From a virus, in the IMG/VR virus record IMGVR_UViG_3300020176_000056, positions 1 through 31,512 of that record: a stretch of 31,512 nucleotides of DNA. The stretch is one strand, 5' to 3'. The position numbers and the translations under genes were made by a program. Below the pieces are notes generated by a model. It did no database searches. It saw nothing but the letters and a program-made list of their open reading frames with translations, and was not told the DNA's origin. Positions within the stretch are counted from its first letter, which is position 1. The number at the start of each line of letters is the position of its first letter. Positions 1 through 31,512 of the stretch are shown piece by piece.

Positions 1-228
1 GAAAAATTAAAAAACGTATTTAAAAAACGAGAATATAATGATGAAAATTGGCGTAGAGTGATGAGAACTATTTATGCTCTTGATGAATTTCATGGAACTA
101 ATATTGAAGAAGCAAATCCAGAACTAGCAAGAATGCTAAGAATGCATAATAAAAAAAGGGTATATAATCATAAATGTAATGGTGATCCGGATTGTTATTA
201 CTGTAACTTATATGAAGAAGCGATATGA
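1..228 (+). CDS. C-terminal fragment of unknown protein with Cys cluster
   Basis: The first reading frame is open from base 1 and stops with TGA at 226-228, giving 75 residues of a protein whose start lies outside the window. The end carries a compact metal-ligand-like cluster, CNGDPDCYYC, preceded by a His two residues before the first Cys. The rest is basic and probably helical. The stop overlaps the ATG of the next gene by four bases (ATGA), so it belongs to the same overlapping operon as the radical SAM genes downstream. I do not recognise the family. The Cys spacing could bind zinc or an Fe-S cluster, but that is inference. Confidence 0.6.
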   Translation, partial: EKLKNVFKKREYNDENWRRVMRTIYALDEFHGTNIEEANPELARMLRMHNKKRVYNHKCNGDPDCYYCNLYEEAI

Positions 229-1406
229 AATGTAAATTGGCATGGTCACATTTAGATTTTAAACCTGGTGGTTATGCACCATGTTATAGATTTAAATTAT
301 ATGACGGACATAAATTTGGTAATGTTCCAGAAATGCCTGATGTCAATTCTCCCGAGTGGGTACGTGTACGGGAGCAATTAAAAAATAATGAATGGCCAAA
401 AGAATGTATAGATTGTAAAATTCAAGAAGAAAGTGGAATCAGATCATATAGGCAAAGATCTGAAGATTTACTTGTATCTGAACCGGATTATAATAAAACT
501 ACAATTCAAGTTAAAGACCTTCAACTTAAACTTAATAGAGCTTGTAATTATTCATGTCGACATTGTACAGTTGCTAGTAATTCTAACTTTATTAAAGTTG
601 GTAAAGAAAATCCAGAAATAGCAAAAAGATTATGGGAAGATCATCATTTTGATCATATCATTGAGCGAAATGAACATAAAATAGATATACCTACGCCTGA
701 AGTTATTGATCATCTTTTTAAAAATATATTACCAACTATTGAACGTATTGAGTTTTCTGGAGGTGAACCATTTTTCCATGTTGAAATGTACAGATTTTTA
801 CAGCGTATGATTGATGATAGTAATATCGATACATCGCAAATTACTCTCATATATAATACAAATATGTCGCTTACACGATTTAAAAATTATGATATATGTG
901 AGTTATGGAAATATTTTAAAAGAGCTGATATTACAGTAAGTATGGATGGAACTACAGACTTGTTTAATTATTTTAGACAAGGTGGAGACTATAATAAAGT
1001 AATTAATAATATTCACGATATGTTATCTAGAACAGATAAAGTTACGAGATTATTATTTGTATGTACTACAACTGCATATCATGCTTTTTATATGAACAAA
1101 ATTGATTATGAATTAGGACTTTTAAAAAAAGAATTAGAACAAAAATATAAGATTGAAGTAAAATACAGACCAACATTTGTTCATTGGCCAGAAGGATTAG
1201 ATGTAGTTAATCTTGCCGAAGATACTAAAAAAGATTTATTAGAAACTACAAATGATACTGAATTTACAAAAGAATTTAAACTAAGATTAAAAGGAAAGCG
1301 TACTATTCCAACTGAAACATTTAAAGATATTGTAATGCTTCAAGACCAACTTTATAATAGAGACGCTAGTAAATTAGCACCGAGGATTTTTGATTATGTC
1401 TATTAA
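225..1406 (+). CDS. Radical SAM protein with N-terminal twitch-like Cys domain
   Basis: This 393-residue protein carries the radical SAM cluster motif CNYSCRHC (C107, C111, C114), which would hold a 4Fe-4S cluster that cleaves S-adenosylmethionine. A GGEP motif follows in FSGGEPFF near residue 180. The N-terminus has CKLAW (C3), a second Cys at C20 and ECIDC (C61, C64) followed by EESGIRSYR. This is the layout of twitch-domain radical SAM proteins in which the auxiliary Cys block precedes the core. Such enzymes oxidise or rearrange sugars, cyclitols or peptides; the substrate here is unknown. Its ATG overlaps the previous stop, and its 3' end overlaps the QueC-like gene by 11 bases. The family call is firm; the function is open. 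Confidence 0.85.
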   Translation: MKCKLAWSHLDFKPGGYAPCYRFKLYDGHKFGNVPEMPDVNSPEWVRVREQLKNNEWPKECIDCKIQEESGIRSYRQRSEDLLVSEPDYNKTTIQVKDLQLKLNRACNYSCRHCTVASNSNFIKVGKENPEIAKRLWEDHHFDHIIERNEHKIDIPTPEVIDHLFKNILPTIERIEFSGGEPFFHVEMYRFLQRMIDDSNIDTSQITLIYNTNMSLTRFKNYDICELWKYFKRADITVSMDGTTDLFNYFRQGGDYNKVINNIHDMLSRTDKVTRLLFVCTTTAYHAFYMNKIDYELGLLKKELEQKYKIEVKYRPTFVHWPEGLDVVNLAEDTKKDLLETTNDTEFTKEFKLRLKGKRTIPTETFKDIVMLQDQLYNRDASKLAPRIFDYVY

Positions 1407-2127
1407 TATTCCAATTATAATGAATAATGTAATTATTCGACTATCTGGTGGAGCTGATAGCGCCATATTACTTTATATGATTTGTGATACATATGAAAAA
1501 GCAGAAACACAATTAAATTTGTGGCCGATTACCGTTATTCATGGAGTAAGAAACTGGCAAAGTTATCATGCCCAACAAGTACTTGATTATATGATGGAAA
1601 AGTTTCCAGATGTAAATTGGAAAACTCATGAGGTGATTAAGTGTATGAATCCCGGTGGAAAACCAAATAATAAAAATGCTAATAATTATGTCGATGATCA
1701 AGAGTCGTTAATTGATAAAGTCGTAGCAGAATATGCCGGATCAGCTGCGGTATTTAATGGTGTAACTGCAAATCCACCAGAAGAAATAGGTGAAAAATAT
1801 TGGGGTTCATCAAAAGTTTTTGGTAAAAAAGTTTGGGATGTGCGAGAAAAACATAGAGACTGGAAATTTATTGCTGATAGAAAACCAATTGAAGATGATA
1901 GTGCACGAAAGCTAGTACATGTCAATCCGTTTATTCAACATCATAAAGGCCATATTGCTGAATTATATAAAAAATATGATTTAATTGATGATTTATTACC
2001 AATAACTCGTTCCTGTGAGGGATGGGACTATATGACAGCAAACTATCAAGAAACTTGTGGAGAATGTTGGTGGTGTATGGAAAGAGATTGGGCCTTTAAT
2101 GTATACAATAAAAAAAGTACATCTTGA
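1396..2127 (+). CDS. QueC-like PP-loop ATPase (7-cyano-7-deazaguanine synthase-like)
   Basis: This 243-residue protein has the PP-loop pyrophosphatase motif SGGADS at residues 17-22, which binds ATP and activates an acid substrate by adenylation. The C-terminus has C207, then C221, C224 and C227 in CGECWWC, followed by ERDWAF. QueC enzymes, which turn 7-carboxy-7-deazaguanine into preQ0, have the same zinc site and a similar Arg-(x)2-Ala/Gly-Phe tail. Length also fits QueC. I chose ATG 1396 over TTG 1390 because GAGG at 1382-1385 is properly spaced for it. No QueD, QueE, FolE or transglycosylase gene is in the window, so a deazapurine role is unproven. QueC-like proteins have also been recruited into other chemistry, for example the Qat and type IV CBASS defence operons. 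A dedicated amide or nitrile-forming step in the local pathway is an alternative. Confidence 0.78.
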   Translation: MSINIPIIMNNVIIRLSGGADSAILLYMICDTYEKAETQLNLWPITVIHGVRNWQSYHAQQVLDYMMEKFPDVNWKTHEVIKCMNPGGKPNNKNANNYVDDQESLIDKVVAEYAGSAAVFNGVTANPPEEIGEKYWGSSKVFGKKVWDVREKHRDWKFIADRKPIEDDSARKLVHVNPFIQHHKGHIAELYKKYDLIDDLLPITRSCEGWDYMTANYQETCGECWWCMERDWAFNVYNKKSTS

Positions 2128-3085
2128 ACCTACACAACTTTGTCAAGCAATGTGTCCTATGTGTGATAGGGTTACATTAGATGGTAAGTTAAATCCAAAA
2201 ATTACGAATGCTAGTCTTTCTCTTGATGATATCAAGGCTATGTTTTCAATAGATTTTATAAAACAACTTAAAGAAATGTATATGTGCGGCAATCTCGGAG
2301 ATCCAATGTTGGCTCCAGAATGTATTGAAATATTTGCATATTTTAGAAAACATAATCCGAAAATATATCTTTCTATGAATACAAATGGGGGAGCTCGTAA
2401 GCCTGATTTTTGGAGGAATCTTGCTAAATTAACAAATCATGTTACATTTTCAATAGACGGTTTAGAAGACACTAATCACATTTATAGAAAGGGTGTTTCT
2501 TGGAAAAATGTAATGAATAATGTAAAGGAATTTATTAATGCTGGTGGAAAAGCAAAATGGGACTACCTGGTATTTGAACACAATGAACATCAAATCGAAC
2601 TTGCAGAGGCAACCAGTACAAGACTTGGATTTGTTGATTTTAGAGTCAAAACGACTAACAGATATGATAAAAAACGCCCTGCATGGCAAACATATCGGAG
2701 AGGAAAAGAAAAAGAAATATTAAGACCTCCTAATAAATCGCAATATCAAAGTGAAGTAGTTAATAATCCTTTGAAAGATAGACATAAATTTGATATAAAT
2801 CCAAAATGCGTTAAAAATAGAGAAATATATATTGCTGCTACTGGTCACGTATTCCCTTGTTGTTGGGCACATACTTCTCTTATAAGTTCTCAAAATGTAT
2901 CCATGGAAGAAAAGTTAGATATGCAGTCTATGATAAGAGAAAATAATGCAAAAGAAGTAGGAATAAATAAAGCTATAGAATGGTTTGATAGTATATTTGA
3001 AAGATGGAATACTAATGATAAGCCATATATATGTTCAGCTAAGTGTAATATAAAACAAGATACAGTGAAATTACAATATGTATAA
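2099..3085 (+). CDS. Radical SAM/SPASM-like protein A (tandem paralogue)
   Basis: This 328-residue protein begins with EPTQLCQAMCPMCDR, which places the radical SAM cysteines at C15, C19 and C22. Internal motifs CGNLGDP, TNGGARKP and SIDGLEDTNHIYRKGV match the next gene almost word for word. The C-terminal part has a Cys next to an IYIAATG strand, then FPCCW and CSAKC near the end, an arrangement typical of SPASM-type auxiliary Fe-S cluster domains. SPASM enzymes act on peptides (RiPP maturases, anSME) or on carbohydrates such as aminoglycoside precursors. ATG 2099 is chosen because it aligns with the start of the paralogue. It overlaps the QueC-like gene by 29 bases, and a longer in-frame ATG at 2057 would overlap it by 71. 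Confidence 0.85.
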   Translation: MYTIKKVHLEPTQLCQAMCPMCDRVTLDGKLNPKITNASLSLDDIKAMFSIDFIKQLKEMYMCGNLGDPMLAPECIEIFAYFRKHNPKIYLSMNTNGGARKPDFWRNLAKLTNHVTFSIDGLEDTNHIYRKGVSWKNVMNNVKEFINAGGKAKWDYLVFEHNEHQIELAEATSTRLGFVDFRVKTTNRYDKKRPAWQTYRRGKEKEILRPPNKSQYQSEVVNNPLKDRHKFDINPKCVKNREIYIAATGHVFPCCWAHTSLISSQNVSMEEKLDMQSMIRENNAKEVGINKAIEWFDSIFERWNTNDKPYICSAKCNIKQDTVKLQYV

Positions 3086-4145
3086 TAACGTGAAAATGGT
3101 TCATTTTGAACCAACTCAAATGTGTCAAGCTTCTTGTCCTATGTGTGATAGAAACAAAAATGGTGGAGAAGTTAATCAATATTTAAAAGATGAATCTATG
3201 ACACTCGAAGGTTTTAAGAAAGCCTTCTCAAAAGAATTTCTTGCAAATCTTAATACTTTCTTTTTCTGCGGAAACCATGGAGATCCTATTTTTGCCCCTG
3301 ATATGTTAGAACACGCAAAATATGTTCGTGAATGTAATCCTGAAATTAATATGTTTGTTACTACTAATGGCGGTGCACGTAAACCTGAATGGTGGGAAAA
3401 ATTAGCAAAAGTAGTTTCATTTGTTAATTTTTCGGTTGATGGTTTACAAGACACTAATCACTTTTATAGACAAGGTGTTAAATGGCAAAATGTTGAAGAC
3501 AATATGGCAGCATTTTGTGATGCCGGTGGTTATGCCAAATGGACATTTCTTGTATTTAATTATAATGAACATCAAGTAGAACAGGCTCGTATGTTTGCCG
3601 AACTAATAGGTGTAAAAGATTTTATTGTGAAAAAATCTGGTAGATATATTAATACTGCAGACCTAAAGAAAAAAGATGATCATCAAGCAGTTTTTAGAGG
3701 GAAAGATGCTATTCGATTATCTCCGCCAAAAGACCCTAAATACCGTAACAAAGCAATTGATAAAGATTATGATAAAATAGTTGAAAAATATGGATCTATG
3801 GATAGTTTTATTGATGTTGCAGAAATTAAACCAAAATGTTTACAAAAACAAGAAATATATGTATCAGCTGAAGGTTTAGTTTTTCCATGTTGTTGGTTAG
3901 CAGGACAAGTATATAAATGGTGGAGACCTATTGAAAGCTCTCAAGAATATAAAGTTATTATGTCAACCGGTGGATTTGAAAAAATAAATGTACATCATAC
4001 GCCGTTGCAAGAAATTATTAATGGAGATTTTTTTGCTACTGTAAAAACTAGTTGGGATATTCATGGAGTAGGACAAGGTAGGATGAAAACTTGTGGAACT
4101 AAATGTAATGTAGGATTTGATCCTTTTGTGGCGCAATGGACATGA
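3078..4145 (+). CDS. Radical SAM/SPASM-like protein B (tandem paralogue)
   Basis: This 355-residue protein starts with EPTQMCQASCPMCDR (C16, C20, C23) and repeats the body motifs of the preceding gene: CGNHGDP, TNGGARKP and SVDGLQDTNHFYRQGV. The C-terminal Cys set is KCLQKQEIYVSAEG, FPCCW and CGTKCN, again SPASM-like. It is clearly the product of a gene duplication with upstream protein A, and is about 27 residues longer, mostly through insertions in the second half. Its start codon overlaps the previous stop by eight bases, so the two are probably translationally coupled and may act as a pair or in successive steps. The radical SAM family assignment is firm; the substrate is unknown. Confidence 0.85.
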   Translation: MYNNVKMVHFEPTQMCQASCPMCDRNKNGGEVNQYLKDESMTLEGFKKAFSKEFLANLNTFFFCGNHGDPIFAPDMLEHAKYVRECNPEINMFVTTNGGARKPEWWEKLAKVVSFVNFSVDGLQDTNHFYRQGVKWQNVEDNMAAFCDAGGYAKWTFLVFNYNEHQVEQARMFAELIGVKDFIVKKSGRYINTADLKKKDDHQAVFRGKDAIRLSPPKDPKYRNKAIDKDYDKIVEKYGSMDSFIDVAEIKPKCLQKQEIYVSAEGLVFPCCWLAGQVYKWWRPIESSQEYKVIMSTGGFEKINVHHTPLQEIINGDFFATVKTSWDIHGVGQGRMKTCGTKCNVGFDPFVAQWT

Positions 4146-4807
4146 ATAAATTATTAATTACTAGTGGCTGTAGTAACACTGATTTTAAATATCACTCTTA
4201 TATAAAACACGGTATTAATGTATGGCCAAATATTGTAGCAGAACATAATGAAAGATCGTTAATAAATGTAGCATCATATGGTGCTAGTAATGATTTAATT
4301 GAAAATACAATATTTGATACAGTAACAAAATATAAAAATCATGATTGTGTTGTTATGGTTCTTTGGACTGATATACGTAGACTTAACATAGCTGACGATT
4401 GGAGTCATAAAACTTTATTACCGAATGATTATGAGGTAGAATATAAAAACTTAGATTTTTATAAAGCAATGTTTAAAAAGTTTTTCCGTAATATGAGAAG
4501 AACTAAATTTATATGCGATTATTATGGATTTCCATGTTATTTTAGACATGGAGGTTGGCAAACTATTAAAGATAGAAATATAGTATCATCGATAAGAGAT
4601 TGGTTAAAAAATCATCCTATCCAAGAAGAAATGAATATGTCGTGGATGGAAATACTTTATGGCTGTATTGCTTTTCCAAATGAATATTTTTTAGAAAATC
4701 ATCCAAATAATATTGGACATCAACGTATAGCTAATATGTTTATAACAGAAATGTGCGATCCGATTATTCATAAACATTGGGTCGAGAAAGATTTTATATA
4801 TGAATAA
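4142..4807 (+). CDS. SGNH-hydrolase-like protein 1
   Basis: This 221-residue protein looks like an SGNH/GDSL-type hydrolase or acyltransferase. A beta strand leads into TSGCSNTD (candidate nucleophile S11, with Cys in place of the usual GDS Asp). ASYGASNDLIEN supplies the Gly and Asn of the oxyanion region, and ENHPNNIGHQRIA near the C-terminus supplies the catalytic-type His. Family members remove or add acyl groups on polysaccharides and lipids. Three further paralogues follow within 4 kb. ATG 4142 gives the four-base ATGA overlap typical of this operon; ATG 4136 is an equally in-frame alternative. The segment FRNMRRTKFICDYY is shared with SGNH-like protein 4, including a long near-identical DNA stretch. 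Confidence 0.72.
   Translation: MNKLLITSGCSNTDFKYHSYIKHGINVWPNIVAEHNERSLINVASYGASNDLIENTIFDTVTKYKNHDCVVMVLWTDIRRLNIADDWSHKTLLPNDYEVEYKNLDFYKAMFKKFFRNMRRTKFICDYYGFPCYFRHGGWQTIKDRNIVSSIRDWLKNHPIQEEMNMSWMEILYGCIAFPNEYFLENHPNNIGHQRIANMFITEMCDPIIHKHWVEKDFIYE
4487..4525 (+). repeat. Near-identical DNA segment shared by two SGNH paralogues
   Basis: Bases 4487-4525 match 8068-8106 at 38 of 39 positions, with 28 uninterrupted identical bases at the end. Both encode RNM(R/K)RTKFICDYY. The rest of the two genes is much more diverged, so this could mark recent duplication, gene conversion or strong constraint. Confidence 0.85.
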
Positions 4808-6125
4808 AATACTTGGAATATCAGAAGGTAGTCATGATGCCGCGTGGTGCCTTATTGAAAATAATAATATTATAGAAGCACATCATGCTGAAAGACATTC
4901 ACGTAAAAAAAATGATAAATGGATTAACAAATACTTATTACCTCAAGGTTGGTTTAATGTTGTAGGACATGAAGACAAAGTAAGAGTCAATGAAAGAAGG
5001 CTTTTTGCCGGACAAAAATATCAAGATGAAAATGTGATAGTTGACCAATTTTATAATCATTATGAAACACATGCTTGGGCTGGATGGGCAACTGCACCTT
5101 TCGACGATTGTGATATCCTTTGTATTGATGCAATTGGTGAATTTGAATCTGCAGCCGCATATAGTGTAAGAAATAAAATATTTACTAAGACTTGGGAAAT
5201 GAAATATCCACAAAGTCTTGGTTTAATATATTCTGCAGTTACTCATGGATTAGGTTATAAACCTATGGAAGAAGAATATATTGTAATGGGACTAGCCGCA
5301 TATGGTGAACCTACAATTGATTTTGAATATCTTATGGATGAAAATTGTCATAAAGGAATTAAATTACCAAATGGGCGGCCAGAAGATATAGCAGCCTCAG
5401 TACAAGCATTATATGAAAAACATTTATTAATCTTAATTGATAAATATTGTAAACACAACAATCTTATATTGATGGGAGGTTGTGCGCTTAATTGTGTAGC
5501 TAATTCAAAAATTCAAAATAAAAATATTTGGATTATGCCAAATCCAGGAGATGCCGGATCTTCATTAGGTGCTGCGGCCCGTCAATTAAATAATAAACTT
5601 AAATGGAGGGATCCTTATCTTGGAACAGATATCCAAAGGCCTATTAATCCTAATGAAGTTGCTAGATATCTTATTGAGCATGGTGTCGCTGGTGTGGCTA
5701 ATGGTCGTGCTGAGTTTGGCCCTCGCGCCCTTGGTAATCGTAGTCTTCTTGCTGATCCCCGTCTTGATATTAGAGACACTATTAATGAAATTAAGAGAAG
5801 ACAAAAATTCAGACCCTTTGCACCGGCAATTTTAGAAGAATATGCTAACAAGTATTTTGAAGGGCCTATGAATGAATATATGCAATTTGTAGCAAAAGCA
5901 AAACATGATTATAAATCCGTTACACATGTTGATGGAACTGCAAGAGTTCAAATAGTAAAACCAAATTGCCAATCCGTTATCCGACCTATTCTTGAAGAAT
6001 GGCATGAGTTAACTGGTTGTCCTATGTTACTTAATACAAGCTTAAATATTAAAGGACAACCAATGGTCGATACTTGGGAAAATGCAGAAGAATTTGAAAA
6101 TAAGTATAAAGTGAAAGTGTTCTAA
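4800..6125 (+). CDS. Carbamoyltransferase, NodU/TobZ family
   Basis: The 441-residue product has the hallmarks of O-carbamoyltransferases, which use carbamoyl phosphate and ATP to carbamoylate a hydroxyl group, usually on a sugar. The N-terminal Kae1/HSP70-like part has GISEGSHDAAW, HYETH (H87, H91) and IDAIGE around D110, which are metal and nucleotide ligands in the family. It also has GLAAYGEP at about 164-171 and MGGCALN. The C-terminal part has NGRAEFGPRALGNRS from about residue 301, KRRQKFRPFAPAIL, DGTARVQ and LLNTSLNIKGQP from about 410. It is shorter than typical NodU or CmcH proteins, which are about 550-600 residues, but both domains look complete in motif content. Start and stop overlap the flanking SGNH genes by eight bases and one base. 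Confidence 0.93.
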   Translation: MNKILGISEGSHDAAWCLIENNNIIEAHHAERHSRKKNDKWINKYLLPQGWFNVVGHEDKVRVNERRLFAGQKYQDENVIVDQFYNHYETHAWAGWATAPFDDCDILCIDAIGEFESAAAYSVRNKIFTKTWEMKYPQSLGLIYSAVTHGLGYKPMEEEYIVMGLAAYGEPTIDFEYLMDENCHKGIKLPNGRPEDIAASVQALYEKHLLILIDKYCKHNNLILMGGCALNCVANSKIQNKNIWIMPNPGDAGSSLGAAARQLNNKLKWRDPYLGTDIQRPINPNEVARYLIEHGVAGVANGRAEFGPRALGNRSLLADPRLDIRDTINEIKRRQKFRPFAPAILEEYANKYFEGPMNEYMQFVAKAKHDYKSVTHVDGTARVQIVKPNCQSVIRPILEEWHELTGCPMLLNTSLNIKGQPMVDTWENAEEFENKYKVKVF

Positions 6126-6970
6126 TGACTAAAAAATTATTAATTGCAGGTGGTGATAGCTGGTCAGATCCAACTGAGCATTATTATCTAGAAGCTGGTA
6201 TGGATAAAATTTGGCCAGATCATGTAGCAGATTTTTTTGAATGGGATATTATTCATACAGGCCGTGGCGGAGCAGGAAATGATTATATACACAATGCGTT
6301 AGTTGACGCTATTGAAGCAAATTCTCATAGAGAAATTATTGTAATGGTTGCGTGGTCTCAAGCTATGCGATGGGTACAATTTGATATGCCGATTGCTCAA
6401 CTTACTTTTAATGTTCATATGCCACAATTAGAAATGCCTTTTGGTCCTGCAAAAGAAAATGTTCAAGATCTAATGCAGCATTTATTAAGATTACATGTTG
6501 ATATGTATGATTCACGAGGTAGTAAAACTGTAGGACTTCAAAAATCTGATTGGTATCGATATATTGCTCGTTGGTCATTAAGAAATATTTACCTTTTAAA
6601 TGAATATTGTAAAAATAAAAATATTAAGATTATTCATCATAGAGCTCTTAATATTTTAAATGGTATAGAATGGATATACAATCGAAAAATAGATCATAAA
6701 GAAAGACAACAGATGAATGAGGCAATAAGAAGTAATAATAAACTTAATTACTACTATTGGAAAATAAAAGAATGGGATAATGTTGTAGGACCGGATTTAT
6801 TTCAAGAAGGAAGTTCTTGTTATGAACTTTATTCAAAATATTTTTTATCACAAAGAGAGCCTCATCCAAATAAAAAAGGAATGGAATTGATTGCACATTC
6901 TTTTGTCAATAAATACATTGAATATTACGAACCGCGAACAACATTAGAACCAGATTACGTATATGACTAA
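6125..6970 (+). CDS. SGNH-hydrolase-like protein 2
   Basis: This 281-residue protein is the member of the local SGNH set with a canonical block I, AGGDSWSD (D11, S12). Block II/III is GRGGAGNDYIHN and the C-terminal His motif is EPHPNKKGMELIA. All recognised catalytic-type residues (Ser, Gly, Asn, His) are present, so an active acyl- or acetyl-ester hydrolase or transferase is plausible. It is the longest paralogue because of an insertion in the middle (around residues 95-140). It starts on the last base of the carbamoyltransferase stop codon and overlaps the next gene by eight bases. The C-terminus is PDYVYD, a tail shared with the neighbouring paralogues. Confidence 0.75.
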   Translation: MTKKLLIAGGDSWSDPTEHYYLEAGMDKIWPDHVADFFEWDIIHTGRGGAGNDYIHNALVDAIEANSHREIIVMVAWSQAMRWVQFDMPIAQLTFNVHMPQLEMPFGPAKENVQDLMQHLLRLHVDMYDSRGSKTVGLQKSDWYRYIARWSLRNIYLLNEYCKNKNIKIIHHRALNILNGIEWIYNRKIDHKERQQMNEAIRSNNKLNYYYWKIKEWDNVVGPDLFQEGSSCYELYSKYFLSQREPHPNKKGMELIAHSFVNKYIEYYEPRTTLEPDYVYD

Positions 6971-7694
6971 ATCTAAAATTTTAATAACTTTTGGATGTAG
7001 TTTTGCAGATATCAATTTATCTCAATATAAAACAAATAATATTAGAGCTTGGCCTATTTTAGTTTCAGATAAACTTAATATGGATCTTCTTAGTTTAGGT
7101 AGAGGTGCTGCAAGTAATTCATATATAGAAAATTGTGTTTTTGACGCAGTTTTAAAATATAAAAATCATGATCCAATAATCATGGTACTTTGGACTAATC
7201 CACGAAGATCAAACATAGGTGACTGCGTGAGTAAGTTTACTAATTTAAAAGATTTAGATTTTCATGAAAATTTTAAGTTTAGTAATGAAAAATGTAATGG
7301 TGGAACTAGCTATGATTTTGATGCAAAAGATGCGTGTTATCGTTATATACGAGCTTCTTTGAGAAATATATGGAGAACTAGATATATAGCTAGAGACCAT
7401 AATTTAGAATATTACGATAATTTAGCAGGATGTTGGACAGCACCATATCCACATTTTTTTAATAAACATAATTCGTCATATTTAGATAATATTAGTAGAA
7501 TACAAGCCAAAATACAAAATGATTGGTATTTTAAAAATCTTAATTTTAAATTAAAAAATATTGAAAGAGGATTCCAAGTTTCCGGTATACCTGGTGATGG
7601 ACATCCAGATCAAAACGGACACGAAGAAATAGCTCAAATGTTTATAAAAAAATATATGAAAAAATTTTACGTTGAGGATTATGTATATGACTAA
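6963..7694 (+). CDS. SGNH-hydrolase-like protein 3
   Basis: This 243-residue paralogue has block I TFGCSFAD (candidate nucleophile S13), GRGAASNSYIEN for the Gly/Asn blocks and GDGHPDQNGHEEIA for the C-terminal His block. The strand MVLWTNPRR matches MVLWTDIRR in SGNH-like protein 1. It belongs to the phage type in which Cys replaces the Asp of GDS. Its start is embedded in the last eight bases of the previous gene, and its own end again encodes EDYVYD while carrying GAGG and the ATG of the next gene. The biochemical role is unassigned; by family it would act on ester or glycan substituents. Confidence 0.72.
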   Translation: MTKSKILITFGCSFADINLSQYKTNNIRAWPILVSDKLNMDLLSLGRGAASNSYIENCVFDAVLKYKNHDPIIMVLWTNPRRSNIGDCVSKFTNLKDLDFHENFKFSNEKCNGGTSYDFDAKDACYRYIRASLRNIWRTRYIARDHNLEYYDNLAGCWTAPYPHFFNKHNSSYLDNISRIQAKIQNDWYFKNLNFKLKNIERGFQVSGIPGDGHPDQNGHEEIAQMFIKKYMKKFYVEDYVYD

Positions 7695-8412
7695 AGAGTC
7701 ATTATTAATAACTGGAGGTTGTAGCAATTCAGCAGATATACAATTTGGAGGAGGTTTTGTTAAAGATTATATTAAAAATAATATATTAATATGGCCAAAA
7801 ATAGTTGCTGAAAAATTAAATATGAAATTGCTTAATGTGGCAATGGGTGCCGCCAGTAATGATTATATTGAAAATGCGATATATGATGCAATAATTGAAA
7901 ACCAAGATAAGTATGATTGTACAATTATGATATTCTGGACTTCTGCACATAGAATAAATTTATTTGATCAAAATACAATATGGGATTATTCAAATCATCT
8001 TTCAGATGATAGTCATAAATTATTTAAAAAACATATTAATGCAAAAAAAGTAATAAATAAATCTTTTCGTAATATGAAAAGAACTAAATTTATATGCGAT
8101 TATTATAAAATACCATTAGTACAAAGAATAAGTCTAGGGCTTTTATTTGAACCACAATGGGATGGTATAAAAAACTGGGTAAAACATCATCCTGATATAA
8201 AAGAATTAAATATGTCTTGGCCAGAAGTATATGCTGGGAGATGGAGTAGTAAATATTATAATAAATCTGATATAGAAACTGAAGGATTACATCCAAACCA
8301 AAATGGACAAAAGTTAATTGCACAAATGTTTATAGATAGCTTGAATGGAAAAGAATTAGAAATTTTATATGATGGCCGAATCCATGATGGCGGAGGATAT
8401 ATCTATGACTGA
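7687..8412 (+). CDS. SGNH-hydrolase-like protein 4
   Basis: This 241-residue paralogue has block I TGGCSNSAD (S13), AMGAASNDYIEN and the C-terminal block GLHPNQNGQKLIA. It is closest to SGNH-like protein 1: the region around FRNMKRTKFICDYY is nearly identical at the DNA level (8068-8106 versus 4487-4525), and NMSWPE matches NMSWME. I chose ATG 7687 over TTG 7672 and ATG 7681 because it gives the eight-base overlap and MTK start seen for its neighbours, with GAGG at 7674-7677 as ribosome site. The end GGYIYD overlaps the next gene start. Function is inferred only from the SGNH-like motif order. Confidence 0.72.
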   Translation: MTKESLLITGGCSNSADIQFGGGFVKDYIKNNILIWPKIVAEKLNMKLLNVAMGAASNDYIENAIYDAIIENQDKYDCTIMIFWTSAHRINLFDQNTIWDYSNHLSDDSHKLFKKHINAKKVINKSFRNMKRTKFICDYYKIPLVQRISLGLLFEPQWDGIKNWVKHHPDIKELNMSWPEVYAGRWSSKYYNKSDIETEGLHPNQNGQKLIAQMFIDSLNGKELEILYDGRIHDGGGYIYD

Positions 8413-9505
8413 TTTAAAATGGAGTCAATACGACTTTACAAAAATACCATTTGATAATATAGTTAAAGTTGGTCAAAGGACTATGCTTCATCGAGACTTA
8501 TTTACGGTGAGTTGGTTACTTGGTAGATTTTGTAATTATTCATGTTCTTATTGTTGGCCTTACGCGTCGAGTCGGATTAAAGATCATAGACCTATCGATT
8601 TAATTTTGATAACAATTGATGAGATTAAACGCCAATCTCGTGATAATGGATATAATTCTTTTCATTTTAGTTTTAGTGGTGGTGAACCTACGTTTCATCC
8701 ACAATATTTAGAAATTATGGAATATCTTGCAGACGATGTTCCTAATACTAATTATCATTCTGTACATATGACTTCAAATATTTCACGTAAAATGAAATGG
8801 TTTGAAGAATATGCTAAAATCTGTGCTAAGTTTAATAGATCAAGCATTACCGCATCATGCCATAGAGAACATGTTGATACTGATGCTAAAGTTGCTGATT
8901 TTGCAGATAAATTAGAATATTGCCAAAGCCAAGATATTCAAGTTACAATTAACCAAGTAATGCTACCTGATAAGTTCGAACAGTGCTGGGATGACGCATT
9001 ATATTTTCATGAAAGGGGTATCAATGTCACTCTTAAGCCTCAGTCTGATCCTACTGCTAGCTTTATTGTTGATGGTTATACTGATGATATGCTTGAACGC
9101 TTACATAACGGAATGCCTCAACGAGGATTTACCGACATCAAAAAGCAAATTGTTCGACCGAAGCCAAAAGTGGAACTTGATCTCCGCTATGAAACGACTG
9201 GTGTTCCGCAACATATGCAAGTAGAGCTTGAAGATGATAAAGGAAACAAATATTACATGGACCAAGCTGAAAGATTCAATGCGTTTAACTTTAATAATTT
9301 TAACGGTTGGAATTGTGAGTCAGGCTATCGTAGTATTATCATTCGTGAACCTGATGGAAATATTAAACGCAGCTATTCATGTGATGACCAACCTTTAGGA
9401 AATATTACTACCGGATTTAAATTATTTGATAAACCAATGCCATGTATCACAAAAAGTTGTGTTTCTTCTGCCGATTCTAAGATCCCAAAAACTAAAATTG
9501 TATAA
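8405..9505 (+). CDS. Radical SAM protein with C-terminal Cys-rich domain
   Basis: This 366-residue protein carries CNYSCSYC (C43, C47, C50) and FSGGEPT, the radical SAM cluster and GGE motifs. The last 65 residues contain NCESGYRSIIIREPDG, YSCDD, PCITKSC and further turns, consistent with a twitch- or SPASM-like auxiliary cluster domain. It is not a close copy of the other three radical SAM proteins in the cluster. ATG 8405 is preferred over the ATGs at 8369 and 8372 because it has GGAGG eight bases upstream and the eight-base overlap seen elsewhere. It is the last gene of the overlapping operon; its stop codon lies inside a late promoter. The substrate is unknown. Confidence 0.85.
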   Translation: MTDLKWSQYDFTKIPFDNIVKVGQRTMLHRDLFTVSWLLGRFCNYSCSYCWPYASSRIKDHRPIDLILITIDEIKRQSRDNGYNSFHFSFSGGEPTFHPQYLEIMEYLADDVPNTNYHSVHMTSNISRKMKWFEEYAKICAKFNRSSITASCHREHVDTDAKVADFADKLEYCQSQDIQVTINQVMLPDKFEQCWDDALYFHERGINVTLKPQSDPTASFIVDGYTDDMLERLHNGMPQRGFTDIKKQIVRPKPKVELDLRYETTGVPQHMQVELEDDKGNKYYMDQAERFNAFNFNNFNGWNCESGYRSIIIREPDGNIKRSYSCDDQPLGNITTGFKLFDKPMPCITKSCVSSADSKIPKTKIV

Positions 9506-9508
9506 ATA
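9501..9508 (+). promoter_or_regulatory. T4-type late promoter TATAAATA
   Basis: An exact TATAAATA, the T4 late -10 element read by gp55-containing polymerase, sits 50 bases before the 9558 start and contains the TAA stop of the last radical SAM gene. It marks the boundary between the accessory cluster and the virion structural genes. The short leader after it contains GGTA-GGAA-TACC (9520-9531), a small hairpin with a GNRA-type loop. Confidence 0.75.
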
Positions 9509-9557
9509 AAGGTAAGCAGGGTAGGAATACCGACAAAGAACTCAACCGGAGTAGTTC

Positions 9558-9914
9558 ATGGCGCAATATGAAGAATTTACTATAGATCAAGGTAGTGATG
9601 TGGCTATTCAATTAGATTTAGTCGATCACACCGGAGCAGCTAAATCTTTGCTAAATCATACAGTAGCAGCAAAGATGAAAAAGAATTATAATTCTACTGA
9701 CTCGGCCGATGTACAGACATTCTCAACCATAGTTGCGACGCCATCAACTGCGGGTATTTGTACCTTGTCATTAACTAATTCTCAAACAGATGCGCTAAAG
9801 CCTGGGAAGTATGTATATGATGTAGAAATTTCTTTTGTAGATAGTGATAATCAAACTATTGTAGAAAGAATCCTTGAAGGCCGGATACAGGTTACGCCAT
9901 CAGTTACTAAATAA
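9558..9914 (+). CDS. Small predicted beta-sandwich virion protein (BppU N-domain-like)
   Basis: This 118-residue protein reads as a single beta-sandwich: FTIDQGSDVAIQLDLVDHTG, then VAAKMKKNY, TLSLTNSQTDALKPGKYVYDVEI and ILEGRIQVTP. The pattern of a short N-terminal strand, an alanine-lysine strand and a KPGKYVYDVE turn is that of small Ig-like modules at the N-terminus of baseplate upper proteins (BppU-like) and of small structural proteins in marine T4-like phages. It has a good ribosome site (GGAG, eight bases before ATG) and its own late promoter. It precedes two fibre genes, so an adaptor or attachment role in the tail is likely but inferred. Confidence 0.6.
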   Translation: MAQYEEFTIDQGSDVAIQLDLVDHTGAAKSLLNHTVAAKMKKNYNSTDSADVQTFSTIVATPSTAGICTLSLTNSQTDALKPGKYVYDVEISFVDSDNQTIVERILEGRIQVTPSVTK

Positions 9915-9923
9915 GGGACTGAC

Positions 9924-12900
9924 ATGGCAGAAAAAAGGACTTACGTCAAACGTATAATCGTTGGTCGCCCCGTTAGAAGTATTAACGAAGCGGCCTCTGG
10001 TGTTGTTGTCGGTACCGGACGACAGTTTGGTAGTATACTTGTTAATAAAACTTCCACAAATTTATATGAACCCGGCGAACTTGTAGCAGGACACGGTTTA
10101 GACAAATCTTACGGTGATAGTTCTTCAAATAATATTGTACTATCGCTCGATTCTTCTGAATTAAAAGCTATTATCGATTCAGATTATGTTAAATTTATAA
10201 CAGGTCAAAGTCTTACACGTAATTTTGTTGATTCAGCATATGTTGAAGCCAATTCGCTTGACTCTGAAAGAGGTTTAAATTTATTCCGATCAGATTTAAG
10301 TAATCTGACAACTTCTATTGTTCCAAATGTAGATAGTTCAATAGATCTTGGTTCTCCAACTAAAAAATTCCGTAGATTATATCTTTCAGGTGATACTATT
10401 GTCCTTGGTAATTTAACACTTAGTGATGAGACTGGTACATTTGTTATTAGAGATTCATCTGGTGGGATATCATCCGTTAATTTAGATGCTAATACTACAT
10501 CAGATCTTGCAGAAGGTACAAGCCTTTATTATACAAGAAGTAGATTTGATTCTGCTCTTGGTGATGCAACTTCAACTCAAACTATTAGAAATTATTTCTC
10601 ATTTTCAGATCAAGGTGGAGATGGAAGTTTCTCATATGATTCTTCGACTGGCGCATTTACATATATAGGTCCTAGTGCAGCGGAAGTTAGAGCACATATT
10701 AATGTAATTGATGCTGGTGGCGATGGATCGTTTACTTATGATTCCTCTTTAGGTAAATTAACATATACTGGTCCAAGTGCATCAGAAGTAAGAGCACATT
10801 TTCAAGCTATCGATGCTGGTGGAGATGGTTCATTTACATATGATTCAGCCACTGGAAACTTTACCTATACTGGTCCATCTGCTAGTGAAGTCAGAGCTCA
10901 TATTAATGTAGTCGATGCTGGCGGTGATGGATCATTTACGTATGACTCTGCACTTGGAAAATTAACTTATACTGGACCTAGCGCATCTGAAGTACGATCG
11001 CATTTTTCGGCTGCAGGTGATTTAACATATGATTCCGCAACTGGTCAATTTAGTTTTGATGTTGAAAATGTATACACATCTGCTAATTTTGATTCTGATT
11101 TAAGTGCAACAATAAGTGCATCTGGCGGTCTTACATATGATTCGGCTACTCATCAATTAACTATTACAGATACTGGTGTTACTGCCGCAACATATGGTAG
11201 TACGACACAAATTCCAGTACTCACAATTAATGCAAAAGGTCAGATAGATTCTGCCGGAACAGTTACAGTTGCTGGTGTTACAGGAACAACGTTTGATTCT
11301 GCGACCGGTAAAATAACTATCAATACTGCCGATGGTTCTTCATTTACAGCAACAGTTGGTGGATTCCAAAGATTACACATTGATTCAGCAAGTGCTACTA
11401 ATATATCTGGTACTTCACTTAACTATGGTACTATAAATGCTACAACAGGTACAATAAGTCAACTTTCTACTGATTCTGCTCATATTGATGTTATTGATAA
11501 TAATACTCTAAGAACAAATTCTTTTGATGCGGATTCTGGTGTTATTGATAATATTTCTGGCACAAATATTAATTATGGCGCAGGCCATATTGGTCAATTT
11601 ACATCTGACTCAGCAGAAATTGGCGAACTAAGAGTTTCTGGTAACTTAACAGTTGCGGGTGATACTGTGACTGTCGGCGCCTCAACATTGGTTGTTGACG
11701 ATCCACTTATTCATCTTGCCAATAATAACGAAGCGACAGATTTACTTGATATTGGTATTATAGGTCACTATTATCGTGACGCTCAAAGAAGACATACTGG
11801 TCTTTTTAGAGATGCTACAAACCAGCAATATTATCTCTTCCATGAGATGGTTGATTCTGCATTTGATTCGACTCAACCTCCTTCAGTTATTGATAGAACA
11901 GCTACTGGTTTTGCAAAAGCTGATCTTAATGTCGCAAATCTACTTGCGGATTCGGCTACATTAACTAATTTAACCGTTAGTGGTGTTAGTAATATATCAA
12001 GAACAGCAACTGTTGATTCTGGTACTTACGGATCTGCAACATTAATTCCACAAATTACAGTCAATACTTCTGGATTTATTGATAGTATTGGAACCGTTGC
12101 GGTTGCTAGCATATCATCTACTACATGGGATTCTTCAACTGGTGAATATACCATTAGTACTGCTGATGGTGGATCATTTAAAACTGCAATTCGCGGTTTT
12201 GGTGATAATGTATCATTAGCATTTGGTAATGAAAACGATGCAATTATTAATCGTAATCCTACTAATCTCGTAATCAAAGACTCAAATGGTGGAATTTATC
12301 TTGAAGCAGAAGACATTTATCTGGCGTCAAAGAATAACGGTAATCCAATTTGGTTACAAGTTGGAGCAGATGACGGTGTAAAACTAAACGACTCTACTGG
12401 TAATTTAATTCTAAAAACTAGAAAATATGGTGTAGAATTAAATGGTAGTATTACTGGTGATTCAGCCGATTTTGATATAATTCGAATTGGTGGTAAAGTT
12501 ATTCAATCGCATATAGATTCTGCATATATCGAGCTAAACTCGCTTGATTCTGAAAGAACAATAGCGCTTATAGATTCATCATATGTTAATGCCCGAGTCC
12601 AAGATCTTACTGGTGATGAATTTACATTTACTTTAGTTGATAGTGGCGCAATTGCAGGACCAAGAATAGTACTTGATAGAAATAGTTCATCTCCTGCAGA
12701 TTCAGATGCATTAGCAAATATCGAGTTTAGAGGTAGAAATAGTGCAGATTCTAGTATCCAATATGGTAAAATAGCAACATTTATTAATAACGCGACTGCA
12801 AATGCTGAAGTTGGTGAAATGCAATTCATCATTAAGCAATCTGGATTCGAACGCGTTAAAATGAAATTAAATTCTCAAGGTATAGTCCTTGATAATAATG

Positions 12901-13223
12901 AGTCAATAGTATTTTCTGATGATTCAAATAGTCAACTATTATCACCAGGAAATTATACTGCTGATCACACTTTAACATTACCAGATTCAAGTGGTATAAT
13001 TTTAACACGCAGCTTTGTAACTACAATTATTGATTCATCTTATGTTGGAGCAAGAACATCAGCAACTGGATTTAATCTTGACTTCGACGATAGTGCTGGA
13101 GTGACACAAGTGTCGTTAGCGATTACACAAGCACCAACTATTGCAACTGGCGCGCCAATTGGATTTGGTAATACAGTAACATTATTAGATAAAGATAGCG
13201 CAGAAGTGGTTATCTCTCTATAA
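9924..13223 (+). CDS. Large tail-fibre-like protein with tandem repeats
   Basis: This 1099-residue protein is built of repetitive beta-rich segments with about forty Asp-Ser dipeptides. Early on it has [18 protein letters not shown], a motif of phage tail fibres repeated in the next gene, then [20 protein letters not shown], a fibre-type connector. Four tandem 34-residue repeats ([10 protein letters not shown]...[10 protein letters not shown]) follow at about residues 231-366, with two degenerate copies after them. Further on [23 protein letters not shown] resembles the fibre segment NLTVNGTTTTVNSTNSLVADPLI of the 13263 gene. No coiled coil, signal peptide or enzymatic motif is visible. It is probably a long fibre or fibre-shaft protein, but which T4 fibre it replaces cannot be told. 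Confidence 0.8.
10614..11021 (+). repeat. Four 102-bp in-frame tandem repeats in the large fibre gene
   Basis: The codon for the first Gly of GGDGSF recurs at 10614, 10716, 10818 and 10920, exactly 102 bases apart. Each unit encodes [22 protein letters not shown] plus a linker alternating between INVxDA and FQAIDA types. Two weaker copies ([20 protein letters not shown]) follow. The protein repeat is far better conserved than the DNA. Confidence 0.95.
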
Positions 13224-13225
13224 CG

Positions 13226-13233
13226 TATAAATA
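13226..13233 (+). promoter_or_regulatory. T4-type late promoter TATAAATA
   Basis: An exact TATAAATA lies three bases after the stop of the large fibre gene and 30 bases before the next start, in the only gap between the two fibre genes. AAGGAAACTAAAGGA downstream supplies the ribosome site. Confidence 0.75.
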
Positions 13234-13262
13234 ACAAAAAAGGAAACTAAAGGAATTAAAAA

Positions 13263-14600
13263 ATGGCAGATAGAATTCCACTAGTCATATCGGGATCATC
13301 GATTCGAGAGATCCCGTCAGCTGACAGGCTTGACGTCCAAGGGGCGTTAGAAGTTAATGGACACATTACACCCGGAACTGATTCGGCATACGATATTGGT
13401 ACATCGTCTCTAAAATTTAGAGATATTTACTTATCATCGGGTACCGTACATTTGGGTGGTGTAAAACTTAGAGCCGATGGTAATAAATTATCAATTCAAG
13501 ATAGTACTGGAGCCGATGCGGGTATTACAGCCGGCACTCTAGGAGAATTAAGTTCAGATGATTTAACCGAAGGTGCAACGAATCTTTTCACTACCGCAGC
13601 AAGAACGCGAAGCCATATTAATGTGGTTGATGCTGGTGGTGATGGTTCATTTGCCTACGATTCTGCCCTTGGTAAATTAACTTATACTGGTCCTTCAGCT
13701 TCTGAAGTAAGAGCTCACATTAACGTAGTTGATGCTGGAGGAGACGGCTCTTTTGCATACGATTCAGCACTAGGAAAACTTACGTATACCGGACCTTCTG
13801 CCTCCGAAGTACGTGCACATTTTAGTGGTTCTAGTGGTGTATCATACAATAGTGGAACTGGAGCAATAACAATTGGTCAGGCTGTTGGAACAACAGACTC
13901 AGTAACATTTGGTGGATTATACGCTTCAGGTAACGCAATAATTGGTGGTAACCTCACAGTTAATGGAACTACTACAACTGTTAATTCAACAAATAGTTTA
14001 GTTGCTGATCCTTTAATAGAATTAAATACTGGTGCAACTTCAAATGCTAACGACCTAGGTTTCATTATGGAGCGTGGTTCAACTGGTAACAATGCTGCAA
14101 TTATATGGGACGAGTCAGAAGATAAATTTAAAGTTGGTACAACTACGAATACTGGTGCAGATACTGGAAATCTTACAGTTACAACTGGTACGCTAATTGC
14201 AAATATCGAAGGTAATGTGACTGGTAACGTAACAGGTTCATCAGGATCAACAACTGGTAATGCGGCAACTGCTACCGCCTTAGAAACTGCAAGAAATATT
14301 GGTGGCGTATCATTTAATGGTACTGGAGATATTAACCTTCCAGGCGTTAATACAGCTGGTAATCAAAATACTTCTGGTAATGCTGCGACTGCAACTGCAT
14401 TAGCGACAGCCCGGGCTTTCTCACTTACTGGTGATGTTACTGCATCTGGTGTTAACTTTGATGGTACAGGCGCAGTAGCTCTCAGTACGACAATTGCTGC
14501 GGGTGCCGTTTCGAGTAATGAATTAGCTTCTGCATCAACTTTGTTACTTAAAAATACAGCTGGATCAACACTAAAAACTATTATTGGAGCAGGTAGCTAA
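13263..14600 (+). CDS. Second tail-fibre-like protein, sharing repeats with upstream gene
   Basis: This 445-residue protein has the fibre motif AYDIGTSSLKFRDIYLSSG near residues 41-60, DDLTEGATNLFTTAARTRSHI, and two adjacent copies of the [19 protein letters not shown] repeat found in the larger fibre gene. The second half has LTVNGTTTTVNSTNSLVADPLIELNTG and two copies of TGNAATATAL-TAR followed by GGVSFNGTGDINLPG, the tail-fibre repeat of many phages. It ends abruptly in LKTIIGAGS with no receptor-tip-like domain. It could therefore be a shaft or half-fibre whose tip is encoded elsewhere. Its stop TAA shares a base with the gp13 start. Confidence 0.8.
   Translation: MADRIPLVISGSSIREIPSADRLDVQGALEVNGHITPGTDSAYDIGTSSLKFRDIYLSSGTVHLGGVKLRADGNKLSIQDSTGADAGITAGTLGELSSDDLTEGATNLFTTAARTRSHINVVDAGGDGSFAYDSALGKLTYTGPSASEVRAHINVVDAGGDGSFAYDSALGKLTYTGPSASEVRAHFSGSSGVSYNSGTGAITIGQAVGTTDSVTFGGLYASGNAIIGGNLTVNGTTTTVNSTNSLVADPLIELNTGATSNANDLGFIMERGSTGNNAAIIWDESEDKFKVGTTTNTGADTGNLTVTTGTLIANIEGNVTGNVTGSSGSTTGNAATATALETARNIGGVSFNGTGDINLPGVNTAGNQNTSGNAATATALATARAFSLTGDVTASGVNFDGTGAVALSTTIAAGAVSSNELASASTLLLKNTAGSTLKTIIGAGS
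13611..13823 (+). repeat. Two tandem 102-bp repeats with scrambled synonymous codons
   Basis: Repeat units start at 13635 and 13737, each preceded by HINVVDA. Over the 28 residues from GGDGSF to RAH the two copies encode the same protein, but 20 of 28 codons differ synonymously (22 base differences in 84). The same unit occurs four times in the gene upstream with Thr in place of the first Ala. Confidence 0.95.
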
Positions 14601-15355
14601 TGGCTAATCCTAACTCAAGAGATACTCTTATTGATTATTGTAAGCGACGACTTGGCGAGCCTGTTATTGAGGTAAACGTCGATGAGGATCAACTTGAAGA
14701 TAGAGTTGATGAAGCGATACAGTATTATCAAGAATTTCATTCTGATGCTACTTATCGCGCATATGTGTCTCATGAGTTAACTGCTGATGATATTACAAAT
14801 AAATATATTACGACCGCTTCCGAAGTTCAGTTTGTGACTCGTGTATTTCCATTTATTTCGAGTGCAACCGCATCGAAAAATATTTTTAATTTACGATATC
14901 AAATGCATTTGTCCGAATTAACTGATATGTCTCAGTTTGCTGGTGATATTGCATATTATGAACAAATTCAACAATATTTGTCTTTACTCGATATGACATT
15001 AAATGGCCATTCCATGGTTGATTTTGCTCGTAAACAAAATAGAATTTACATTTTTGGGCATATTGAAGACTTAGACATTAAAGTTGGTGATTACATTGTT
15101 TATGAATATTACAGTACTATTGCCGCCGATTCTTTTACTGCGATTTATAATGATATGTGGTTAAAAGAATATACTACAGCTTTAATTAAACAACAATGGG
15201 GAATGAATTTAATTAAGTTTGAAGGAATGCAATTACCTGGCGGTGTTATTATAAATGGTCGACAACTTTATGATGATGCAACAGGTGAAATTCAAGACCT
15301 TAGAGAAAGGATTAGACTCGAACACGAAATGCCGGCAGACTTTTTTATAGGATGA
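14600..15355 (+). CDS. 13: Neck protein gp13
   Basis: This 251-residue protein opens with RDTLIDYCKRRLGEPVIEVNVDEDQLEDRVDEAIQYY as a helical N-terminal domain. It ends in a long conserved C-terminal part (YNDMWLKEYTTALIKQQWGMNLIKFEG, GGVIINGRQLYDDATGEI). These are features of T4-like gp13, which with gp14 forms the neck that closes the filled head and joins it to the tail. It is shorter than T4 gp13 (about 309 residues), as in marine relatives. Position directly before gp14, gp15, terminase and sheath confirms the call. The start shares one base with the fibre stop. Confidence 0.88.
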   Translation: MANPNSRDTLIDYCKRRLGEPVIEVNVDEDQLEDRVDEAIQYYQEFHSDATYRAYVSHELTADDITNKYITTASEVQFVTRVFPFISSATASKNIFNLRYQMHLSELTDMSQFAGDIAYYEQIQQYLSLLDMTLNGHSMVDFARKQNRIYIFGHIEDLDIKVGDYIVYEYYSTIAADSFTAIYNDMWLKEYTTALIKQQWGMNLIKFEGMQLPGGVIINGRQLYDDATGEIQDLRERIRLEHEMPADFFIG

Positions 15356-15359
15356 TAAT

Positions 15360-16253
15360 ATGGCCCGAAATTACTACATAAGGGATAATGTAAGATCTGA
15401 ACAGAATCTCTACGAAGACATTGTCATCGAGTCTCTTAAAATTTATGGGCAAGACGTCTATTATCTTCCTCGTGATACTGTGTTCGAGGACAGAATTTTT
15501 GGTGATGAAATCCCAGCGCGATATAATTCAAGCTATAAAATAGAAATGTATATTGATAACATCGAAGGTTTTGATGGAGAAGGGGATCTTTTTACTCGTT
15601 TCGGTGTTGAAATTCGAGATGAAGCAACATTTGTTGTATCAAGACGTAGATGGGATCAGACTGTAGGTGGCGACAACGATATTAATAGTGAAAGGCCGCG
15701 TGAAGGTGATCTAATATATTTACCGCTTTCAAAGTCTATGTTTCAAATAACTCATGTAGAACACGAACTGCCGTTTTATCAATTAGCAAATCTTCCAGTA
15801 TTTAAATGCCGTGCTCAATTATTTGATTATAATAGTGAAGATTTTGATACAGGCATCGAAGAAATTCAAGACATTGAAAAAGATCACGCGTATACTTATC
15901 TGCTTAAGATACAAGGTGCAGATATTAATAATAGAAAACCAATATATTCAGGTAATATTATAACACAGAATCAAAGTGGAGTATTAGTTACAGCCGAGGT
16001 TGCTAAATATTCAGATTCAGATGGAACAATTCACGCTGTGAATCTATCTTCATCTGATGCAACATTTAAACTATTCCAAGCTGATAGCTCAATTACTGTT
16101 GACTCAGCAAGTAATATACACACAATTCAATCAATATCTGAATTAAATAAACTTTCAGAAAATGAACAAAACACAGATTTTGGATCATTTGGTGATGATT
16201 TCTTAGATTTTAGTGAATCAAATCCATTTGGCGATCCAGCGGGGAATGACTAA
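15360..16253 (+). CDS. 14: Neck protein gp14
   Basis: This 297-residue protein has the gp14-type start NYYIRDNVRSEQNLYEDIV and YGQDVYYLPRDTVFEDRIFGDE, followed by EVRDEATFVVSRRRWDQ-like and GDLIYLPLSKSMFQITHVEHE segments. gp14 works with gp13 in the head-tail neck. It is longer than the T4 protein (about 256 residues) because of a low-complexity, Ser- and Asp-rich C-terminal stretch that ends in DDFLDFSESNPFGDP. It lies four bases after gp13 and its stop shares one base with the next start. Confidence 0.88.
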   Translation: MARNYYIRDNVRSEQNLYEDIVIESLKIYGQDVYYLPRDTVFEDRIFGDEIPARYNSSYKIEMYIDNIEGFDGEGDLFTRFGVEIRDEATFVVSRRRWDQTVGGDNDINSERPREGDLIYLPLSKSMFQITHVEHELPFYQLANLPVFKCRAQLFDYNSEDFDTGIEEIQDIEKDHAYTYLLKIQGADINNRKPIYSGNIITQNQSGVLVTAEVAKYSDSDGTIHAVNLSSSDATFKLFQADSSITVDSASNIHTIQSISELNKLSENEQNTDFGSFGDDFLDFSESNPFGDPAGND

Positions 16254-16516
16254 TGAGTGACGATTTTTTTGATTTTGGTTTTACAGCCGTAGACGAAAAT
16301 GAATTAGAAGCAGTTCAAAAAATTGCTTCAAAGGCAGAAACTCTTGGTGCTTCTGCAATGAATACTCAAGAAAAGATAGATAAATTATATAATGCAATTG
16401 TACCATTGTTGAATAACTTAAAGAAAAACCCAGAAAAGGAATATATTCTCTGGCCAGATCGATTGAATAAAGTAGAACAATTCGAAACACATTTACAGAA
16501 AATATATAAAAGTTAA
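16253..16516 (+). CDS. Small conserved neck-module protein of unknown function
   Basis: This 87-residue, mostly helical protein starts with SDDFFDFGFTAVDENE and ends with KKNPEKEYILWPDRLNKVEQFETHL. The second half resembles a short conserved protein that in marine T4-like phages sits between gp14 and gp15; I know no function for it. Its N-terminal DDFFDF echoes DDFLDF at the end of gp14, so it may dock on the same partner or have arisen by splitting of a longer gp14. It shares its start and stop bases with its neighbours. Confidence 0.75.
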   Translation: MSDDFFDFGFTAVDENELEAVQKIASKAETLGASAMNTQEKIDKLYNAIVPLLNNLKKNPEKEYILWPDRLNKVEQFETHLQKIYKS

Positions 16517-17310
16517 TGTTTGGAACACATTTTTATCACGAAAAAACAAGACGAGCAGTTGCTATCTTTGGTAAACTGTTTAATAACTTGTACGTTATTC
16601 ATAAAAATAGAACTAGTGGTGCATCTGTTTCTCAGGTAAAAGTTCCATTGGCATACGCACCAAAAGCAAAATATTTAGATCGTATACGTGAAAATCCAAA
16701 TTTACAAGAGAATACAAAGGTAGCAATTAAACTTCCACGTATGTCATTTGAAATTACCGGATTGACATACGATAATACTAGACAAGTATCGAAAGTAAAT
16801 AATTTTACACGTTATGGTACAACAGCGAATAATAGAAATAAATTTTTTACGGCTGTTCCATATATTATTTCTTTTCAATTAAATATTTACACAAAGACTC
16901 AAGACGATGCTTTACAGATTGTTGAGCAAATTTTACCAACCTTTAATCCACAATACTCTGTAACTCTTAAACCATTTTCAGATTATCCAGATATTTTAGA
17001 AGATATACCAATTGCTTTAAATGGCCTGTCTTTTCAAGATGATTTTGAAGGAGAGCTTGGAGCTCGTAGAACAATAATCTATACTATGGATTTTGATATG
17101 AGAATTAGATATTATGGCGCAGTTAATGCTGGTGAAATTGTACGTGATGTTAGAGCTAAAGTTTTTGATATAGGCGCCGGCCTTAGTGATTCAGATTTAA
17201 GGCTACAGACTATACAAATTCTACCGAATCCAATATCATTAAATATATTGGGCGACTCCGATTTTGGATTTACAAGGACAGATTATGGACCAGACTCCGA
17301 CGCTTCGTGA
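16516..17310 (+). CDS. 15: Tail sheath stabilizer / tail completion protein gp15
   Basis: This 264-residue protein begins FGTHFYHEKTRRAVAIFGKLFNN, the hallmark start of T4-like gp15. It contains KVPLAYAPKAKYLDRIRENP and LPRMSFEITGLTYDNTRQ, conserved through the family. gp15 caps the finished tail, stabilises the last sheath and tube rings and presents the surface that binds the neck. Length matches T4 (272 residues). It overlaps gp16 by 26 bases. Confidence 0.93.
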   Translation: MFGTHFYHEKTRRAVAIFGKLFNNLYVIHKNRTSGASVSQVKVPLAYAPKAKYLDRIRENPNLQENTKVAIKLPRMSFEITGLTYDNTRQVSKVNNFTRYGTTANNRNKFFTAVPYIISFQLNIYTKTQDDALQIVEQILPTFNPQYSVTLKPFSDYPDILEDIPIALNGLSFQDDFEGELGARRTIIYTMDFDMRIRYYGAVNAGEIVRDVRAKVFDIGAGLSDSDLRLQTIQILPNPISLNILGDSDFGFTRTDYGPDSDAS

Positions 17311-17680
17311 TAGCGATAAAGCCGCAAATGATTATAATTATTCGCGCGAAACATATTATGAGCTAATTGAAAAAGGCAAAAATGCTTTAGAAAATATGAT
17401 TGAAGTTGCTAGAGAATCTGAGCATCCTCGAGCATATGAAGTTTTATCTGGTATGATAAAAAATATATCCGATGTAAACGACCGCTTAATGATATTAAAT
17501 AAAGGTAAAAAAGAACTTGAGAAAAAGAATGAAACAACCGAAGTAAATAATACACAAAATAATTTCTACTTAGGTTCAACTGCAGACGTACAACGTTTGC
17601 TAAAAGGCGATTTAATAGATGTCACACGAACAGGCGGTGAAAGCAAGAGCGACTCGGGAGACGTATCTAGGGAATCCTAA
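17285..17680 (+). CDS. 16: Small terminase subunit gp16
   Basis: This 131-residue protein lies between gp15 and gp17, as in all T4-like phages. Its core YYELIEKGKNALENMIEVARESEHPRAYEVLSGMIKNISDVNDRLM is the long-helix oligomerisation region of gp16, which rings DNA and regulates the motor. The C-terminus is polar. ATG 17285 is chosen because AGGA at 17275-17278 precedes it; an upstream TTG at 17264 would only lengthen the overlap with gp15. The gene overlaps gp17 by 62 bases, a tight arrangement that probably couples their translation. Confidence 0.88.
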   Translation: MDQTPTLRDSDKAANDYNYSRETYYELIEKGKNALENMIEVARESEHPRAYEVLSGMIKNISDVNDRLMILNKGKKELEKKNETTEVNNTQNNFYLGSTADVQRLLKGDLIDVTRTGGESKSDSGDVSRES

Positions 17681-19256
17681 TGTTAAGCGCGATGGTGTTG
17701 CTGAACAATGGACCCAAGAATCGATTCTTGAATATAAGAAATGTATGGATACTCCTGTATATTTCGCTGAAAAATATGTAAAGGTTATTTCACTTGATGA
17801 GGGTTTAGTACCATTTATTCTATATCCTTATCAAAGAGAAATGTTTGAGAGATTCAATGAGCATAGGTTTAATGTTATTTTGGCTTGCAGACAATCAGGT
17901 AAATCCATATCGGTTTGTGCCTACTTGCTCTGGTATGCGCTGTTTCATCCGGAAAAAACTGTGGCCATACTCGCTAACAAAGCGTCAACCGCAAGAGAAA
18001 TGCTCTCTCGAATCACGCTTATGCTTGAAAACCTACCGTTCTTTTTACAAGCAGGAACTAAAGCCCTTAACAAAGGTTCACTTGAGTTTGGTAATAATTC
18101 TCGAATTATTACTGCTGCAACCACTGGTTCTTCTATTCGTGGCCTTAGTATCAATTTACTTTATCTTGATGAATTTGCATTCGTAGAAAAAGCTGCAGAA
18201 TTTTATACTTCTACATATCCTGTTGTATCTGCTGGTAAAGATACCAAAGTCATTGTCACATCTACGGCAAATGGTATTGGTAATATGTTTTATAAGATTT
18301 GGGAAGGTGCGGTACAATCAGTTAATGAATTTACTCCATTTAGAGTAGATTGGTGGGATGTTCCAGGCCGGGATGAGGTATGGAAACAACAAACTATTAA
18401 TAATACGTCAAAGCTACAATTCGATCAAGAATTTGGTAATACATTTTTTGGTACAGGTGATACGCTAATTAGTGCCGAAGCTCTTATGGAATTAAGAGCT
18501 AAAGAGCCTAAAAGGCATATTGAACAAGGTGATGGTTTAGTATATTCGGATCCAGAAAAAGGTAAAGAATATATTATGTGTGTAGATGTTGGAAAGGGAA
18601 GAGGACAGGACTATTCTACATTTACTTTAATCGATATTAGCGTAAAACCGTTTGAACAGGTAGCTGTTTATCGTAACAATACTATCTCTCCATTACTCTT
18701 CCCTTCTATTATATATAAGTATGCAAAATTGTACAATAAAGCATACGTTATTGTTGAGTCAAATGATCAAGGATCTTTAGTAGCAAACGGTTTGTATCAA
18801 GAACTTGAATATGATAATGTGCATATGGAATCTGCAGTAAAGGCAAATGCTATAGGTCAGGCTATGACTCGTAGAGTTAAAAGATTAGGTTGTTCTGGCT
18901 TAAAAGATCTTATTGAAACAAATAAACTTAAAATTTATGATGAACAAACTATTCTCGAAATATCTACATTTGTTGCAAAAGGTAATTCATATGAAGCATC
19001 AGAAGGTAATAATGATGATTTAATTATGAATCTAGTTATGTTTGGTTATTTTGCTCAGACTCAATTTTTTAATGACATGACCGATATTAATCTAAAAGAA
19101 ATGCTATTTAAACAAAGGATGGCTGAAATTGAAGCTGATATTGTTCCATTTGGTTGGGTAGATGATGGATCTGATTGGATCAAATCAATTGAAGATGAAG
19201 AAAATAGTAAACCTGATTGGTTTGTCGACTTTGATCGAGACGAATATGGATATTAA
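17619..19256 (+). CDS. 17: Large terminase subunit gp17
   Basis: This 545-residue packaging motor has an N-terminal ATPase with Walker A CRQSGKS (90-96), Walker B LLYLDE (180-185) and the coupling motif VTSTANG. The C-terminal RNase H-like nuclease has D323 in CVDVGKGRGQDYS, E380 in VIVESND and D466/D467 in GNNDDLIM. It cuts concatemers and drives DNA into the prohead through the portal. Length is close to T4 gp17 (610 residues) with no intein or insertion. The start ATG 17619 lies inside gp16. After the stop come two late promoters for gp18. Confidence 0.97.
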   Translation: MSHEQAVKARATRETYLGNPNVKRDGVAEQWTQESILEYKKCMDTPVYFAEKYVKVISLDEGLVPFILYPYQREMFERFNEHRFNVILACRQSGKSISVCAYLLWYALFHPEKTVAILANKASTAREMLSRITLMLENLPFFLQAGTKALNKGSLEFGNNSRIITAATTGSSIRGLSINLLYLDEFAFVEKAAEFYTSTYPVVSAGKDTKVIVTSTANGIGNMFYKIWEGAVQSVNEFTPFRVDWWDVPGRDEVWKQQTINNTSKLQFDQEFGNTFFGTGDTLISAEALMELRAKEPKRHIEQGDGLVYSDPEKGKEYIMCVDVGKGRGQDYSTFTLIDISVKPFEQVAVYRNNTISPLLFPSIIYKYAKLYNKAYVIVESNDQGSLVANGLYQELEYDNVHMESAVKANAIGQAMTRRVKRLGCSGLKDLIETNKLKIYDEQTILEISTFVAKGNSYEASEGNNDDLIMNLVMFGYFAQTQFFNDMTDINLKEMLFKQRMAEIEADIVPFGWVDDGSDWIKSIEDEENSKPDWFVDFDRDEYGY

Positions 19257-19272
19257 TGAAAATATGAATTAT

Positions 19273-19280
19273 TATAAATA
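19273..19280 (+). promoter_or_regulatory. T4-type late promoter TATAAATA (distal copy)
   Basis: Exact TATAAATA 62 bases upstream of the gp18 start, the first of two copies in the 85-base gap between gp17 and gp18. Confidence 0.7.
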
Positions 19281-19315
19281 CATATGAAATTGAAAAACAA
19301 TCGTATTATGCACCA

Positions 19316-19323
19316 TATAAATA
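19316..19323 (+). promoter_or_regulatory. T4-type late promoter TATAAATA (proximal copy)
   Basis: Exact TATAAATA 18 bases upstream of the gp18 start, 43 bases from the distal copy. Initiation here would leave a very short leader carrying GAGG at 19331-19334. Confidence 0.65.
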
Positions 19324-19341
19324 ACCGAGTGAGGTAAGCTA

Positions 19342-21141
19342 ATGGCACTTTTTACACCATCTCAAAGTCCTGCGGTAATTGTTAAAGAGGTTGATGTTAC
19401 GGGCGGCGTGCCTAATGTTCAATCCTCAGTTGGCTGTTATTCAGGCAAATTTATGTGGGGTCCTGCTGATCAGAGAACTCTTATTTCTAATGAAGAAGAA
19501 TTATCTGAAGTTTTTGGTACACCAAATAACAGTCACAGCATCGACTACCACGACGCAGCGTATTTTTTACGCTACTCAAACGCACTACAAATTAATCGTA
19601 TTGTAGATTCTGACGCTAAAAACGCTGTTTCTACAAGCGGTCAAACTTCATCGTATGCTGTGGGAACATATACTCTTCCACAGGTTAAAAATAAAACGAA
19701 TTTTGAAAGTCAACTTGCTGCTCTTGATTCAGACGGTCATACTTTTGTGGCCAGAGTCCCTGGATCATTGGGCAATTCATTGAGAGTTTCAATTTGTCCA
19801 CCTTCAATAAACGATTCAGCATTTGATGGATGGACATACAAAGGTTCATTTGACGCACCTCCAGGAACTTCAAGTTTTGCGTCAAGAAATGACGGAACAA
19901 ATGACGAAGTTCATCTTGCTGTTGTCGATGTTAATGGCCAGTTCAGTGGAACTAAAGGTACAGTTCTTGAGACTTATCCATTTATGTCTGTTGCAAATAA
20001 TGCAGTTAATACGGCTGATGGAGCGAACATATACGTTAAAGACGTAGTTAATGAAAACTCAAAATATGTACACTTTGTTGATTTTGACTCTAATTTTACA
20101 AACTTTGGTAGCGCAGGAACAGCAATTACTTCAGGAACTTCTAAAGATTTCTTAGGAACTGCAGTTCAAACTTCAGCAACTGTTAACTTTGCTTTCGATT
20201 CAGGTGTAGATACTGGCACACTTTCAGCTGGTAATTATCTAAACTCATTTGATTTATTTGAAGACAAAGAAGTTATTGAAATTGATTTCTTGATTGCACC
20301 TGGAATGTCATCAAGAGCTGATCAAACAACTATTGTTAATGATTTAATTGCAATTGCTGAATCACGTAAAGATTGTATAGTTGTTTCCGGCCCTGCTAGA
20401 AATGATATCGTAAATGTATATAGTGACGCTAGTGTTGTAACAAATTTAACTACAACTTCTGGATCTTTTACGAGATCAAGCTACAATGTTGTGACTGGTA
20501 ACTATCTCAAAGTTTACGATAAATATAATGATAAGTTTATTGAAATTCCAGCAAACTCTTCTGTTGCAGGTATCATGGCAGAAACTGATCGAAGTGCTGC
20601 ACCATGGTTTTCTCCTGCAGGTACAAGACGAGGACAAATGCTAGGTATTACAGCTTTAAGCTTTAATCCAAATAAAGCAAGAAGAGATACACTTTACAAA
20701 GCTGGAGTTAATCCAATTGTTAACTTTGCGGGTCAACCAGATTTGACTCGATCAAGCATACTATTATTTGGTGATAAAACAGGTCTTTCAAGACCTTCCG
20801 CTTTCGATCGTATTAATGTACGAAGATTGTTCATTACGCTTGAAAGAGCAATCGAAAGAGCTGCTCAAAACGTACTCTTTGAATTCAATGATGAATTTAC
20901 AAGAGCTGAGTTTGTAAATATTATCGAACCAGTCTTACGTGATATTAAGGGCAGACGTGGTATTACAGACTTCCGTGTTATAGCGGACGAATCTGTAAAT
21001 ACTCCAGCGGTTGTAGATAGAAATGAGTTTATAGCTAATATTTTTATTAAGCCGGCTCGTTCTATTAACTATATCACGCTTAACTTTGTCGCAGCTAGAA
21101 CCGGTATTTCCTTTGAGGAAGTTGCTGGCGCTGGCGTATAA
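19342..21141 (+). CDS. 18: Contractile tail sheath protein gp18
   Basis: This 599-residue protein begins LFTPSQSPAVIVKEVDVTGGVPNVQSSVGCYSG and has the sheath C-terminal core FDRINVRRLFITLERAIERAAQNVLFEFND from about residue 488. It ends in a beta strand segment, SINYITLNFVAARTGISFEEV, as all contractile sheaths do. It polymerises around the gp19 tube and contracts on infection. It is somewhat shorter than T4 gp18 (659 residues), mainly in the surface-exposed middle. Two late promoters directly upstream fit very high late expression. Confidence 0.96.
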   Translation: MALFTPSQSPAVIVKEVDVTGGVPNVQSSVGCYSGKFMWGPADQRTLISNEEELSEVFGTPNNSHSIDYHDAAYFLRYSNALQINRIVDSDAKNAVSTSGQTSSYAVGTYTLPQVKNKTNFESQLAALDSDGHTFVARVPGSLGNSLRVSICPPSINDSAFDGWTYKGSFDAPPGTSSFASRNDGTNDEVHLAVVDVNGQFSGTKGTVLETYPFMSVANNAVNTADGANIYVKDVVNENSKYVHFVDFDSNFTNFGSAGTAITSGTSKDFLGTAVQTSATVNFAFDSGVDTGTLSAGNYLNSFDLFEDKEVIEIDFLIAPGMSSRADQTTIVNDLIAIAESRKDCIVVSGPARNDIVNVYSDASVVTNLTTTSGSFTRSSYNVVTGNYLKVYDKYNDKFIEIPANSSVAGIMAETDRSAAPWFSPAGTRRGQMLGITALSFNPNKARRDTLYKAGVNPIVNFAGQPDLTRSSILLFGDKTGLSRPSAFDRINVRRLFITLERAIERAAQNVLFEFNDEFTRAEFVNIIEPVLRDIKGRRGITDFRVIADESVNTPAVVDRNEFIANIFIKPARSINYITLNFVAARTGISFEEVAGAGV

Positions 21142-21157
21142 TCTAGGGAGGTAACTT

Positions 21158-21694
21158 ATGGCACTTGGTAGTGTAGACGAATTTAAGTCCAGACTCACTG
21201 GCGGTGGTGCACGCGGTAATCTCTTTCAGGTTACACTTGCAAATCCGCGAGGTGGTTTAGGCGTAAACCTTGATATTGATTTCGCATCTTTTATGTGTGA
21301 AGCAGCCCAATTACCGGCTTCAAATGTTGGTACAATTGTAATTCCATTCCGTGGACGTCAATTGAAAGTAGCTGGAGATCGTGTATTCGATTCTTGGACT
21401 GTCACAGTAATAAACGATGTTGAAATGAAAGTCAGAAACGAAATGGAAAGATGGATGAATGCTATCGCCAACCATGCAGATGCTGGTGGTGTACAAAATC
21501 CAGAACTTTATTTTGCTGATTTGAAAGTCGATCAATTTGATCGTGACGAATCTGTTGTTAAAACATATACGTTCAAAGATGCTTGGCCTTCATCAATATC
21601 TCCAATTGAATTGAGTTATGCTGACGATAATATCGAAAGATTTACGATCGAATGGCAATACCAATATTGGACATCAAATACCACTGATGCGTAA
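21158..21694 (+). CDS. 19: Tail tube protein gp19
   Basis: This 178-residue protein matches gp19 in size (T4: 163) and in content: SRLTGGGARGNLFQVTL, SFMCEAAQLPASNVGTIVIPFRGRQLKVAGDR and FDSWTVTVINDVEMKVRNEMERWMNAI. It stacks as hexameric rings to form the tube inside the sheath. A strong ribosome site, GGGAGG, lies about eight bases before the ATG. It follows gp18 by 16 bases and is followed by a strong hairpin. A second, diverged tube-like protein is encoded at 26925. Confidence 0.95.
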   Translation: MALGSVDEFKSRLTGGGARGNLFQVTLANPRGGLGVNLDIDFASFMCEAAQLPASNVGTIVIPFRGRQLKVAGDRVFDSWTVTVINDVEMKVRNEMERWMNAIANHADAGGVQNPELYFADLKVDQFDRDESVVKTYTFKDAWPSSISPIELSYADDNIERFTIEWQYQYWTSNTTDA

Positions 21695-21706
21695 ATAATA
21701 TATAGA

Positions 21707-21730
21707 AGGAGAGCGAGTTTTCGCTCTCCT
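21707..21730 (+). terminator. Strong hairpin between gp19 and gp20 (possible attenuator)
   Basis: A perfect 10-bp stem, AGGAGAGCGA (21707-21716) and its complement (21721-21730), closes a GTTT loop. The bases after it (CTTATAAAGG) do not form a clean T-run, so it is a weak terminator, attenuator or mRNA-processing/stability element rather than a full stop. It separates abundant tube transcripts from the portal gene, needed at only 12 copies per virion. Confidence 0.6.
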
Positions 21731-21749
21731 CTTATAAAGGAAAATATGA

Positions 21750-23231
21750 ATGGCAGATGAAGGCTTTAAGCTATTTGGCTTTGAAATAAAACGAGCTAAT
21801 AACGAAGATCCTGTAAAGGCACCTTCGATTGTACCAGCTCGAGATGAAGACGGTGCAGGATACGTAACCGTTTCTGGATCACACTATGGACAATATATTA
21901 GTCAAGACGGCACAGATGCAAAAGATAATCATGCATTGATTATGAAGTATCGTGGTGTTGCGATGCATCCTGAAGTCGATATGGCAATTGAAGATATTGT
22001 AAATGAAGCGATAGTAGGTGGCGAAGAACCTATTTCAATCGATATGGACAACTTAAAAGTTTCAGAAAGTGTTAAAAATAAGATTAGAAACGAATTCGAT
22101 ACTGTATTAAACAAAATGAATTTTAAAGAACTTGGGCATGATATTTTTAGAAGATGGTATGTTGATGGTAGATTATATCATCATCTTGTAGTCGACGAAT
22201 CAAATACGAAACAAGGTATTGTAGATATTCGTCCGATCGATGCTGCAAGAATTCGTAAAGTAAAACAGGTTAAAAAAGAAAAAGATCCAAAGACTGGCGC
22301 AAATATAATTAAAAAGGTAGATGAATATTTCATTTATCAGGAAAAACCGGGAGCTCAAGCTGCTGGTGTCAAATTGAGTTTAGATTCAGTTTCATATATT
22401 ACATCTGGTTTACTCGACGAAAAACGACAAAAAGTTTTATCGTATTTACATAAAGCTTTAAAGCCAATTAATCAGTTAAGAATGATGGAAGACTCTTTAG
22501 TCATTTATCGTTTAGCAAGAGCTCCAGAGCGTAGAATTTTTTATATTGATGTTGGTAACTTACCACGCGGTAAAGCTGAACAATATATGAAAGATATTAT
22601 GACTCGTTATCGTAATAAACTTGTTTATGATGCGCAAACTGGAGAAATTAAAGATGATCGAAAGCATCAATCGCTACTTGAAGATTTTTGGCTTCCAAGG
22701 CGTGAAGGTGGTAAAGGTACAGAAATTTCGACGCTCCCTGGAGGTGACAATCTTGGACAAATCGAAGACATACTTTATTTTCAAAAGAAAGTATATCGCT
22801 CACTTAATGTACCATTAAATCGATTAGAACAAGAACAACAATTCTCACTTGGTAGAGCTACAGAAATTAGTAGAGATGAATTAAAATTTCAAAAATATAT
22901 AGATCGACTTCGTACAAGGTTTGGATATGTATTTCTTGGAATGTTAAAAACACAACTTATTTTAAAAGGTATTATAGCTGACAATGATTGGCAAAATATG
23001 AGAAATCATATTGTCGTTCAATTTGCAAGAGACAATCATTTCACTGAGCTAAAAAATTCAGAACTTTTGAGAGAAAGACTTCAAACATTAAATGATGTTC
23101 AAGCGTTTGTAGGTGAATATTTCTCAAAAGAATGGGTAATGAAGAACGTCCTACACTTCACAGATGATGATATCGATAATATGGGATTAAATAAAAATGG
23201 TGAACAACCAGAAACAGGAGATGAAGTATGA
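21750..23231 (+). CDS. 20: Portal vertex protein gp20
   Basis: This 493-residue protein is the T4-like portal (T4: 524). Typical segments are MKYRGVAMHPEVDMAIEDIVNEAIV, IRPIDAARIRKVKQV, YLHKALKPINQLRMMEDSLVIYRLARAPERRIFYIDVGNLP and QEQQFSLGRATEISRDELKFQKYIDRLR. Twelve copies form the ring at one capsid vertex, starting head assembly and serving as the DNA channel. The last four bases overlap the gp67 start (ATGA). Confidence 0.96.
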   Translation: MADEGFKLFGFEIKRANNEDPVKAPSIVPARDEDGAGYVTVSGSHYGQYISQDGTDAKDNHALIMKYRGVAMHPEVDMAIEDIVNEAIVGGEEPISIDMDNLKVSESVKNKIRNEFDTVLNKMNFKELGHDIFRRWYVDGRLYHHLVVDESNTKQGIVDIRPIDAARIRKVKQVKKEKDPKTGANIIKKVDEYFIYQEKPGAQAAGVKLSLDSVSYITSGLLDEKRQKVLSYLHKALKPINQLRMMEDSLVIYRLARAPERRIFYIDVGNLPRGKAEQYMKDIMTRYRNKLVYDAQTGEIKDDRKHQSLLEDFWLPRREGGKGTEISTLPGGDNLGQIEDILYFQKKVYRSLNVPLNRLEQEQQFSLGRATEISRDELKFQKYIDRLRTRFGYVFLGMLKTQLILKGIIADNDWQNMRNHIVVQFARDNHFTELKNSELLRERLQTLNDVQAFVGEYFSKEWVMKNVLHFTDDDIDNMGLNKNGEQPETGDEV

Positions 23232-23587
23232 GTGAAACAAGTTACGAAGACGTAGCACAGGAAGAACCGCAAGTAGAAGAAAATCCACTTGCTGGTCTAG
23301 TTAATGCAGCTTTAGCAAAAGATTATAATAAAGCAAATGAAATTTTCGGTCAAGCTATTTCTATAAAAATGTCAGATGTGCTTGATCAAGAGCGCATTAG
23401 ATTATCAAATGCTATTTACAATGGCAAAGAGGAGGATCCTGAAGATGAAATCGAAGATGAAGATTTGGAGGATTCTGAAGACGTATCTGATGGCGATGAT
23501 AATGTGGAAGATTTTGATGCTGAAGGGGATACTGATGGCGGTGAAGAATCTGATGAAGATACTGATGAAGAAAAAGTAGAAAATTAA
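23228..23587 (+). CDS. 67: Prohead core protein gp67
   Basis: This 119-residue protein has the gp67 layout: a short helical part, LVNAALAKDYNKANEIFGQAI and DVLDQERIRLSNAIYNG, followed by a long Asp/Glu tail (residues from about 68 to the end). T4 gp67 (80 residues) has the same helix plus acidic tail and sits between genes 20 and 21. It is an internal scaffold component cleaved to peptides by gp21. The tail here is longer than in T4. No separate gp68 is present before gp21. Confidence 0.85.
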   Translation: MSETSYEDVAQEEPQVEENPLAGLVNAALAKDYNKANEIFGQAISIKMSDVLDQERIRLSNAIYNGKEEDPEDEIEDEDLEDSEDVSDGDDNVEDFDAEGDTDGGEESDEDTDEEKVEN

Positions 23588-23592
23588 AAACA

Positions 23593-23600
23593 TATAAATA
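23593..23600 (+). promoter_or_regulatory. T4-type late promoter TATAAATA
   Basis: Exact TATAAATA six bases after the gp67 stop and 50 bases before the gp21 start, in the 62-base gap between them. Confidence 0.75.
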
Positions 23601-23649
23601 ATACTACAGAAGAATTTATCTGTAAATATTTACAAAAAAGGTTTGTGTA

Positions 23650-24306
23650 ATGAAACTTATTTCTGAATTTATTGACCATCAAATTGGTTACAATGTTATA
23701 ACAGAAGAAAAATCTGGTAAGAAGTCTTACGTGATTGAAGGTGTATTTGCACAAGCCGATATGAAGAATCGAAACGGTCGTATATATCCAAAACCGATCA
23801 TGGAAAAAGCTGTAGGCAACTACGTTGATAAGCAAGTTTCCAAAGGTCGTGCGGTTGGTGAGTTAAATCACCCTGAAGGACCGACCGTTAATTTAGATAA
23901 GGTTTCACACAAGATCAATGAACTCAAATTTGAGGGAAATGATGTTGTTGGAAGAGCCACAGTTTTGGACACTCCTATGGGTAACATTGTTAAAGGTCTA
24001 CTCGATGGTGGCGTTCAACTGGGCGTATCGACTCGTGGTATGGGAAGTTTGATGCAGCAAAATAACGCAATGGTCGTCAAAGACGATTTTATGCTTAACG
24101 CGATTGATATCGTGCAAGATCCATCCGCACCGTCAGCATTTGTTAATGGAGTTATGGAAGGTGTAGATTGGGTTTGGGATAACGGGATTTTGTCAGCTCA
24201 AGCAATTGAAAAAATGGAGACTGAAATAAAGAAAGCTCCACGGAAAGATCTCTATGAGGTACAGGTTCGTGAGTTTAAGAATTTCCTCTCGTTACTCAAA
24301 TCTTAA
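23650..24306 (+). CDS. 21: Prohead core protease gp21
   Basis: This 218-residue serine protease (T4: 212) has the family signatures RNGRIYPKPIMEKAV, GELNHPEGPTV with catalytic-type H74, and LGVSTRGMGS with S127. It sits inside the prohead, activates itself and cleaves scaffold, core and capsid proteins at (L/I)-x-E sites before packaging. The start has AAGG upstream. It is followed 18 bases later by the scaffold gene. Confidence 0.95.
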   Translation: MKLISEFIDHQIGYNVITEEKSGKKSYVIEGVFAQADMKNRNGRIYPKPIMEKAVGNYVDKQVSKGRAVGELNHPEGPTVNLDKVSHKINELKFEGNDVVGRATVLDTPMGNIVKGLLDGGVQLGVSTRGMGSLMQQNNAMVVKDDFMLNAIDIVQDPSAPSAFVNGVMEGVDWVWDNGILSAQAIEKMETEIKKAPRKDLYEVQVREFKNFLSLLKS

Positions 24307-24324
24307 ATAAAAGGGAGTCAATTA

Positions 24325-25362
24325 ATGACTGATCAAAATCAAATAGAAGATCAAGATGTTGAACTCCATGATGATAACGTCGTGGAAGCGTCTGATCACG
24401 AAGCTCAGTCAGTTTCAAGTGCTGATAAAGCTGGAGATGCTACAGGTAGTGCACCTAAGCGTAAAGGCGATCAAACTAAACAAGATCCAATGCCAAAGAC
24501 CAAGGCTGCAATGATTACTGCTATGGTTCATAAAATGCAGAAGATGGACAAACAAGCTTTGTCTGCAATGATGCATTATAACGGTACTTCTGAAGAAGAC
24601 TTTAATGGTGAAGCAATTGCTGAATCACCAAGAGAAATTGCTTACGAAGCAAACTTCGACGAAGATCTTAACGCATTGGTTTCTGAAGAGGCAACACTTT
24701 CAGATGAGTTTAAAGGCAAAGCTGCTACAATTTTTGAAGCTGCTATTAAGTCTAAACTTTCAAAAGAAGTTGATCGTTTAGAAGAAAAGTACAATGAGGA
24801 ACTGGCCGAAGAAATCTCAACAACTAAAGCTGAACTTGTAGAAAAGGTAGATTCTTATCTGAACTATGTAGTTGAGCAATGGATGGAAGACAACAAGGTT
24901 GCTGTTCAAGCAGGCCTACGTACAGAGATCGCCGAGAAGTTCATGAACAATCTAAAAGATCTGTTCACAGAATCTTATATCGACGTACCAGAGTCAAAAG
25001 TCGACCTAGTTGACGAACTTGCCAGTGAAGTTCAAGAGCTTGAAGGTAAGCTTAATGAAACAACTGGACAAATCATCGACATGACTGAAGAGTTAGAAAG
25101 CTTTAAGCGTGAGCAAGCAATTGTTGAAGCTGCGGCTGATCTAGCTGATACTCAGTATGAGAAGTTAAAAGAATTAGTTGCTGATCTTGACTGGAGCGAT
25201 AATTTCGCAGAGAAGGTTAAGACTGTCAAAGAATCTTACTTCAAAAAAGAAGCGGTAGAAACAGAAGCTGATGACACACAGCTTGATGAAACTTTCGAAG
25301 TTGAATCATCTGATGTTATGGGCCAGTATCTGGATGCCATTAAAAGACAAAATAAATCCTAA
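24325..25362 (+). CDS. 22: Prohead scaffolding core protein gp22
   Basis: This 345-residue protein is acidic and largely helical, with a predicted coiled-coil stretch from about 145 to 275 (for example EVDRLEEKYNEELAEEI and LASEVQELEGKLNETTGQI). It is the main internal scaffold around which gp23 assembles and is degraded by gp21. It is longer than T4 gp22 (269 residues), mainly through an N-terminal low-complexity region. The leader AAAGGGAGT is shared with gp23. Confidence 0.9.
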   Translation: MTDQNQIEDQDVELHDDNVVEASDHEAQSVSSADKAGDATGSAPKRKGDQTKQDPMPKTKAAMITAMVHKMQKMDKQALSAMMHYNGTSEEDFNGEAIAESPREIAYEANFDEDLNALVSEEATLSDEFKGKAATIFEAAIKSKLSKEVDRLEEKYNEELAEEISTTKAELVEKVDSYLNYVVEQWMEDNKVAVQAGLRTEIAEKFMNNLKDLFTESYIDVPESKVDLVDELASEVQELEGKLNETTGQIIDMTEELESFKREQAIVEAAADLADTQYEKLKELVADLDWSDNFAEKVKTVKESYFKKEAVETEADDTQLDETFEVESSDVMGQYLDAIKRQNKS

Positions 25363-25376
25363 AGGGAGTTAAGTAA

Positions 25377-26708
25377 ATGCAAAATACAGTATCTTACGAT
25401 AGGCTCGTTGAAAAATGGGCACCAGTACTGAATGAAGAGTCAGCTGGTACTATTTCAGACGCGCATAGAAAAGCTGTTACAGCAGCTGTTCTAGAAAACC
25501 AGGAGATCGCTCTAAGAGAAGAGGGTCTTCTTCACGAAACTACTCAAACTGGCAATTCAGCTAACTGGAATCCAGTATTAATCGCACTAGTTAGACGTGC
25601 AATGCCTAACCTTGTTGCTTATGACATTTGTGGTGTTCAGCCAATGTCAGGTCCAACAGGCTTAATCTTTGCAATGAAGTCAACTTTCCAGAAGACAAAA
25701 GCTGGTGTATCAAACGGCGATGAAGCTCTTTTCAACGAAGCTCCAGTCGGTTACTCAGGTGACTCAGCTACAACTGGTAACGGTTCACTCGGACCATCTG
25801 GTTTAGCTGGTACACTAGACGGCGACAATGACTCAACAATCATTGACTCCGAATCAACTCATGTACCTTATGCAGGTGATGCATATACAGCTGCTGAAGC
25901 TGAAGTACTTGGTGGCTCAGGTCAAGAAGAATTAGCTCCAATGGGTTTCACCATTGAAAAAGCAACTGTGACTGCTAAGTCACGTGCTTTAAGAGCAAAC
26001 TATACTCTTGAACTTGCTCAAGACTTGAAAGCAATTCACGGCTTAGATGCTGAGACTGAGTTGGCAAATATCCTGTCAACTGAGATTCTTTCAGAAATCA
26101 ACAGAGAAGTTGTAAGAACTGTAAATAGACAAGCTAAAATCGGTTCAAGACAAACTACAAACCAAACACTTGGTATCTTTGACTTATCAACAGATGCAGA
26201 TGGTAGATGGTCTGTTGAAAAGTATAAAGGCTTGATCATGCAGATCGAAAGAGAAGCTAATACTATTGCTAAAGAGACACGTAGAGGCAAAGGTAACTTT
26301 ATCTTATGTTCTTCAGACGTAGCTGCAGCTCTTAACGCTGCTGGTATGTTGGATTACACTCCAGCTCTTAGCTCTAACTTAAACGTTGATGATACAGGTA
26401 ATACTTTTGCTGGTACATTGAACGGAAGAATTAGGGTATATATTGATCCTTATTCATCACGTGACTATGTCAACGTTGGTTATAAGGGTACAAACCCATA
26501 TGATGCAGGTCTATTCTACTGTCCATATGTACCATTAACAATGGTTAAGGCAGTTGGCGAGGAAGATTTCCAGCCAAGAATCGGCTTCAAGACAAGATAC
26601 GGTATGGTATCGAACCCATTTGTTGGTTCAACACCTGCTAACGGTCTTGCATCTGATCGTACTAACCAGTACTACAGAATCTCAGCTGTTAATAACTTGC
26701 TTACATAA
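25377..26708 (+). CDS. 23: Major capsid protein gp23
   Basis: This 443-residue protein is the T4-like major capsid protein: LVRRAMPNLVAYDICGVQPMSGPTG, KSRALRANYTLELAQDLKAIHGLDAE and FILCSSDVAAALNAAGM are family landmarks. A gp21 site, LLHE then TTQTG, predicts cleavage after E54, comparable to removal of the N-terminal 65 residues in T4. It is shorter than T4 gp23 (521) and lacks an intein. Codons ending in C look commoner here than in the rest of the window, as expected of a very highly expressed gene. An intrinsic terminator follows. Confidence 0.97.
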   Translation: MQNTVSYDRLVEKWAPVLNEESAGTISDAHRKAVTAAVLENQEIALREEGLLHETTQTGNSANWNPVLIALVRRAMPNLVAYDICGVQPMSGPTGLIFAMKSTFQKTKAGVSNGDEALFNEAPVGYSGDSATTGNGSLGPSGLAGTLDGDNDSTIIDSESTHVPYAGDAYTAAEAEVLGGSGQEELAPMGFTIEKATVTAKSRALRANYTLELAQDLKAIHGLDAETELANILSTEILSEINREVVRTVNRQAKIGSRQTTNQTLGIFDLSTDADGRWSVEKYKGLIMQIEREANTIAKETRRGKGNFILCSSDVAAALNAAGMLDYTPALSSNLNVDDTGNTFAGTLNGRIRVYIDPYSSRDYVNVGYKGTNPYDAGLFYCPYVPLTMVKAVGEEDFQPRIGFKTRYGMVSNPFVGSTPANGLASDRTNQYYRISAVNNLLT

Positions 26709-26729
26709 TAGCTCGAATACGATTCGACT

Positions 26730-26757
26730 AAGGGTCCTTCGGGACCCTTTTTTATTT
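26730..26757 (+). terminator. Intrinsic terminator after gp23
   Basis: Stem GGGTCC (26732-26737), tetraloop TTCG, complement GGACCC (26742-26747), then six Ts. It is a textbook rho-independent terminator. A second small hairpin, TCGAAT-ACG-ATTCGA (26713-26727), lies just before it. Confidence 0.93.
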
Positions 26758-26758
26758 G

Positions 26759-26766
26759 TATAAATA
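26759..26766 (+). promoter_or_regulatory. T4-type late promoter TATAAATA
   Basis: Exact TATAAATA two bases after the terminator, 21 bases before the 45-residue gene. It restarts late transcription for the small gene and the tube-like gene beyond the terminator. Confidence 0.75.
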
Positions 26767-26787
26767 AGATCATATAAGGAATGTAAT

Positions 26788-26925
26788 ATGGCAAAACAAC
26801 ATCACGTCGCAGTTCATGAACCTACATTTTCAAAAACAAATATAGGAAGAAAACCTTCATTATGTAAAATGAATAAACATAAAAGGCGTTCTTATAAGAT
26901 GTACAGAGGACAGGGTAAAAAATAA
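26788..26925 (+). CDS. Small basic protein (45 residues), unknown
   Basis: A short frame begins at ATG 26788 after AAGGAATGTAAT and ends at TAA 26923-26925, whose last base starts the next gene. The product begins MAKQHHVAVHEPTFSK and ends KMYRGQGKK; it is rich in Lys, Arg and His, with one Cys. The late promoter just upstream, the ribosome site and the one-base overlap with the next start all support it as a real gene. A basic protein made late could bind packaged DNA or the capsid, but nothing in it identifies a family. Confidence 0.72.
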   Translation: MAKQHHVAVHEPTFSKTNIGRKPSLCKMNKHKRRSYKMYRGQGKK

Positions 26926-27425
26926 TGGCAGAACTTACATCAAATTTAAATTACCTACAACCTACTGGGTTTAAGGTTATAATAGATAGAGAAAATTATC
27001 CAAATCTTGAATATTTTGTTCAAAGTTTTACACACCCTGATGTGCAACTAATACCAGCTGAATTGCCATTTAGGAAAGTAAGAACGATTCCACTTCCTGG
27101 CGGTAGTTTAGATTTTGGTGAATTAAGTTTTACAATTATTCTTGATGAAGATTTAAAAGGCTATCAAGAAATGCACGACTGGATAAGACGTATTATTGAT
27201 CAGCCTCTAAAAGGTGCACTTGATCGCAGCTCTTCAGTCGCACCATCAACCGCAGATATTACTTTGGCTATATTGAATAGTCAAAATAATAAGACTAAAA
27301 ATATAAAATACGATGAATGTACACCTACAGGACTCGGTGGTATTCAGTTTGAAACAACCGCAAGTGGAGCAGAATATTTAACATCCACAATGAGTTTTAG
27401 ATTTACTAATTTTGAACTATTATAG
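26925..27425 (+). CDS. Second tail-tube-like protein (tube or baseplate tube-initiator type)
   Basis: This 166-residue protein follows the gp19 pattern. FVQSFTHPDVQLIPAELPFR corresponds to FMCEAAQLPASNVGTIVIPFR, then a basic strand, LDFGELSFTIILDEDLKGYQEMHDWIRRI for FDSWTVTVIND-VRNEMERWMNAI, and a final STMSFRFTNFELL strand for ERFTIEWQYQYW. The tail-tube fold is shared in T4 by gp19 and by baseplate tube initiators gp48 and gp54, so it may be such an initiator or a minor tube protein. In related marine phages the gene after gp23 is often labelled gp3 (tail completion); that is the main alternative. Overlaps the small basic gene by one base. Confidence 0.65.
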   Translation: MAELTSNLNYLQPTGFKVIIDRENYPNLEYFVQSFTHPDVQLIPAELPFRKVRTIPLPGGSLDFGELSFTIILDEDLKGYQEMHDWIRRIIDQPLKGALDRSSSVAPSTADITLAILNSQNNKTKNIKYDECTPTGLGGIQFETTASGAEYLTSTMSFRFTNFELL

Positions 27426-27438
27426 ATAATATTTTATT

Positions 27439-27894
27439 ATGGAGAAATATGTGATTGATATAAAAGAAGTCCTTATCGACTGGGCAGAGGACAGTAAACT
27501 TAGTATGCAACTTGACGAAGATTCTCGTAACACCCCGTTACTACATGCAAAATATCTTGAAAAATTAGCTAATGCCAAACTTTTATTAAAGAGGTCAGAG
27601 TTTTCACAAAAAACTTTACTTAAACAAAAATGGGAATGGTATAATGGCAAGATGGATGAAGCTACTGTAAAAGAGCTTGGATGGAATCCAGATCCTTTTA
27701 ATGGTTTAAAAATTATGAAAGGTGATATGGATTATTATTACGATTCAGATCCTGAAATACAAAAATCAGAAGAAAAAATTCAATATTATAAAACACTAGT
27801 TGAAACACTTACAGAAATAGTAAATAATTTAAATTGGCGACATCAGACGATTGGAAATATTATTAAATGGAAGCAATTCGAATCAGGCGGTTAA
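27439..27894 (+). CDS. uvsY: Recombination mediator UvsY
   Basis: This 151-residue protein carries UvsY signatures: DWAEDSKLSMQLDEDSRNTPLLHAKYL, a helical middle, YNGKMDEATVKELGWNPDP and LNWRHQTIGNIIKWKQFESG. T4 UvsY (137 residues) forms hexamers that load UvsX recombinase onto gp32-coated single-stranded DNA. The gene overlaps uvsW by 28 bases, the usual neighbour. The 13-base gap before it is AT-rich and has no exact late promoter. Confidence 0.93.
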   Translation: MEKYVIDIKEVLIDWAEDSKLSMQLDEDSRNTPLLHAKYLEKLANAKLLLKRSEFSQKTLLKQKWEWYNGKMDEATVKELGWNPDPFNGLKIMKGDMDYYYDSDPEIQKSEEKIQYYKTLVETLTEIVNNLNWRHQTIGNIIKWKQFESGG

Positions 27895-29339
27895 ACTATG
27901 CAAACTTACATGTTGAATGCGATTTTGGACAAGCTGCAGAAATAAAAGAATTCTTTTCATTTTATGTTCCTGGTTACAAATTTATGCCGGCCTATAGGCG
28001 TAGAATTTGGGATGGAAAGATTAGATTATTTGATTCTACTCGAGGTGAATTGCCGGCCGGCTTAATACATCATCTTATAAAATATATTGAAAGTCGTGGA
28101 TATAATTATGAGTTAGTGAAAACTAAATATGGAATTCCTTTAGAAGAGCAAAGGCCAGATCCAAAAGAAGTTGTTGATTTCATCAAAACATTAAATCTTC
28201 CGTTTAATCCACGTGATTATCAATTTATTGCAATAATGGAAGCTTTACATCGGACGCGCGGAATTTTATTATCGCCTACAGGATCTGGTAAATCTTTAAT
28301 AATTTATATTTTATTACAGTATTATTTACAAGTAATAAATGATAAAAAGGTATTAGTTATTGTACCCACAACATCTCTTGTAGAACAAATGTATTCTGAT
28401 TTCATTCAATATGGTGGAGATAAGGAAGATATACATAGAATATATTCTGGAAAAGATAAGTCGTTCGAAGAATCTATTTGTGTAAGTACATGGCAATCGA
28501 TTTATAAAATGCCAAAAGATTGGTACGATCAGTTTGGTATGGTTATTGGCGATGAATGTCATGGATTTAAATCTAAATCGTTAATGAATATCATGAATAA
28601 AGCAACAGAGGCTAAATATAGATATGGCACAACTGGAACTTTAGATGGAACTCAAACTCATGAATTAGTACTTCAAGGACTTTTTGGAAAAACATTTAAA
28701 GTTACTACCACTAAAAAGCTTCAAGACTCAGGAACTCTTGCTGAACTTAATATTAATAGACTTGTTCTTGATTATTCGGCGGATGCTAGAAGAGAATGTG
28801 AGGCAAAAAATTATCAAGAGGAAATCGAATATATTGTTACAAATGAAAAAAGAAATAGATTAATTCGTAATCTTTCTCTAGATCAAAAAGGAAATACACT
28901 TGTTTTATTTAATTTTGTCGAAAAACACGGTAAACCATTATTTAATATGATACAAGATAAAGCTGAAGAAAATCGTAAAGTATTTTTTGTATCTGGAAAT
29001 GTAGCTACATCAGATCGAGAAGCAATTCGTGGAATAGTTGAAAAGCAGAAAAATGCAATTATTGTTGCAAGTCTTGGAACTTTTAGTACTGGGATTAATA
29101 TTAGGAATTTACATAATATTATTTTTGCATCACCATCTAAATCTCAAATCCGCGTTCTTCAATCTATTGGTCGCGGATTAAGAAAATCTGATAATAATGT
29201 TGCAACTACACTTTATGATGTTATAGATAATATTAGTACAGATAATAAAAAGAATTTTGCATGGTTGCATGGCTTAGAAAGACTTCGAATCTATGAAAAA
29301 GAAAAATTTAAAACAAAAACATATAAGGTTTCATTGTGA
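27867..29339 (+). CDS. uvsW: DNA/RNA helicase UvsW
   Basis: This 490-residue SF2 helicase has the UvsW N-terminal domain (FFSFYVPGYKFMPAYRRRIWDGKIRLFD), Walker A PTGSGKS (137-143), DECH (229-232), TGTLDG as motif III and QSIGRGLRKS as motif VI. UvsW unwinds branched recombination intermediates and R-loops and switches T4 from origin-dependent to recombination-dependent replication. Length agrees with the family core. Start overlaps uvsY; the stop overlaps the next GTG start. Confidence 0.95.
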   Translation: MEAIRIRRLNYANLHVECDFGQAAEIKEFFSFYVPGYKFMPAYRRRIWDGKIRLFDSTRGELPAGLIHHLIKYIESRGYNYELVKTKYGIPLEEQRPDPKEVVDFIKTLNLPFNPRDYQFIAIMEALHRTRGILLSPTGSGKSLIIYILLQYYLQVINDKKVLVIVPTTSLVEQMYSDFIQYGGDKEDIHRIYSGKDKSFEESICVSTWQSIYKMPKDWYDQFGMVIGDECHGFKSKSLMNIMNKATEAKYRYGTTGTLDGTQTHELVLQGLFGKTFKVTTTKKLQDSGTLAELNINRLVLDYSADARRECEAKNYQEEIEYIVTNEKRNRLIRNLSLDQKGNTLVLFNFVEKHGKPLFNMIQDKAEENRKVFFVSGNVATSDREAIRGIVEKQKNAIIVASLGTFSTGINIRNLHNIIFASPSKSQIRVLQSIGRGLRKSDNNVATTLYDVIDNISTDNKKNFAWLHGLERLRIYEKEKFKTKTYKVSL

Positions 29340-29806
29340 GTACAAATTTTAAACAATTTAAGTTAATTAGTGGCGATGAAATCGTTACTGATGTTATAGA
29401 TTCAGAAGACGATATTCTTATAGTACGCGCGTCTATGAAAATTGTAGAATTAGAAAATATGCATGAAGGGTTTACTTATTTTTCACTTCGGCCTTTTATT
29501 GCATTTCAAGACAATTTAGATACTTTGCAACTTTTAAATACAGCAAGTATTGTTTTAGAATCAAGTCCATCACCTAGTATTATGAAACATTATGCAAATG
29601 CTGTTACAAAAATGAATAAATTTTTAAAAGATGGTAAAACTTTAGAAGATTTAGAAGCTATGACAGATGATGAAATCCGTAAATATATGGAAAATTTATT
29701 AGATAAATACGGTGAAGATATATCAAAAGATATAGGAGTTAACGAAGAAAAAGAAAAGTTAGGTCCTAACGTAATAAATTTTAAACCAAAAGACACTATG
29801 CACTAA
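29336..29806 (+). CDS. Conserved unknown, possible Sm-like N-terminal barrel
   Basis: This 156-residue protein starts at GTG 29336, overlapping the uvsW stop by four bases. The N-terminal half (FKLISGDEIVTDVIDSEDDILIVRASMKIVE) has the strand pattern GDEIVxxV-x(n)-I-V-A of small Sm-like or SH3-like barrels. The C-terminal half is helical and charged (KTLEDLEAMTDDEIRKYMENLLDKYGED). Similar proteins follow uvsW in marine T4-like phages with no known function. An RNA-binding Sm-like role is a guess from the pattern. Confidence 0.72.
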   Translation: MSTNFKQFKLISGDEIVTDVIDSEDDILIVRASMKIVELENMHEGFTYFSLRPFIAFQDNLDTLQLLNTASIVLESSPSPSIMKHYANAVTKMNKFLKDGKTLEDLEAMTDDEIRKYMENLLDKYGEDISKDIGVNEEKEKLGPNVINFKPKDTMH

Positions 29807-30438
29807 TGGCCTTTCTTGTACATCCGCTTCCACCTATACCAGTTTTTGTAAGAAAAGAATATCTGTATGATCTCAAAGCAGGTTATGGAGAATACACTCC
29901 TGGTATTTGGATCAGCGTAAAAAGCACAATGTCAAAAGCATTATATTTTGAAACACTATTAACAGATTATGGAGCATTATATGATAAACTTCCTCTCTCG
30001 GCCTTCGTCTGGAAAATGGATCACGGTAACCTTCCTCTTGATGTTTTGCAGCTTTGGGATTGTTTCGATTATGATTTAACAGTAATAGAAAAACCATTAT
30101 TATCTCGTTGTGAATTTTTTGGAAAAGACGAACAAATGCACGCTGGAGAATATGAGTTTACTATTGACAATGCACATAGAGATAAAAGCATTTTAAATAC
30201 TAACTTTTCTGAACACGACCCGGAGCATAAATCTTTTAATGTTATTCGACTCGATAATGGACAATTTGCTGCACAACCAAACAATAGAGTTATATGGCGT
30301 GATTCAAGCTTAACACCTGCTAATTTAAAACAACCAGATTTTAAAGTTTGTACACAAAATTATGCAGTTGAAGTAGAACCAAAATGGTCAGTTGGTCATA
30401 CAGATGAATGGCAGTATAAAACCGAAGATGAAATGTAG
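29806..30438 (+). CDS. Conserved phage protein of unknown function
   Basis: This 210-residue protein begins MAFLVHPLPPIPVFVRKEYLYDLKAGYGEYTPGIWISVKS and ends acidic. It is rich in aromatic residues (WISVK, FVWKMD, LWDCFDYD, RVIWRDSS, EWQYKTE). I see no catalytic or nucleotide-binding motif, signal peptide or membrane segment. It starts on the last base of the previous stop, in the uvsW operon, and is followed by a 169-base gap with a promoter for gp55. A role in late gene control or DNA metabolism fits the location but is unsupported by motifs. Confidence 0.72.
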   Translation: MAFLVHPLPPIPVFVRKEYLYDLKAGYGEYTPGIWISVKSTMSKALYFETLLTDYGALYDKLPLSAFVWKMDHGNLPLDVLQLWDCFDYDLTVIEKPLLSRCEFFGKDEQMHAGEYEFTIDNAHRDKSILNTNFSEHDPEHKSFNVIRLDNGQFAAQPNNRVIWRDSSLTPANLKQPDFKVCTQNYAVEVEPKWSVGHTDEWQYKTEDEM

Positions 30439-30607
30439 GGTATATCTCTCCCCTCCAAATTACTTAATTTATTATACCATGAATTTAACGACTTGTACAC
30501 AAAAAAATGAATAATTTACAAATTATATTTCCACATAAAAAGAAAAAATAAAGATGTACTTTTACGTCTCCCAGTGATATAATACTTATAATAATGAAGG
30601 AGCAATT
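30439..30607 (+). promoter_or_regulatory. Intergenic region with extended -10 promoter for gp55
   Basis: The longest gap in the window. TATAAT at 30578-30583 is preceded by TG at 30575-30576, giving an extended -10 element (TGATATAAT) of bacterial sigma70 type; no good -35 is visible. GGAG at 30599-30602 is the ribosome site of gp55. The first part holds a nested inverted repeat: GGTATA (30439-30444) with TATACC (30473-30478) around AAATTA-CT-TAATTT (30457-30470). No TATAAATA late element is present, so gp55 is probably transcribed early or middle by host-type polymerase. Confidence 0.65.
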
Positions 30608-31210
30608 ATGCGTCAAAAAAGAAAAAGCATTCATTATGTTAATAATGCCGACTTTTCACAAGCAGTAGTCGACTATGTTAGACATGTTAATGAAGCTAAA
30701 GAAAAAAAATATAATAGTATTCCAAAAGTTCCTGATTACATAGCTCAATGTTTTTTGCGCATTGCAGAAGGACTTTCACATAAAGTCAATTTTATTGGAT
30801 ATACGTATCGTGAAGAAATGGTTATGGATGCAGTCGAAAACTGTTTAAAAGCCATTAGTAATTATGATATTGAAGCTGCAACAAGAACTGGCAAACCGAA
30901 TGCGTTTGCATATTTTACCCAAATTACATGGTATGCTTTTCTTCGAAGAATAGCAAAAGAAAAGAAACAGCAATCAATAAAAACTAAATATATTGCTAAT
31001 TCTGGTGTAGAAGATTTCATGATTGACGAAAATGGTGATGCAACTTCAGGTTTAGTTGCTGGTGCGTTTGTTGATACTCTTAAAACAAGAATCGAAAGAA
31101 TTAAACATATTGATAACGAAATCAAAGTCTATAAAAAAGAAGAAGAAAAAAAGGCAAGGAAAAAAAGAACAGTACACGCTGATTCAGATTTGTCGGAGTT
31201 TTTACAGTGA
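30608..31210 (+). CDS. 55: Late-transcription sigma factor gp55
   Basis: This 200-residue protein (T4: 185) has the sigma region 2-like stretch YREEMVMDAVENCLKAISNYD and AFAYFTQITWYAFLRRIAKEKK (residues 67-120), with a basic N-terminus and charged C-terminus. gp55 replaces the host sigma on RNA polymerase and recognises TATAAATA late promoters, six exact copies of which occur in this window upstream of structural genes. It has a dedicated promoter and overlaps the gp47 start by four bases. Confidence 0.93.
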   Translation: MRQKRKSIHYVNNADFSQAVVDYVRHVNEAKEKKYNSIPKVPDYIAQCFLRIAEGLSHKVNFIGYTYREEMVMDAVENCLKAISNYDIEAATRTGKPNAFAYFTQITWYAFLRRIAKEKKQQSIKTKYIANSGVEDFMIDENGDATSGLVAGAFVDTLKTRIERIKHIDNEIKVYKKEEEKKARKKRTVHADSDLSEFLQ

Positions 31211-31512
31211 AAATTGCTATATTAAATGACACACATTGTGGTATTCGTAATTCATCACAAATATTTTTAGACAATGCAAGTGAATTTTATTCTAATGTAT
31301 TTTTTCCAGAATGCGAAAGAGCCGGTGTTAAACAGATTATCCATCTTGGAGATTATTATGATAATCGTAAAGTAATTAATATAAAGGCTTTAAATCATAA
31401 TCGTAAACATTTTTTACAAGAAATGCGTAAACGTGGAATGACTATGGATATAGTTCCTGGCAACCATGATACTTATTTTAAAAATACTAATGACATGAAT
31501 AGTTTAAAAGAA
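31207..31512 (+). CDS. 47: Recombination nuclease subunit gp47 (SbcD/Mre11-like), 5' part
   Basis: The gene starts at GTG 31207, overlapping the gp55 stop, and runs off the window after 102 codons; full gp47 is about 340 residues. Metallophosphatase motifs are present in order: ILNDTH (D8, H10), HLGDYYDNR (D49) and PGNHD (84-88). With gp46 it forms the phage Mre11-Rad50-type complex that resects DNA ends for recombination and degrades host DNA. The catalytic half is intact in what is visible. Confidence 0.93.
   Translation, partial: MKIAILNDTHCGIRNSSQIFLDNASEFYSNVFFPECERAGVKQIIHLGDYYDNRKVINIKALNHNRKHFLQEMRKRGMTMDIVPGNHDTYFKNTNDMNSLKE

Follow-up and report, generated by a model that had tools for sequence, protein, structure and literature searches.

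The host recognition cluster (HRC) of pelagimyophages and cyanomyophages is located between the baseplate or tail genes and the neck genes and contains tail fibres and glycosyltransferases (PMC7029224). The region is hypervariable in T4-like marine phages, and its GT8-rich clusters have been read as modifying the host surface against superinfection (PMC7029224). The HRC pair compared in that study also has radical SAM cassettes, which are dealt with in a single sentence that gives no gene set, core or function. Another virus of the same kind, the T4-like environmental genome TARA_ERS488813_N000010, contains 12 radical SAM genes, treated only within iron-sulfur cluster metabolism, with no pathway, partners or bacterial counterpart (PMC5332604). 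T4-like marine phages rich in radical SAM genes have been on record since 2017 (PMC5332604, PMC7029224).

The window analysed here is the whole 31,512-nt stretch of IMG/VR virus record IMGVR_UViG_3300020176_000056, and its radical SAM island occupies the same site as the HRC. Baseplate-type genes were recognised by sequence inspection on the left of the island in three related loci (L098, L102 and L104), while on the right there are tail-fibre and then neck genes, the T4-like genes downstream including those for tail fibre, neck, terminase, sheath, tube and portal. Ten overlapping genes (225-9505) encode four radical SAM enzymes, a QueC-like PP-loop protein, a complete carbamoyltransferase and four SGNH-fold proteins (Table 1). 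Open reading frames account for 99.9% of positions 1-9505 and neighbouring genes overlap by 1-29 nt, in full agreement with the ten packed genes and one fragment of a preliminary description of this DNA. A scan of the window for RNA families and tRNA genes returned nothing, and fib1 has no informative family match of its own.

Table 1. Predicted features of the window; the starts at 1396, 2099, 7687 and 8405 are corrected calls based on better start codons
Feature	Coordinates	Strand	Basis or remark
Truncated radical SAM (N-twitch), C-terminal 75 aa	1..228	+	Cut by contig end
rS1, N-terminal-twitch radical SAM, 393 aa	225..1406	+	NF033640, Pfam Radical_SAM
QueC-like PP-loop ATPase, four-Cys site, 243 aa from ATG 1396	1396..2127	+	Pfam QueC
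rS2, radical SAM, SPASM-like C-terminus	2099..3085	+	Pfam Radical_SAM 50.4 bits; weak SPASM
rS3, radical SAM, SPASM-like C-terminus, rS2 paralogue	3078..4145	+	Pfam
SG1, SGNH-fold	4136..4807	+	GCS and HPN motifs; family fold via SG4 model
NodU/TobZ/GdmN-type O-carbamoyltransferase (predicted), 441 aa	4800..6125	+	Pfam Carbam_trans_C and Carbam_trans_N
SG2, SGNH-fold	6125..6970	+	Clear orthologues in most close relatives
SG3, SGNH-fold	6963..7694	+	Relatives' identity; conserved columns
SG4, SGNH-fold	7687..8412	+	AlphaFold model, Foldseek
rS4, radical SAM, island signature, 366 aa	8405..9505	+	Wide occurrence in IMG/VR; dN/dS
g118, small tail-fibre-associated protein	9558..9914	+	PHROGs 1084, 3304 (L-shaped tail fibre assembly); synteny
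fib1, long Ser/Thr/Asp-rich repetitive fibre-like protein	9924..13223	+	Composition, position, synteny
fib2, tail fibre protein	13263..14600	+	PHROGs tail fibre matches

The same gene order, upstream of tail fibres, was found in all ten IMG/VR contigs identified with the QueC-like gene, and the dN/dS values of the seven genes tested range from 0.03 to 0.27 (0.04-0.06 for rS4). Because the order is conserved in ten independent contigs and the genes are under purifying selection, a chance collection is excluded. The genes thus stay associated in marine viral contigs, as one co-conserved set in uncultured marine T4-like phages beside tail fibres, and the decay of catalytic residues that might have spoken against the preliminary description was not seen, the motifs being intact in the relatives examined. 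What did not stand is the ten-gene unit itself: the window contains only the right (3') half of an island of ~20-27 kb with about 9-12 radical SAM enzymes. rS4 occurs in at least 347 IMG/VR viral contigs, some of them from jumbo T4-like phages, whose radical SAM domains number up to 22, and gave no match in 50,697 phage records. Downstream of rS4, every member of the close clade has g118 and tail-fibre genes; in the jumbo-phage islands the neighbours of rS4 are different, so the adjacency to tail fibres is limited to the close clade of the window.

Radical SAM enzymes carry out some of the hardest chemistry in biology. rS1, rS2, rS3 and rS4 each contain CxxxCxxC once and score above the Pfam Radical_SAM threshold, as the preliminary assignment had it. 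rS1 scores 209.4 bits against the NCBIfam N-twitch family NF033640 (cut-off 170), and among 16 paralogues its residues C3, C61, C64 and C107/C111/C114 are invariant and C20 is nearly so. The other three remain below this cut-off (53, 44 and 51 bits for rS2, rS3 and rS4), matching only the radical SAM core, and the SPASM scores (PF13186; cut-off 21.5) of rS2 and rS3 are 14.3 and 18.0 bits. The identity of rS2 to its counterparts in relatives is 61-80%. The fragment at 1-228 is 76-77% identical to the C-termini encoded by L007:6388-7623 and L009:7047-8276, both with CxxxCxxC, and on this alignment it is the C-terminal end of a fifth radical SAM gene, of the N-twitch type. The link to BtrN and aminoglycosides drawn earlier lacks sequence support, since NCBIfam and Pfam gave no BtrN-type match among the window's own radical SAM enzymes; a PDB profile search with rS4 gave no useful match and none to BtrN. 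None of the island's enzymes is closely related to a characterised one.

The PP-loop protein scores 30.1 bits against Pfam QueC (cut-off 22), its SGGADS sequence is invariant in seven close homologues and its C-x13-CGECWWC site is conserved, in line with the PP-loop and four-Cys site first noticed. An SGGxDS loop and a four-Cys site are common to this protein and the family of QueC, QatC and Cap9 (PF06508; PMC13329287). However, the zinc motif of canonical QueC, the preQ0 synthase, is C(x)8CxxCxxC (PMC13329287), whereas the spacing in the window protein is longer, C(x)13CxxCxxC, and the alignment of homologues revealed neither YxQxHxxE nor YPDC. QueD, QueE and FolE were not found near the gene in the loci inspected. 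Synthesis of preQ0 or queuosine was ruled out on the absence of the canonical motifs and of the QueD/QueE partners, and the protein is consequently not a QueC in the preQ0 sense. A PDB profile search with it gave nothing useful.

Both Pfam carbamoyltransferase domains are present in the next enzyme (Carbam_trans_N, 122.7 bits, cut-off 24; Carbam_trans_C, 164.1 bits, cut-off 27), which matches the structures of GdmN (7e-43), the novobiocin carbamoyltransferase and TobZ, and the earlier claim of a full carbamoyltransferase is thereby confirmed. It shares both domains and the core motifs with the NodU/TobZ/GdmN O-carbamoyltransferases, although it is shorter (441 aa versus about 576-702) and of low identity. 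TobZ, GdmN and NodU form O-carbamates on small molecules and sugars.

The four SGNH-like proteins gave no significant match in Pfam, PHROGs or a PDB sequence search, and a PDB profile search with an SGNH protein was not useful either. The AlphaFold model of SG4 (pLDDT 82.4) matched GDSL/SGNH hydrolases such as TesA in Foldseek (E 7e-6 to 1e-3), and nearly all of its 43 PDB matches at E <= 0.001 were of the SGNH/GDSL type, which upholds the fold proposed for the four proteins; from this model and family conservation, SG1-SG3 are predicted to share it. The catalytic set of SGNH hydrolases comprises Ser in block I, Gly/Asn in blocks II-III and Asp-x-x-His in block V; in the window family Ser13 and His-Pro are invariant, one Asn is nearly so, and the acidic residue, located at -2 or -3, varies. 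SG2 is 50-73% identical in L006, L007 and L009-L013, and SG3 96-97% in L006/L007. Several SGNH proteins end in (F/Y)(V/I)YD, which we considered as a docking or maturation tag and then dropped; the motif sits where the genes share a stop-start overlap of 8 nt (TATGACTAA), and we therefore attach no protein-level significance to it.

The complete islands of relatives encode radical SAM enzymes, an aminotransferase-fold PLP enzyme (Asp159, Lys187 and Arg195 invariant; HisC-like fold; nothing useful in a PDB profile search), the QueC-like ATPase, one to six SGNH-fold proteins and carbamoyl-, glycosyl-, sulfo-, methyl- and amidinotransferases. The content of several slots varies from one relative to another, and these variable slots hold sugar-nucleotide, glycosyl-, sulfo-, amidino- and methyltransferase genes. 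In close relatives we recognised glycosyltransferase-like proteins (PHROG 1962), a sulfotransferase, an FkbM-type methyltransferase, an amidinotransferase and a fusion of a HAD sugar-phosphatase with an NDP-sugar pyrophosphorylase (nucleotidyltransferase); wider islands add a StrB-like inosamine-phosphate amidinotransferase (1bwd, 2e-25) and UDP-glucose dehydrogenase. A membrane-spanning segment was predicted in none of the 183 close-island ORFs, and the island proteins are apparently all soluble.

A GTDB scan for rS4 with a narrow alignment found nothing, but a deeper alignment revealed contigs of Bdellovibrionota (uncultured relatives of predatory bacteria) with rS4 at 55-63% identity. The idea that rS4 is confined to phages was therefore wrong, and the answer to whether the set extends beyond T4-like phages is that its core does. 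This core consists of rS4, an rS2/3-type enzyme and an N-twitch radical SAM enzyme, often with a PLP enzyme. In L111, L112, L115, L117, L127 and other loci, rS4 is 59% and the rS2/3-type enzyme 38% identical to the window proteins (the latter value holding for rS3), the N-twitch enzyme is 50-62% identical to those of phage islands, and some loci also carry PLP enzyme, methyltransferase-like and PP-loop genes. Unlike the phage islands, these loci are chromosomal, and GT2 glycosyltransferases are often close by, no more than about 9 kb from rS4 in seven bacterial loci; neither a carbamoyltransferase nor an array of SGNH genes was seen in them.

We tentatively favour the view, which we hold at somewhat less than even probability, that the island encodes a soluble pathway to an extensively modified sugar or glycan, which is likely placed on the virion, tail fibres being the favoured target. 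The radical SAM enzymes would rearrange, dehydrogenate or epimerise a sugar or amino-sugar scaffold, nitrogen could be installed by the PLP enzyme (transamination) and the PP-loop enzyme (ATP-activated amide or amidine formation), and glycosyltransferases may assemble the product. The carbamoyltransferase and the variable slot enzymes would then cap it, and the SGNH proteins might add, remove or transfer acyl groups. Such a product would be made in the cytoplasm and most likely put on the virion, the adjacent tail fibres being the favoured site and fib1 a candidate target. The carbohydrate-like product proposed at the outset thus gains indirect support from the glycosyl-, sulfo- and amidinotransferases and the sugar-nucleotide fusion of relatives and from the bacterial GT2 genes near rS4, while the host-surface glycan named beside it has become less likely, because no island protein has a membrane-spanning segment. 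On the other side, no radical SAM enzyme of the island could be placed in a known sugar-acting family, and the window itself has no glycosyltransferase. Since the Bdellovibrionota counterparts have no virion, placement on it cannot be the ancestral role. A broader proposal is that Bdellovibrionota use a new multi-radical-SAM pathway (rS4, rS2/3-type and N-twitch enzymes) to produce a modified sugar or glycan of a new class, and that T4-like and jumbo marine phages acquired this pathway and enlarged it, to as many as about 20 radical SAM enzymes per genome, for coating virions or tail fibres; this is speculative, and we give it about one chance in four.

Peptides are the substrates of most N-twitch/SPASM radical SAM enzymes whose function is known, and therefore a protein substrate is possible. 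The N-twitch and SPASM-like enzymes would in that case crosslink, epimerise or C-methylate tail-fibre or other phage proteins, with the remaining enzymes acting on the same protein. This architecture, the position of fib1 and fib2 beside the island, and the peptide maturases found among the best weak NCBIfam matches of rS1-rS4 all point in this direction, as does the ability of QueC-like enzymes to conjugate bases to proteins (PMC11996544, PMC13279940). However, the peptide-maturase scores are far below cut-offs, the island also contains sugar-nucleotide and glycosyltransferase genes, and no small precursor-like gene is present within 1-9505, where the overlapping genes leave no intergenic space and a RiPP precursor is ruled out. 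Altogether we consider protein maturation rather unlikely, at roughly one chance in five.

Modification of the LPS O-chain or capsule against superinfection would agree with the genomic position and with the interpretation of GT8-rich clusters at the same place in pelagimyophages (PMC7029224), but the 183 close-island ORFs include no membrane protein, flippase, polymerase or lipid-carrier transferase; the host could supply these, and we regard this explanation as unlikely. A diffusible natural product, aminoglycoside- or amino-acid-like and acting on the host or on competitors, is a shade more doubtful: the combination of radical SAM and PLP enzymes with amidino-, carbamoyl- and methyltransferases is reminiscent of an antibiotic cluster and the core recurs in Bdellovibrionota, yet no exporter or resistance-type gene was seen in the loci, and the glycosyltransferases and tail-fibre linkage fit less well.

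Hypermodification of phage DNA, in which the carbamoyltransferase would act on 5-hydroxymethylcytosine and the other enzymes extend it, is very improbable. Phage carbamoyltransferases acting on 5hmC exist, the residues W408, G421 and R423 have been proposed for them, and a thymidylate-synthase-type hydroxymethylase gene adjoins theirs (PMC8670742). In the relative G001 we found a dCMP deaminase together with a thymidylate-synthase homologue in which the position matching 177 is occupied by Asp, but this candidate synthase maps to the replication region, at a distance of about 40 kb; no such hydroxymethylase was found near the carbamoyltransferase, and a search of four contigs that bear rS4 and exceed 160 kb gave no thymidylate-synthase match. 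Apparent in-frame stops in the matches to portal and thymidylate synthase in G001 seem to be situated at the ends of otherwise open frames. Moreover, the core is chromosomal in Bdellovibrionota, and no DNA modification is known to us for which some ten radical SAM enzymes, or SGNH proteins, would be required. Finally, a pile-up of unrelated auxiliary genes, suggested by the hypervariability of the region (PMC7029224) and the differing slots, is barely credible given the fixed core order in ten contigs, the dN/dS of 0.03-0.27 and a conserved core common to bacterial chromosomes, which already contradicts it.

The results show that viruses carry ten to twenty radical SAM enzymes in a conserved, selected set that is widespread at sea and has been missed by culture collections. 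If a virion glycan is indeed made, it would represent a new mode of tail decoration in phages and go some way to explaining why the host-recognition islands of marine T4-like phages are kept so large, and the core shared with Bdellovibrionota provides a second system in which to seek the product. A starting point at the bench is the cultured Pelagibacter phage Mosig EXVC030M, whose partly matching cluster at 54-73 kb encodes an H300 PLP enzyme, a desaturase-like protein, an Asp/Asn hydroxylase and TauD (55, 75, 72 and 74% identical to those of rS4 islands), as well as a carbamoyltransferase, an SGNH-like protein and MoaA-like enzymes. Mosig has two Pfam radical SAM matches, one below the cut-off, and none to rS4, rS1 or the QueC-like protein. 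The preliminary description knew of no described phage system with this set; radical-SAM-rich T4-like phages had been known before, while no earlier description of the conserved pathway or of its counterpart in bacteria appears to exist. In contrast to the cassettes of PMC7029224, the island described here has a fixed multi-enzyme core that is defined and traced to bacteria.

The ten-gene set running from rS1 to rS4, in which neighbouring genes overlap by 1-29 nt, is part of a conserved unit, only half of which falls in the 31.5-kb window of this IMG/VR virus record. The enzyme classes proposed in the preliminary description were confirmed: Pfam matched all four radical SAM proteins, assigned the QueC-like protein to the QueC family and recognised both domains of the carbamoyltransferase. 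The SG proteins, otherwise without a family match, proved SGNH-like in fold, as judged from an AlphaFold model of SG4 (pLDDT 82) for which Foldseek retrieved GDSL/SGNH hydrolases. Among phage records, the window portal is closest to that of phage C48C1 (63.5%).

Features of the island and of related loci
Feature	Position	Strand	Description
Gene fragment	1-228		3' end of a further N-twitch radical SAM gene
Ten-gene set	225-9505	+	rS1, QueC-like, rS2, rS3, SG1, carbamoyltransferase, SG2, SG3, SG4, rS4
Genes right of rS4			tail-fibre-assembly-like gene, two fibre-like genes, then T4-type neck, terminase, sheath, tube and portal genes
Stop-start overlaps (8 nt)	4799-4807, 6962-6970, 7686-7694, 8404-8412		junctions after SGNH genes
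Mosig shared block	L002 314-6567		ten genes
GT2 glycosyltransferases, Bdellovibrionota	L127:14195-15700, L112:11064-12635		large, near rS4
Thymidylate-synthase homologue, G001	L100:16661-17341		Asp at E. coli 177 equivalent, Thr at 147
dCMP deaminase, G001	L100:17307-17768		adjoins the preceding gene

A stop-start overlap of 8 nt (TATGAnTAA or TATGACTGA) recurs at the junctions that follow SGNH genes and gives the C-termini (F/Y)(V/I)Y(D/E); comparable overlaps occur at junctions in relatives. This arrangement may aid translational coupling and ease the shuffling of SGNH cassettes. The SG4 model also has a fold match to a viral protein of 602 aa annotated as radical SAM (BFVD A0A6J5LTW5), a hint of a radical SAM-SGNH fusion.

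The QueC-like protein is encoded by 10 IMG/VR contigs, and in all of them, as far as the fetched loci reach, the gene order is kept: rS1, QueC-like, rS2, (extra radical SAM), rS3, (SG), carbamoyltransferase, one to six SG proteins in total, rS4 and tail-fibre genes. Wherever dS was unsaturated, comparison of seven genes with up to three relatives gave dN/dS values of 0.03-0.27. To the left, rS1 is preceded in these contigs by several further radical SAM genes, by the PLP enzyme H300, whose fold and invariant residues are those of fold-type I PLP enzymes, and by a small protein whose HxD motif, recognised by inspection, makes it look like a 2OG oxygenase. Still further left lies a divergent block of two glycosyltransferase-like proteins and a methyltransferase-like gene (in some contigs plus two radical SAM genes or a sulfotransferase), followed by baseplate genes. 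The complete island is therefore about 20-27 kb long and encodes about 9-12 radical SAM enzymes, the relatives' genes being mechanical ORF calls and paralogue counts approximate because families were clustered at 30% identity and 60% length.

The signature gene, rS4, is encoded by at least 347 IMG/VR contigs; identity is about 70% beyond the close clade, and the mean column identity of an alignment of 38 sequences is 74%. In contrast, rS4, rS1 and the QueC-like protein had no match in 50,697 INPHARED records. After overlapping or near-copy loci were collapsed, 43 non-redundant loci >15 kb remained: N-twitch radical SAM genes lie near rS4 in 39, the rS2/3-type in 24, the QueC-like gene in 23 and H300 in 22, and 42 contain three or more radical SAM genes. 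Several rS4 contigs represent jumbo T4-like phages, judging by portal and terminase matches. Whole rS4 contigs contain as many as 22 Pfam matches to radical SAM, whereas the isolates Mosig, C48C1 and HTVC008M have one or two. A block including Asp/Asn hydroxylases, GNAT, TauD, redoxin, FMN reductase, a PLP enzyme and a desaturase-like protein is common to Pelagibacter phage Mosig and rS4 islands of uncultured phages (identity up to 75%).

A scan of GTDB genomes with a deeper rS4 alignment yielded 24 loci, most of them in Bdellovibrionota metagenome-assembled genomes (55-63% identity); as these genomes were assembled from metagenomes, each individual contig can be assigned to a host only provisionally. 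Several of the Bdellovibrionota contigs are 300-900 kb long, with housekeeping genes flanking rS4. Of the 18 Bdellovibrionota-type loci, 15 (all but three contigs of 4-10 kb) have rS4 together with an rS2/3-type enzyme and an N-twitch enzyme of a single subfamily; the gene that comes first on the + strand in the phage islands belongs to this N-twitch subfamily too. Some of the 15 add a PLP enzyme, PP-loop protein, methyltransferase-like gene or GT2 glycosyltransferase. The N-terminal extension (about 220 aa) of the two large GT2 enzymes had no family match. In the rS4 tree Bdellovibrionota sequences separate from viral ones, and the window falls into a group with two closely related viral contigs, joined at support 96/92 by L070 and L081. 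A few GTDB matches beyond Bdellovibrionota look like binned virus contigs: each gene of L106 is 100% identical to its counterpart in viral contig L029, and L125 is similar to viral islands. The rS4 islands of L116 (Chloroflexi MAG) and L123 (Acidimicrobiaceae MAG), with many N-twitch enzymes, are possibly also of this kind.

The island specifies conserved, apparently soluble enzymes of defined classes: a hydropathy threshold, used in place of a trained predictor, revealed no membrane-spanning segment among 183 ORFs drawn from ten close loci, which argues against export of a lipid-linked surface polymer. Its variable slots are occupied by sugar-chemistry enzymes: a sugar-phosphatase/NDP-sugar pyrophosphorylase fusion, glycosyltransferase-like proteins, a sulfotransferase, an FkbM methyltransferase, amidinotransferases (the best match of one is an inosamine-phosphate enzyme) and, in wider islands, UDP-glucose dehydrogenase. 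We tentatively favour a pathway in which a heavily modified sugar or glycan would be built up in the cytoplasm, carbamoylated and put on the virion, with the adjoining tail fibres as favoured target. The main rival, that the island serves protein maturation, appears unlikely; modification of the host surface ranks behind it, and a diffusible natural product lower again. Modification of DNA comes last of these; a dCMP-type synthase signature in the relative G001 lends it some support, but it leaves the radical SAM enzymes unexplained. The thymidylate-synthase homologue of G001 is possibly a dCMP hydroxymethylase, in which case this phage may contain 5hmC.

In the literature covered, which took in few subscription journals and no bioRxiv collection, neither the conserved pathway nor rS4 nor a Bdellovibrionota counterpart was found to be described, and it is possible that the island harbours categorically new chemistry. 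T4-like marine genomes with multiple radical SAM genes, 12 in one genome, were reported in 2017 (PMC5332604), and a paper of 2020 (PMC7029224) reported radical SAM cassettes within the host recognition cluster. The island occupies the place of this cluster in marine T4-like phages (PMC7029224), and we class it with the biosynthetic islands of host recognition clusters, which are already known.
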